DNA of 64,000 nt from Cloeon dipterum (lineage: Eukaryota > Arthropoda > Insecta > Ephemeroptera > Baetidae): NCBI RefSeq assembly GCF_949628265.1, contig NC_088786.1, positions 38,833,681-38,897,680 on the forward strand, read 5' to 3'. The notes beneath the pieces are model-generated. The model worked only from the letters and a program-made list of their open reading frames with translations. It was not told the DNA's origin and made no database searches. The translations under genes were made by a program, and so were the position numbers. This document shows, piece after piece, positions 1 to 64,000 of the stretch (the stretch's first letter is position 1; the number at the start of each line of letters is the position of its first letter).

Positions 1-1322
1 GTTCTCCTTGATGCCAACATTGCAAAGAGTCAACCCCAGAAGACGCTGCCCGTTTCTTTGCATGAAAAGCCTTAAGGCCTGCGCTGATTTCCCTTCGCAT
101 TCAATCGTTGCGAATTCTATTCGTGGAAACTGCGGAAACTCGACCATTTCTTCAATATCCTCCAGGCCAGAGGAAACAATCTGAAGTAATAAAAAATTTC
201 GAAATAAAATTACTTAGAAGTGTGAATAAAAATAAATCAAATGCTTACCGTTATTTCCTTTAATTTCTCAGCAAACAGTTGTGCCAAAAAAAGCTCACGA
301 ATTTTTATTGGCCTTAGGCTCAATTTAATGTAATGCGTATGATATGCATATGTATATTTCATAGTTTTCATCGTAGTATGCATCGTAGTTTTCATCTTCA
401 GTCCTAGTAGCTGACCAACATGGTCGCGACCATACGCCTCGATGCGTACATACACAAAGTCATCCCTGAGGGCGGCATTTGGAGGTAGATCGTCGTGTAC
501 GACATTCGTCGCTTCGATGCTTTTCAATTTTTCGCATCGACGAGAAATGTCAAAAATTCCTGACAAAGGAACACGAACGTTGTCTATCTCAAGGATGGCC
601 AAATTTTTGAGCTGAATGATCGAATTCAATTCGCGTTCTCCAAGCGAGCTTTCAAATACGTATTGACCATAGATTTGTAATTCCTTCAGGTTCGGAGTGT
701 TCGACTCTAAACTCCGGATGAACTGAAACATACAAAGATAATTTAACAATGGAATTAAGTATTTAAAATGCATTATTTACCTCTTGAAAGCGAGAGTTTG
801 ACAAGGTAGAGCAGAACTTGCAAAATAGATCACGGGTGTCAAGTTTTGAGTAGGATTTCGAGTAGATCAAGCAGGGCAGGAAAGCCCATACTTTTTCATT
901 GTGATTTTCTTGTCCGTCGCATGTTTGATAGCAGTCCTCTACCTTTTGAAACACTTCGTGAAGCATCTTCTTGCGAAGTGGCTCTGAAAGTGTATTAATG
1001 TTTTCTATTTTATTTGATTTTTGTGGTACACTGTATCAAATTTTATTCATTTTTTTTATCTCTGCTCAGCACATCTCGTGAGCAATGTGCTAACCACGTC
1101 CCAAAAACACTGCCAAGCACCGAGGTGGTTTTATTTAAACGTCAGACATAAAACCCATGGAAAGGGGTTTTTTGGCGGAACTTTAATAGCATTTAAATTT
1201 TTTTAGTCTAATCTGTAGACATTGCTTTACTTACGAGTGATGATTTTAACGTAATCCTTGTCATAACTGTCGATGTTGTCACACACAGTTTTGGTAGCCA
1301 GGTCGAATAGGCTGGGTGGCTC
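1..1322 (-). CDS. LRR-like protein, partial, 4 exons visible
   Basis: Exons on the minus strand are 1235-1322, 781-983, 249-722 and 1-180; each junction has GT donor/AG acceptor and keeps one reading frame (88+203 nt = 97 codons, then 158 codons). The protein has an N-terminal segment beginning EPPSLFDLATKTV and QPLRKKMLHEV, then leucine-rich stretches such as TPNLKELQIYG and LKNLAILEIDNV spaced like degenerate LRRs. The same N-terminal module (PPxL..L....I..NI......I..PLR..ML) is found in the LRR-like genes at 16.5-18.1 kb and 33.7-40.1 kb, so this is a paralogue. The first coding exon with the ATG is not identified upstream of 1322, and the 3' part lies beyond the left edge. No signal peptide or catalytic motif is seen. 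It may be an intracellular interaction protein (inference). Confidence 0.75.
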
Positions 1323-1428
1323 CTGTAAAAAAGATAATTTGGTTTTTTAAGCATGAGACGACCTACACCATGCAAGATATAACCTGTCAATATATGTCTG
1401 TAAGTAAATGAGGAGTAGGGGACAAGCG

Positions 1429-2104
1429 TATAAATAAAGCGCGCCTGCTCATATTTTTTATCATTCTGATTCTGAGTTTGTTACCTGGCCGCTCTAGTTA
1501 GCCGGCCAGAGCAGGAGCGATACAGCTCAGTTAGTTAGTGTTTCATTCCTCAAGCCCTAAAACCTAACTCGCTATCGGCAAGGGAGAAACCAACCTGCGG
1601 TTTCCCCTGTACAGCCCGGCTGTTAGTCATACCGTTCTTCCGGTTGACGCCGATTGCGAGTCCCTTACTTTAATCCGCGCGACCGGTCGACTTTACCCTG
1701 TCGTCGTCGGAGTACTCGTCACGTTAGCTTTCATTCAGTATTTCGAACCTAGATTCCCCTAGACTAACCGGTAGGCCGCTTCAGTGGGGGCTCGGCCTAT
1801 TAAAGTACTAAATAAACGTTAATTCCCGACCCAATATAAGATCTAACAAGAACCTAAATTAGGATTCCCTTGCGCTAGGTCGGTTAAGCTTTATTCCTCA
1901 TAAATTTAGGCAAAAATAAAATTGGAAATCGCGTTATAGTAGAGATTTCTTGCAATCAACATGTCCAGCTCCAAAGATTTAGGTGCCATTTTTGGTCAAC
2001 CTAATCCGGAACCAGAAACCCTTGAGAAAGAAATAGCAGAAGAACTGCAAGACTCCGCTATCGTCAAATTTCAAATTCCCAGCCTTCGCGGAATGTGCGT
2101 ATAA
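1429..2104 (+). other. Possible promoter and leader with a 47-codon ORF
   Basis: A TATA-like box (TATAAATAAAG, 1429-1439) is followed by ~520 bp without coding potential, less AT-rich than its surroundings, and an ATG at 1961 opening a 47-codon ORF to 2104 (begins MSSSKDLGAIFGQPNPEPE, acidic and hydrophilic). A possible donor GTATAAG sits just before the stop codon. The arrangement resembles the start of a gene or of an LTR element (promoter, leader, short gag-like start), but no second LTR, primer-binding site or downstream polymerase was found, so it stays unassigned. Confidence 0.25.
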
Positions 2105-3230
2105 GAGGTAAATAACAATTGTTAAATGATGCAACTCTTTTTTCATGGCAACGATGGTGAAATGTATAAATAAAATTGTTAGTAGACGTTTTTTGATCTA
2201 ATTTTCTCTGCTTTTTTAACAGTAACTGACGTGGACAAAAATTGTAAGGAAATTATCTGAGCGCAGCCAATTTCTGAGGTGGAGTTCTTTTATATTCATG
2301 GTTTCCATATTTTACAAGAAACAAATCCAATTTTGCGTGTGATACGCGCGAATTGCATGTAGAAAAAATCAATGTTAAATTTTCTAACAATGAGAGGAAT
2401 TTGAAAATTGGTTTCCCGACCGGTGGCGGTCTTCCGCGTGCGTCGGAGTCATTAGTTAAATATCCTAAATATTCGTCTGTTTGGAATTAATCGCAAATTT
2501 TCGATTTACTATGTTGTTATTAAAACCAAACAGTGCAAAAATACCGTTTTAAAGTTTAAATATTATCTCCTCTTAGGATTTTGTTCGGATCGGCTCATAT
2601 TTTGTCTTAAATTGACTCCTGATAAGTTTCGATCGGTTTTAAAGGGTATTGCGATCCCTATCGGATGAGGGGTTGTTGTCAAGGATGAAGTTTGAATAAA
2701 ATAAATCCATCGTCGGCTTCGCACTCTCGTCTTGAAAACGAGAAAAAAACTCGATTTTTAATTTTTCTATGGGATCCAACAATCTCAAAATCGGTATGCA
2801 GGCGCGTTTTATTCTTCCTCGTTGTGTGGAACAGGAAGCGAAACATTATACGGGATTGCTTTTCGTAAAAAATTGCCAATTTTCGATTTCCCGTGTTATT
2901 TATGTTTGGAATTTTCAAAATTCACGTGTTTTTTATCTTCACGTTCGGTCTTGAAAAAATATGCAAACGGTATTGGGTCGTAATTGGTCTCAAAATATTG
3001 CCAGATAAATTTCGCGTCAATCAATCGTGAATTTTGCTCGATTTTTGTCAGCAACGCAGTGCAGGGGCCGCCAAAATTGTGCCCTCACTCTCTCGCGAGG
3101 TTGGCACTTATTTCTGTGCCTCTAGCCGTAAATGACGTTAAGGGTTGCGGGGTGAACAAAGCGTCCGAGAAGGAAGACGACCTGGTTATAACACCAGTAG
3201 CGGCAAGAGAACTGCTTTTGGCTACCCAAA
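2105..3230. other. Intergenic, no gene recognised
   Basis: AT-rich sequence with only short unsupported ORFs on both strands. No recognisable protein motif, RNA gene or tandem array was seen. Confidence 0.4.
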
Positions 3231-3232
3231 TA

Positions 3233-3889
3233 GACCCGTTGCGTTCGTAAAGAGCCCCTATTTTTATGATACCATGCAAAAGTTACGGATAATTGAGGCT
3301 TAATTAACCCCCGTGTCACTCGGCCCCTGGGACCCCAAGGAACCCTTCGCGAAAAGGATTTTTTGAGCTTACGTATCAAACCACGCATACGTCATGTAGT
3401 GTTTTGTAGCAAAGCAGCGAGACGACCAATCAGATTCGCCAGCTCTCTAGGTCCCCTAGCGAGCATTGCGAGCAACACCCTAGAGAGAGGAGTTCTTTGC
3501 CCGCGACGACTACTCTAGCAGTACAGCGTAAGTTAAGGAGTAGTAGAGTATCAGCTCTGATGCCTCAGTCTCCTGCTAGTTTCTACTCTCCTTTTCTTAC
3601 ACTCTAATGTGGGCGTGGGCGTCGTGGGCAAAGAACTCCTCTCTCTAGAGTGTTCCTCGCTAGGGGGCCTAGAGAGCTGGCGAATCTGATTGGTCGTCTC
3701 GCTGCTTTGCTACAAAACACGACTTGACGCATGCGTGGTTTGTTACGTCAGCTCAAAAAATCCTTTTCGCGAAGGGTTCCTTGGGGTCCCAGGGGCCGAG
3801 TGGCACGGGGGTTAATTAAGCCTCAATTATCCGTAACTTATTTTGCATGGTATCATAAAAATAGGGGCTCTTTACGAACGCAACGGGTC
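3233..3889. mobile_element. Palindromic MITE/foldback element with TA duplications
   Basis: The two halves are reverse complements over most of their length. The left arm begins GACCCGTTGCGTTCGTAAAG and the right arm ends with its complement at 3889. Both ends are flanked by TA (3231-3232 and 3890-3891), the duplication typical of Tc1/mariner-type elements. Each arm is about 290 bp and the central ~80 bp is also partly palindromic. There is no transposase ORF, so it is a non-autonomous foldback element. Arm identity looks high, which suggests recent activity or gene conversion. Confidence 0.8.
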
Positions 3890-4034
3890 TAAAGGACGAG
3901 CGGTTGAGCGGGAGAATTATGCCCTCTTTTCTTGCTCGCGTGTTGTCAGCAAGAGAGCGAATGTGTGTGCGAGTGTGTGTTTGTGCCTTTATTGATACCC
4001 GAGTTTCTCCCTCCGCTCTGCCCTGTGAGCGCCC

Positions 4035-5404
4035 GAAAATATTAGGGTTGGCAATATCAATATCGATATATCAAAAAAATTTGATATATCAAATATCATA
4101 TCAGTTATCATGGCTGATATTTGATATATCATATCAGGCTGATATTGATATCTAAGTCGGATATCAAGGTTGATATTAGTTGACATTTTTGACCGACAGA
4201 TGGCATTTTTCATGCCGGTTTTCGCATAAAAGTTTAGGATCAAACTGTACTTTCCGTCCCCAAACATGGGCGTAACCGATATTGAAGTTTTCGCAATGCA
4301 CAAAGGCGCGAAAAATGTCTCAGCTGATCGATCACAGATGATCTCTCAGCTGTGGTCAGCTTATAGTAGCTTTTGTGTTGAATGAAAATTAAATTAAATT
4401 GTTTGTAAACAATGGTCAGCAACGTCAGGTAGGTCAGGTTAAACCCCGACAACAATAAAGGCCACCCACGCCAGCTGATCGGTCACAGATGACCTCTGTC
4501 AGCTGGCAGTACCACATTATTTACTTGTTGAATTAAAATGATATGTAACAAATTGTTTGTAAACAATGATTTTTGATTTGAATGGTGAATAATTAAGAAC
4601 TTATTGTAACTAATCCAATCAAAATGTGTACAAATAACGCAAATAATATTGCGAAAATTGCTCTGATGATGGCATAGCCCCAAATTAAAAATTGAAATAC
4701 TTAATACAAAACAGCTGCTACGGTTTAAAGTAATTTCATTCTGATTTCTCTTATGTGTATCTATTAAACTCAATTATTTATTACCAGATGAAGGTTGAAA
4801 AGCACATATGATGTGGAGAAAAACACCCCAATATTTTAATTTGAAGATAAATTGACGCTCTCACATTATCAGCTGATATTGTAAACATCAAACTTAAAAA
4901 TTAATTTTAAAATGGCACAATTAAATTATAATATTTTATTAATTACCTAATGATAGCTAATAATTAATTAATTAGACACCCATGTGGCGGGAAGGGGGGA
5001 AGGGAAAGCAGCCAGATGCAAATTTTGGCGCCATATGGTGGGATCCGACACACCCCCTTCTCAAACATCTGTTTTAAAGGCGCGCAACATTTAAATTATT
5101 TGAATACTCATCCCATATGCCTGCGGAAAACCGCCATTTTTCAAATGTTTTCTTATTTAACCGATATTTATGAAAAAACCGGTGAAAAATGCTTAAAAAA
5201 TCGGTTTTTAAGCCTTAAAAATAGCCATAACCGGTTTCGGTTCATCCGGCAGCCATTTTTTGATCATCTGGAAATATCATCGTTGATATATCAAATTCTG
5301 ATATTTTTTCGCTGATATATCAGTGATATTGATATTTCAAATATCATATCAAATATCGATAATCGATATTGTTTTTTTCACAAAGTCACAACCCTAGAAA
5401 ATAT
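4035..5404. mobile_element. hAT-like non-autonomous element with GATATC-rich ends
   Basis: The element spans 4043-5396, begins TAGGGTTGGC and ends CACAACCCTA. It is flanked by a perfect 8-bp direct repeat GAAAATAT (4035-4042 and 5397-5404), as expected for the hAT superfamily. Inside each end lies 80-120 bp of degenerate GATATC/ATATCA repeats that pair with each other. An internal ~151-bp duplication starts at 4321 and 4472 (both CAGCTGATCGRTCACAGATG, both with GTTTGTAAACAATG further on). No ORF longer than about 100 codons is present, so it encodes no transposase. Confidence 0.75.
4321..4600 (+). repeat. Diverged tandem duplication inside the hAT-like element
   Basis: Two copies offset by 151 bp share CAGCTGATCG, the following TCACAGATGA region, and the palindrome TTGTTTGTAAACAA about 80 bp downstream. 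Spacing differs by small indels. Confidence 0.6.
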
Positions 5405-7117
5405 ACATCGTTGCATCTCAGAACAGAACAATTATTAATGCGATCGGAATCTCATCAGGAAAAACCCTGAAAATTTTTTTCCTCAATCAACAAAGTTATG
5501 GCGACCGATATTTGCAAGTTTTCGAAAAATCACGAATTTTCCTCTTCCTCAAAAGTAAATTGGGTTGATGAAACTTTCATGAAATTATCTTCATTCAATA
5601 GTTTAGATGGCTAGGCGGCACATTCAATTAAAAGCTGGAAAAAGATGAAAGAAATTTTGATAAAAAATCGCTGCGATTTGAAAAACAGTCTGATTCACAC
5701 GGGCAGACACGCACCAACGAGGCGCACCGACTGGCGCAACAAACACCGCCCGCCGGCCCTCGGGGCCCCGGCCAATCCCCGAAAACCAAATTTTTGAAAT
5801 GTCACAAACCGCGTTTTTTATATTTAAAAACTCATAGCGTGGCTCCTATGCGTCGTACGTTAAAATATATTAATGTTGGCTGCTCTCGCCGTAACATGCT
5901 GCGTATGAGGGGCCTCTCCGCCACCCCCGCCGCCTCCGCCACCCCAATTATGCACAAAAATCACAAATTAAATAATTTACTTCACGCGAAACAAGTGAAA
6001 ATGGAAGCTCGGCTGCTTAATTGTACCAAAAACATGCTTTCGAATTATTAGCAGGAATGGATTTTATATTTTTATCTTAAATTAAGGAAAGGAACTCGAA
6101 TGCGAGATTAAAAAGCTATTCTTACCATTTTTGTTGCTTGTGCAGCTGCAGCGGCAGAGAGAACAGAACTCACACGTAGCGAGCGAGCGAGGGTGTATGC
6201 ACGACTGCGAGTCTCCTCGCTTTTAGGGGAGAATCGAGTCGCCTTTTTTCAGTGCGCGCATGGCGAGTGCGAGTATTTTTGTTGCCGCAGGTAGCAAATC
6301 TGGCGGCGGCCTCAAACACTTTCGTAATAAATGGTGAAATCTTTATTGTCGCTGCGTTGCTCGACCATTAAAATACCTTTTACGTAACTTTAACAATATA
6401 TTTTCATCATTGTTCAAACAATTAATATTTTTACACAGCACGGAATTTTTTAGCTCTGTATAATATCATGCTGCATGGACCAAACACGCGCGTTAAGTAG
6501 CGCGGGGACGAGCAACAGGCTAAATGAACTGTCTATAATTCTAAAACAGTTTTAATTTTAGGCAATACCAGATGGTTCTTTGTTAAAAAATAATTCTCAT
6601 AAGTGAGCGCGCCTGTTTACCAGATGTGGGTTATTTTCCTGCCGCATCTCGCTGCTTCAATAAAGGCCAGTGCATCTTTGTTCGGTTTTCCCTGCTTGGG
6701 GCACAGCAAAAGACCACCCGCACGATGCGCGTGCAGCGCTGCGTGCATTTTTGATGATACATATAATAATTGTCGAGAAAAACTACTTCCAATACAGTTT
6801 TTGACTGCTTTTTGAGGCATTGAAATGCATTTGATGGTTGAGAGTTGAGAGGAGTTTGTTAAGTCCGTTTAAAAAATTTAATCATCGCACAATCACGCTT
6901 GTATTGGTTGCGGAGCCACATTCCATCTGCTGGCTGGGGGATGCAAGGTCGGTTTCGAGGGAAATAAAAGGTTGTTGTCCGTGGAAAGAACGGCGAGCGC
7001 GAGAATAAAGTGAAAAAGAGAGAAAAGACGGTGGTGAATGGAGAGCGAGCCAGGAATCGGGTAAGAGGATTATAGCGCGCGCGGGTTTAGTAAAATAATA
7101 AATTTTAAAGAATTGTA
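5405..7117. other. Gene desert with a fragment of a dispersed repeat
   Basis: No gene is recognised. About 5755-5960 resembles a diverged fragment of the dispersed repeat seen near 20.7, 29 and 57 kb: GGGGCCCCGGCC, then a stretch like TTTGAAATGTCACAAACCGC, a T-rich run, and a tract mentioning the same 'GGCTCCTATGSGTCGTA' motif. The rest is unremarkable. Confidence 0.35.
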
Positions 7118-9995
7118 GTCGTTTAATCGCATTAAAAATGGAAACACGCATTTCGAATGTTAAAAAAAGAATAAATCAGATTTTAACCACGAAACTGATC
7201 AAATAATAGTTATAAATCAAGTATGCAAACTGTTTATTTGCGATTAAAATATTTTTTTCATATTTATGCTAAAATTACAATTCTGCTCATTGGTTGAATT
7301 AGTTTGATTCGCACCAAAGGAATAAAATCTGCTCGTAAATACAATTAGTTCACTAAAAATCATTTCTAAAAATCACGTTGATGGCTGCATTTCCACCTGA
7401 ATACCTCACAAAAACCGCTTTCTTCCGAATTAAACCCACTTTATTGCCAAAAACTGTTCTTTTCGGGGTCACATTCGGAAAATGCGGTAAAACCCAAAAC
7501 TGGGGGAGTTTCCAGAAGTTTTTTTTGCGCAAAAACCAGTGTTGCATTTTTGAGCAATGCAAAATTGACAAAGCCTTTTCCGACATACATTAAACCTAAC
7601 ACCACTGTTCTCAACCAAAATGGCCTGACCTTGAAGAAGGCCAAGGAAAACCCAAATTCCAATGCAGTATGTAAAGCGACACTGTGATTTACAACCTCTG
7701 ACCGAGACCTCAATTTGTTCAAGGGCACCGCCTCCTCGGGTTGCATTACCGGCGGCGGCGTCGTCGTTATTTTGATCTCGGTCGCCGGCGGAGCCACGTT
7801 CGTCGCCGCCTCGCAAAACTGCATATATTCAGGTTGCCGTCGAACAAAAGCTCTTTTCAGCTCGTTTGTCTTTCGTTTCCACCGTCGCCGCCATTTTCCT
7901 CCTTCCCGGACTTCACTTTCAGCTTCTCATACACTTAACTGGATTCTGCTTCCGTTGAAGTTAAATAAATCACAAAACAGAATGGCTTTATTAAGCAAGG
8001 AACAAAATTATGCATTAAAAGAAACGCGTTAACTCTCCGCCATTTTGGAAGTTTTCCTATAAATCAGTCTAGTCGTTAACTTATCAAGTTATTATAATTT
8101 CCAATTAGTGCAAATTCAGTCCTGAGAATGGCAGAAAAAAATTAATTGCAAGGTCCGCCATCTTGGAATATTGATTGATTTTAGAAGAAATACATTTATA
8201 TAAGTGCACAAAATTTATTATTGGATTATCTTCTGACTTCAATAGTCAAATGTTCTCTTTGGACTCTTTGTAACTCACTCGTTTATATATAATAATATCT
8301 TAACAAACAAAATCAATTTCCTTGGTGCCACAATTAATTAATCAATTGGAGAGTAAAAATTTGGGTGTTTGTCGAGCGCGGTGCGCATTTTAAACTTGAT
8401 GACCACGACAATTTCCCTAACCAAAATGTCTTTGTGTAGCATATTTTTATAATATTCAATTCAGCATTTAGACAGACGTGCTTGTTTTATTTATTCTCAA
8501 TCAGCAATCAGCTTTTCCAATCAATAATTGCTCCAAAACAAGTAAAAAATTGAAGTCGCTGTCACATTCACATGCTCTCCCACCACATTTAAGTGACTTT
8601 GGCTACCACTTGCTGCTTATGGGATTTTACGTGTTAAATTTGGAGGTCGCTGATTGGTCCCAATTTCCCATTTGATTTAACCCGTGGATTCGTGTGGCTC
8701 TAGCCTAGCACACGGGTCGCTAGTACGCATGCGCTCGTGTGCTTGCGCTCTAGAGCGAGCAGGCGGCAAGCCTGCAGACTGAAATATATAATAGCAAACA
8801 AAGGGAAATTTGGCCAGGAAAATTGAAATTTAGGAATTTTTCCTTCCTGCCTCCTTTGGACACCTCAAGTGACCCTTGACCCACTTACATGCACCGATCG
8901 CCTATGAATTCTAGTGAGGGAATAATTATATGCGCCGCATTTGTGGTTTCCATTAGAAAGCAAAGACAAATTTTCTGCAGGTGCATAGCAAATAAAACGC
9001 AATTTTCATTCAAAATTTGGAATTATATAATGTGTCTCAACTTATATAGAAATATTTTTGTGGTGATCTTTCTCTCTGTAACACCACGAAAAATGTTATG
9101 CCTGGCTGATCCCTGTAACTCACGGTCCATGCAGAGCAGGGAAGGATGTCCGCCGACACTCCTCCGCCGCCACGCCGATCTCTCTCTATTTAATGTCTCT
9201 GTCTGCCACTGGGCCAAGCCATTCTCAAAAGCCTCTCCTCAATATTACTTATTCTGCCTCGCTTATTATTATATTTGCTCTCTCTAATTATGATTCCAAC
9301 AATATAAAACTCACCTCTCCATGAACCGTGGTCCACTTAAATATATTATTCAACTAGGCTGATTAATAATGCCAACAATCGGTCATAATTATTATCAACT
9401 CGGCAGCTCATGCACGGCAGCGAGTTGGAATAATTATGAGACTTAAGAAATCTAAATTGCCTCACTGCTTGTGAGCAATCCGAAATCCTTAGAATAAAAT
9501 TTGCGTCTTGCTTGCCTGGCAAGACTTAATATTCTCAGAAATGCCATAAAAGAGGCTTATATTTGAATAAAAAATTGATATTTTTCCTGTTTTTGATGAT
9601 GTCCAGTGTCTAATATAGAAAACAAAAATGGGCACGAGAATTTAATAGTTTTGAGCCAGAAAAAAATTAATAAGAATGTCTTCATAGACTTATTCAATAT
9701 TATATACGTTTGAAACCACCCCGAACAAATGCAGCCATCAACGTGATTTTAAGAAATTATTTTTAGTGAATTAATTGTATTTACGAGCAGATTTTATTTA
9801 TTTGGTGAGAATCAAATAATTCAACCAATGAGCAGAATTGTGATTTTAGTATAAATATGAAAAAAAAATTAATCGCAAATAAACAGTTTGCATACTTGAT
9901 TTATAATTATTATTTAATCAGTTCGTGGTTAAAATCTGATTTATTCTTTTTTTAACATTCCAAATGCGTGTTTTCATTTTTAATGCGTTTACGAC
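7118..9995. mobile_element. 2.9-kb region bounded by ~270-bp inverted repeats
   Basis: 7118-7391 and 9727-9995 are reverse complements with scattered differences. Shared blocks include the region around CAGTTTGCATACTTGATTTA (right arm) and the inner edge AAATGCAGCCATCAACGTGAT. The homology stops sharply at 7391 and 9727. The ~2.3-kb interior (7392-9726) has no ORF that looks like a transposase. It could be one non-autonomous DNA element with long terminal inverted repeats, or two inverted copies of a shorter repeat around unrelated DNA. No convincing target-site duplication was found. Confidence 0.5.
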
Positions 9996-10030
9996 CACTC
10001 ACTCACAGAAATTTTTCTCTATTTCTTTGC

Positions 10031-10214
10031 TTGAGACACTTTTTAGGCATCTCAAGCTGATTCAGTAAATAAAGTGTCTCAAAAAGACCCACCTTTGCGA
10101 AATGTGTCTCTAACTGATGCGTTTTAGCGATTCCGTCTCTAACTGAGACGGCGCGGCGCGAATCAGTGTCTCTGAGTGAGACACTTTATTGAAAAGCGTC
10201 TCCCTCTGAGACGC
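10031..10214. repeat. Cluster of GTCTC/GAGAC hairpins
   Basis: Four stem-loops lie in a row. TTGAGACACTTT (10031-10042) pairs with AAAGTGTCTCAA (10071-10082). 10134-10150 is CGTCTC-TAACT-GAGACG. 10166-10184 is GTGTCTC-TGAGT-GAGACAC. 10196-10214 is GCGTCTC-CCTCT-GAGACGC. The last three have perfect 6-7 bp stems and 5-nt loops. Base changes between copies are compensated within each stem. Confidence 0.65.
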
Positions 10215-10797
10215 TGCGCTACCGCGCTAGCTCCCGGCCGCCGTTTCTTCGCCGTATTTGAAGACATTTCTTCGTTTTCGGGACTTTGGACATCATGTGA
10301 ATCACGTGTTATTGTTTTTACAAGCTGTGAAACATGATAGGCAACAAAACAGGATAAATTTGCAGCTGGATTGTGTAGTTCTGCGCGGAGGATTTAAAAA
10401 AAACGAGGTGGTAAAGTATAATAATATGCCTTTTCAACTCGGACACAATATATTTATTCTTCTCGTTTAAAATTGAAATAATTTATTGGAAGGATTTGGA
10501 CCAAATTTTACATTTCCTCGCTGAAGTTCAGAGTCTAAAATTTCAGCTCCCTTTCTTCCAACTATATCCGCTCCTGTTGGCCAAACTTCTTTTGTCTTTT
10601 AAAACAAATCAGCTGGAACCAACTATAAAGTGTTGACATGAGACAGTCATGATTTATTTCAGATTTAAATCTTAAAATATGTTGCGATATTTAGTTTTCT
10701 GAAGTTAAATTCACAAAAAGGATCAGGAGTATAATTTTATTTTTAATTCATTTCGCAAGAAATAAGCTTAAATAATGTTCTAAAAAATCCACACAAC
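10215..10797. other. Intergenic, nothing recognised
   Basis: AT-rich with a short ORF from 10258 lacking recognisable features. No repeat or RNA gene was seen. Confidence 0.35.
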
Positions 10798-11737
10798 AGG
10801 TGCAATCCAGTGTGGCTGTTTTGCCATCACGCCGAAGAGCCTGGAGCCGGTGGTGTGCGTGGCTGTCTCAGCTCATCCTGACCCGGCTGATGGCAGTACA
10901 CTTGTCGTCAAGCCGAAGAACTTCAAGCCTTTAGCGGCTCAAAGGCCTTTTCGGCACGTCAATATATTTTCTCTACCATCACGTAATTATTAATTTTATC
11001 ACTCGAGCAGACTGTGAGAATGATCGCCGGCACCGGCTAGCATGGTGCTTTGTTTTCTTTTCACGAAATTTTATATTTTTAAAATATACATTCTAAAGGT
11101 TATTTTAAATTTACACATAAACCAATTAGACAAAATATTTTTAAGGATGTCTGGTTGTTAATTTGATTTTTTTATTGTGATTTGCTGACCTCGTCATTAA
11201 CATTTTGCAGGAGTGAGTTGAACCAAGGCGTCAGTTGCGCCAACGCAGAGACGACGTCAGGTGCATATCCAGTGTGGCTCTTGTCATCATGCCGAAGAGC
11301 CTGCAGCCGGTGGTGTGCGTGGCTGTCTCAGCTCGTCCTGACCCGGCTGATGGCAGTACACTTGTCGTCAAGCCGAAGAACTTCAAGCCTTTAGCGGCTC
11401 AAAGGCCTTTTCGGCACGTCAATATATTTTCTCTACCATCACGTAATTATTAATTTTATCACTCGAGCAGACTGTGGGAATGATCGCCAGCACCGGCTAG
11501 CATGCTGCTTCGTTTTCTTTTCAAGAAATATTATATTTTTAAGTAATATACTTTCCAAAGGTTTTTTCATATTTATATTTTTATACATTAACAAATGAGA
11601 CAAATTATTTTTAAGGATGTCTTATGGTTGTAGATTTGATTTTTTTTTTAAGATTTGCAAATTCCTAGCCTTGTCATTAACAGGTAGTGGTCCTTTTGCA
11701 GGAGCGAATTTAACGTCAGTTGTGCCAGCCCAGAGTA
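10798..11737 (+). repeat. Tandem duplication, ~462-bp unit, two copies
   Basis: 10798-11259 and 11260-11737 are near-identical over their first ~250 bp (offset 462 bp) and more diverged after that. Each copy holds an open reading block; the second reads ATG at 11289 and encodes MPKSLQPVVCVAVSARPD followed by ADGSTLVVKPKNFKPL, stopping at 11453. The first copy has ACG in place of the ATG and a different upstream frame. Both units end in a T-rich tract and TTTTGCAGGAG, a plausible splice acceptor, so each may carry a duplicated exon and intron. Confidence 0.7.
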
Positions 11738-11890
11738 TAGCCAATAACAGACGAGGCGGGCTTATAGCAACAATGTACGCGACGTGCTGACCGAGCTGCC
11801 GATGGGAAGGTGTATGCGTCCATCGACTTCTCCAACTCGTGATGCCAATTTCAACCTGCCCTCTGACGAGCCCCGCTCCATTGGCCTTAT
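11702..11890 (+). pseudogene. Decayed exon of an unidentified conserved gene
   Basis: After the acceptor CTTTTGCAG the plus strand reads as broken coding sequence. One frame gives NNVRDVLTELPMG, another VYASIDFSNS, then the first frame resumes as FNLPSDEPRSIGLISP and stops. Interleaving of two meaningful-looking frames suggests frameshifts in a former exon. It is in the same orientation as the fragments at 13.1-14.6 kb, so all may come from one gene. Family unknown. Confidence 0.35.
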
Positions 11891-11939
11891 TAGCCCCGTT
11901 TGAGTGAAAAGAAAAGCCTGAGCCAGCTTTATACGACGG

Positions 11940-12235
11940 CGTTCAAAGGACAAACCGACGTTCGCTCTATCGTGCGCCACGGGTGTGCCGACGCATCTCG
12001 TGGCGAGTTCTCGTCTTGGACTTTGTGCCCGCAAACTGCACCCTTTGGAGCTTGAAGCTGTGGGAGGACAGCGCTGGGGCGCTGAATAGCGTGGCGCCGC
12101 CCGTGGGCGTCTTTTCGCGGGGGACCCGGTGCGGAGAGCGCGGCGCCACCGTCGGCTGCTGCGACGGCGCCGCGAAAAGCTTGCCGAGCATGCTGTTGTC
12201 CTTTCCACTTCGCGGAAACTATATATTTAACAATT
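11940..12235. other. GC-rich block with ORFs on both strands
   Basis: This ~300-bp block is much richer in GC than its surroundings and open in several frames. The minus frame (LGKLFAAPSQQPT.., SSHSFKLQRVQ) reads like a low-complexity disordered region. No splice context settles which strand, if any, is coding. It may belong to the decayed gene around it. Confidence 0.25.
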
Positions 12236-12570
12236 GATTTGATTGTTTTAGTTATTGATTAAATTGTGTAGTCCTTTAAACCAAAATAAAAATATTTCTC
12301 GTATTGAACTTTTGTTTAAACTAATTTGAAAATTTACAGCCTCAAAATTTTACTACAATAGATTTCCTCAAATACATTAAACTCTTTAATATATCTTGAT
12401 TTAAATATAAACTTAACTCCAGGGTGATAAAATTTCAATAAAACGCAATCTAAAACTATATTATACACCGTGAGATTTATTTTTACAAACTTGTCCGCAT
12501 AACATAACTGGTTTCAAATTATTATTCCTTATTTTAAACTCAAATTCAGTGCACCAATCTTTCTTTTCGC

Positions 12571-13091
12571 CTAAACACTTTCATATCTCTTTTTAAATGT
12601 GATAAACTTTTTTGATTGGTTAAAGGTATGTTTTTTCAGAAGCTTGAGATCAAGGAAATCCATTGTATTCTTGCTTTTGTCTGAGTACTTTCTGTGGAAG
12701 GTGTAGTAAGCACCGCACAGCAATTCGTAAGCGTTGAACGCCGATGGTGATGATTTAGTGGCAAGAGTTTTGCCCTCACCTATGAGAACAGTTTCCTTTA
12801 GGTCTCCATCACTTAAAATGTAACTGACCGACACTGGTACAACTGACTTGATGTTGCTGGGCTTCACCACATTGGAGCCTTCTCCTAACTGAGAAACATT
12901 TTTATTAATCGATAAAGTTGAACATATACAAATAAAATTGTACACGAGCAAACCTGTTCTATATTGAAGGCTGGTGGCAATTTCTTACTAACGTTGATTT
13001 GCAATTCTCGATCAAGTTGGCATAGCAGCTGCAGCTTCTCAGCCTCTGTAGTACTGGGTTTCCCAAATAATTTTTGAAGTGTCGTTACCAT
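12571..13091 (-). CDS. Small two-exon gene of unknown function, ~151 aa
   Basis: Exon 1 is 12954-13091 (46 codons from the ATG at 13091, beginning MVTTLQKLFGKPSTTEAE) and exon 2 is 12571-12888 (106 codons with stop). The intron has a GTTTGC donor and TTTCTCAG acceptor, and the join FNIEQ|LGEGSNVV keeps frame. The C-terminal part (YELLCGAYYTFHRKYSDKS, then DFLDLKLLKKH) is basic and soluble-looking. No signal peptide, membrane helix or known domain was recognised. The reading frame stays open upstream of 13091, antisense to a plus-strand coding block, so the true start is uncertain. It could be a fragment of a larger or transposon-derived gene. Confidence 0.5.
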
Positions 13092-13272
13092 GTTCTCAAA
13101 ACCAGGGGGGCCGCAGTTCATTTTCGCGCGCCAGCTGGAGGGCGATCTCTTAGCGCCACCTATGAAGAGAAGGCAGTACTTGAGCCTGGGGACTCGGACC
13201 GCAGACGGCATATGGGCTAACGTGGAACCGGCTCTTTCTACGCTTGATTGGGCCATTTTAGTGGACATGGAG
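13090..13272 (+). pseudogene. Exon fragment of an unidentified conserved gene
   Basis: The plus strand is open from 13090 to a perfect GTAAGT donor at 13273 and reads like a conserved globular protein (GGPQFIFARQLEGDLLAPP, then TADGIWANVEPALSTLDWAI). No acceptor is evident; the fragment abuts the start of the minus-strand gene. Together with 13681-13909 and 14247-14627 it probably belongs to one decayed or fragmentary gene. Confidence 0.45.
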
Positions 13273-13680
13273 GTAAGTGATCGGGTACTGACCAATCAGC
13301 AGTGATTTTTAGTAGTTTGGCACCAATAGTTGTGCACAGCAAATCGTAAAAACGGCTTAAACGAGCAGCTAAAGTAAAGCCTACTGCGGGCCGGGATGTG
13401 TTTTGTCAGGATGTAAACAATGTTTTCATCGCTGATTATGATGCTTGTAAGTTGGTTTAATTCGCATTTCTTTGAGTCTGGGATTGCTAAAAGACCTAAA
13501 AGACAATATATTTTGCCTTGCCTGGCTTGCCTTCAAGCGAAATCGGCCTTTATTTGAACTCGATTAGTCTACGTATGATAAATTGAAATTGTTTGTATCA
13601 GTTTGAAAAATTATCGATTCTCGCCTTAAATATTTTTAATAATATCTGACCTTACTAATTGTTATTTTGTAACCTTCCAG

Positions 13681-13909
13681 AGTCCTCCTCCTGCCCTCCA
13701 TATGGACAGACGACCGAATAGACTGGCGAGGCCCTCGAGTGCTCCGGCCCCAACATTACTGCAGACGAGCCAGACACCCTTGTTGCTGACGAGCTGCTCG
13801 CCGTTGCTGCTTCAGAGGACCGCGGCCAGAAGGCCCTGAAAGGTGCTGAGGGCCCTGAGACTGACCCTGAGACGGTTACCTGCCAAGAGCGTCGTTACAG
13901 CTGTGTTTG
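13681..13909 (+). pseudogene. Exon with in-frame stop, same decayed gene
   Basis: Acceptor CCTTCCAG ends at 13680 and donor GTGAGC starts at 13910. The best frame reads SSSCPPYGQTTE, a TAG stop at 13719-13721, then TGEALECSGPNITADEPD through CQERRYSCVW, which is clearly protein-like. An alternative frame before the stop (LLLPSIWTDDRIDW) also looks coding, so a frameshift near 13720 is as likely as a simple nonsense change. The gene is not identified. Confidence 0.5.
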
Positions 13910-14246
13910 GTGAGCACGAGAATGTGGAAAAAAGTCACAGTTTTCGCCGCCGAGTTACAGTTTTCGCCACCTCTACTCTAACATGGGATTCTCTTAAGAA
14001 CTGGCGAGATGTGTAACCCGGCAGAAACTGTGACTTAACCATAGCTTATGTGAACGAATTGTTGCAACCATACAATGTTGAAAATTTGTCCAGTTCTTTT
14101 TATTCTCTTATCATTCACCAAGGAATGATTACATAGAAATTCTTTCAAGGCAAAAGATGCAATTTTCGCAATTTTCACACTTGGTATGCAGCCGGCCTGC
14201 TGTCACAAAGATACAACCTGAAAACTAAACTGCCCTTGTTTTTCAG

Positions 14247-14627
14247 CCTTTTCGAGAAACATGTGTGCAGTCCGACCAGCGCAGAGCCGTAGGAGCTGGA
14301 GGGTGCGACCAAGTGCCTGATCTGCGTCAGGCCCAAGAAACCGTGGGTGGTGCTGGACTCGCTGGTGCAGAAGGCCTTTGTCAACTACCTCTCGTGGCTG
14401 GACCCTGCCAGCAGCCTTGGTCTTCAAGCAGAGTCGCTCTTTGGCTACCACTTGGGCGAGATGCAGCGGCTGTGCTGCAGACACTCGTCAATGCTGGACC
14501 TGCTGCCCTGCAGTTACCTGGTCGGCGACGACGTGGTCATCAGGGTGTGCGTCAAGGCCGCACAGCACGCGGGCAGCATGGATGCCCTCACTTTTGAAAT
14601 GTTCATTCCCAAGGCTTGGATCCAAAG
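14247..14627 (+). pseudogene. Exon with in-frame stop, same decayed gene
   Basis: The exon lies between TTTTTCAG (ends 14246) and a GTATTT donor (14628). The frame reads LFEKHVCSPTSAEP, a TAG at 14290-14292, then ELEGATKCLICVRPKKPWVV, SYLVGDDVVIRVCVKAA and MFIPKAWIQR. The ~112 codons after the stop are uninterrupted and strongly protein-like, with a C-x2-C pair. Two independent exons with nonsense codons point to a pseudogene, though a short alternative 5' end cannot be excluded. Family not recognised. Confidence 0.5.
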
Positions 14628-14759
14628 GTATTTTTTGGTTGGCTTCAAATACTTCTTAGTACCGTTAAAATTGCGCACAGCTCAACAAAGGGAAATTCCT
14701 TATCATGCTTTTTTAATCTTGTTAGCGATTTCGGCCAATAACACGTCTATACATTGAGT

Positions 14760-16522
14760 TGAAAGAAATAATAAAATGTCGTACGCTGGTCCTGATCGCT
14801 TGTTCGGGTGCATCCGAAAAATGGTAGGAATTTTAAAAATTTTGGATCATCGGCCAGGGACGAAATAACAGAAACAATTAACTATCTCAGCGATTTTATT
14901 GAAATCTATCCGCAAGAACCTGCGCAGACTAAGCATTCAAGGTATCTGTACAATGCACTCTCTTTATTTGAATTTATATATAAAAATTATCGTAGGTGCT
15001 TCAATAGCTGATTACTTCCACACAAGCAACAACACCAAAAGTTGCAGAGTTTAAGAGAAATAATTAAAGACAATTATATAATATCTATGTTGTTGATCAC
15101 TATCGCTGGTTTGAGCACTTGCAGAGAGACCGCCTGTACAAATTACTTCTTTGTCTTTCCAGCCAGCACTTCTTACACGTTCATATATTTTTGGCGGGAA
15201 AATAGTTCGCCCGTCACGCTCGACTCTTTGGTCGGAAAAATATCCCCTTAACCTAATTCGACCCTCAACAATCGATTGGTGTGCTCACAATCAGAAACTT
15301 CGTCAAAAGACAGCCTTAAATTCAGTCGCATTCAGAGAAATTTGGTGTTCTTGGATTCAACCAAAAGAGGTTGGACATCAATTTTTCACACTGCATTGCA
15401 TGATGTGTTGTGCATATATGTATTTTTATTTATTTGCGATTCTTGAAGTACAATCGTGCAGTTCCTCATTGACACAATTGTAAAGGTCAAAAAGCTGCTG
15501 TAAATCTATAGCGCCCTGGAAAATATGCAACATGCAATCTGCGGTAACGGTGTTAGAAATCAAATTTATTGTGTTTAGAAAAGTAAGGTTTTCAATTTTC
15601 CCGCTCTAGCTCTCAAGAAAACAAATGAAAACTATCTGGAAATATGATCATCTGCTGAGGTTGCCACATGTCAAATTTCATGCAAAGGTTGTTCATAATC
15701 ATCAAGAATGGGACCATTTAAGACCCAAACACCTGCTGAATATGATTTATCGGATTTGACAGTAAAATTCCAGTTTCTTAAACACAACACTCGTTTAATT
15801 CAGATTCTTAAGAACGATCGAACAGCTGGCAACCCTAACCCCAATGTTCGCCAACGCAATCAACCAATAAAAATCGAACGTGTGTTTGACTACATCTTCT
15901 CTCCTCTCGCTATCCGAAGGTCGTGTTGAGTGTTCATTCGGCTTCGAATTTCTCAATTCCAACGAAGTTCAAGGTGAGTTTTGAGTTAAATCTGATGAAA
16001 TTAACTCAGTTAAGCTTTTGGAAATACTTTAAACGTGTTACCGGGCTCAGGTGGCGTCAAATATTGGCCGATTGATTCAAAAATCTTCACCGCTGTATTT
16101 AATCCCAACGTGCTCGATTGAGACGGCTGAGAGCCGATAATTATAGTATTTTCGAAGCTTTAACTGAAGTTTTCCTCTGTTGTCAAATCAATTTATTAGG
16201 AAACAACTTTATTTAAAGAACTAAATGGCAAAATATGACCAAAGAACAGGGAAATCTTTAAATAATAAGTGGGAAATATCATAACAAATTAGTACAACGA
16301 TATTATGTTATGTGAAATCAGGAATATATTGAATTGAAAGTGAGAATCTCAGTTATTTGTTTCCTTTAAAGGAATACAGAGATAGGGTTAAAGTTTTAAG
16401 GATACCGCCACGAATTTCATGCATTAAGACTAAAAATTTCGACTTAAATACGTTGAATTTAATGAATCATAGAAATAACTCTATTAGTTTTTTTTTTACC
16501 AAAATTCCGTTCATATTTTCAG
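14760..16522. other. Intergenic / upstream region of the LRR-like gene
   Basis: No gene, RNA or repeat array recognised. Short ORFs lack support. Confidence 0.4.
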
Positions 16523-18084
16523 ATGAGTAGCAGCAGTAGTAGTAGTACTAGCGATTCAGAATATGAGGTGGAGAGACCCCCTGCTATTCTTTCCCTGAAA
16601 GATGCGGCGATCAACACAATCGTCAAAAATATTGGAGGCTACCGACACCTCATTACGGATAAGATTTGTACTGTCTCATCGTTATTTATTTGAGCTTTCC
16701 AATAATTTTAAACAATTTTTAGCTCCTCCAATGCGCAGAGTATTGTTTGATGAAGCGATGGCAAGGAAAAGAGAAATTGGAGAAGACCAAGTTTGGGCTG
16801 CTCTTCCATACCTTGACCAGCACAGGACGACTGAAAGATTTTCAACCACAGATTTCGCTAGCATTTTCCCTTTAAAGGGGGAAAGTGGAGAGATTTTTGG
16901 AGGTTGTGTTTCCATGGAAGAGGTAAAAAAAGCCAAATTGAAAATGTAGGATGAATTTTGATTATTTCTTTGTATAGTTCCTGCAATACCTGGTTGAGTT
17001 TGTTCCCAATCTGCGAAAGCTAAACATTCAAGACCCAAGGATTTCATACTCATACTCATTTCACGAAGAGTTTAAGTTGAAAGAAACACAGCTAGATCCA
17101 CTTGCCACTGATCTGCTCTTGAAATTGAAAAATTTGACGCATGTCACCATCATTTGTGTTTACATCAAATTTTCGGAATTTGTGAGAGTCTGTAGAGATA
17201 GCCAAAATTTGGTGTCGATTTACGCATCAATATTGATCGATATTGAACCAAATTCTATAAAAAAGATTCTGATGACGCTCGACCATAAGTTTGATCACCA
17301 GGAGTATCAAACTTTTAATTTTCCTACAAAAATTGGAATAAAATTGAAGTGGGCAAACGCTTGTGCACCTTATCGAGAAGCAATGGTCGCTCTTTCAAAT
17401 AACTGGCATTGCCTCTTCCCATCTTTGACGAAGCTACAAGTATGTTAACCTTTTGCTCTTCTTTGGAACTGTTATCAATGTTAAATTATTGCAGATGATG
17501 CCCATGAGATATAAGGGATACCGCGGTGGCACACAAAGCGAGAGAACCCGTTTGCTGCGCATCCTGAGAAGAGAAGGGAGAACTTTGAAGTCACTTTGCC
17601 TTTATGATATACGGCCAGAATTGAATATCACATTCAATCGTATCTTCGAACACTGCAATGATCTGGAATCCCTTGAATTATCAGCATCCTCTTTGGGGCA
17701 TGGTGACCCAATAACGTCTTTTGGCCAATTGAAGAATTTGAACTGGCACCAAACGTAACAACTTTTTTAGAAACGAAATAATTTTTAATTAACTTGATTT
17801 TTAATCACAGGTTCAATGATGACTGTATAAGGCTTGACAGAATTTTATCTGCGCCACTTCTTCAAAACATTGTTATTGTTGCCTTGAAAATCAACCTGGG
17901 TGACAAAGAAACACTTTTGAACCAGATCAGGAATCGTACGATATTGACCCAATTGACTTACATTCGGATTTCGGGTCTCGAAGAATACGTTGAAGGCTTG
18001 AACGAAATTTCTTCTGAACTTCGTTCTCTCGGCGTTGAAGAACACATATTTGATGGACTCATCCGATATGATGACATGGATTGA
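16523..18084 (+). CDS. LRR-like protein, complete, 5 exons, ~446 aa
   Basis: Exons: 16523-16667, 16723-16922, 16978-17439, 17495-17754, 17811-18084, all with GT-AG introns of ~55 bp and a continuous frame. The start is the first ATG, directly preceded by TTTTCAG. The protein opens with a serine run (MSSSSSSSTSDSEYE), then the family module (RPPAILSLKDAAI, ISPPMRRVLFDEAMA), then degenerate leucine-rich repeats (VPNLRKLNIQD, LKSLCLYDI, LESLELSAS, LTYIRISGLEEY). It ends DDMD. There is no signal peptide. The overall layout resembles F-box/LRR or ZYG11-type substrate adaptors, but no F-box can be asserted. The first exon's donor (GTACTG) is slightly atypical, but the joined frame matches the paralogues. 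Confidence 0.8.
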
Positions 18085-18474
18085 CTAAGAATGTAGGCAT
18101 GAACAAAGAAGTGGTTGACTCGATTTAATTGTATTTACAATTATTCTGAGGAAAAAAACAATTCGCAATGTTTATAATCGATTTTTGAAGGGTAACTTTT
18201 ATATGTGAAGCCTGGTATAATTATATTCAACAAGGTAACTTTTATATTTGCAAGAACTTTGGGAAAATGAAAGATTGTAGCCAATCAAGGACGTGTTAAA
18301 ATTATGTCTCTAGTCTAACACCCTGGAAAACGCAGCATTATATATTTAAATTGTATTTTTTACAACCAAAAAAATTTGAATTTTTAAATAAAAATCTATC
18401 TTACACTTTTAAAACTGAAATCAAAAATTTATTTTATAAAAACCAATAATTCCTTAAATTTATGAAATAATCCT
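18085..18474. repeat. Spacer with a short inverted repeat shared with 29.8 kb
   Basis: About 18180-18310 (GAAGGGTAACTTTTATAT ... AAGGACGTGTTAAAAT) is repeated in reverse complement at about 29820-29925. The two GGTAACTTTTATAT units here are about 50 bp apart, so one copy is internally duplicated. Confidence 0.5.
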
Positions 18475-19173
18475 TTAGGGTCCATTATTTCTTAGAGCTT
18501 CGGGCGATCCCTGCAATTTTTTAAAAGTCAAAAATTTTCTCAAACTGATAAAAGAAAAAATTACGTAGCACTTGAAGGGGTTGACCGAGTTGCATTGCGA
18601 ATTGAAGAGTCCGTTCGACTCCTGTTTTTCGTGGCCGGTCTGCAAGGCGATACAATCGCCCGAATTTCGACTTTTTGGAAATCCCTTCTTCCATTTCAGC
18701 GGACCGTCCGTGCCAATGATTTCCTTTTCCGGGCACCAGACGTAATCTTTGCACTCCTCGGAAAAATTCCACTCGTCCAAAAGACGCCTTTCAAACCTGA
18801 AGATAATTTAATAAAATTAAATAAATTCAAAAAAATATAATTTAGCTTTTTTCGACTAGTTGAAGGTCTTGCAAGCAGGACAGTGTCTCGTTTGAGTTGA
18901 ATGACATCAGCGTCGAGTTGTAGATGCAGCAAGAGTACGACGCCCGTATGAATTCGAACTGGACAAATTAATTTTAAATAAAACTTACTGACAGGAATAA
19001 ATTTGACACTTATTTACTCTGTACATGGAAATGAAGGATTTGACTCCCTTATTTCTACTGCAGCTGTAGATTTTCGGAAATGGGGCTAAACATTTTATTT
19101 GATTTAATTTTCCATCTCATCATCTCGTTTTTGTTCTACCTTTTTTTCTAAGGTTTCCATATACGATGATATC
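18475..19173 (-). pseudogene. CTL-A: lectin-like pseudogene, exons 4-8 only
   Basis: Minus-strand exons match those of the CTL gene at 58.3-60.9 kb: exon 4 19140-19173 (DIIVYGNLRKK), exon 5 near 19010-19095 (PFPKIYSCSRNKGVKSF), exon 6 from 18958 (FEFIRASYSCCIYNSTLM), exon 7 18565-18796 (lectin core) and exon 8 18475-18510 (GSPEALRNNGP, stop). Exon 7 lacks one base after VFWTSGIF, so the frame shifts before ECKDYVWCPEKE. No exons 1-3 are found upstream. Missing 5' exons plus the frameshift mark it as a pseudogene fragment. It sits at the outer end of an inverted segmental duplication. Confidence 0.75.
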
Positions 19174-19790
19174 CTGCAGTAAAAAATAAAATGAACGAAA
19201 TTTCGTGGTTTTTACTGATAAGACCGTCTTTTCTGAGCATAGCAATCGATTCTCGATGGTCCTACTACTGCGACTTTGCTTATATTTTAACTGTCTAACT
19301 AAAATATGTACTTAAACTAAACACGTTCAAAACATTCCACAAGAGCTCATATCGATATAAAAATTGTTTTCTGAAAAATTGTATTAATTTCGATATCCTT
19401 AACGAGCTCCTTTTGCCTAAAAAAAATTTTGAGAGAAAAATATGTAGACTTTTTGCCTATAGGAACAGGAAACCGATTATTTGATAGATTATTCGCCTCT
19501 AAATTTCCGACTGTAATAATCGATTATTTCTTTGCCAAATCGACTATTTTTTGCACATCAGGGGGCGGATCACGGCACCGTTTTTTAGCTCGACCTTGAA
19601 ACACTGTACAATGCTTGCCTTATGCCCAGCGTTGCCATTTTTTCTCAAGGTTGCGTTGCCGTGAACCGCCCCCCCCCCCCCCTAGTCGTTAATTGTACTC
19701 GCATCAGAATTAGCAGAGCAGCGGTCAGCGATCTTGGTTGAGATTTTTTGAAGGGAGATATATACCTTCAATATATCAGGGTGTAGTGGG
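19174..19790. other. Spacer with a 14-base C run
   Basis: No gene recognised. A run of 14 C residues lies at 19669-19682. Confidence 0.4.
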
Positions 19791-19858
19791 GAGCCAGACC
19801 AGCTCAGTTGGTTAACGCACGAGGCGTCGGCGAAGGGCTGGGTCCGAGACGGGACACA
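19791..19858 (+). ncRNA. tRNA-like sequence (SINE head or tRNA relic)
   Basis: AGCTCAGTTGG at 19801-19811 matches a Pol III A box and GGGTCCGAGAC at 19840-19850 resembles a B box, at about the right spacing. The acceptor stem does not close convincingly, so a functional tRNA is unlikely. It lies just outside the dispersed repeat that starts near 19868 and may be the head of a tRNA-derived SINE. Confidence 0.4.
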
Positions 19859-19867
19859 CGCATGCCA

Positions 19868-21036
19868 TATTTTTCCCTATAATTTATTCAGATAGCGTAA
19901 AGTAGTGATTTTCTGTTAATCATCTTTCCGTGCGAATACAGAAAAATAAGCGTATGAGTAAAATTGGATGGAAAAAACTGTGATGGAAGCACATCAGCTG
20001 ATGGATGCGTTGCTCGTGAAAAATCAAGGCCACGCGACAAAGTGTGTCACTGCGAGTGTTCCGGTGGCCGTTGCTGCGCTTTAGAAAAATTCAATGATCA
20101 CCGCACACGAGCGGCAGTCCTGCTTGAAAAGGCAATGCCCGCCGCATTTCACTCGATTTTATTTTATTTCGCGACTCCGGTGAGTTCAAATTTTCAAATT
20201 TCTAAATTAAATGAAAAGGGAATTTACAGATTGGATTTGTTTCAGCTGGCTTTACAGAGAAGAACAGGGGTTTAGGACGGCGGAATCAGGTAACGTGACC
20301 TGAGGAAGGTCGGTGACAGGCAGGGGTGAGAAATCGTCGCCAAGTATCCCCAATTGGACTCGAAATTAATGAAAAAGCATTAAAAACCGGCCTGGGAACG
20401 GATCTCAAGGTCGGGGTACCCTGAAAAAGGTCGTTAGGGTACAGCGGGTAATAGCCCCGTCCGAGACCTGTACGATAAGGGGTCGTGGTTGATGATCCGA
20501 GGAACGGCCGAAATCTAATAAAAATAAAACCAAACTTTTTCGTAAAAACAGCCGAAAAAAATTCGTAAAAATTACAAAAATGGTCCAAATTTAAAAAACT
20601 TAACACGTGTGGACGCGCCGCTTAAATGGACATCGATTGGTTCTTAAATTAGCGCCATCCGGCCAATAAGACCCCGCCTGGGCCCCGATAAAAAAGTTTG
20701 AAATGTCATAAATCGCATTTTTGCGACTTTAAAAATTAATACCTCGGCTCCTATGGGTCGTAGAGTAAAAAATTAAAGTTCATTAGACTCGCCATAAAAT
20801 TGTGCGTCATTTTTACTCTTTTGCTACCCCAAAATCTGCTATATATAAAGATTTTGCTTTGGTCCAGGGTCCCCTGCCCAATTATTTTGCAAAATTTGAA
20901 ACGAATTAATAATATGGTTGAATTTCAACTTCATTCTTATTTGGTTTATTTAAATTTAATACACTAGATGATTTTTCAAATTTTTCTTCTTTCTTCAGTC
21001 ACCAATATCTTCCGGGGAGCCCTGAAATTCTTTTCA
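19868..21036 (-). repeat. Dispersed ~1.1-kb repeat incl. CTL exon-8 relic (copy 1)
   Basis: In reverse complement this matches 28611-29785 and 56907-58030. Landmarks are the CTL last exon (GGAGCCCTGA... at 21025-21036 complement, reading GSPE-like), the ACCCATAGGAGCCGAGGT tract, GGGGCCCAGGCGGGG, the GGTCACGTTACCTGA end, and the GTGTGTCACTGCGAGTGTTC block. It has no credible ORF. It follows CTL genes elsewhere, so it is their 3' flank carried along by duplication. Confidence 0.7.
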
Positions 21037-21662
21037 CTTGCTGGAATGCCAGCCACCGATCTAAATTCGGGTGGCTTAGATCTCAGATATCTACTTTTGA
21101 CAGATAAAATAATATAATTATGTTGATGTATCATTTTCCCGCTGTAGCATTAAAGCGCCCTAATTATGTCCCGACTGCAGACGCTTAAAAAGAATTACAA
21201 AAAATGAGGTAATTCTTAAAGTATCTGGAGTTCGCGCCAGTGAAAACGCCCTGAACGCTGATTGGTTGCCTCCAAAAGCATGATAGAGGTAAGATGGGGA
21301 GCTATTAGCATAACTCGAATTTTTAAGTTTTCAAGTAGAAATCTAAATTTGATTTAGATAATTATTAAACTGAAAGAGCAAGTTTTTAAAAAAGTAAACA
21401 AACAAATATTGAAAAACGCGAAAAACATATAATGGCCAAAATTTTCCTTCTCCTTGTCGCACACACCAATGCGATCGTGGGCGGAGTAACGGAGGTGTTG
21501 GTTGCTTTTAAACACGGTAAACACATGACTTCTCAGGAAGATGCAAAGATTGCAAGCAGCAAAGGTTCCGCGTGAAAAAATTTGCTTGTTTAACCGAGCC
21601 GACCCAATCAGGACCTAACTGGGCATTGAAAATTATTGCTCAAAACCTTTTTGGGTGGAGAC
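21037..21662 (+). promoter_or_regulatory. Conserved 5' flank of the ZAD zinc-finger genes
   Basis: This ~600 bp is conserved upstream of all three zinc-finger copies (reverse complement at about 52917-53540 and 56284-56906), including CCAGATACTTTAAGAATTAC-like and ACATGACTTC tracts and the GGTGGAGACATGGAGAG start context. It probably holds the promoter (inference); no TATA box is evident. Confidence 0.35.
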
Positions 21663-23091
21663 ATGGAGAGACTTTCCAGGACCAGAAGCTTGAGGAGTCG
21701 AGAGATGCAGCCGCCAAGAGTCGGAGAAGCAAAACCTGCCATTCAAAAGCCGCTGTGCAGACTGTGCGAGTGTCCGACGTCGGACGGCCACGTCCTCGCG
21801 TCGCAGGTGGACAGGTTCAAGCTGAGGAAATGGGCCATGAAGGTCATGAACCTGACGGAAGAAGACGAAAACCTGCCGGACGTGGTCGAAGAAGACGCTT
21901 TGATCTGCTATTTTTGCATCTGGCAGGCAGAGTGAGTTATTATTCAAAGTGATAAAATAGCAGTTATTTAATTTTGACGCGTGCTTTAGGTTTGGGGATG
22001 AGTCCGGAGACGAAGCTGTCGCTTGGTGGCCGAAAAACCTTGTTTTGGAAGAAAACGCAAAGGTGCTTCGCGAGAATTATACAGGTACTTGGGAAACTTT
22101 AATAAAAATAATATAAAGTAATTTCCATTGTTAAAAATTTACAGTTGGAGATGTAGAACAGTGTTGGGTGCAGTTGGAAGAGATTGATCTCGCGAAATAC
22201 GAAAAGAAAATCCCTAAGAAGAGGAAATGCGTCATTGGAGTTTGTCTTTACTGCGGCGAGAGATTTTTAGAACTGACGAAGCACATCAAGAAGGAGCATA
22301 AAGAAGCCATCAAATGCGGAATTCGGGGCTGCACGACATTCTTTCACACCAAGGAGGCAAAAGAGCATCACATGCTACAGGATTTTCACGAGAAACGTGA
22401 CAAACCATGCGAAAGCAAGAATTTTCGCTGCAGTTTTTGTGAAATCGGAAAATTGTATTCCTCACTAAATTCTTGGAGGCATCACATGAATCGCAAGCAT
22501 CCGGAACTGGTTGCGTGCACGCATTACAGCTGCCAAGAGTATTTCAAATCAAAGCCTGAAATGATGATCCACATCAACTCGTTTCACAAACAAGACATAA
22601 AACAAAATCTTCTGCAGTGCGAGCATTGCGAGTATTTTACCACTGAGAAGAAGCATTTGAGTGTACACCAACAGTCGAAGCACTTGCCAAAGATGTTCAA
22701 ATGTGACAGTTGCGAAGCCAGATTTGGCTCGAAATACCTGGCTAGTTTTCACTACAAAAATTGCCATACATTCGACAAGTGCAAATCTTGTGGCCAGGAC
22801 GTTTCTCACAGGTACCAGGCAGCCCACAGAAGGCCATCGGTTTGCTCCAGATGCAAACTCAGTTTCAAGTGCACTGGTTTGTATCAACTGCATATGAAGA
22901 GCTGCAAACAAACCCTTAGTTGCAAGGAATGTGGAAAATCGTTCAGCTTAAATTGGAACTTGAATCGCCACGTGAGACAATTTCACAGCAAAACCTCGAA
23001 TTTACTCTGCCACCATTGCGACTATTCTACGCTTTATAAATTTGACATGGAGTGGCACATTCAACAAAGACATTTTCCAAAGACGATTTAG
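21663..23091 (+). CDS. ZF-C: ZAD-C2H2 zinc-finger protein, C-terminally truncated
   Basis: Exons 21663-21931, 21990-22084 and 22145-23091 (269 + 95 + 947 nt, 436 codons). Exon 1 encodes the ZAD: CRLC near residue 32 and CYFC near residue 83, the paired cysteines that bind zinc and drive dimerisation in arthropod ZAD proteins. Exon 3 carries about ten C2H2-type fingers (CLYCGERFLELTKHIKKEH, CDSCEARFGSKYLASFHYK, CKECGKSFSLNWNLNRH). The two paralogues at 51.2 and 54.6 kb continue for ~95 more codons, but here TAG (23089-23091) replaces the lysine codon after PKTI, and the downstream remnant is also frameshifted. Probably a nuclear DNA-binding protein, or a young pseudogene. Confidence 0.8.
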
Positions 23092-23390
23092 TGTGGGGAA
23101 TGCAAGTTATTGTTTGGCTCTCAATCAATTCTCAAGATTCACAAGTACAGATCGCACGAATATGTTCGTTGCTCAAATGTGCCCAGCAGATGAGCCGTCA
23201 AGCCATGTCTAAACATCGGACCATCAAGACTTGCCGCCGGTGCAAGCGCAAATTCAAATGCTCAGGACTTCTTAAAAAGCATGTGTGTCTATGCAGGGTA
23301 AAAATTTCTAATGTGACAAGTGCCCGAAATTTTAAAGCAAAAATCATCATTTGTACAATCATATTGTCAAGAAGCACATTGACGTATGAA
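23092..23390 (+). pseudogene. Decayed 3' end of ZF-C
   Basis: Sequence homologous to the last three zinc fingers of ZF-A and ZF-B continues in several frames: CGECKLLFGSQSILKIHKY, a frameshift after EYVRC, then HRTIKTCRRCKRKFKCSGL in another frame, then a third, ending at the equivalent of KKHIDV near 23387. This is decay after truncation. Confidence 0.75.
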
Positions 23391-23459
23391 TTGTACCAAA
23401 TTAAAATGAATAGTGGCATTCTGAAAAATTGTTGCCTTTTAAATTAACAAACCCTTCCA

Positions 23460-24175
23460 GTATATGTTGCTTTATTTTGTGTAAAAAATATTTGTGAAAT
23501 ATAACTATTTTTAATCTAAAAAATTATTCAATTCAAAGAAAAATAATTTTTTTAATTTTAGCTTACTCAAAATTTCTTTTACTTGAAATTCAGTCTATAA
23601 AAGTGGGAGCGATCAGCAACAAATCAGCGCCTGGGTCACGTGACCACTGGAGAGAGAGCGCGAAATTTATTCGCTAATTCCTCAATGGAAATTAAACCTT
23701 GCGGGATCTTCAACAAATCTTCTCTTTATACGAAAGTCACTTGGCGACTAAGTCGAACAGAATACAAGGACCTTATTTAAACAGAATTGATATTCGACTT
23801 TCGGATTAACAATTTTAGAGAATTGACTTGAAGAACAATTTAAATAAGAAAAGAATTTACCCGATTGAGCCAGGTCCTTCACAATGAAACGCTCGGAACT
23901 CTTAAGATGTGACTTGTTGGCTCGTGTGTCCGGTGAAAACTAATTTAAATTCGAAATCTCTCTGTTGCATTAACGAATTTCTAACAAATATCGTCATTGT
24001 GTGCTCAAGCTGTACATTTTATTTCATTTTAATTGTTTGTAACTTTCCCGCCGTTTCATACTAGACGGGAGACTGAAGATTGGAAATACTGCAACCGAAT
24101 CGAAAAAACTAATTCTTAAATCGATTTAAAACCAAATAAATATTCATGTTTTGCAAAATTCAACTAAAAAGTCGG
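23460..24175. repeat. 3' flank of ZF-C and a ~300-bp repeat shared with 41.4 kb
   Basis: 23460-23660 matches (inverted) the 3' flank of ZF-A at about 50930-51120, including a GGTCACGTGACC palindrome at 23634-23645. 23687-23985 is repeated in direct orientation at about 41386-41685 (TTGCGGGAT, CACTTGGCGACT, AACGCTCGGAACTCTTAAGATG). No gene. Confidence 0.6.
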
Positions 24176-24183
24176 TATAAAAA
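24176..24183 (+). promoter_or_regulatory. Putative TATA box of CTL-B
   Basis: TATAAAAA lies ~135 bp upstream of the CTL-B start codon, in a segment (AACGCATCCGAAAAA.., GGATGTGACATGT) conserved upstream of CTL-C and CTL-D. Confidence 0.35.
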
Positions 24184-24310
24184 TGCTTTAGCTGTGGGGT
24201 TTCAAAGCAAAACGCATCCGAAAAAATGAGAGCGGATGTGACATGTGTGACGCACACTGGATGCAGCGACCAAATTTCGGAAGTGACAAACAGAGATGTG
24301 AAGCAGCATC

Positions 24311-25428
24311 ATGTGGATGTTACTACTGCTGGTGAGTTGGAAAACCATTGCTCAAAAACAATTTAATCTTCCTATTTTGTAGATTATTAGTGCGTCAAAT
24401 GCCTCTACGAGAAAGGATAAAATCTTTCAATTAATTATCAAACTGCAAAATTTGACCGGAAGACTTGATTGGCCTGAATTAAATACTATAAAACCGATAA
24501 CAGCAAAAACCAATCCTCCTGGATATGTGAATTTTGCAAAACCCGTAACCTTTTCTAACTCTGGTTTGTATAGAAAATAATTTCCTTGGTTTTTATATAA
24601 TTCTGTTTAAAAGATGAAACTAAAAAATACTGCAGTGAAGCTGTTTGCCCGCAAGTTTCCTGTCCATTGACGGTAACAAATTTAATAATTAATATTTCTA
24701 CTTGATAATTTAAATTTTTATAACTGCAGAATGTTGTCAATTTTGGAAAACTTAGAAAATCGGGCGAGTTATATTTTTTAAACCAGATGAATATTCTTTA
24801 AAAATGCTGCATTCCCTTAGTTCCGGTTCCAAAAATCTACAGCATGCGAAACCGCACCATTAAGTCGTTTCTCGCCTTGAACAAAGTATTGAAATTATTT
24901 ATTTTTCTCTCTTTTTTTATTCCGCGCATTAAATCTTAAAATTGTCAGTTTGATTTCAACTCGGCCATGACTTTTATTTGCTGCACGTACAATTCGACAT
25001 TGTTAGGATTCAACTCACCCGAACTTCTGACCATTTTCGTAGACACGCTGAAAGCTGAAAAAAGTGAATTAAATTTCTAGAAAACAAAATAAAATTTAAT
25101 AAATTTAAAATCTAGAATCAAAAGGCGTATGTTGGACGAGTGGAATTTACTCCAAGGAGTGCGACGCGTATGTCTGGTGTCCGGATATGGAGATCATTGG
25201 CGAGAAACCCCTGATGAAGTGGAGGAAAGGCTTTCCAAATCGGTTATTTGGTGATTGCCTCGCCGTGCAGACCGGACAGGACAATCCAGACGATAACGGA
25301 CTTTTCAACCAAAACTGCAACACGATAAATTTCCACGTTTGCTACGTATTCGAATTTGAAATATAAATTTAATGCGGAATATTAATTTAAAAAAATTTCA
25401 GGGCTCTCCCGAGGTTATTGGAGACTGA
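24311..25428 (+). CDS. CTL-B: secreted C-type lectin-like protein, 8 exons, 243 aa
   Basis: Exons: 24311-24331, 24383-24563, 24614-24672, 24730-24763, 24821-24885, 24949-25063, 25116-25345, 25402-25428; the sum is 244 codons with one frame. Exon 1 plus the start of exon 2 give a short hydrophobic signal (MWMLLLL-IISASNA). Exon 3 has a C..VCPQVSC cluster. Exons 6-8 form the lectin-like core: CCTYNSTL, VCWTSGIYSKECDAYVWCP, FGDCLAVQTGQ, NGLFNQNC, VCY, GSPEVIGD. This matches the WTSG...C-T/A-V...C...C pattern of C-type lectin-like domains, but the Ca/sugar-binding EPN/QPD and WND motifs are absent. Intron 4 appears to use a GC donor (CGG|GCGAGT). A dispersed repeat follows. Confidence 0.8.
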
Positions 25429-25564
25429 AGAGAAGAAAAATGATAAAATCATTTCGTGTTTCTATAATTTAAAGGGTATTTTGTTTTAGATTAAAAATTG
25501 AAATAAACCCAACAAGAAATAAGTTGAAATTCAGTGCATTTTAATCAATCAGTTCAACCCGTGT

Positions 25565-26935
25565 TATTAATCTGTTTCCAATTTTACAAATAAATGTTGC
25601 AGGGACTTACGACCAGACCCGTTCCCTATCTCTAAATAGAAAAAAACCATCAAAGTTGAGAATTTTAAACAAAGCCCGAAAAATCAACGCGTTTTGATAA
25701 GGGTGGGCGTATTTTCAAGTCAGAATTTGAATTAGACTCTTAGGTTAATTTAAAAAAATCTTTAATATATGGCAGATTATTTTGGGGGCGTTGCCGGCGG
25801 AGGGACGGGTTGGGGAGGCAAAAACACGAAAAAGATGCAAAATTTCACGGCCAGTCTGATGAACTTTGGTTTTTTTACCCTACGATCCATAGAAGCCGAG
25901 TTATTAATTTTTAAAATAAAAAAACTTATTTGTGATATTTTAAACTTTTGTTTTCGGGGCCCAGGTGGGGCCCCATGGGCCGGACGGCTTCGATTTCGAT
26001 GCCCCTTGATAAGGCACGTCCGTCTGTATTTAGTTTTTCAAAATCTAACCATATTTCGAATTTAAATGTTTTTTTCGGCCGAATTTTCGAAAAAAATCGA
26101 GTTTTTCACCTTTTTGTTCATCACGACCCGGAGTTTTTCTGGACATGCCACTAGTTAGCCATCTGCGCTAGCTATTGGATGGGGAAAGTTTTATCAACTT
26201 TTTACTTTCATTTTCTTTTAACTATTTTGAATTTTTGTTTTTGGAAATAGAAAATTCGCGATATTTTTCGAACGGGGAACCCATAACAGGTTATTCTCAC
26301 CAACTCCATCACTCGCATAGGTGAAACGCCGGTCTGGAAACCAATTTTAAGATTTTTCGCGCACAAAGAAAAATTTAATTGCATTTTTGTACGGTTTTTT
26401 GGCATTGCGCAATTTTCACAGGCGAAAATGGATTTAAATTTATTTAAATTCGGCCGCTTGTCTCATCATTATCCACGACACCTCATTAGACAGGTCATGG
26501 ACAGGACTCTGACCTGCGGTACCCTAACGACCTTTTTCAGGGTACCCAAACCTGAAACCCTTCTACGAGGCTGGTTTTTAATGCTGTTTTCACTAATTTC
26601 GAGCGCATTTTGCGATTTTAGGCGATGATATTTCACCCTTGCCTTTCACTGACCTTTCTCAGGTCGCACGACCTACGATCAGAGTTTTATAATGTGTGGT
26701 TTTTATTCAGTTTGATTTATATAGTGAGTTTCAAGCAGGTCTGCCGCTGGTGTGCAGTGGATTGAATGGCAATGGCCGCCGGAACACACGCGCAGTGACA
26801 CACTTTTTCTGTTTTGATTTTTCACGACCAGTGAAATCAGCTGGTGGGAACACAATTTTCTTTTATTCATATATTCGTACCGAAGACTATTTTTCTGTTC
26901 ATTCACGGAAATAGAGTTTAAATTATTTTTATACG
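25565..26935 (+). repeat. Dispersed repeat downstream of CTL-B, diverged copy
   Basis: A diverged version of the 3'-flank repeat. Landmarks in order are CTACGATCCATAGAAGCCGAG, GGGGCCCAGGTGGGG, CAGGGTACCCAAACCTGA, ACCTTTCTCAGGTC, and a GCAATGGCCGCCGGAACAC..GTGACACACTTTTT block. No credible ORF. Confidence 0.6.
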
Positions 26936-26966
26936 CTGTCTGGATATGAAAGATATTTAATAAAAA

Positions 26967-27300
26967 TTGAAAAGGGTTGCAGCATGCAGTTGTGGTGCTC
27001 GCCGCTCGATTTTTTTACGCTTCCGATATGCCCTGGTCTGTCTCATGATTGGCATCCATTATTTCGACGCCATATTGAATTCTGACCAACGGGAAACCAA
27101 TACAGATCGCAATATTGACCCCAATGGGAGTTTCGACTGCGCAGAAGGTTTTAATTTGGTTCACGCATGCGCAGAAATGAGTTTTAGCCTCCCTGTGAGG
27201 TAAAGAAGCGATCTGAATGTACTGCGCATGCTTAAGATGCGCACAAGTTTACTGCGCAGCTACAAAATGGGCGAATATTCAAACAACTATTAAAAACTTT
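26967..27300 (+). repeat. Repeat shared with 32.38-32.65 kb
   Basis: CGACGCCATATTGA, TTTCGACTGCGCAGAAGGTTTT, GGTTCACGCATGCGCAG and AAGATGCGCACAAGT recur in the same order and orientation at about 32410-32650. The short GCGCAG/CATGCG motifs are concentrated here. This copy is upstream of CTL-C. Confidence 0.6.
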
Positions 27301-27517
27301 AAAAATGGGTTTAAAACCAAATAAATATTCATCTATTGCATAATTCAAACAAGGAGAAGTTTCTAGAAAAGTGGTCCAGCTGGTTTCGGTACAAACGCAT
27401 CCGAAAAATGCGAGACAGCAAATTTAATAATGATTGCGGATGTGACATGTGACGCTCCTTCGATGCAGCTAGCAAATAATATAGGATAGTGACAATCAGA
27501 GGTGAATAAGCATCGTC

Positions 27518-28647
27518 ATGTGGATGTTACTGCTGCTGGTGAGTTGGAATAACCTTTGCTCAAAAACAATTTAATCTTCCTATTTTGTAGATAATTAGTG
27601 CTTCAAATGCCACCTCGAGAAAGGATAAAATCATTCAATTAATAATCAAATTGCAAAATTTGACTGAGAGACTGGATTTTCCCGAATTAAAAACTTCTGG
27701 CACTCCAACTATAAAACCGATGACCGCACAAACCTATCTTCCTGGATTTGTAAATTTTGCAAAACCCGTAACCTTTTCTAACTCTGGTTTGTATAGAAAA
27801 TAATTTTCTTGGTTTTGATATAATTCTGTAAACAAGATGAAACTAAAAAATACTGCAGTGAAGTTGTTTGCCCGCAAGTTTCCTGTCCATTGTCGGTAAA
27901 AAAATTAATAATTAAGATTTCTGCTCGATAATTTAAATTGTATATAACTGCAGAATGTTGTCAATTTTGGAAAACTCAGAAAATCGAGCAAGTGATTTAT
28001 TTTTTAAACTCGATCTTTAAAAATGTGCCATTCCATTAGTTCCGCTTCCTAGAATCTACAGCTTGCGCAACCACACAGTCAAGTCGTTGATCTCCATGTA
28101 CAGAGTATATTCGAACTAAATGTTTCCCCTCTCTTATTTTATTAAATCGTAAAATGTTCAGTTTGATTTCAACACAGCCACGTCACAGGTTTGCTGTTCG
28201 TCCAATTCAACAATGATAGGCTTCACCTCATCTGATCTTGTAACCATTTTCGAAGACACGCTGAAAGCCGAAAAAATTAAGTCAAATTTATTTCTCCGCG
28301 CAGAACAGAAAAATTACAATTAAAAATTCAGGACCAAAAGGCACATATTGGACGACGGGATTTTTCTCCAAGGAGTGCGACGCGTATGTCTGGTGTCCGG
28401 AAATGGAAATCATCGGCGAAAATTGTCCCATGAAGTGGAGGAAAGGCTTTCCAAATCGGGAATTTGGTGATTGTCTCGCCGTGCAGACCGGCCAGGACAA
28501 TCCTAACAAAAACGGACTTTTCAATCAAAACTGCAGCGTGACAAATTATCTTGTTTGCTACGTATTTGATTTTGATATAAATATAAAATGCGGAAGTATA
28601 ATAATTTATTAAAATTTCAGGGCTCTCCGGAAGTTATTGGTGACTGA
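27518..28647 (+). CDS. CTL-C: C-type lectin-like protein, 8 exons, up to 248 aa
   Basis: Exons by comparison with CTL-B: 27518-27538, 27591-27786, 27837-27895, 27954-27987, 28040-28104, 28162-28276, 28332-28561, 28621-28647. Exon lengths match CTL-B except for a 15-nt longer exon 2. The core reads TYWTTGFFSKECDAYVWCP, FGDCLAVQTGQDN, NGLFNQNC, GSPEVIGD. Intron 4 begins GCAAGT (GC-AG). At the end of exon 6 the expected GT donor is TT (AAAAAA|TTAAGT), so normal splicing of exon 6 to 7 is doubtful; the next GT would break the frame. It is either recently inactivated or spliced differently. Confidence 0.65.
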
Positions 28648-29785
28648 AGAAAGAAGAAAATTTTGAAAAATCGTTTAGTGTATTAAATTTAAATAAACCC
28701 AATAAGAATGAAGTTGAAATCCAGAGCATTTTAATCAATCTGTTCAACCATATTATTAATTCGTTTCAAATTTTGCAAAATAATTGGGCAGGGGACCCTG
28801 GAATCTTTATATAAAGCAGATTTTGGGGTTGGCAAAAGAGTAAAAAAGACGCACAATTTTATGGCGAGTCTAATGAACTTTAGTTTTTTACTCTACGACC
28901 CATAGGAGCCGAGGTATTAATTTTTAAAGTCGCAAAAATGCGATTTATGACATTTCAAACTTTTTTATCGGGGCCCAGGCGGGGTCTTATTGGCCGGATG
29001 GCGCTAATTTAAGAACCAATCGATGTCCATTTAAGCGGCGCGTCCATCCGTGTTCAGGTTTTTAAATTCGGACCATTTTTGGAATTTTTACGAATTTCTT
29101 TCAGCTGTTTTTACGAAAAAGTTTGGTTTTATTTTTATTAGATTTCGGCCGTTCCTCGGATCATCAACCACGACCCCTTATCGTACAGGTCTCGGACGGG
29201 GCTATTACCCGCTGTACCCTAACGACCTTTTTCAGGGTACCCCGACCTGAGATCCGTTCCCAGGCCTGTTTTTAATGCTTTTTCATTAATTTCCGGATCA
29301 ATTGGGGATACTTGGCGACGATTTCTCACCCCTGCCTGTCACCGACCTTCCTCAGGTCACGCGACCTGATTCCGCCGTCCTAAACCCCTGTTCTTCTCCG
29401 CTAAGCCAGCCGAAGCAAATCCAATCTGTAAATTCCCCTTTCATTTCATTTAGAAATTTGAAAATTTGAACTCACCGGAGTCGCGAAATAAAATAAAATC
29501 GAGTAAAATGCGGTGGGCACTGCCTTTTCAAGCAGGACTGCCTCTCGTCGCTCGTGTGTGGTGATCATTGAATTTTTCTAAAGCGCGTGCAGCAATGGCC
29601 ACCGGAACACTCGCAGTGACACACTTTTTCGCGTGGCCTTGATTTTTCACGAGCAACGCATCCATCAGCTGATGTGCTGCCAACACATTTTTATCCATCA
29701 CAATTTTGCTCATACGCTTATTTTTCTGAATTCGCGCGGAAAGATGATTAACAGAAAATTACTACTTTACGCTATCTGAATAAAT
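28648..29785 (+). repeat. Dispersed repeat downstream of CTL-C (copy 2)
   Basis: Close copy of 56946-58030 and, inverted, of 19868-21000. It includes GGGCAGGGGACCCTGG, ACCCATAGGAGCCGAGGT, GGGGCCCAGGCGGGGTCTTA, CTGACCTGA-type motifs around CCTTCCTCAGGTCACGCGAC, and the GTGACACACTTTTTCGCGTG block. Apparent ORFs of ~60-80 codons here recur only because the repeat is conserved as DNA. Confidence 0.7.
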
Positions 29786-29819
29786 TATTGGGGAAATTGT
29801 CAAAAGGGACTGGGAAAAT

Positions 29820-30480
29820 CCCAAAATCGATTTTAACACGTCCTTGAGTGACTACAATCTTTCATTTTCCTAATGTTCTTGCAAATATAAAAGTTACCCT
29901 TCAAAAATCGAAAATACTGCAAATTTTGCGATTTTTTTATATTTTTCTTATATTTGAAACTCCAAATCTCAGGTTCTATGCAACAGAATTGCCAAAAATG
30001 GGTATCGTTCGACTTGTATTGAGCTCCCCTAACTAGTTGACGGGCTTAGGGGGTGCCTACCCCCGCCCAATAATTACTAAAATATTTTAAAACCCCGCTG
30101 AAGATACTTCTGACTGTGAGTACATTTTTCTGCTATACTTTTATCAAGGTGGTGGAGAGGGGTGGAGGGTTAGCACCCCTTCAACCCTTTAGATTTTTAG
30201 GGTAGGTTGAGATTAGTCAAACGCTGGTTAGTTTTTGCAATTCTGAGGGTTAGAACACGAGATTTGGAGTTTGCAAAAAAAGTCGAAAAAATCGTGATTT
30301 TCATGTTTTTGCAAATATTTTCCACCCCATATCTGGGGTTGTAAATACCATAATTGCAAAAACCGCCAATCGTTAGACTCGTCTCCATCACTCCTGACCA
30401 GCTGAAGGGTTTAGGGGGTACTTACCCCTAAATGCCAGTTTCAATCTTCTTAGATACATTTTCCTAGCAAAATGAACTGC
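29820..30480. repeat. Satellite-type repeat (block S1) with internal dyads
   Basis: Contains the characteristic units ACTCCAAATCTCAGGTTCT, GGTTAGAACACGAGATTTGG, TTTTTGCAATTCTGAGG and GGGGGTGCCTACCCC, each present with its partial reverse complement. It is the most diverged of five blocks in the window. Confidence 0.55.
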
Positions 30481-30759
30481 TTGGCCAATTTTTCATTTAA
30501 AGCAAATTAAATATTTTCCAAATTTCAAAATGTACCTAAATTATTATATTGCAAGAGGTAGGGAAAACAATTTAAATTTAAGGTTGAATTGATTAATTGA
30601 AACGGACTTAATTTCACCAGATTATTTATTATTATTATTTTAAATAAAATTAAATTACTGCCTTCTTTGCTCTCTGGCCGACAAGAAAGAACCCTTGCAA
30701 ATTTTTAAATTCAATATACACACAAACATGACATAGATCATTTTTAAATTTTCTTCTTT

Positions 30760-31898
30760 TCAGTCACCAACGACTTCCGGAGAACCCTGAAATTTTTTAA
30801 AATTAATATTCCGCATTAATTTTATATTTCAAATTCGAATACGTAGCAAACGTGGAAATTTATCATGCTGCAGTTTTGGTTGAAAAGTCCGTTATCGTCT
30901 GGATTGTCCTGGCCGGTCTGTACGGCGAGACAATCACCAAATAACCGATTTGGAAAGCCTTTCCTCCACTTCATCAGGGGTTTCTCGCCAATGATCTCCA
31001 TTTCCGGACACCAGACATACGAATCGCACTCCTTGGAGAAAATTCCACTCGTCCAGCATACGCCTTTTGATTCTAGATTTAAAAATTAATAATTTTTATT
31101 CGCTCTTGGAGAACTTTAATTCAATTTTTTCAGCTTTCAGCGTGTCTTCGAAAATGGTTAGAAGATCGGGTGAGTTGAATCCTAACAATGTCGAATTGTA
31201 CACGCAGCAAACTCCAGTCATGGCTGAGTGGAAATCGAACTGACAATTTTAAGATTTAATGCGTAATAAATAAGAAAGAAAAATATATAATTTCAATACT
31301 TTGTTCAAGGATAGAAAAGACTTGATAGTGCTGTTTCGCATGCTGTAGATTTTAGGAACAGAAACTAATGGAATGGGGCGTTTTTAAATTAATTTCAACT
31401 AATTTAAAAAAATAAAACTTGCCCGATTTTCTGAGTTTTCCATAAGTGACAACATTCTGCAGTTATAAATTATTTAAATTATTAAGATTATGGTTTATCT
31501 TGAAAAAAGTTTACCACCAATTTGCAGGAAACTTGCGGGCAAACAGCTTCATTGCAGTAATTTTTAGTTTCATCTTTTTAACAGAATTAAATAATAAAGA
31601 ACCACCAAAAGAAAATTATTTTCAACACAAACCAGAGTTAGAAAAGGTTACGGGTTTAGCAAAATTTACGAATCCAGGAAGATTGGCTTGTGCTGTCATC
31701 GGGTTTGTGGTTGCAGTGGCAGAAATTTTAAATTCAGGCAAATCCAGTCTTTCAGTCAAATTTTGCAGTTTGATTATCAATTGAAAGATTTTATCCTTTC
31801 TCGAGGAGGCATTTGCGGCACTAAAAATCTTGAATAGGAAGATTAAATTGTTTTTAAGCAAATGTTTTCCAACTCACCAGCAGTAGTAACATCCACAT
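30760..31898 (-). CDS. CTL-D: C-type lectin-like protein, 8 exons
   Basis: Minus-strand paralogue of CTL-B/C. Exon 1 is 31878-31898 (MWMLLLL); exon 2 lies near 31645-31830 (IFSAANASSRKDKIFQL); exon 3 has NYCNEAVCPQVSCKLV; exon 6 is 31125-31239 (FDFHSAMTGVCCVYNSTLL); exon 7 is 30843-31072 (VCWTSGIFSKECDSYVWCP, FGDCLAVQTGQDN, NGLFNQNCSM, VCY); exon 8 is 30760-30786 (GSPEVVGD). Intron 4 has a GC donor (CGG|GCAAGT). As in CTL-C, the donor after exon 6 is TT rather than GT. Apart from that all frames are open. Its opposite orientation implies an inversion after duplication. Confidence 0.65.
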
Positions 31899-33658
31899 GA
31901 CGATGTTTCACACCTCTGTTTGTATTTTGTCGATTTTTGTAGCTACATATCGAGAGAGCGTCACATCCGCAATCATTATTTGCTCTCATTTTTCGGATTC
32001 TTTCGTATCGACACCAGCTAGAACATTTTAGTCCATTTTCATACACTGTAGCTATCTATTTATTTGAAATTTGCAGCACATGAATATAATATAGTTTAAA
32101 TTTATTTGGTATTGAATCCATTTTAAAAGAATTAGTTTTTTCGTTTTGGTTACAGTTACAGTTCCCAATTTTCAGTCTCCCGTCTGGTTACGTATGGCAG
32201 GAAAGATGCAACGAATATTTTTGTTGTTATTTCTTTGCGATCGAACAGCTGATTCGTTTGGTTATTGGCGAACCGACCGTTAGATGACAAGATGACGCAT
32301 CAGGCTAAAGGAAATGGAACAGTATACGCGGGAATGAAATTATTAGGTCGACACGCCTCTTTTTCGACGCTTTCTGAGTGGCCGCTGGACTGTCTCCTGA
32401 TTAGCATCCTTTATTTCGACGCCATATTGATTTCTGACTGGCGGGAACGAACACAGATCGAAATCCGGCTCCCCGGTGGGAATTTCGACTGCGCAGAAGG
32501 TTTTGATTTGGTTCACGCATGCGCAGTGATGAGTTTCAGCTTCCCTGTGAGGTAAAAAACCGATCTGGACATACTGCGCATGCGTAAGATGCGCACAAGT
32601 CGACTGCGCTGCTTCAAAATGAGCTAATATTCAAATAACTATAAAAAGAGATATTTTTTAATTTAAGGATTCATGTCGGGCGTCCGGAGTTTGTTGATTG
32701 TTACGCCCACGAAAACTTCCGCACGCACGCCCCTCTTCACCTCCCTCTGGCAACAAAGTCCAAGACGGCCTCTGATTGGCTAAAAAAGTTATCCACCTGC
32801 CATCTGTTAGTGGCTGCAGAACTTCTTACAATTAGCTGGCGCTTTTACAAACCTGATGAATGAACAGCGGCTGACCTAGATTAAACGCGACGACCAATCA
32901 GGGCAAAGTACATACTGTTTAGGCACCAAAAAAACATTACACTTACACTACGCAAGTCACACTCTAATTTCGGTCAGAAAAGTCGGTCACCTATCCTAAT
33001 TCGCCTAATTCAAAACTTAAAAATCGATTGGTGTATACGGTATTGTCATCTAACAGGCTCTTTAAGCATTGGTGTACATAAAAATCTGCACATTATTTGT
33101 ACTGTCTTGACCAATCCTAATTAATTAACAGTTTTCTTAAAGGGATAAAATTATAAACCAAAAAAGAAACGAAATTTGGTTCATTTTTAATTAAGTTTTT
33201 AATTATTATGTATACAAGTCAATCTGTCAAAACAAGTGTGTAGCATTACAAATCACATAATTTGGAAACTATATGTACAGCTTTGGACAAAAGAGAATAG
33301 ACAATGCTGAAGTTTGCGTTGTATCGAAACCTTGCGGTTTTCTATATTGACAAACAAGCCTCAAAATCATGGAATCAAATGTAAAAAAACATATCCTCAA
33401 CGATTAATCTACCTAGATAAACATCTCTGATTGGCAGCCATTTAAAGTTGAATAGAAATGCGAAATATTGAAAAATTGCAAACTCTAGCGATACTTCATT
33501 GGTTTGTGAAACAGTTCTTATCAGTTAAATTGAAATAACTGTAAGGTAAAATACACACATATTTTATAGGAATGATTTAAGCTATGCACAAAGAATATTT
33601 ACAAAATTTTTTGATGGTTCAGATAACAAAATGTACACAGTGAACATTGAGGATTTTG
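31899..33658. other. Spacer between CTL-D and the LRR-like gene
   Basis: 31899-32050 is the conserved upstream region of CTL-D (GTCACATCCGCAATCATTATT, CGTATCGACACCAGCT). 32380-32650 is the repeat shared with 27.05-27.3 kb. 32660-33658 shows no gene or repeat I can recognise. Confidence 0.45.
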
Positions 33659-36600
33659 CTAAAACCAAAGATTTTCCGACGACAGGTAAAAACTGAATCC
33701 TTCTCCAGACGAGTTCTTAAAATTCATGTCGATTATGACATTGGTCAAAGTCGGAATGAAGGCAATTGCATTTTTGAACAGTGAAGTAATTGTTATTGTA
33801 AATTTGGACCTGGAGCGAGGGTTAACAATTTCATACACGTTGTGATGAAACGATGACAAACTGCACAAAATCTGCTTTCTGGCGATCAGATCTGCCACTT
33901 TCTCCAAATCACCAACTTCAAATCGTGACCCTTCCAGTGAAATCTTTTCCAGGCCTGGCGCCGAGAGAATGGTTGAGATATTGACTGGTTGATCGCTAAA
34001 ATATAAAAGGAAATCATAATCCAGAATTTAATTAGAACATTTGCAAACTAACCCCTTTGTAATCCAGACCAGCTCTCTCAGGTTGGAAAATTTCTGGATG
34101 GGCTCTTCACCATCTTCCACCTTCACGCCATCAAAGCGGAGTTTTTCTAGCTTTGGGCATTTCTCGAATATGGTTCCGAGTTGGATGGAGCAGAACGATT
34201 CGGAGAGCTCAAGGCTAGTCAGGCTGGCACCATACGCGTCTAGAAGTCTCTCAAGCGCGTAGAGGGACGAAAAATGCCTGACATGCAGAAACTCGATGCA
34301 GGGAAATTTCGTCAAAGCATCTAGTAGAGCTGGCTTTGGGTAGGCTTCTCCAGCCAGATTGACCTACAAACATTTAAATTAAGCAATAAGTGGATAAATA
34401 ATACACTAAAGATAATAAATAAAAGGCAAAATTGAATTTAATTTACCTTCAGGTGGGTCACGTTTGGAAAACGCAAATGAATATCTTCGTCCTGAGGTCT
34501 AGTGCTGAGGTGTTGCAGAGGTGACGACCCGAAAGGAATGTTAATATCCCCAGACATCTCTACTGTGAAGCGATGACCATCCACCCGACTTTGGACGATT
34601 TCCAACTTTGGAAGGGTCTCCAAGCAATATTTGGAGAATCTCCTGAGGAAGGCTCCTGAGGTGAATTGAGCGAAAAGAAAGACTTTCAGGTTTCCAAAGC
34701 TTTCTTTGAACATCGCTCGATCTGCAAACGCGTAGTCCAAATTGTGCTCTGTCAGGTAAACGTCCAATTGCTCCAAAGCGGGAAGCTTCTTGCAAAGCCT
34801 GAGCAGGTCGGAGAAATCTACTGCGCAGCCCTTGATGCACAGCTTCTTCAAGTGACGCAACTTGCCGATTTCTTCGAGAGCATCTTGCTGAAGGCAACCG
34901 TAGAAACTGATGCATTCTCTCTCCGTCATAAGTCTTCTCTCGTTCAGTACCAGGCTCTCCAAATCCGGAGCGTTGTTGACGATCTTGCGAACAACCTGAC
35001 AACGAGAGAGCAAAAAATCAATATTAATATTATATGTTCTGGTAGAGAAAGAGAGGTAGAGAGAGAGGTAAGCTAGCATCGAGTGTGCACGCTAAGAATC
35101 TTGTCTCTGCTGAATTCCTGCCTCCGGGCTTTGTTTCAGGTTTAGTGGGCCGTCGAGCCCACTGGCGAAGCTCTTTATCGCCCCCGCCGACCCTGTCGCG
35201 CGGAGGCGACCCTTACTACTGCCCGGTTAATTGGAAAAAAGCATTTTAATTTTTTCCCATTGACGAAATCAATTGCCGGTGGAATTCCCTAGGGCCTGTT
35301 GTAGAGAACCGAAGGAGATTCCTTGACTGCCATTCTCAGAGTGCCATTTGGATTCCGTTTTCTAAACGATGGGCCAGCCTCGAAAAGACCAACGGTGCCC
35401 TTCCTCGAAGGGTAATAACCCGCGGATGTCCAGTTCCTATGCTACGGCGGCTGCACGTCCTCCAGTGACCTTCAGGCCGGACCAGCCGCCGCCTCCAATA
35501 GCGCAAGTCCTGCAGGCCAATCCGGCGGCAGGAGATAATCTCGGCCACTTTCTGACCGTGTTCCAGCAGGTAGCTGCCCATTACCAGAGGCTGCTGGACG
35601 CGGCAGAGGAACGCGAGAGGCGCCTCGAGGAGCGTTTTGCGCGCACGGAGACAAAGCTGGAGGAGTCGCTCGCTCGTATTCAGGCGCTCGAGCGACGGTT
35701 AGCAAGCAGCGGAGGTCATCAGCATCACCGCCGCTACCAGGAGCCCTCACGCGGCGAAAATACACCACTGACAAACGATTACCTGGACAGATTAGAAGAG
35801 ATCACGAACAAAGGACCGATCGAGCGCCCAGGCAGCAAGATTGTGTTTTATGAGAAGGAGGAGGATCTCTTCTCTTCGAAGGAAGGAACGATTGTCCATT
35901 CGGTCCCAGCCGATCTGCGATGCGACTTAGGACTGGCCGGCCAGTGCGCCAAGCGCTTTGGAAAGCCCCCCGCCCCTACAACTGGCGCGCAGGTTGGGGA
36001 TGTGCTGGCTCAAGATGCCGGTGCTCTTGGCACCCTTCTGAGCCTTGTCACCAAGGATAAGGCCCCCTATAGGTTCCAGAAGAGGCCGGAGGCCTTCCTC
36101 GATACGATCAAGGTGGCCTTCGATTGCCTATTCGCTTACCTCGAGGAACATAAAGTTCGAAAAATTGCTATGCCTCGGCTTTGTAGCGGATTGGATGGTT
36201 TGGCATGGCCCTGGGTGAAGGACGAGCTGCTGAAGCGCAGTAAAAAACTACGCCACATCCCTAAGGGGTCCGCCCTGGAAGTGCATGTGTATCACCTGCC
36301 CCCGCGTGCTGAACGCAGGCCGACGAGCGGCGCTCCTGCGCTTGAAATTGGTGGTCCACTGAGAGCGATAAACGAGAATAAGGACGAGGTTGATGACGAT
36401 GACGATGATGATGATTTTGAGGATGTCGTTGGTGATGTTGGAAATGATGCTACCCTATCTCAGACAAAACGACAGGATGACGCCGGCGTGGTGACTAGAC
36501 GGAAGAATAAGAGTAGAAATTTTTAATGAGCCCCGAATCAAATGATGTACAATTATTATTGTGGAATTGTGAAGGCCTTAAAAGTATCTTTCACCTGATT

Positions 36601-39600
36601 GACGAAAATTTTTTCATAAAATTTGATATAGTTATTCTGACAGAAACCTTTTTGACAAACAGTTTCTCGATCTCGGGGTTTTACTGTAAAAATATTTTTG
36701 GCATCAAAAACAGTGTTGGTCGCCCAATGCGGGGGGTGTCTGTTTATTACTCATCTCGTATGGGAAGCCTGATCAGTTTTGCGGCTCAAGAAAATTCATT
36801 GATTCTGAACTTTTCTCACATTTCTCTTGTTGCAGCCTATTTTCACCCTAAAATGACATGCGATGAAATAATGGATGAACTAAATTCTGCCGAGGAAAAT
36901 GTAGTGCACAAAGAGTTGGCCATTTACGCAGGCGATTTCAACTGCCGCATTGATAAAATTACACAAAAAGGAGAGATGATTTTGGAATTTGCTAGCTTCA
37001 ATGATTTATATTTAGTAAACTCCTATCCACTGCAAAGCACGTATGTAACTGAAAATGGATGTAGCGTAATTGATCTCATTTTTTGTGGAGCAAGAGTTCG
37101 ATTGAAAAATTTTGCCATTCAAGACTCATTTGTGCGTAAGCATAGATTTGTATGTGCTACTTTTCGATTGCCTAACATTGATTCAAATCCTAAAAACGCT
37201 GAAAATCTGCATAGTAAAGTTAACTTAAATATACTTAGAGAAGGCATTCTTGATAGCAGCAGTAAGTTAAAATCACATCTGACCAATGATAATGTTGAAG
37301 ATTTTTATAGAGACATTTTGCAGATGGTAAACGATGCAAATTGTTTAATCAGGGCCAGTCAGAGAATAAGCCAGCCGTGGTTTGATGCAGAGTGCTTTAA
37401 TTTTAGACAAGATTTACTATTTTTGAGTGCATTTATTGATTCTTTATTTTTCTGGATTGGAGCTCAGGAGGAAAGGGAAGAAGTTTATGAAACTTTTGCT
37501 ATGGCCAAAAAATATTACAGAAAATTATGCAGATCTAAAAAAGCAGCTTATCAGGAAAAATTGGACGAGCGAATTTTGGGGGAAGCAGAGTCGCTCTGCT
37601 ATAAGTTTCTGCAGTTGAATGACAGGGGCTCGAATTATGTGTCCAATGACATCCCAATGGACACTTGGATACATTTTCTGAGCGGCGTGTTCAATTATGG
37701 TCACTTAGCGCAGGATGATAGTTTGAACCTAAAATCTCTGATGTCCAACTTTCCAAGGAGCGATAACATTAAACTATTTTTTGACTGATGAAATTGAGCT
37801 GGCATTAAAGGGTATGAAAAATGGTAAAGCGCCCGGTCCGGACGGTGTGCGGAATGGGACGATCAAATTCTTGTGGGGGGAATTGGCACCCGAGATAACC
37901 GATTTCCTGAATACGTGTTTGAGGTTGGGCGGTTTCCCGTCTGCCTGGAAGACGTCTAATCTTAGGCTGCTCTTTAAGGGAAAGGGGGATGTCTCGGATG
38001 TCGATTCCTATCGGGGCATTAATTTGTGTTGTTCTCTCTATGGCCTGCTGGACAGGGTGATGACAAATCGCCTGTACTCATACCTTATCGAGTCCATCCC
38101 AAAGAATCAATACGGGTTTGTCAAAGGGAAATCTACGATTCAAGCCGTACAAGTATTATTAAACGAGATCTCCCAAGTAGTCTATAGAAATGGCAAACCA
38201 CTTTATGCACTATTTTTGGACGTTCGCAAGGCTTTCGACTCCATTGACCGAATTTTCGTTTTTGAGCAGTTGATAAACTCCGGTAAACTATGCTTCGAAG
38301 AGCTGAATCTATTAGCCGCAATGCTGGATGTGAATTATTTGACTGTTCTGGACGGAATTTCGAAGTCTGGGCCGATTGTCCAGTCGAATGGAGTACGGCA
38401 AGGCGGCAGTATTTCCCCTTTCCTCTTCATTTACTCGCTCTGTGACATCAACCACCTCTTAAATTTTGCTCCAAATGTTAAACTGTTGATGTATGCCGAT
38501 GATATTGTTTTACTCTCTGACTGCCTGGAGGACCTGAGTGTTTTTGTGCACAGTTTGACAAATTACCTCGGCAAACGTAACTTAAAATTAAATCTGGCCA
38601 AATGTAAAATTTTAAAATTCAGGAACAAGGGCAAAGGCAGACTAAAGAAGAGTGACACTTTTTCTATAAATGATGAAAAAATTGATTTTGTTACAGAGTT
38701 TACATATTTGGGTGTCACATTTCAATCCTCAGGTCTCTCTTTCTCTAAACATGTGGATAGGAAAGTAAGAGCCGCTATTTTCGCTACATCAAAATTAAAA
38801 TCTCTCTCCAAATCATCTGTCAGTACAGCATTAAAGCTTTTTAATTTAGCCATAGCACCAATCGCTAGTTACGGCATACAGGCAATCTGGCCATATCTTA
38901 CCTTAACAGACTTAAATAAGTTAGAATCTGCAAAATCTCGTTTTCTCAAAAAAGCCTTAGCACTGTCAAAATTTATGAAATCTAGACTAGCATATGAGCT
39001 TGCTGACACTGACTTTTTTGTTGATGATCTTCTTAAGAAATTCTCACTCTCAGAAACTGCTGCTTACAATAACTTTATTATTAATAGACTTTTCAAGCTC
39101 TCCCAGATCGATGGGGATTTCTATGGCACCCCTGCAATGGGCGATCCGGGCTGGAAAAATGCCTGTTTTCTAAATAGACATGTTTTCACCAGGCACGCCT
39201 GTCACGATTATCATTATGTTTACTGTACTAACAAGAAATATCATTGTAAGGCCGGTTTCGATTGCAAATGTGTATACTGTGATGAATATGTGAAGTTCTA
39301 CCACTTTTTGGAATGCAAGAAGATCCCATTGACTCTCATGCGTGCTAGTGTACTGTAATATTTATGCATGTCTATATCTGTTGTACACCATTGGTGTTTC
39401 TTTAAATAAATATAATAAAAATATTATATGTTCTTCCGTGTTTAAGTAACGTCTAACGCTAAACACAGAGGGAGGCACCGTTTTTTAATTTAATGGAATT
39501 TTAATCGAAAATTTTATCCAAAAGGAGCAAGATGTCGGTACACATCCAAATTAAAAAAATAAAATTATATTAGATTTTTTGCTATTTTCTTACGTTTAAA

Positions 39601-40120
39601 TTATTCCACCCTTTACTTGGAACGATGGAATTGTGGAATTATTGGGTTTCCCATCTTTAGTGCCGGTTGCCGAGAAACATGAAAATATTGTACTTCAATT
39701 ACCTGAGTTAGCATTTCTTTTTTTAATTCATCCGGGCAGTAGGATAGAAGTCCATCTAACTCGATGTCGGTTGTTTTCGCGGTCACCAACGCTTCGAACC
39801 CTTTTAACAAGATGTTAAACTGGTTCAAATCTCCTAGGGGATTCCTGCACTTGAGTTTGGTCAGGCGAGACAGCATTTGTGCGCGCAGAGGTTTCGCTGC
39901 GGATTGAAATAAAAGGAAATAAACAATACGGTTCATTTACAAAGATGAAAAATAACTCACGGAGGCTCTCGATCTGCATTTTGAAATCCGCGTCCTTTTT
40001 GATCAACATGACCAAATTTTGGAAAATTGAGTCAGCTGTGTGGTCAAAAAGGGTCTTTTTCTGCCTCATCAGGCCCTTGAAACTTGCGTCCGATAGCGGG
40101 ATCCTCATATTTCTTGCCAT
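33659..40120 (-). CDS. LRR-like protein, complete, 5 exons, ~516 aa
   Basis: Exons: 39961-40120, 39703-39896, 34447-34995, 34053-34363, 33659-33995; every junction is GT-AG and the frame is continuous (118 + 183 + 215 codons). The N-terminus (MARNMRIPLSDASFKGL, then TLFDHTADSIFQNL and LPKPLRAQMLSRL) matches the family module of the other two LRR-like genes. LRR segments follow: APDLESLVLNERRL, LRHLKKLCIKGC, LPALEQLDVYL, ASLTSLELSES, CPKLEKLRFDGVKV, FSNLRELVWI. No signal peptide or catalytic motif. Intron 2 (34996-39702, 4.7 kb) is unusually long only because it holds a retrotransposon in antisense orientation. Neighbouring introns are 50-90 bp. Confidence 0.8.
35144..35163 (+). other. Hairpin in the retrotransposon 5' leader
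   Basis: AGTGGGC-CGTCGA-GCCCACT: a perfect 7-bp GC-rich stem with a 6-nt loop, ~200 nt before ORF1. It could be an RNA structure in the leader. Confidence 0.45.
35369..36526 (+). CDS. Retrotransposon ORF1: coiled coil + macro-like domain, 385 aa
   Basis: Residues ~73-112 form a charged heptad-like coiled coil (ERERRLEERF, KLEESLARIQALERRL), as is common in ORF1 proteins that trimerise and bind RNA. Residues ~158-312 resemble a macro domain of the TARG1/OARD1 type: EEDLFSSKEGTIVHSVPADL, then AKRFG, QVGDV, LSLVTKDKAP, IAMPRLCSGLDGLAW and LEVHVYHL. The lysine of the VTK motif (~K229) and aspartate of GLDG (~D276), equivalent to the catalytic pair of TARG1, are kept. The glycine-rich loop is altered (CDLGLA). 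An acidic run (~338-352) and a basic C-terminus follow. There are no CCHC knuckles or evident RRM. The stop codon overlaps the ORF2 start. Confidence 0.75.
   Translation: MGQPRKDQRCPSSKGNNPRMSSSYATAAARPPVTFRPDQPPPPIAQVLQANPAAGDNLGHFLTVFQQVAAHYQRLLDAAEERERRLEERFARTETKLEESLARIQALERRLASSGGHQHHRRYQEPSRGENTPLTNDYLDRLEEITNKGPIERPGSKIVFYEKEEDLFSSKEGTIVHSVPADLRCDLGLAGQCAKRFGKPPAPTTGAQVGDVLAQDAGALGTLLSLVTKDKAPYRFQKRPEAFLDTIKVAFDCLFAYLEEHKVRKIAMPRLCSGLDGLAWPWVKDELLKRSKKLRHIPKGSALEVHVYHLPPRAERRPTSGAPALEIGGPLRAINENKDEVDDDDDDDDFEDVVGDVGNDATLSQTKRQDDAGVVTRRKNKSRNF
36526..37788 (+). CDS. Retrotransposon ORF2, N-terminal part: APE-type endonuclease
   Basis: Starts at the ATG of TAATG, sharing one base with the ORF1 stop. 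Residues ~1-230 are an exonuclease-endonuclease-phosphatase domain that nicks target DNA: LLLWNCEGL near the start, ILTETF, YAGDFNCRI and SVIDLIF motifs, and HRFVCATF where the catalytic histidine is expected. A linker follows (KKYYRKLCRSKKAAYQEKLDE). The frame ends at TGA 37786-37788 just after a run of six T residues; the reverse transcriptase continues in the +1 frame. Confidence 0.85.
   Translation: MSPESNDVQLLLWNCEGLKSIFHLIDENFFIKFDIVILTETFLTNSFSISGFYCKNIFGIKNSVGRPMRGVSVYYSSRMGSLISFAAQENSLILNFSHISLVAAYFHPKMTCDEIMDELNSAEENVVHKELAIYAGDFNCRIDKITQKGEMILEFASFNDLYLVNSYPLQSTYVTENGCSVIDLIFCGARVRLKNFAIQDSFVRKHRFVCATFRLPNIDSNPKNAENLHSKVNLNILREGILDSSSKLKSHLTNDNVEDFYRDILQMVNDANCLIRASQRISQPWFDAECFNFRQDLLFLSAFIDSLFFWIGAQEEREEVYETFAMAKKYYRKLCRSKKAAYQEKLDERILGEAESLCYKFLQLNDRGSNYVSNDIPMDTWIHFLSGVFNYGHLAQDDSLNLKSLMSNFPRSDNIKLFFD
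37781..39358 (+). CDS. Retrotransposon ORF2, C-terminal part: reverse transcriptase
   Basis: Continuation of ORF2 after the frame break. RT motifs occur in order: KNGKAPGPDGV, GFVKGKSTIQAV, LDVRKAFDSID (motif A aspartate), GVRQGGSISPFLF, MYADDIVLLSD (motif C with the catalytic DD), NLAKCKILKF, FTYLGVTFQ. A thumb-like region and a Cys/His-rich tail follow (CKCVYCDEYVKFYHFLEC), as seen at the C-terminus of many non-LTR ORF2 proteins. No RNase H domain is evident. There is no ATG near the 5' end of this frame, so it is not an independent gene; it is reached by +1 frameshift or was cut off by a one-base insertion. Confidence 0.85.
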   Translation: MTDEIELALKGMKNGKAPGPDGVRNGTIKFLWGELAPEITDFLNTCLRLGGFPSAWKTSNLRLLFKGKGDVSDVDSYRGINLCCSLYGLLDRVMTNRLYSYLIESIPKNQYGFVKGKSTIQAVQVLLNEISQVVYRNGKPLYALFLDVRKAFDSIDRIFVFEQLINSGKLCFEELNLLAAMLDVNYLTVLDGISKSGPIVQSNGVRQGGSISPFLFIYSLCDINHLLNFAPNVKLLMYADDIVLLSDCLEDLSVFVHSLTNYLGKRNLKLNLAKCKILKFRNKGKGRLKKSDTFSINDEKIDFVTEFTYLGVTFQSSGLSFSKHVDRKVRAAIFATSKLKSLSKSSVSTALKLFNLAIAPIASYGIQAIWPYLTLTDLNKLESAKSRFLKKALALSKFMKSRLAYELADTDFFVDDLLKKFSLSETAAYNNFIINRLFKLSQIDGDFYGTPAMGDPGWKNACFLNRHVFTRHACHDYHYVYCTNKKYHCKAGFDCKCVYCDEYVKFYHFLECKKIPLTLMRASVL

Positions 40121-41385
40121 TGTGGAAGGGAGTCTGCGAAAAAATTAATCATAAATTAATATTTCATATCACAGCTTTTTGGTGCACAGAAAAAGCCACA
40201 AGGGAAAGTATCAGAGGCCATATATACTGATACATTGCATGCACATAATACCTTTCACTTATTCACCTGGTTGTGTATTGGTCTTTAATTTTTTTTCCTT
40301 ATTTGTATTCAAAAATTCTTATAGAGTTTGTTGATTATTAATTTCCAAAAAAAAATAAAAAAATGAGCTACAAGTTATAGATGGCCAAGTTTTGGTCATG
40401 GCGTTTCCTGAGGATTTCTACAGTTCTTGCTGCGGCTCCACGAAACCTTTTTGTATTTATTTTCTAATTATATTGAAATAATCGGTGGCTCACAAACTTT
40501 TGCTGGAAGTAAGATAAACAATTGGCAGGAAAAGAGCAAAAAAATTTTGGCTGATGCCGACCCCTCGACTGGAAGGTCGTTTATTGTACTACGTAATGTA
40601 TGCGTGTTAAAAATCAATCGCGCCATATATAATTTTTCATAACATCAGCCTGAAGCAGTCGAAATTTCGGTCTTCACGTAACGCCAGTCACATCGGCCGC
40701 CCCACAGGAAACAAAGGTTAAGCTTCAATACAGCCAAAATAGGCCAACAGCTGGACCAGGTGTCAAGGGAAGAAAAAATGATGTGATGATGAAATTACAA
40801 GTGTTCTGCTTCTGTATTCTCTAAATATCTGTGTCATCGAGAGTTTGAATCACATTTCTCATACTGAATGTCATTCCTAACACATTCCTCTCATAGAAAA
40901 ACAACAAATTCCTTGAAAAGCGATAAAATCTCACCTGATATTCCAAAAATTCTGGCCCGATGCAAGTAAACAAGTATCAGCGTCAGTTGCTTGATGTACC
41001 ACAACACAGAGCAAGTTTACTGTTTACTCAGGAGTATTGGTCTTTGAGACAAGGAGTTGCAGCGGAACCATGTTGGAATTGGGTGGGAGAGCGACACGCC
41101 TTAAATGCATGCTTCTCCTCTATGTAGCGTCACTTTTGGGGGAGTTGCTATCACACGTGCACAAGAAAAGTGCGGATCCTCTCCTGCGTTCGTCGTGCTA
41201 AGAGCTTTTTATGCGTTTAGAGGCGTACACGAAATCGGATGTTGCGCGGGAGAAGTTCAAACGTTGATTTCAGTGGAACGATAGAAAACAAGATAAAATG
41301 CAAAATTTATTTTGGCGCTCTTTCAAGATTAAAAAAGGCTGTTTTATGTGCGAAATATTTTTGGGGTTAGAAGGTGGAAATTTAA
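40121..41385. other. Upstream region of the LRR-like gene; no gene recognised
   Basis: Only short unsupported ORFs. No recognisable element. Confidence 0.4.
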
Positions 41386-41685
41386 CCTTGCGGGATTTTC
41401 AACGAATACTTCTCTTTATAAACGTCAGTCACTTGGCGACTTAGTCTAACAGAATACAAGGACCTTTAAACAGAAATGATTTTTTGACTTTAGGATTAAC
41501 AATTTTAAGAGATTGGTCTTGAAGAACAATTTAAAATTAGAAAAGAATTTACCCGATTGAGTCGGGTCCTTCACAATTATAAACGCTCGGAACTCTTAAG
41601 ATGCGACTGGTTGGCTCGTGTGTCTTGCGAAAACTAATTTAAATTAAAAATCTCTCTCTCTGTTGCATTAACGAATTTCTAACAA
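41386..41685 (+). repeat. ~300-bp repeat shared with 23.69-23.99 kb
   Basis: Direct copy of the block downstream of ZF-C, with small indels. It stands alone here, without the zinc-finger gene. Confidence 0.65.
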
Positions 41686-42194
41686 TCATGAATAACAATA
41701 CCCTAGACTAAAAATGAAAAGGGAGTGGGAGCTCGGCTCCGCAACCACTACATATTTTTTAACAGTGACGCATAAATGGTTTTTCAACGTTAAGTGTGTA
41801 CAGCGATGCATGGCGTGAGGTTTTTATTGTATATCTTTCTTTCTATTACGTTCTTTCGTCCAATTACATGGTCAATAGGAGACTTTAAAATGATAAAAAT
41901 TTAATTTTTAAAGCAGCCTCTACTGAACGCATCTAAGATTAAGTTAAATCTTCATAAAATAACGAGGATTAATTTAAATTTGCCTTGTAGTGGCAAGACA
42001 TGGCTCATGCACTGTATTTAAAATGGGTCAACTTTTTAACAAGCTTTAAACTCGTCACGATTTTAAGTTCTTGCCTAGTCAAAGCCTTTCAGAGCGTACT
42101 GTCGCTGACTAGCTTAAAACTAGTTAAAACTCGGTCGTCGTAAATTTGACAAGCTTAAACCGGGTCACTGCTGGCCTGTCACCCCACGGCTGCT
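41686..42194. other. Intergenic, nothing recognised
   Basis: AT-rich. Several loose AGCTTAAAAC/GACTAG-type repeats near 42050-42170 but no clear unit. Confidence 0.3.
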
Positions 42195-42370
42195 TTTTTG
42201 CGCTGGCCACCGCACGCTGGCCACCGGAACACTCGCAGTGACACACTTTTTCACGTGGCCTTGATTTTTCACGAGCAATGCATCAGCAGTTTTTTCTATC
42301 CCATAATATCCAAGTTTTGCTCAAGTGATTATTTTTCTGTATTCTCGAAAAGATGATTATTTTACGCTAT
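42195..42370 (+). repeat. Fragment of the dispersed CTL-flank repeat
   Basis: TGGCCACCGGAACACTCGCA, then GTGACACACTTTTTCACGTG and GATTTTTCACGAGCAATGCA match the right-hand ~170 bp of the repeat at 28.6-29.8 and 57-58 kb. Confidence 0.6.
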
Positions 42371-42459
42371 CTGGATAAAGAGATTAAATAAATTGAAAGG
42401 GTGAAATGGCCAAATAAAGGGACTGGGAAAATCCCACAATCGACTGGCAGAGTTCGCCT

Positions 42460-42715
42460 CTCGCGGCGGCGGCGGTCGTCGTCCATGGATAAAGCGCAGC
42501 GCCCTTTTCTGCACTCTCTCCATTTTCGATGTGTTTGCCTGCGTGGTCGGATGCCACGCAGGAAGTCCATAGGTCAAGATGGGCTTCACAAGGGACAGAT
42601 ATGACACCCTCTTTACCCTCTGGGTGCATCCACGCAGGTTGCGGGCCGCAAAGCCAAGCACTCGGGCGGCCTTTGCGCGCGCGACGTCTGTTTGCACGTC
42701 CCAACGTTTTTTAAT
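42460..42715 (-). pseudogene. Reverse-transcriptase C-terminal fragment of another retroelement
   Basis: The minus frame reads KKRWDVQTDVARAKAARVLG, RNLRGCTQRVKRVSYLSLVK, PILTYGLPAWHPTTQ, KMERVQKRALRFIHG. This is the thumb/C-terminal region typical of jockey/CR1-like non-LTR ORF2 proteins (RVK..AY..LVRP.LEYG.PAW.P). It is clearly different from the element at 35-39 kb. No catalytic domain, ORF1 or ends are present, so it is a dead fragment. Confidence 0.7.
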
Positions 42716-43359
42716 TCTATAAGATAACAAAATAACTGTTACATTAATTCTTAAGAAATTCCCAAAGTTAAAAAATGGCTTTAAGAACATTCCAACTGCC
42801 TTAAGAAATTTTTAAAAAAATACAAAGCTCCAAATTTGAGATCAGGAAAAATCTCATCCTTGCTGGTTGCAATGGACATTTTTTATTGTTGTCGAAGTTA
42901 TAGATTTTTGGAACGTTTGTTGCGCTGCTTGGAAAATGTAATGTAAATGATTAAAATAGCTGATAATCTCCATTAGTTGCAACAAAAAATTTGAAAAAAT
43001 AATTAAATTCTCAGATAATTAAATGTATGTTATTGCAAAATGTTCGCATTTAAAAAAATAATTTAAATAATCCTTCTGGCCGCTGCATAAAAATAAAAAC
43101 TAAAATCAAAGCATTCCTGAATTTCTAAAATAAAATAAAAATTATTCGATCAATGGAAAATTACCTTTTTTAGATGAGAATTAATATAAAATTCACACGG
43201 TAAAATATTTTAGGTCGAGCGGGAGAGGGAACGCAGCCGATCCAAACTTTCGGGTTTTACTGCGTTCTGGTTCCAATTTTTAAAGGAAGTGACGCAATTA
43301 AAAAGCGATCTAGTCACAACATATAATACGAGCTGGACGCTTTTCAGATCAAAAACGCG
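42716..43359. other. Intergenic / upstream region of CTL-E
   Basis: The last ~160 bp (GAGGGAACGCAGCCGAT, ACTGCGTTCTGGTTCCA, AAAAAGCG) are conserved upstream of CTL-F at ~58170-58300, so probably contain the promoter. The rest shows nothing recognisable. Confidence 0.45.
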
Positions 43360-43778
43360 ATGTCGATCGCAGCGACGTGCCTGCTCGTGAATTTTCTGCT
43401 TTCACTGGTGAGTTGCCATCAAATTCTAATAATTATTTTAAATTTACTAGAGTAATTGTTTAGAACGAGTGCGCAGCTGCTGCTCCGTCCAGAAAAGCAG
43501 TCTTAATGGAATTAATCAAAAAACTGGAAGGGTTGGCCGAAAATCTGCAATACACCGCCGACAATTCAACTTATTCGAGCCCAATTTTAACAACTGCAAT
43601 AACAACAACAAAAAAGCCTCCTTCAAGTGGCTTTGTAAGCTTTGTCAAACTTGTTACAACTAAAAATGGTACGTTCATTAATTTTTTTATTTAAATAATT
43701 TTATTAAACGTTTATAAAGACCCAAACAAAAAATACTGCGAAGCAGCTTTCTGCCCCGAATTAAATTGCAAGCTCTCG
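43360..43778 (+). pseudogene. CTL-E: lectin-like gene 5' part, exons 1-3 only
   Basis: Exon 1 43360-43407 encodes a signal peptide (MSIAATCLLVNFLLSL); exon 2 43465-43668 (NECAAAAPSRKAVLMELIKK, SGFVSFVKLVTT); exon 3 43720-43778 (DPNKKYCEAAFCPELNCKLS), with GT-AG introns and an open frame. The exons for the lectin core are not found downstream: the satellite block follows, then sequence homologous to the intron before CTL-F exon 4, then nothing. It is a truncated duplicate, unless an unrecognised diverged 3' end lies further away. Confidence 0.7.
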
Positions 43779-43929
43779 GTATAATAATTTTAGATGATTA
43801 CTTTCTGTTTAAGACAATTTTATTTTATTTAATATTATTATATTTACATTATTTTTTGCCAAATTTTACGGCGAAATTTGGCCTGTAACCCCCACATATT
43901 ATGCATATGATTTTCTTGCAAAAAACACG

Positions 43930-44690
43930 TGGTGTCGTGTTAAATTTTTTACCTCAAACTTCATCAGTAAAAAATCGCCGCACGCAGAAGTTTTCCAATA
44001 TATCGTTATTTTTACAACCTCGAATCTCGGGTTCTAACAATCAGAATTGCAAAAACTATCCACCGATCAACTCATTTCAACCTTGCCTAGATAGCCAAAA
44101 TGTTTTGAGGGTGATAAACCCTCATCCCCCTTCCACCCTTTGTATTAAAGTAACTAGAAAAATCGCGTCGTTTTGCACTTTTAGCCAAATTATTCGCTGT
44201 TCAAAACACTCTTAAATTGAAAAATCTACCCTAAAACCCATTGACTCTCTAGACGAGGTTTAGACGAGTCGAACGGTGTGCTGTTTTAGCAATTCTGACA
44301 ATTAGAACCTGAGATTTAGTGATTGAAATATTGGCAAAAATTCGTAAGATATATTTTTTGCTAATATCATCGCTGCCAAATCTTGGCTTCTAATTATCAG
44401 AATTTCAAAAGCTACCCACCATTAGACAGATCTCAACGTACCCTAAATAGGTGAAGGGTTTAAAGTGTGCTAACCCTCCACCCCTTTCAACCCTCTCGCA
44501 AAAATTATCGCAGTAAAATGAGCTCAGAAAAATTTCCCACGGGTTTTAAATTATTTTATCAATTAGTGGGTGGGGGTAAGCACCACCTAAACCCTTCAGA
44601 TCGTTAGGAAAAGTTGAGACGAGTCCAATGGAGGGAAGATTTTGCAATTCTAATGGCTAAAAACCGAGATTTGGAAGAGCAAAAAGCCTA
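43930..44690 (+). repeat. Satellite-type repeat (block S2), ~366-bp period with dyads
   Basis: Two units of the family also found in CTL-F and CTL-H introns. Landmarks: AATCTCGGGTTCTAA.., TTAGAACCTGAGATTT, GGGTGGGGGTAAGCACC, AACCCTTCAGATCGTTAGG. Confidence 0.7.
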
Positions 44691-44699
44691 AAAATAAAA

Positions 44700-45345
44700 A
44701 ATCATTTTTTTATTAAAAAAAGTTGAAGTATTAAAATAGCTGGTGTGGATTTTGTTGCTGTCAAAAATCAGTGCCTTTTGCCCTTGAGAAATTAGTCCAG
44801 AAAATCAGCGCTGAGTGAAATGAAAAAGCGAGGGGCGTGCTCACATGCCCAGGGAAGCGTGAATAAAGCAATTACACCGTGCCGCCGACACACCGTTTGA
44901 TTATTTTCGCCTGCACAGCACATACAGCATGTCGGGCTCTCAATGGCAATTCGCATACCGTCGGCGGCAATAATGGCAATAATAACGATGTTTGAAAAAT
45001 TCCCATTGCTTTTATTTTTAAAGTTTGTGGCTAAAAATATTAATTCATAAAAAATATCATTTACAAGAATTTTTCCACAGTAAAATTGTTGGTATTAGAC
45101 GATTTTAAGTATGATTCATGCTCATCTGATGGTCCCGCTACGATTTGAAGCTCAGAAAAAAGTCAATTATAATTCACAGCCCTTTTTATAATGAAAGTGA
45201 CGTATTGCTGCACCATTCCTCTGTCTGCAGAGAAAAGGAAAATCGCCGCGCTACTTACAGATTTTGAGTCAATTTAGAGGTTTAAATTTAGATTCAAATG
45301 GGTAATAGGTGTTTTTTTCATTTTATAAAATAATGTTAGGACATG
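44700..45345 (+). repeat. ~640-bp direct repeat shared with 53.69-54.36 kb
   Basis: Near-identical blocks, including AATAGCTGGTGTGGATTTTG, CACATGCCCAGGGAAGCGTG, GTCGGCGGCAATAATGGCAA, GGTCCCGCTACGATTTGAAG. The last ~250 bp also resemble the intron just before CTL-F exon 4 (~59930-60220). Confidence 0.75.
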
Positions 45346-45579
45346 AAAAGTAAACCAAACACTTTTTGAGCAAAAGTTCCCCAAAATCCGTTTTATCGAA
45401 TTTTACCGGTCACGCCCTTTTTCTGAGGAAATGAAATAAATTGCTTCCGGGTGAGAAAAATAATGAAAATTTATTAGTGAAAGCTGAGCAGAAAAAAGAG
45501 TTCTGTAGAGTCTTGGAAGTTGTATTTTATTTTTCCAATAATTGCAAAAATTTCCTTAAAAAAAATCCTCAAAAAGGAT

Positions 45580-45870
45580 GAATTTGCGGCACTAACTATC
45601 TAGAATAGGAAGATTAAATTGTTTTTAAACAATGTTTTTTTCAACTCAGCAACTGCCAAATAGCTATCGATGCTTCACATTTCAATTCGCTGGTGCGTCA
45701 CTCTCGCAAATTTCCAGCTCCATTCGAATGTACGTCACATCCGCAATCATGTGCTCTCAATTTTTGGTTTCGTTATTTTGTATCGAAACCAGTTGAATCA
45801 TTTTTATCGAAACTCTCTTTATTTTGAAAATTCCAATACATGGAATATTTATTCAGTTTTACTTCAAAAG
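45580..45870 (-). pseudogene. Relic of a CTL-D-type 5' end
   Basis: In reverse complement this matches the promoter, exon 1 and exon 2 start of CTL-D: TTCCTATTCTAG then ATAGTTAGTGCCGCAAATTC (cf. IFSAANAS), and a GTCACATCCGCAATCATG block. The ATG and signal exon are mutated, and no other exon of this copy follows. Confidence 0.55.
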
Positions 45871-45901
45871 AACTAATTTCTATATGCAGTTCCCATAATC
45901 T

Positions 45902-47028
45902 TCAATCTCCTACTGCATCCGGCGAACCCTGAATATTTAAATCATGAACCCCTCACGAATTTTTATAAATTAATTATTAATCACGTAGCACACGTAGTTT
46001 GTTTTCAGGCTGCAATCATAGTTGAAAAGCCCATTTTCCTCTTCGTTCTGCTGGCCGGTCTGCACAGCGAGACAATCGCCGGAATTCTGATTTGGAAATC
46101 CGCGTCTCCACTTCATGGGACCATTCTCGCCGATTATTTCCTTTTCCGGGCACCAGACGTGCGCATTGCATTCTTTCGAGTACAGACCACGCAGCCAAAA
46201 GATCCCTTTCAACCCTGAATTTAAAATTTAAAAAGTATGAATGACGTTGATTGGAATTAAAATACTTTTTTCCAATTTCAACGTGTTTTGAAAGGTTTCG
46301 AGCATCTCAGGCGAGGTGAATGCCATCAGGGATGAATTGTACAAACAACAATCTCTCACAGTCGTGTGGAAATCGTACTGAAAATTTTAAATCTTATTCA
46401 CGTCTTTTTTAAAATTAATTTTTAAAATACTAAACTCTGTACAAGGAAAGGTACGTTTTGACGGTGCTGTTCCGCAAACTGTAGATTTTTGGGAGCGGTA
46501 CTGACGATTAATTTAAATACAACATTTAAAATTTAAAACTTGAACTTCATACCGGCCTTCCTGAGATTTCCCAATTTTACAAGATCCTTTATTTAGGAAA
46601 TTTAATTTTGAAAAATCCAGGATTTAAATTAAAAATTACCGCCAATTTGCAGTCTGATTCTGGGCAGACAGCTTCAGTGCAGTACTTTTTATTTGGATCT
46701 TTATAAAACAGTTTTAATTAGTTAAAATAAATCAGTAAAATCTCTACCAACCTGCTGGATTCAAAATTGTCACGGGTTTGACAAAATTGACAAATCCGGG
46801 AGCCGCAGTTTTTGGTTTTATTTGCACTGTCGTTTTAACTTCAGGAGATTGCAGGTTTGAAATTAATGCTTCCAATTTTTTTGTCAATCTCAGAAGATTG
46901 TCCCTCCTCGAGGTAGTGGCCATGACGCTCTAAAAGTACGAATCTTTTCTATAAAATTCACTCAGCAAAATATTCCTCACCAATAAGAGCGTCAAATTGA
47001 GGAGCGACAACCATTTCATGTTCATCAT
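45902..47028 (-). CDS. CTL-G: secreted C-type lectin-like protein, 8 exons
   Basis: Exon 1 is 46981-47028 (MMNMKWLSLLNLTLLL, signal peptide). Exon 2 (SVMATTSRRDNLLRLTKKL, PGFVNFVKPVTIL) lies near 46755-46935. Exon 3 has KYCTEAVCPESDCKLA. Then LVKLGNLRKAG; VPLPKIYSLRNSTVKTYL; YDFHTTVRDCCLYNSSLM; exon 7 45985-46214 (GIFWLRGLYSKECNAHVWCP, SGDCLAVQTGQQNE, NGLFNYDC, VCY); exon 8 45902-45928 (GSPDAVGD, stop). All introns inspected have GT donors, including after exons 4 and 6, so this is the best candidate for a fully functional copy among the minus-strand lectins. The conserved cysteines of the C-type lectin-like fold are present; EPN/WND sugar-binding motifs are not. Confidence 0.8.
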
Positions 47029-47329
47029 TCAAAACCCGAAACTGGAAAGCCCAGCAAGCTTCGCGCTATTATACTGCTGCGTGACGAGTTACATCCGAAA
47101 TTGCAACAGAGAAAACGGCACCATTTCCGCCAAACTGCCACTCGTGCAGAAAACAGGCCCCTTTTCTGTGATATAAATTAATTTTGGAATGATTAACGTG
47201 CAGAATCGAAATGAGACCCAAAAAAGAGGTGTCAGATCAACCCCCAGAGCCTTCAAAGTGGCTTTCGCGCGGCTCGGCCCGCAGCAGACCCTTTCCTGAC
47301 CTTTTCCGAGCATCATCGTCTTGCAGAAG

Positions 47330-48250
47330 ACTCGCCCGCGTAGGTTTGACAGCTGATGGGTTTAGGGAAGCTCACCCCAATCCTCTAATTGCTAAAATAT
47401 TTTAAATCTCCTTGGACTAACGATTTTTTTCTGCTAGAACTTAAGCAAGGGGGTTGAAAGGGGTGGAAGGTTATCACCCCTTTAATCCATCAGTTATTCA
47501 GGGTAGGTTGAGATGTGTCTAAGGGTTGGGTTTTACTTGTAATTCTGATCTTTACAACCCGAGATTTAGAGCCTCCAAAATACGAAAAAGTGGAAAAAAA
47601 TTTGTGATTTTTGTGTGATTACAAATTTTGCCAACCCCAAATCTCGGGCTCTAAGTACCAGAATGGCCAAAACTACATACCATTAGACTCGTCTCGATCT
47701 CCCCTGACCAGCTGAAGGGTTCAGGGCGAGCAAACCCCCCCCCCCCCGTTTTTTTTGTAAAAGTGTACTCAAATGCGTTTCTCTCATTTTTAAAAATATT
47801 TTAGCAATTTGGGGTTGAGAGCTAGCACACCCTCAATCCCTTTGCTGCACAGGTGAAATTTAGATTAATCGAATGATGGGTAGTTTTTGCAATTCTGATA
47901 ATTAGAACTCGAGATTTGGAGTTGGCAAAATTTGCAAAAACACAAAAATTACTTTTGTTTACTTTTTTCCGTATTTTGCAAACTCCAAATCTCGCGTTCT
48001 AATTATCATAATTGCAAAAACCCTGCATTGGACATATGTATATTTACTCTAAATAGTTGAAGGGTGTAAGATGTGTTCACCCTCCACCCCTTTCAACCCC
48101 CTAGCTAAAATATTAGCAGAAAAAAGGGAAAAAAGTACTCGATGCGTTTTTCTGCGGGGTTTTAAAATATTATAGCAATAAATGGGTGGGGTTTAGAACC
48201 CCCTAAGCCCTTCAGTAGGTTAGGGAAAGTTGAGAAGAGTCTGACAAAGT
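47330..48250 (+). repeat. Satellite-type repeat (block S3), ~366-bp period with dyads
   Basis: About 2.5 units upstream of CTL-G. Includes a 13-base C run at 47735-47747 followed by T9. Landmarks: GAACTCGAGATTTGGAGTTG, ACTCCAAATCTCGCGTTCTA, CACCCTCCACCCCTTTCAAC. Confidence 0.7.
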
Positions 48251-50920
48251 GTCTGAAAATGAGGCAAAGCGTTTAAAACTGTTTTATTACTCTTCGGTCT
48301 GGAGAACTACGCGCGCGGCTTCCTCGCAGCGAGTCAATTTCTTGGTTTTCAAAAACGCGTCAAAATAATTATGACAAGTTTACCCCGTATGTAGTGCGGG
48401 TCTGTTATGAAATAGTTTTATGGATTTTTCTCGGCCGAAATCTCATCTTAGCCGGAGAGAAAACATTTTGTTCGCGACACTGCTTCAGTATGCGAGTCTG
48501 GTTGTGCAGTGAGGGTGAAGATGCAATAAGGGTGCAAAGCTTATCACAAACCTTTTACACTGCCGCACCTGACGATACAGGTTAAATTAAAACCAATTAA
48601 AAAAGGATGTAGGCAACATATGTACCTTGAAACATCTTCCCGTGCGGGGTGTGTAATAAATACACATACAAACAGCAGGTTTGATCGTTAAATTCAAGCA
48701 AGAGGGTTATGAGAATCACAATTATTATTCAATTTACCTCATATATCGTTATACAGTTTGAAAAAGTTATGTGATATCTGGTTCGTGAAGCATGATGATG
48801 ATGATGATTCAGGTTCAGTGGAGAGGAAATGCAGGAGAGGACAAAGAGCTCCCAGATTCACATAAACTTCTTTGGCGAGAATCGAACTCTAACTCGCTGG
48901 TTCAGTGTCTGCACACTTAAACAACGAGCTACACTCTATCTCGTTAGGGGAGGAAGACCTTACCTTCTTCTTATAGCTACAAACGCGCCAAACCCTCCCG
49001 CAACCGGCCCCATTGCCAGGATCCCAGCTCATATAGCAGCTGCCTTAGCATCCATTGTGCTTGTTGTGTGGCCCAGAAAGCATAAATTTGTTGGGTAAGG
49101 TCATGGTTGAATGACCTATAAATGTTTTGTGAATGAGAGATAAGGCAGGCGGGCAAGTTTTCTAATAAAAATCTTTTCGCAACTCTCTACTGCGGAATTT
49201 TGACAATTTCATATTTTTTACTCCAATTTTTTAACGTTATTTTTTTTGGAAAAACATTAAAAATACAGCGACAATTTCCTTTTTTTCCTGGAGGATTTTT
49301 CAATGTGAAAATAAAAATGAGACATTAACTAATTTATTTAAATGAGCAAAAATGGCAGTCTGCTTTTTTGTTACTGCTTTCACTATTAGTTTAATTTTGT
49401 TTGTTTGATAGATTTTGGACATAGAGAAGGTACGATCAAAGCTTCAATACGTTGTATTTTTTTAATATTTTAATAAATCACGGCCTTCATTTCCGGTTTA
49501 ATGAAAATGCCAGCCTAACTCCAACACGAAATCTATCTCTTTGGAATTTTATTGCAAATTTATCTCATTAATTTCCCCCAAATAAATGCATTTAAAATTA
49601 TTCTAAAAGCGAAATTATGGAAAATTTGGATTAAAAATATCAAGTTTGTGGTGAATGCGCTGTTTTTGAATAAATTTAATTTTGATTACGCTGTCTAGTT
49701 CTCTACGCCCTTTTAGTGGCGAATTATTTCTTGCTGGGTTTTATTCCATGTCAAAACTATTTATTAGGTGAAGTAATTGATCAGTACATTTTTTATTGCT
49801 TCAATCGAGCCACATATTAAATTCCTTTAAATAGCTTGATTTTCGCTGGTGAGATTTTTTCCTGATTTCTCAACAATGGCTCAGTTTATTGAACTGTTGT
49901 GCCGTGAGAGCTATAAATTTATCACGCAGGTATGCACTCGGCCTGTGCGATAGCCTGCAGCCCCCAAGGGACGAAGAAGCTGTCAAAAGAATATTTATGA
50001 GCTAAGCCGCATACACAGGGATGCCAAGGTTATCAACTGAAAGCCGTCGAAATAAGTTTCAATAGGTTCAGGGTAAAGAATGGAAGGACATGTGTCAGAA
50101 AATGATGTGCGTCACTCTTCCTGTTTGCCACCCTTCCAAAGCCAGCGCGGCGAGAATTTTATCCCTTCCTTTTTGACCGACCGTTGTTATTGTTGTTTGT
50201 TCAATTTCTAGGGAGAGGAATTAACTAAAAACTTGATTTTCCCACGTTTTAGACTGTCAGATTTTGAAAATTAACTTTGTTTTTCGCTGTTCCGATCGTC
50301 TCTTTTGAAGGGCTGCGTCTTTACTTCATCCTCCAATTAAACTGCAAATGTGTGTAATTTCTGGACACTCGCAATTATTTGAAAATGAGCGAAATCAAGA
50401 TCCCGAAAAGTTTTAAATTAAACTAGAATGAAGAGAAGAATGCTGATATTTAAAGGTTTAATTTTCATACAAAAATAAATGAATAATTTGTTTTTTCACG
50501 TCTTGATTTTTAACGTATTCCCAAGCATCCCGACTGACAATTCTTTTCATTGTTAAAAAACACACAAAAGGGGTTGCGCCCCTGCGAAGGAGAAGTGTCC
50601 GACCAGTGGGTGATTTATTTAACTGTGAAGCAGCGCGCTCCCTTTTGCTTCACAAGTGCATAAAAAGAAAGTGACGTGGTTAAGAATAAGCAGTGGGCTG
50701 GGCTGTAGCACTAAAAACCCTGCTTTTTCTCCCTATATGCTGGCCGCCATGTTAAATGCTCTCGCGCGATCGCTCCTCAAACCGCTCTCGCTGGACAAAA
50801 AAGTATTTCGTATAGGTACCAATGCGAAGCCAAAGTTTTGAACTAAAACATATGACAGAACCAAACACAGAAAATGAATAGATTTTGAGGAATTAGCTAA
50901 TAAAATTCGCGCTCTCTCTC
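48251..50920. other. Intergenic desert
   Basis: No gene, RNA or transposon recognised. Short GAT repeats near 48792 and a CT microsatellite at 50912-50929 are the only simple repeats. Confidence 0.4.
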
Positions 50921-50924
50921 TCTC

Positions 50925-51197
50925 TCTCCAGTGGTCACGTGACTCGGGCGAGCGCGCTGATTTGTTGCTGATCGCTCCCACTTTTGTAGACTGAATTTAA
51001 AGTTAAAAGAAATTTTGAGTAAGCTATAATTAAAAAAATTTATTTTCCATTGAATTGAATAAATTTATAGATTAAAAATAGTGAAATTTCACAAATAATT
51101 TTTAAACAAAATAAATCAACATATACTGGAAGGGTTTTTTAATTTAATAGGAAACAATTTTTCAGAATGCCACTATTCATTTTAATTTGTTACAATT
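50925..51197 (-). repeat. 3' flank of ZF-A, duplicated with the gene
   Basis: Inverted match to 23440-23660, including the GGTCACGTGAC palindrome and a polyadenylation-like AATAAA region. Marks one edge of the zinc-finger duplicon. Confidence 0.6.
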
Positions 51198-52916
51198 TTA
51201 TACATCAATGTGCTTCTTGACAATATGCCAATACAATCGTTTCTTTTTGCTATAAAATTTCGGGCACTTGTCACAATAGAAAAAATTACCGTGCAGACAC
51301 ACATGCTTTTCAAGTCCTGAGCACTTTAACTTGCACTTGCAGTAGCGGCAAGTCTTGATGGTCCGATGGTGAAACATGTTTTGTCGGGTCATCTCCTTAT
51401 CACATTCTGCGCAACGAACATATTCGTGCGATCTGTACTTGTGAATCTTGAGAATGGATTTTGAGCCAAACGATTTGTTGCATTCCCCACACTTGATCGT
51501 CTTTGGTAAATGTCTTCGTTGAATGTGCCTCGCCATGCGTGTCTTTTCAAATGTGGAATAGTCGCAATGGTCGCAGCGAATATTTGGGGCTTTGGGGTGA
51601 AATTTTCTCACGTGGTGATTCAACTCTCTATTCAAGGTGAAAGATTCTCCACACTCCTCGCAACTATAGGGGGCTGGTTTGCAGCTCTTCCGATGCAGTT
51701 GATACAAACCCAAGCACTTGAATTTAAGTTTGCATTTGGAGCAAACCGATGGCCTTCTGTGGACTGCCTTGTATGCGAGAGAAACGTCCTGGCCACAAGA
51801 TTTGCACTTGTCGAGTGAATGACTTTTTTTGTAGTGAAAATTAACCAGGTATTTCGAGCCGAAACTGGCGTCGCAACTGTCGCATTTGAACATCTTTGGC
51901 AAGTGCTTCGACTGTTTGTGTAGCCTCAACTTGGACTTCTCAGTGGTAAAATACTCGCAATGCTCGCACTGCAGAAGATTTTGTTTTATGCCTTGTTTGT
52001 GAAACGAGTTGATGTGGAGAATCATGTCAGGCTTCGATTTGAAGTACTCAATGCAGCCTACACGCGTGCAAGCAAACGGAAGATCAGTGTGGTTGCGTTT
52101 CATGTGCTTTCTCCACGTTTTCAATGAGGAATACAATTTGCTGTTTTCACAAAATTTGCAACTTATTTTGCTGCTTTCCTTTGGTTTGTAACGTTTGTCG
52201 TGTAAATCCTGCTGCATGTGCTGCTCTTTTTCCTCCTTGGTGTGAAAGAATGTCGTGCAGCCCCGAATTCCGCATTTGATGGCTTCTTTGTGGTCCTTCT
52301 TGATGTGCTTCGTCAGTTCTAAGAATCTCTTGCCGCAGTAAAGACAAACTCCACTGACGCATTTCCTCTTCTTAGGGATTTCCTTTTCGTATTTGACGAG
52401 ATCAATCTCTTTCAACTGCACCCAACACTGCTCTACATCTCCAACTTTAAATTTTAACATTGGAAAATAATGTTTTTTATTTTTATTAAAATTTTACCGG
52501 AATAATTCTCCCGAAGAACCCTAGCGTTTTCTTCCAAATCAAGGTTTTTCGGCCACCAAGCGACAGCTTCGTCTCCAGACTCGTCCCCGAACCTAAAACA
52601 CGCGTCAAAATCCAAATAAAATATTTAGGGGTTATGAAAAAACTCACTCTGCCTGCCAGATGCAAAAATAGCAGATCAAAGCACCTTCTTCGACCACGTC
52701 CGGCAGGTTTTTGTCTTCTTCCGTCAGGTTCATGACCTCCATGGCCCATTTCCTCAGCTTGAACCTGTCCACCTGCGACGCGAGGACGTGGCCGTCCGAC
52801 GTCGGACACTCGCACAGTCTGCACAGCGCCTTTTGAATTGCAGGTTTTGCTTCTCCGACTCTTGGCGGCTGCATCTCTCGACTCCTTAAGCTTCTTGTCC
52901 TGGAATGTCTCTCCAT
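51198..52916 (-). CDS. ZF-A: ZAD-C2H2 zinc-finger protein, intact, 536 aa
   Basis: Exons 52648-52916, 52498-52592 and 51198-52444 (269 + 95 + 1247 nt). The start is the ATG of MERHSRTRSL; the same context precedes the ATG in all three copies. The ZAD (CRLC ... CYFC) lies at residues ~32-86, followed by an acidic linker (FGDESGDEAVAWWP) and ~13 C2H2 or C2HC-type fingers to the C-terminus (CGECNKSFGSKSILKIHKY, CDKCPKFYSKKKRLYWHIVK, ending KKHIDV). Several fingers are degenerate. ZAD proteins usually dimerise through the ZAD and bind DNA through the fingers in the nucleus. It is 75-85% similar by eye to ZF-B and ZF-C. Confidence 0.85.
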
Positions 52917-53540
52917 GTCTCCACCCAAAATGGTTTTCACCGTTAAATTGCTATGCCCAGTTCCTGATTGGGTCGGCTCGGCAAAAACAAGCGAATTTTG
53001 TCACGCGGAACTTGCTGCTTGCAATCTTTGCATCTTCCTGTGAAGTCATGTGTTTACCGGTGTTTAAAAGCAACAAACTCCGTTACTCCGCCCACGTTCG
53101 CAGTGGTGTGTGCGACAAGGAGAAGGAAATTTTTGGCTATTATATTTTTTTCACGTTTTTTAACATTTGTTTGTTTAATTTTTAATCATTTGTTCTTTAA
53201 ACTTAATAGTTATCTAAATCAAATTAAGATTTCTGCTTAAAAACTCAAAAATTCGAGTAATGCTAATAGCTCCCCATCTTACCACTATCATGCTTTAAGA
53301 GGCAACCAATCAGCGTTCAGGGCTTTTTCACTGGCGCGAACTCCAGATACTTTAAGAATTACCTCATTTTTTGTAATTCTTTTTAAGGTTCGAGACATAA
53401 TTATAGTGTGCTTTAATCCTACAACGGGAAAATGATACATCAACATAATTATAATATTTTATCTGTCAAAAGCAGATATCTGAGATCCAAGCCACCCGGA
53501 TTTATATCGGTGGCTGGCATTCCAGCAAGTGCGACGCGTA
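52917..53540 (-). repeat. 5' flank of ZF-A, duplicated with the gene
   Basis: Reverse complement matches 21040-21662 and 56284-56906. Homology ends near 53540 (CATTCCAGCAAGTG), the edge of the duplicon. Confidence 0.65.
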
Positions 53541-53689
53541 GGGATGTGCAAAACCGATTATCGATTATTTTTTCTTTTGCCTTTATGATGTCGGGACTAT
53601 CAAATGAGTACGAATCATCAATTTTTAAGCATTTTGGCAGATTTTAGAAACCAACTTTTTTCGATTATCTCCCATAAATTAAAAAATCA

Positions 53690-54360
53690 TTTTTTTTCAA
53701 TAAAAAAAGTTGAAGTATAAAATAGCTGGTGTGGATTTTGTTGCTGGAAAAAAATCAGTGCCTTTTGCCTTTGAGAAATGAATGCAGAAAATGAGCGCTG
53801 AGTGAGATGAAAAAGCGAGAGGCGTGCTCACATGCCCAGGGAAGCGTGAATAAAGCAATTACACCGTGCCGCCGACGGCCGACACACCGCGTTTGATTAT
53901 TTTCGCCTGCACAGCACACACAGCATGTAGGGCTCACAGTGGCAATTTGCATTCCGTCGGCGGCAATAATGGCAAAAATAACGATATTTGAAATATTCCC
54001 ATTGCTTTTATTTTCAAAGTGTGAGGCTAAAAATATAAATTCATAAAAAATATCATCTTTTCCACAAAAAATGGTTGGTTTTAGACGGTTTTAAGTATGA
54101 TTCATGCTCATTTGGTGGTCCCGCTACGATTTGAAGCTCAGAAAAAAGTCAATTATAATTCACAGCCCTTTTTATAATGAAAGTGACGTGTATTTTGCTG
54201 CACCATTCCTCTGTCTGCAGAGAAAAGGAAAATCGCTGTACCCGCCGCGCTACTTACAGATTTGATAGTCATTTAGAGGGTTTAAATTTAGATTCAAATG
54301 GGTAATAGGACAGGTGTTTTTTTCATTTTATAAAGTAACATTAGGAGATAAAAGGGGCAG
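53690..54360 (+). repeat. ~640-bp direct repeat, second copy
   Basis: See 44700-45345. This copy has a few small insertions (for example an extra CCGACGG near 53876 and TGTACCCG near 54240). Confidence 0.75.
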
Positions 54361-54572
54361 GAGGGCAAGTTTTCAAATAAAATTCTTTTCACACGCTCTC
54401 GAATTTTTCAAAACACGTTCGTAATTCAAGATCCATTGAATGTGGATGAAAAACAATTAAATTTCAAAAAAATTTTATACAGAAAATAAAGCAAAATACA
54501 TTGGAAGGTTTTTTTAATTTAAAAGAAAACAATTTTTGAGAATGCCACTATTCATTTTAATTTGGTACAGTT

Positions 54573-56283
54573 TTATACCTCAATGTGCTTCTTGACAATA
54601 TGGTTAAGCAAACTATTCTTTTTCATATAAAATTTCGGGCACTTGTCACAATAGAAAAAATTACCTTCCAGACAGACATGCTTTTCAAGAAGTCCTGAGC
54701 AATTTAACTTGCGCTTGCACCGGCGGCAAGTCTTGATGGTCCGATGTTTAAACATGGCTTGACGGCACATCTCCTGGGCACATTCTGCGCAATGAACGTA
54801 CTCGTGCTTGTTGTACTTGTGATTCTTGAGAATTGATTGAGAGCTAAACAATTGGTTGCAGTCTCCACACTTAATGGTCTTTGGCAAATGTTTCCTTTGA
54901 ATGTGCCGCCTCATGTCAAATTTATTAAGCGTTGAATAGTCGCAATGGTCGCAGAGTAAATTCGAGGTGTGAAATTGTCTCACGTGGCGATTCAACTCTC
55001 TATTCAAGGTGAACGATTCTCCACACTCTTCGCACCTACGGCAGGTTCCTCGGCAGCTCTTCTTATGCAGTTGATACAAACCAAAGCACTTGAATCTGAG
55101 TTTGCATTTGGAGCAAACCGATGACCTTCTGTGCGCTGCCTTATGTCTGCGAGCAACGTCCTGGCCACAAGATTTGCACTTGACGAATGTATGACTTTTT
55201 TCGTAGTGAAAACTAGCCAGGTATTTCGAGCCAAATCTGGCTTCGCAACTGTCACATTTGAACATCTTTGGCAAGTGCTTCGACTGTTGATGTACACTCA
55301 AATTGGACTTCTCAGTGGTAAAATACTCGCAATGCTCGCACTGCAAAAATTTTTGCTTTATGCCTTTTTTGTGCAACGAGTTGATGTGGAGATTCATTTC
55401 AGACTTGGATTTCATGTACTCTTTGCAGCCGTAATGCGTGCACGCCACCAATTCTGGATGCTTGCGAATCATGTGCTTCCTCCACGAATTGAGTAAGGAA
55501 TAGAATTTGCCATTTTTACAAAATTTGCACCAAAAATTCTTTCTTTCGCATGGTTTGCCACGTTTCTCGTGAAAATCCTGCAGCATGTGATGCTCTTTTT
55601 CCTCCTTGGTGTGAAAGAATGTCGTGCAGCCCCGAATTCCGCATTTGATGGCTTCTTTGTGCATCAGTTTCACGTGCTTCATCAGACGGTAGTATCTCTT
55701 TCCACAGTAAAGACACGCTCCACTCCTCTTTTTAGGAATTTCCTTTTCGTACTCGGCCAGATCAACCACTTCCAACTGCACCCAACACTGTTCAACTTCT
55801 CCAACTGTAAATTTTTAACAATGGAAATTGCTGTTTATTATTTTTATTAAAATTTCATTAGTACCTGAATAATTCTCGCGAAGCACCTTTGCGTTTTCTT
55901 CCAAATCAAGGTTTTTCGGCCACCAAGCCACAGCTTCGTCTCCAGACTCGTCCCCGAACCTAAAGCACGCGTCAAAATCCAAATAAAATATTTAGGGGTT
56001 ATGAAAAAACTCACTCTGCCTGCCAGATGCAAAAGTAGCAGATCAAAGCGTCTTCTTCGACCACGTCCGGCAGGTTTTCGTCTTCTTCCGTCAGGTTCAT
56101 GACCTTCATGGCCCATTTCCTCAGCTTGAACCTGTCCACCTGCGACGCGAGGACGTGGCCGTCCGACGTCGGACACTCGCACAGTCTGCACAGCGCCTTT
56201 TGAATTGCAGGTTTTGCTTCTCCGACTCTTGGTGGCTGCATCTCTCGGCTCCTTAAGCTTCTGGATCTGGAATGTCTCTCCAT
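54573..56283 (-). CDS. ZF-B: ZAD-C2H2 zinc-finger protein, intact, 531 aa
   Basis: Exons 56015-56283, 55865-55959 and 54573-55804 (269 + 95 + 1232 nt); exons 1 and 2 have identical lengths in all three paralogues. The ZAD (CRLC, CYFC) is at the N-terminus; ~13 fingers follow (CLYCGKRYYRLMKHVKLMH, CKSCGQDVARRHKAAHRR, CEECGESFTLNRELNRHVRQ, CDKCPKFYMKKNSLLNHIVK), ending KKHIEV. Compared with ZF-A it lacks five residues net, and the finger sequences differ most at positions that usually contact DNA (inference), so target specificity may differ. Exon 1 is nearly identical to ZF-A, pointing to recent duplication or gene conversion. Confidence 0.85.
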
Positions 56284-56912
56284 GTCTCCACCCAAAATGG
56301 TTTAAACCGTGAAATTTCTATGCCCAGTTCCTGATTGGGTCGGCTCGGCAAAAACAAGCGAATTTTGTCACGCGGAACTTGCTGCTTGCAATCTTTGCAT
56401 CTTCCTGTGAAGTCATGTGTTTACCGTGTTTAAAAGCAACAAACTCCGTTACTCCGCCCACGTTCGCAGTGGTGTGTGCGACAAGGAGAGGAAAATTTTG
56501 GCTATTATATGTTTTTTCACGTTTTTTAATATTTGTTTGTTTACCTTTTTAATCATTTGCTCTTTCAATTTAATAATCATCTAAATCAAATTTAGATTTC
56601 TGCTTAAAAACTTAAAAATTCGAGTTATACCAATAGCTCCTTATCTTACCTTTCTCATGCTTTTGGAGGAAACCAATCAGCGTTCAGAGCGTTTTGACTG
56701 GCGCGAACTCCAGATACTTCATGAATTGTCTCAATTTTTGTAATTCTTTTTACGCGTCGGCAGTCGGGACATAATTAGTGCGCTTTAATGCCACAGCGGG
56801 AAAATGATACATCAACATCATTATAATATTTTATCTGTCAAAAGCAGATATCTGAGATCTAAGCCACCTGAATTTAGATCGGTGACTGGCATTCCAGCAA
56901 GTGAAAAAAATT
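56284..56912 (-). repeat. 5' flank of ZF-B, duplicated with the gene
   Basis: Matches the flanks of ZF-A and ZF-C; joins a CTL last-exon relic at 56913. Confidence 0.65.
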
Positions 56913-58030
56913 TCAGGGCTCTCCGGAAGCTATTGGTGACTGAAGAAAGAAGAAAAATTTGAAAAATCATTTAGTGTATTAAATTTAAATAAACCCAATA
57001 AGAATGAAGTTGAAATTCAACCATATTATTAACTCGTTTCAAATTTTGCAAAATAATTGGGCAGGGGACCCTGGACCAAAGCAAAAAGCAGATTTTGGGG
57101 TAGCAAAAGAGTAAAAATGACGCACAATTTTATGGCGAGTCTGATGAACTTTAATTTTTTACTCTACGACCCATAGGAGCCGAGTTATTAATTTTTAAAG
57201 TCGCAAAAATGCGATTTATGACATTTCAAACTTTTTTATCGGGGCCCAGGCGGGGTCTTACTGGCCGGATGGCGCCAATTTAAGAACCAATCGATGTACA
57301 TTTAGGAGGTGCGTCCACCCGTGTTCAGGTTTTTAAATTCGGACCATTTTTGGAATTTTTACGAATTTTTTTCGGCTGTTTTTACGAAAAAGTTTGGTTT
57401 TATTTTTATTAGATTTCGGCCGTTCCTCGGATCATCAACCACGACCCCTTATCGTACAGGTCTCGGATGGGGCTTTTATCCGCGGTATCCTAACGACCTT
57501 TTTCAGGGTAATCTGACCTGAGATCCGCTCCCAGGCCTGTTTTTAATGCTTTTTCATTAACTTCGAGTTCAATTGGGGATACTTGGCGACGATTTCTCAC
57601 CCCTGCCTGTCACCGACCTTCCTCAGGTCACGCGACCTGATTCCGCCGTCCTAAACCACTGTTCTTCTCCGCTAAGCCAGCCGAAGCAAATCTATTCTGT
57701 AAATTCTCCTTTCGTTTAATTTAGAAATTTGAAAAATTGAACTCACCGGAGTCGCGAAATAAAATAAAATCGAGTGAAATGCGGCGGGCATTGTTCTTTC
57801 CAAGCAGGAGTGCTGCTCGTGTGCGGCGAATGCGGCGATCATTGAATTTTTCTAAAGCGCGTGCAGCAGTGGCCACCGGAACACTCGCAGTGACACACTT
57901 TTTCGCGTGGCCTTGATTTTTCACGACCAACGCATCCATCAGCTGATGTGCTGCCAACACAGTTTTTTCCATCCAATTTTGCTCATAAACACTTATTTTT
58001 CTGTATTCGCGCGGAAAGATGATTAACAGA
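56913..58030 (+). repeat. CTL exon-8 relic plus dispersed repeat (copy 3)
   Basis: AAATTTCAG then GGCTCTCCGGAAGCTATTGG (56924 on) is an isolated CTL last exon (GSPEAIGD, stop) without the rest of the gene. The following ~1.1 kb is the same 3' flank as after CTL-C (28648-29785). In reverse complement this corresponds to 19868-21036 next to ZF-C. Confidence 0.75.
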
Positions 58031-58301
58031 AAACTAAACATTTTTCTATCTCCATTTTCCGTCGCAAAGTGAACTCGTCGTCCTAAAGATAACACGGTGT
58101 AAAATAAATCGATTAAAGAAAATCTACCTTTTCTGAAATTATTATAAAATTATTGACGTAAAAGTCTTTTCGGTCGAGGGAGAGGGAATTAACGCAGCCG
58201 ATTCAATTTTCCGGCTTTACTGCGTTATGGTTCCATTTTTAAAGGAAGCAACGTAATTAAAAAGCGTCTATTCAGTGGACGCTTTTCAGAGCGAAAACGC
58301 G

Positions 58302-60935
58302 ATGTCGATCGCAGCAACATGCCTGCTCGTGAATTTTCTGCTCTCACTAGTCAGTAGCCATTAATTCCAATAATTATTTTAAATTTACTTGAGAAATCGT
58401 TTAGAACGAGTGCGCAGCTGCTGCTCCGGCCAAAAAAGCAGTCATAATGGAATTAATCAAAAAACTGGAAGGTTTGGCCAAAAATCTGCAATACACCGCC
58501 GACAATTCAACTTATTCGAGCCCAATTTTAACAACTACTGCAATAACACCATCAAAAAAGCCTCTTCCAAGTGGCTTTGTAAGCTTTGTCAAACTTGTTA
58601 CATACAACTAAAAATGGTATGTCCATTAATGTTAGTATTTAAATAATTTTATTAATTGTTTATAAAGACCCAAACAAAAAATACTGCGAAGCAGCTGTCT
58701 GCCCGGAATTAAAGTGCAAGCTCTCGGTATATTATTAGGGCTGTGAATTTTAGACGATTTTATTTAATTTATTATTAATAATTATAAATTATTTTTTCAA
58801 TATTTACTTTGAAATTTGGCCTGTAACCCCACATGTTGTGCATGCATGATTTTTTCAAAAGACACGAGGTGTCGGGGGTTAATTTTTTACATTTAACTTT
58901 CTAAATAACAAAGCGCCGCACGCAGAAATTTTCCAATAAATCGTTGTTTTTACAACCTCAAATCTCGGGTTCTAATTATCAGAATTGCAAAAACTGTGTA
59001 CAGTTCAACTCGTCTTAACCCTCCCTAGATAGCCAAAATGTTTTGAGGGTGATCAACCCTCACCTCTTCCCACCCCTTGTATTAAAGTAACGAGAAAAAT
59101 CGCATCATTGTGCACTTTCAGCAAAGTTATTCACTATTCAAAACGCTCTTAAACTGAAAAAATCTACCCCCAAAACCCATTGGCTCTCTAGACGAGGTTG
59201 AGACGAGTCGAACCGTGTGCAGTTTTAGCAATTCTGACAATTAGAACCTGAGATTTAGTGATTGAAATATTGGCAAAAATTCGTAAGATATATTTTTTGC
59301 TAATATTATCGCTGCCAAATCTTGGCTTGTAACCATCAGAATTGCAAAAACTACCCACCATTAGACAGATCTCAAGGTACCCTAAATATGTGAAGGGTTT
59401 TAAGGGTGCTAACCCTCCACCCCTTTAAACCCTCTTGCTAAACCTATAGCAGAAAAATATACTCAGGAGCATCTTCCACGGGTTTTAAAATTATTTTATC
59501 AATCATTGGGTGGGGGCAGGCACCCCCTAAACCCTTCACCTGGTCAGGGGAGGTTGAGAATAGTCCAATGGGGGGTAGTTTTTGCAATTCTGATGCTTAG
59601 AACTCGAGATTTGGAGGTGCGAATTTTCAAAAAAATCGTAATTTTGATACTTTTTTGTGATTTTGCAAACCATAATCTCGGGTTTTAATCCTCAGAATTG
59701 CATAAAATACCCCTCGTTAGACTCGTCTCAACCTTTTCTGATGCACGAAAGGGTTTTTGGCGTGATAATTAATTGAGTTTCAATCATTTGGAGCCTTCAA
59801 AATCAAGACAAACGTAATTTTGTCACATAATTTTAAAGTCATTTTGATATGTAATTTTTTGTTAATCGGAAGAAATTAAAAGCCTAATAGAGTTATGTGG
59901 GGAAAAAGTTTCCAAGTGAGTAGCAAAAATAACGATATTTGAAAAATTCCTATTTTCTCAACGCGCGGCGCTATTATATCGAAAGTTTGAGGCCAAAAAA
60001 ATATTAATTCATGTTACAAATTTTATTTAAGACATTTTTCCACAAAATTGTTTATTTTAGAGGAATTTAGACAGTTTCAAACAGCATAAAATTGCATGAA
60101 TCCCGCATTCATTTGCAATTTGATGGTCCCTCTAATATAAAAATAGTATACCTTCTAAAATATTCACAGCCCTATATATTATTAAAATATGAAACCACAA
60201 CATTTAATTACTTTCTGCAGGATATCATCGCTTATGGAAACCTCAGAAAAAAAGGTAACACGATCGAGAGATAAATATTTTTGTATTTTCAATTAATTAA
60301 CGCAATTAAACATCTCAGCACCAATTCTAAAAATCCACAGCTGCAGCAGAAACGGAATCAAATCCTTTATTTCCGTTTACAGGGTAAATAAGTGACTTTG
60401 ATTTTTGTCTGAAATTTTTAAAAATAAATTCCCAGTTCGAATTCATAGCGGCATATTACTCTTGCTGCGTCTACAACTCGACGCTGATGTCATTCAACTC
60501 GGACGAGACACTTTCCTGCTTCCAAAACCTTCAACTAGCCGAAAAAAGCTAAATTATAATTTTTTTTGAATTTATTTAATTTTATTAAATTATCTTCAGG
60601 TTTGAAAGGCGTCTTTTGGACGAGTGGAATTTACTCCAAAGAGTGCAAAGATTACGTCTGGTGCTGGTGCCTGGAAAAGGAAATCATTGGCGCGGACGGT
60701 CCGCTGAAATGGAAGAAGGGATTTCCAAAAAGTCAAAACTCCGGCGAGTGTCTCGCCGTGCAGACCGGCAACGAAAAACAGGAGTCGAACGGACTCTTTA
60801 ATTCGCAATGCAACACAATCAACCCCTTCATGTGCTACGTAATTTTTTGTTACTTTTCTATTTTAGGCTTACAATTAAATTTTTTTAAAATTTCAGGGAT
60901 CGCCTGAAGCTTTGGAAATAAGTAATGGACTCTAA
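58302..60935 (+). pseudogene. CTL-F: C-type lectin-like gene with a frameshift in exon 2
   Basis: Exon 1 58302-58349 (MSIAATCLLVNFLLSL), exon 2 from 58405, exon 3 near 58670-58727 (KKYCEAAVCPELKCKLS), exon 4 60221-60254, exon 5 60319-60383, exon 6 60436-60547, exon 7 60600-60838 (GVFWTSGIYSKECKDYVW, SGECLAVQTGNEK, NGLFNSQC, MCY), exon 8 60897-60935 (GSPEALEISNGL). All exons are present, but exon 2 carries a 4-nt insertion relative to CTL-E (GTTACATACAACTAAAAATG) that creates a TAA before the donor. Exon 7 has an in-frame WC duplication (VWCWCLEKE). The donor after exon 6 is GC (AAAAAA|GCTAAA). Intron 3 is 1.5 kb because of a satellite block. It is either a recent pseudogene or an assembly error at one site. 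Confidence 0.65.
58900..59770 (+). repeat. Satellite-type repeat (block S4) in CTL-F intron 3
   Basis: Same family and order as S2 (43930-44690), ~85-90% alike by eye. Unit landmarks: AATCTCGGGTTCTAATTATC, AGAATTGCAAAAAC, GGTGGGGGCAGGCACCCCCT. Confidence 0.75.
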
Positions 60936-61889
60936 AAAGGATTATTTTTTCATAAATTTAAGGATTTATTGGTTTCTGGACATATGTAATTGTCTGAAAA
61001 AATTTTGATTTCTGTTCTAAAATGTAAGGATTGAGATCGTTATTTAAAAAATAATTTTTTTCTTATTTAAAAAATTAATAAATAAATAATTCTGCGTTCT
61101 CCAGTAAAAAGAAAATATAGTTTAAAATTGAAGGACTATTTAAATAAATGATTTCCACTAATTAACCGAAGAGCCACAGTAATTTAAAACTCATTTAAAA
61201 ATGAATTAACCGCGACACGAAATAAAATTTCCAAACGTGCAGGCAGATGTCAGTTGAGACTAGAGCGCTGTTTCGTATTTTTAAGCCGGCCGATAGGTGG
61301 CTTGCATGCAGCACACATCCCCTCATTGTCAGAATTATTTTCCCGACACATTTAAAAGCGGTAAAAATGCAATTTTTCCTGTCAGAAAGACGTGAATAAA
61401 TTTAATTAAAAATTGCAGCAAAATTTATAAGTGTTATTATTATTTAAAAAGGCTCGCTATTTCCCCTATCTTTTTTGATCAAATTTAAATAAAAACAACA
61501 ACCTAAATCCAATCTACTCGTGCCATTTCCCGAAAAAATGCGTGGTCGGGGGAGCCAGAAGCCTCTCACCTGGCTGAGAAAGCCGACAAACTCAATTTCC
61601 AGACAACAAAAAGCTTTATTATTATATTCTTATTGTTTCTTGCTCTCTTTCACGGAATAAAAATAAAAACATGCGATTTCCAGGCACGGTTGTTTTTTAT
61701 TTTTTACTGTGACGCACATTTGTTCGGGAATAAAAGAGGCCAGTGGGAAAATTTCGCGTTTTAAAGGAAGTGACGGCGCGGGTGGGCGGGCGGGCGGGCG
61801 GGAGAGCGGGAGAGCGCGAGCGGCAGGCTTCGCCGCGCGTTTTCGCCGCTCGCAATCACAGAGCACGGCGGTGTTACGTAAAAACTGGC
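60936..61889. other. Spacer upstream of CTL-H
   Basis: AT-rich. A GC-rich tract with GGGC repeats (61785-61830) lies just upstream of the CTL-H start and may be part of its 5' UTR or promoter. Confidence 0.35.
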
Positions 61890-64000
61890 ATGATGAGCTC
61901 GGAAATTGGAATTCTCGGCAGTTTGCTGCTTTTGGTCAGTTTTATTATACTAAATTATTTATTATTAATTTAATAGCAAATTTTCAGAGTGTGTTTTCTT
62001 CAGCTGGCACATCAAAAACGGACGAAATTTTGGATTTGATAACGAAATTGCAGGGATTAGTGAAGAAAATTAAATTTTCTCCTTCGTCAGGTGCTACCTC
62101 GAGGTCAACTACGACTTCAAGCAGGCCGACGTTTCCAACTACCACCATTCCAGCTGGATTTGTAAATTTCGCGAGAGACATTACGCCTGTAGATCCGGGT
62201 AATAATTTTGTGATATAATTTTTAATTATATAAACGTGCGTTTAATAGCTGCAAACAGGAAGTACTGCTATGAAGCTGTTTGTCCCGGTATTTACTGCAA
62301 AGAAGAGGTCATTTTATGTTTAATTTTTATTTAGAGAAATTCAATTTAATTTGAAGCAGTGCATTTTTTCTAAGAAATTGTAGCTAAGAGGGTTGAAACT
62401 GGTAGGGGTAGGCATCCCTTATACCCTTTAGCTGGTCAGGGGAGGTTGAGGCGAGTCTAACGGTGGGTAGTTTTTGCAATTCTGACGGTTAGAACCCGAG
62501 ATTTGGAGATGCAAGTATTGGCAAAAACGCGAAAATTACGAATTTTTCGATTTTTTTCGTATTTTGCGAACTCCAAATCTCGGGTTCTAATGATCAGAAT
62601 TGCAAAACCTACCCATCATTAGAAACATCTCAACCTACTCTGAATATCTAAAAGATTTTAAGGGTGTTTACCTTCAACCCCTTTCAACCCCCTTGCTAAA
62701 AGTATCGCGGAAAAATGTACTCAGAAGCGTTTTTCGCGGGGTTTTAAAATATTTTAGCAATAAGTGGGTGGGGGTAGGCACCCCCTAAACCCTTTAGCTG
62801 GCTTGGGAAGATTAAGAAGTGTTGAATGGTGGGTAGTTTGTACAATTTTAATTGTTTAAACCCGAGATTTGGAGTTATTAATGTTAACAAAATATCACGA
62901 AAATCACCAATTTTTCGACTTTTTCCTATTTTCCAAACTCTAAATCTCGGGTTCTAATCATCAGAATTGCAAAAACTACCCATCATTAGAAACATCTCAA
63001 CCTACCCTAAATAGCTGATGAATTAAAAGGGTGCTAACCCTCCACCCCTTTCAACCCCCTTGCTGAAATGATGGCAGAAAAATGTTCTCAGAAGAGTTTT
63101 TCCGCGGGGTTTAAAATATTTTAGCAATTAGTGGGTTGGGGTAGGCACCCCTTAAACCATATAACGGGTTAGGGGATGTCAAGTCGAGTCGAATGGTGGG
63201 TAGTTTTTGGAATTCTGATTGTTAGGACCCGAGATTTGGAGTTTTAAATTGAGGAAAATATGAAATATTTGCAGTTTTTTTTATTTTTGAGGCGGCATTT
63301 CTCGAAAATAAATTAAATGTTTTGCTTTGCCAGGACATAACAAAATACGGAAAACTCAGGAGGGCAGGTAAAAAATCTCAGTTTGTTTTATTTAATTTTA
63401 GACTAATTTTTGTATCTCCATATTTAGTGCCCATTCCAAAAATCTACAGCTTGTGCAGCAACACGATCAGAATGTTTATTTCCATGAACAAAGTTGAGCA
63501 TGCGGTTTTAATAATTTATCCCATTTCTTCTAACGATTTTTTTTTTATTTTCCAGTACGACTTTAAGATGGCCGTCACAAGTTGCTGTCAGTACAACGGG
63601 ACACTGCAGTCGCTCAATGCGCCAGACGTCATTTCTTGCTTCCAAGAACTGATCAAGGCGGAAAAAAGTAGAAATTAAATTATAAATATTTTTTTAATTC
63701 GAATTAGAGCAAAAAAACATTTTCTGGACGAGTGGAATTTACTCGAAAGAGTGCGACGCGTACGTTTGGTGCCCAGAAAGGGAAATCGTGAGCGACGTCG
63801 GGCCGCAGAAGTGGCGCAAAGGCTTCCCCAACCGCACAGCCGGCGAATGTCTCGCCGTGCAAACCGGACAGGACAAGGAAGAGGAAAATGGACTCTTCAA
63901 CTTGATGTGCAACACGCCCAGCAGACACATGTGCTACGTAAATTATAAAATTAGGTTTTATTTGTTGTTTTTTAATTTTAATTCGCAGGGTTCGCCTGAA
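61890..64000 (+). CDS. CTL-H: secreted C-type lectin-like protein, runs off right edge
   Basis: Exons: 61890-61934 (MMSSEIGILGSLLLL), 61988-62198 (SVFSSAGTSKTDEILDLI, a Ser/Thr-rich stretch, PAGFVNFARDITPVD), 62249-62307 (RKYCYEAVCPGIYCKEE), 63334-63367 (DITKYGKLRRAG), 63428-63492, 63556-63667 (YDFKMAVTSCCQYNGTLQ), 63708-63937 (NIFWTSGIYSKECDAYVWCP, AGECLAVQTGQDK, NGLFNLMC, MCY), 63989 on (GSPE...). All junctions are GT-AG and the frame is open throughout. Intron 3 carries the satellite block. This is the most complete plus-strand copy in the right half; only the last few codons are missing at the edge. The Thr/Ser-rich part of exon 2 could be O-glycosylated (inference). Confidence 0.85.
62380..63290 (+). 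repeat. Satellite-type repeat (block S5) in CTL-H intron 3
   Basis: About 2.3 units of ~366 bp: GGGTAGTTT recurs at ~62465, ~62832 and ~63197. Within each unit, GTTAGAACCCGAGATTTGGA is followed by its inverted partner (AACTCCAAATCTCGGGTTCT), and GTAGTTTTTGCAATTCTGA by TCAGAATTGCAAAACCTAC, so each unit can fold into a ~60-bp imperfect hairpin. Confidence 0.8.

Follow-up and report, generated by a model that had tools for sequence, protein, structure and literature searches.

The product of the first open reading frame (ORF1) is the least understood protein of LINE retrotransposons, and a domain of catalytic type and known chemistry within it would provide a concrete handle on its role. A locus in the mayfly Cloeon dipterum raises the question of whether such a protein contains a macro domain resembling that of the human ADP-ribosyl hydrolase TARG1 (OARD1/C6orf130) and, if so, what the element would gain from it. 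The locus lies in a stretch of 64,000 nucleotides (hereafter the window; C1:38833681-38897680) of a 190-Mb, 10-contig assembly, which also delimits our own-genome searches.

Architecture and integrity of the element

An open frame of 385 aa was found exactly where the initial annotation had placed ORF1 (35369..36526), within an element with the following features:

35026..35040, no strand: 5' target-site duplication (TSD) AATATTATATGTTCT, an exact 15-mer found at two places in the window
35041..39419, plus strand: non-LTR retrotransposon between the TSDs (4379 bp), antisense to a minus-strand host gene (called by inspection) and located between two coding-like stretches
35041..35368, plus strand: 5' UTR, from the TSD to the ORF1 start
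35369..36526, plus strand: ORF1 (385 aa), an open frame with a genomic copy (L012) and two database copies (P0002 and P0003)
35531..35704, plus strand: coiled-coil-like heptad region (ORF1 residues 55-112), recognised by eye, with all matches to coiled-coil proteins sub-threshold
35828..36301, plus strand: TARG1-type macro domain (ORF1 residues 154-311), from sequence, profile and structure-model comparisons
36053..36055, plus strand: K229, aligned equivalent of the TARG1 catalytic K84
36194..36196, plus strand: D276, aligned equivalent of the TARG1 catalytic D125
36302..36523, plus strand: ORF1 C-terminal tail, an acidic run followed by a basic end (sequence, charge counts)
36524..36528, plus strand: TAATG, overlap of the ORF1 stop and the ORF2 start (sequence)
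36526..37788, plus strand: ORF2 part 1, APE-type endonuclease (Pfam Exo_endo_phos_2, E 1.1e-6)
37781..39358, plus strand: ORF2 part 2, reverse transcriptase (RT) with YADD and a C-terminal Cys/His motif (Pfam RVT_1, E 6e-34)
39359..39419, plus strand: 3' UTR with a TAA-rich tail, ending in TAAATAAATATAATAAA (sequence)
39420..39434, no strand: 3' TSD (15 bp), an exact repeat of 35026..35040

In its remaining parts the element is as ordinary as had been claimed, with an APE endonuclease and RT in ORF2 (whose C-terminal Cys/His columns are invariant across 12 aligned relatives), the TAATG overlap, a 15-bp TSD and a simple 3' tail. As the TSD brackets the 5' UTR, ORF1, ORF2 and the tail (of 2000 flank pairs drawn at random, 3 had a 15-mer in common), both ORFs moved as one unit; among seven relatives examined for a TSD, one (L046) has a probable 14-bp duplication. 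The ORF2 of the window copy contains one frame change near 37,780, which places its second part in another frame than the first. Since a second genomic copy on C3 (L012; ORF1 cut on its 5' side, 99% identical over residues 164-385) retains ORF2 as a single open frame of 946 aa, this break is particular to the window copy. The minus-strand coding-like stretches on both sides, which have only weak LRR matches in Pfam, suggest by inspection an insertion in a host-gene intron.

The base composition shifts where ORF1 gives way to ORF2 (from about 51-61% GC to 33-47%), a step in keeping with, and no proof of, an exchange of ORF1. Elsewhere in the window we observed a large inverted duplication (19909-23516 and 54445-58033, 89% identical) with C2H2 zinc-finger ORFs, and a minus-strand fragment (42362-42790) which resembles, by weak matches, the C-terminal portion of the reverse transcriptase of a different LINE.

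A TARG1-type macro domain in ORF1

The initial annotation had read the segment behind the coiled coil as a TARG1/OARD1-like macro domain and had let this reading depend on a macro fold emerging from profile or structure searches. Such a fold was found, with PDB search, shuffle-tested alignment, hhalign and structure comparison in agreement. The six top matches of the segment in the PDB were five human TARG1/C6orf130 sequences and one Thermus DarG, and its alignment with a TARG1 fragment scored 20.4 bits (best of 20,000 shuffles 11.2). Comparison by hhalign over residues 150-318 returned Prob 96.9 (E 1.6e-10), as against Prob 0.2 for a LINE ORF2 alignment used as control. An AF2 model of the segment, built on a 28-row alignment that included 25 OARD1-family rows, reached pLDDT 79.7 and pTM 0.78, and TARG1 gave the best rows in both structure comparisons made with it; the single-sequence AF2 model (pLDDT 42) was unusable. 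Single-profile scores were lower: the NCBIfam DarG match (E 1.6e-4) reached 21 of the 250 bits required by the equivalog cut-off, and Pfam Macro scored 14.4 bits (E 0.037; 18.5 bits for the relative L042) against a gathering threshold of 22. Despite the latter score, homology to Macro is supported at the sequence level by the profile-profile comparison and by intermediate sequences. A three-row profile gave weaker PDB matches (TARG1 E 0.06, DarG E 0.045) and ranked a spectrin chain first, via the coiled-coil stretch.

K229 and D276 align with TARG1 K84 and D125, so that the lysine and aspartate of TARG1-type hydrolases are kept as had been stated, and 26 of the 64 columns conserved in the OARD1-family rows of the model alignment are retained in the segment. 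Near the ADP-ribose loop, OARD1-conserved residues are changed in the window copy (S35 to P, G41-A42 to D-L). The established LINE ORF1 types I-IV are the RRM/CCHC, L1-type, PHD and esterase ones. As no Pfam match to RRM, CCHC, PHD or esterase was obtained in the window ORF1, its sequence appears to fall outside these types and would by default be unclassified (type V).

The two database copies of ORF1 (P0002 and P0003, 96% and 95% identical) are both from Cloeon dipterum. A protein database search with the macro segment returned only two relatives at E 1e-3, both from Cloeon, while the best 120 of 3303 matches in the third protein search were mostly OARD1-named or Pfam Macro proteins, with no further retroelement discernible among them.

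Recurrence of macro-bearing ORF1s beside LINE ORF2s

Own-genome searches returned at least 55 matches with the window ORF1 and at least 52 with coelacanth OARD1 (repeat counts being lower bounds), which merged into at least 65 loci, host-like ones included. On the question, raised by the initial annotation, of whether the fusion recurs next to ORF2, 40 of the 65 macro loci in the Cloeon dipterum genome lie within 1.5 kb upstream of a same-strand LINE endonuclease (18 A-type, one of them via an endonuclease match starting at residue 88, and 22 B/D-type). An even spread of the places, which is not what they show, would yield about 0.02 pairs by chance. Viewed from the ORF2 side, a macro ORF1 lies upstream (for group A, within 1.5 kb and on the same strand) of 17 of the 36 group-A-lineage endonucleases (matches starting within the first 13 residues, picked from 64) and of 22 of the 34 B/D-type ones (starts within the first 30 residues, picked from 82). 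The latter cut left out 12 rows starting at 31-33 (28-30% identical), none of which pairs with a macro locus; as 11 of them span the same query range (31-382), they probably represent another LINE family. L026 was scored as unpaired though a weak endonuclease start lies behind its macro ORF. The Pfam Macro profile yielded seven matches in the genome, and since just one (C5:1216173) belongs to the ORF2-linked set, it misses this family when used alone.

Flanks were read at 30 loci (1.5 kb on each side) and in 12 longer stretches (lengths are those of stop-to-stop frames), and four groups were distinguished. Group A (window, L042, L043, L020 and L046) has ORF1s composed of a coiled coil and a macro domain, with ORF2 frames of 958 aa in L042, 964 aa in L043 and 954 aa in L046. 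Group B (L041, L044, L027, L029 and L039) has ORF1s of 578 aa (L041) and 618 aa (L044), followed by ORF2s (990 and 1020 aa) whose RT is 23-27% identical to those of group A and L045. Group C (L045, L050/L063 and L064) has macro domains nearer to OARD1 (34-39% to the coelacanth protein in L045 and L050), and group D (L055 and L056) has ORF1s of 473 and 543 aa, the endonucleases of the following ORF2s being 33% identical to that of L041. Identity between groups A, B and C is only about 21-32%.

We read the upstream stretches of six of the 19 unpaired A-lineage cases. One (L058, C5:444500-447600) has a 413-aa frame lacking a macro domain before an ORF2 of the group A lineage, from which it follows that the domain was gained or lost within one ORF2 lineage. 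The other five have neither a macro match nor a frame of 200 aa, save for L062, where a frame of 237 aa includes a further endonuclease start; the stretches of L057 and L062 run into satellite-like repeats.

With regard to genomic setting, 34 of 60 macro loci on C1-C5 lie within 2 Mb of a contig end (versus 10.7% of the sequence), and satellite-like arrays host several elements (L041, L045, L056, L057 and L062). The word AAAACTATCGATTC is common to the sequence after the L045 ORF2 tail and to that left of L056, as if insertion favoured one satellite position. LINE relatives were not found in viral_contigs; related ORF2s are also present on metagenome contigs, and a search of genome_contigs returned ten distant RT loci (nine metagenome-assembled records and one Peribacillus).

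Re-pairing of ORF1 and ORF2, and the source of the domain

The ORF2 of L045 belongs to the window lineage (RT 64% identical), while its macro-bearing ORF1 is 32% identical to the window ORF1 versus 45-49% to those of L050/L063 and L064, whose ORF2s are of the B/D lineage. The ORF2 of L064, whose ORF1 contains one internal stop, is a single frame of 934 aa and is 41% identical to L056, 31% to L041 and 24-27% to group A and L045; the broken ORF2 of L063 is nearest to L056 and L055. Like ORF1s thus stand before ORF2s of both lineages, and like ORF2s behind unlike ORF1s, which argues for ORF1/ORF2 exchange or for more than one capture, and against one simple capture followed by descent.

The RT tree (15 rows) places L045 with P0004 and P0006 (100/98) and this trio with the window and L042 (99/99; 72 under a simpler model). 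The macro tree pairs L045 with L050 (100/100) and unites groups A and B without them (89/89, 91 in another run; below the program's mark). An AU test on 25 macro rows, for which the program warns of long branches, rejected a clade of the window, L042, L045 and L050 (p 0.0005), and rejected neither a clade of all A and C rows (p 0.13) nor one of all element rows (p 0.48). With the 15 RT rows, a set that includes database rows of unknown ORF1 type, a clade of the four group A rows was rejected; when the rows were restricted to the seven whose ORF1 type is known, there was no rejection in either test (RT p 0.25, macro p 0.30). As the formal tree tests are mixed, the re-pairing claim rests on the direct pairings.

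We infer that the macro domain derives from a host gene. Among the host-like candidates of the Cloeon dipterum genome (L051 and L052, 53% and 42% identical to coelacanth OARD1) no parent was pinned down, the window domain being 28% identical to L051. L052 (C5:27785009) and C2:24889776 are OARD1-like frames of 309 aa (42% identical to the coelacanth protein) and 339 aa (39%), respectively, and are perhaps host paralogues. L053 and L054 (282 and 235 aa) are short stand-alone macro ORFs in which the catalytic Lys and Asp are present; no ORF2 was found beside them in the stretch read, and together with neighbouring macro ORFs they lie at C5:23.16-23.99 Mb and C3:35.1-36.0 Mb. These stand-alone ORFs may be host genes, domesticated ORF1s or non-autonomous elements.

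Conservation and selection on the macro domain

Of 44 stretches scanned, 43 provided a macro row, leaving 41 element-side rows after removal of L051 and L052; five of these are second fetches of places already counted, near-copies inflate the counts, and eight come from loci unpaired with an ORF2 (L016, L025, L026, L038, L040, L048, L053 and L054). Within this set all 39 rows readable at the catalytic Lys have it, and of the 38 readable at the catalytic Asp position, 35 carry Asp and 3 Glu; furthermore, G43 is kept in 40 of 40 rows and D37 in 37 of 40. The G123 position carries K in all five group B rows.

In the pairs where it was measurable (group B), constraint is concentrated on the macro domain: dN/dS was 0.11 in the macro domain versus 0.57 in the rest of ORF1 for L032-L029, 0.14 versus 0.48 for L032-L027 and 0.08 versus 0.49 for L029-L027. 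The three comparisons are not independent, as all draw on the same group B sequences. Thirteen pairs were considered, nine of which had a saturated or very low dS in one or both regions; a close pair with few changes (L032-L030; macro 0.51, rest 0.39) displayed no macro-specific constraint. Relative to one database copy, the window ORF1 differs at 2 of 158 macro residues versus 13 of 225 outside (p 0.03), and relative to the other at 3 of 141 versus 14 of 206 (p 0.07).

Proposed function and alternative readings

Sequence and model comparisons establish a macro fold with kept Lys/Asp, and the TSD its joint mobility with ORF2; the domain recurs before ORF2 in two LINE lineages, and where it was measurable constraint is concentrated on it. 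On these grounds we consider it reasonably probable that the ORF1 of this LINE is a coiled-coil RNP protein fused to a predicted TARG1-type ADP-ribosyl hydrolase, which would erase ADP-ribose at the target. The initial annotation is thus upheld in its TARG1/OARD1-like assignment; its suggestion that the domain strips ADP-ribose at nicks, or blunts a PARP-based defence, we still infer.

TARG1 is described as cleaving ADP-ribose esters on proteins as well as ADP-ribosylated nucleic-acid ends (PMC7050489), a PARP1/PARP2 complex is reported to form at LINE-1 integration breaks (PMC8535693), and mono-ADP-ribosylation of KAP1 by SIRT6 is reported to silence L1 (PMC4695847); a LINE-borne eraser fits any one of the three. 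In such a scheme ORF1p would reach the target site together with the LINE RNA. Host PARPs would be activated there by the nick that ORF2 makes, and the macro domain would then strip ADP-ribose, either from its ester links to proteins or from phosphorylated ends of DNA or RNA. The nick would thereby be freed for second-strand synthesis and repair or, alternatively, ADP-ribosylation-based silencing of the element would be undone. As loss of PARP1/2 lowers L1 retrotransposition in human cells (PMC8535693), removal of ADP-ribose could also hurt the element, and since PARPs help L1 in those cells, a late finishing step is a better candidate than a block of PARPs as such. The macro-less ORF1 of L058, preceding an ORF2 of the same lineage, indicates that LINEs of this kind can do without the domain, and the altered loop residues (S35 and G41-A42 in the window, G123 in group B) count, as far as sequence goes, against the hydrolase reading.

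Many macro domains only bind their ligand. The domain might accordingly be a reader: by binding ADP-ribose/PAR it would guide the ORF1p RNP to chromatin that is nicked and PARylated, with no need for catalysis, in line with the changed loop residues of the window copy and with the reported support of L1 insertion by PARP activity (PMC8535693); we regard this as unlikely, and favour an eraser because the catalytic Lys is kept (with Asp/Glu at the partner position) in every readable row. Something else must bind RNA in an ORF1 that has no RRM, CCHC, PHD or esterase match, and the macro fold could fill this vacancy as an RNA/ssDNA binder or chaperone for which ADP-ribose is irrelevant, as the ssDNA-binding face proposed for DarG (PMC7050489) would allow; the best-kept positions across groups are, however, the TARG1 catalytic and loop sites (K84, D/E125, D37 and G43), which renders this role rather improbable. 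That the ORF is a host macro gene or retrocopy beside a LINE, as the stand-alone macro ORFs of the genome (L051-L054) might suggest, is refuted by the TSD enclosing ORF1 and ORF2, the TAATG joining them and the ORF1-ORF2 pairing at 40 loci, and we give it hardly any credence. Equally negligible is a chance similarity, to which the sub-threshold Pfam score and the poor single-sequence model might point, since the PDB and NCBIfam DarG matches, shuffles, structure comparison and hhalign refute it and related ORF1s (e.g. L042 and L045) bridge to OARD1.

Returning to the predicted hydrolase, its presence in many LINE copies suggests interference with a host DNA-repair or silencing signal. A broader and tentative extension, which we think possible while leaning against it, is that LINEs use TARG1-type macro domains as a mobile counter-defence module, repeatedly captured or exchanged among LINE lineages and selected for catalysis. 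If true, this would be evidence that ADP-ribosylation, of nucleic-acid ends or of chromatin proteins, is a means by which insects hold retrotransposons in check. A domain that diverged families have retained, and that is found time and again beside ORF2, offers a clue to the obstacles that LINEs meet at their target sites; it also allows the part played by PARPs in retrotransposition, which is unsettled, to be tested by way of the parasite.

Comparison with known systems

Human TARG1 (an ALC1-like macrodomain hydrolase) is a stand-alone protein of about 150 aa, whereas the mayfly domain is fused within a LINE ORF1 and differs by an insertion before the last strand and by altered loop residues. 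The macrodomain of the bacterial antitoxin DarG is described as lacking the acidic dyad partner (PMC7050489), which the mayfly domain has in D276. The esterase and PHD ORF1s of CR1/L2 elements (PMC4120745) likewise place a catalytic or reader domain in ORF1 and document the shuffling of ORF1s between lineages, with folds other than macro. In its main text that survey, which covers 448 elements, uses no word that begins with "macro", and no report of a macro domain in a non-LTR element was found in the literature searched, which covered few subscription papers and does not demonstrate absence in print. Retroelements with a macro domain protein are known among the epsilon-like endogenous retroviruses of fish (Basta et al. 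2009, cited in PMC4977317); by description, these are LTR elements with the domain in an additional ORF, whereas in the mayfly it lies inside ORF1. Thus, macro ORFs in fish retroviruses (PMC4977317) and ORF1 domain shuffling (PMC4120745) were already known, and what appears new, as far as these searches reach, is a macro domain inside a LINE ORF1. The viral macrodomains that act against host ADP-ribosylation would follow the same logic of an eraser carried by the parasite, as a functional analogy drawn from RNA viruses.
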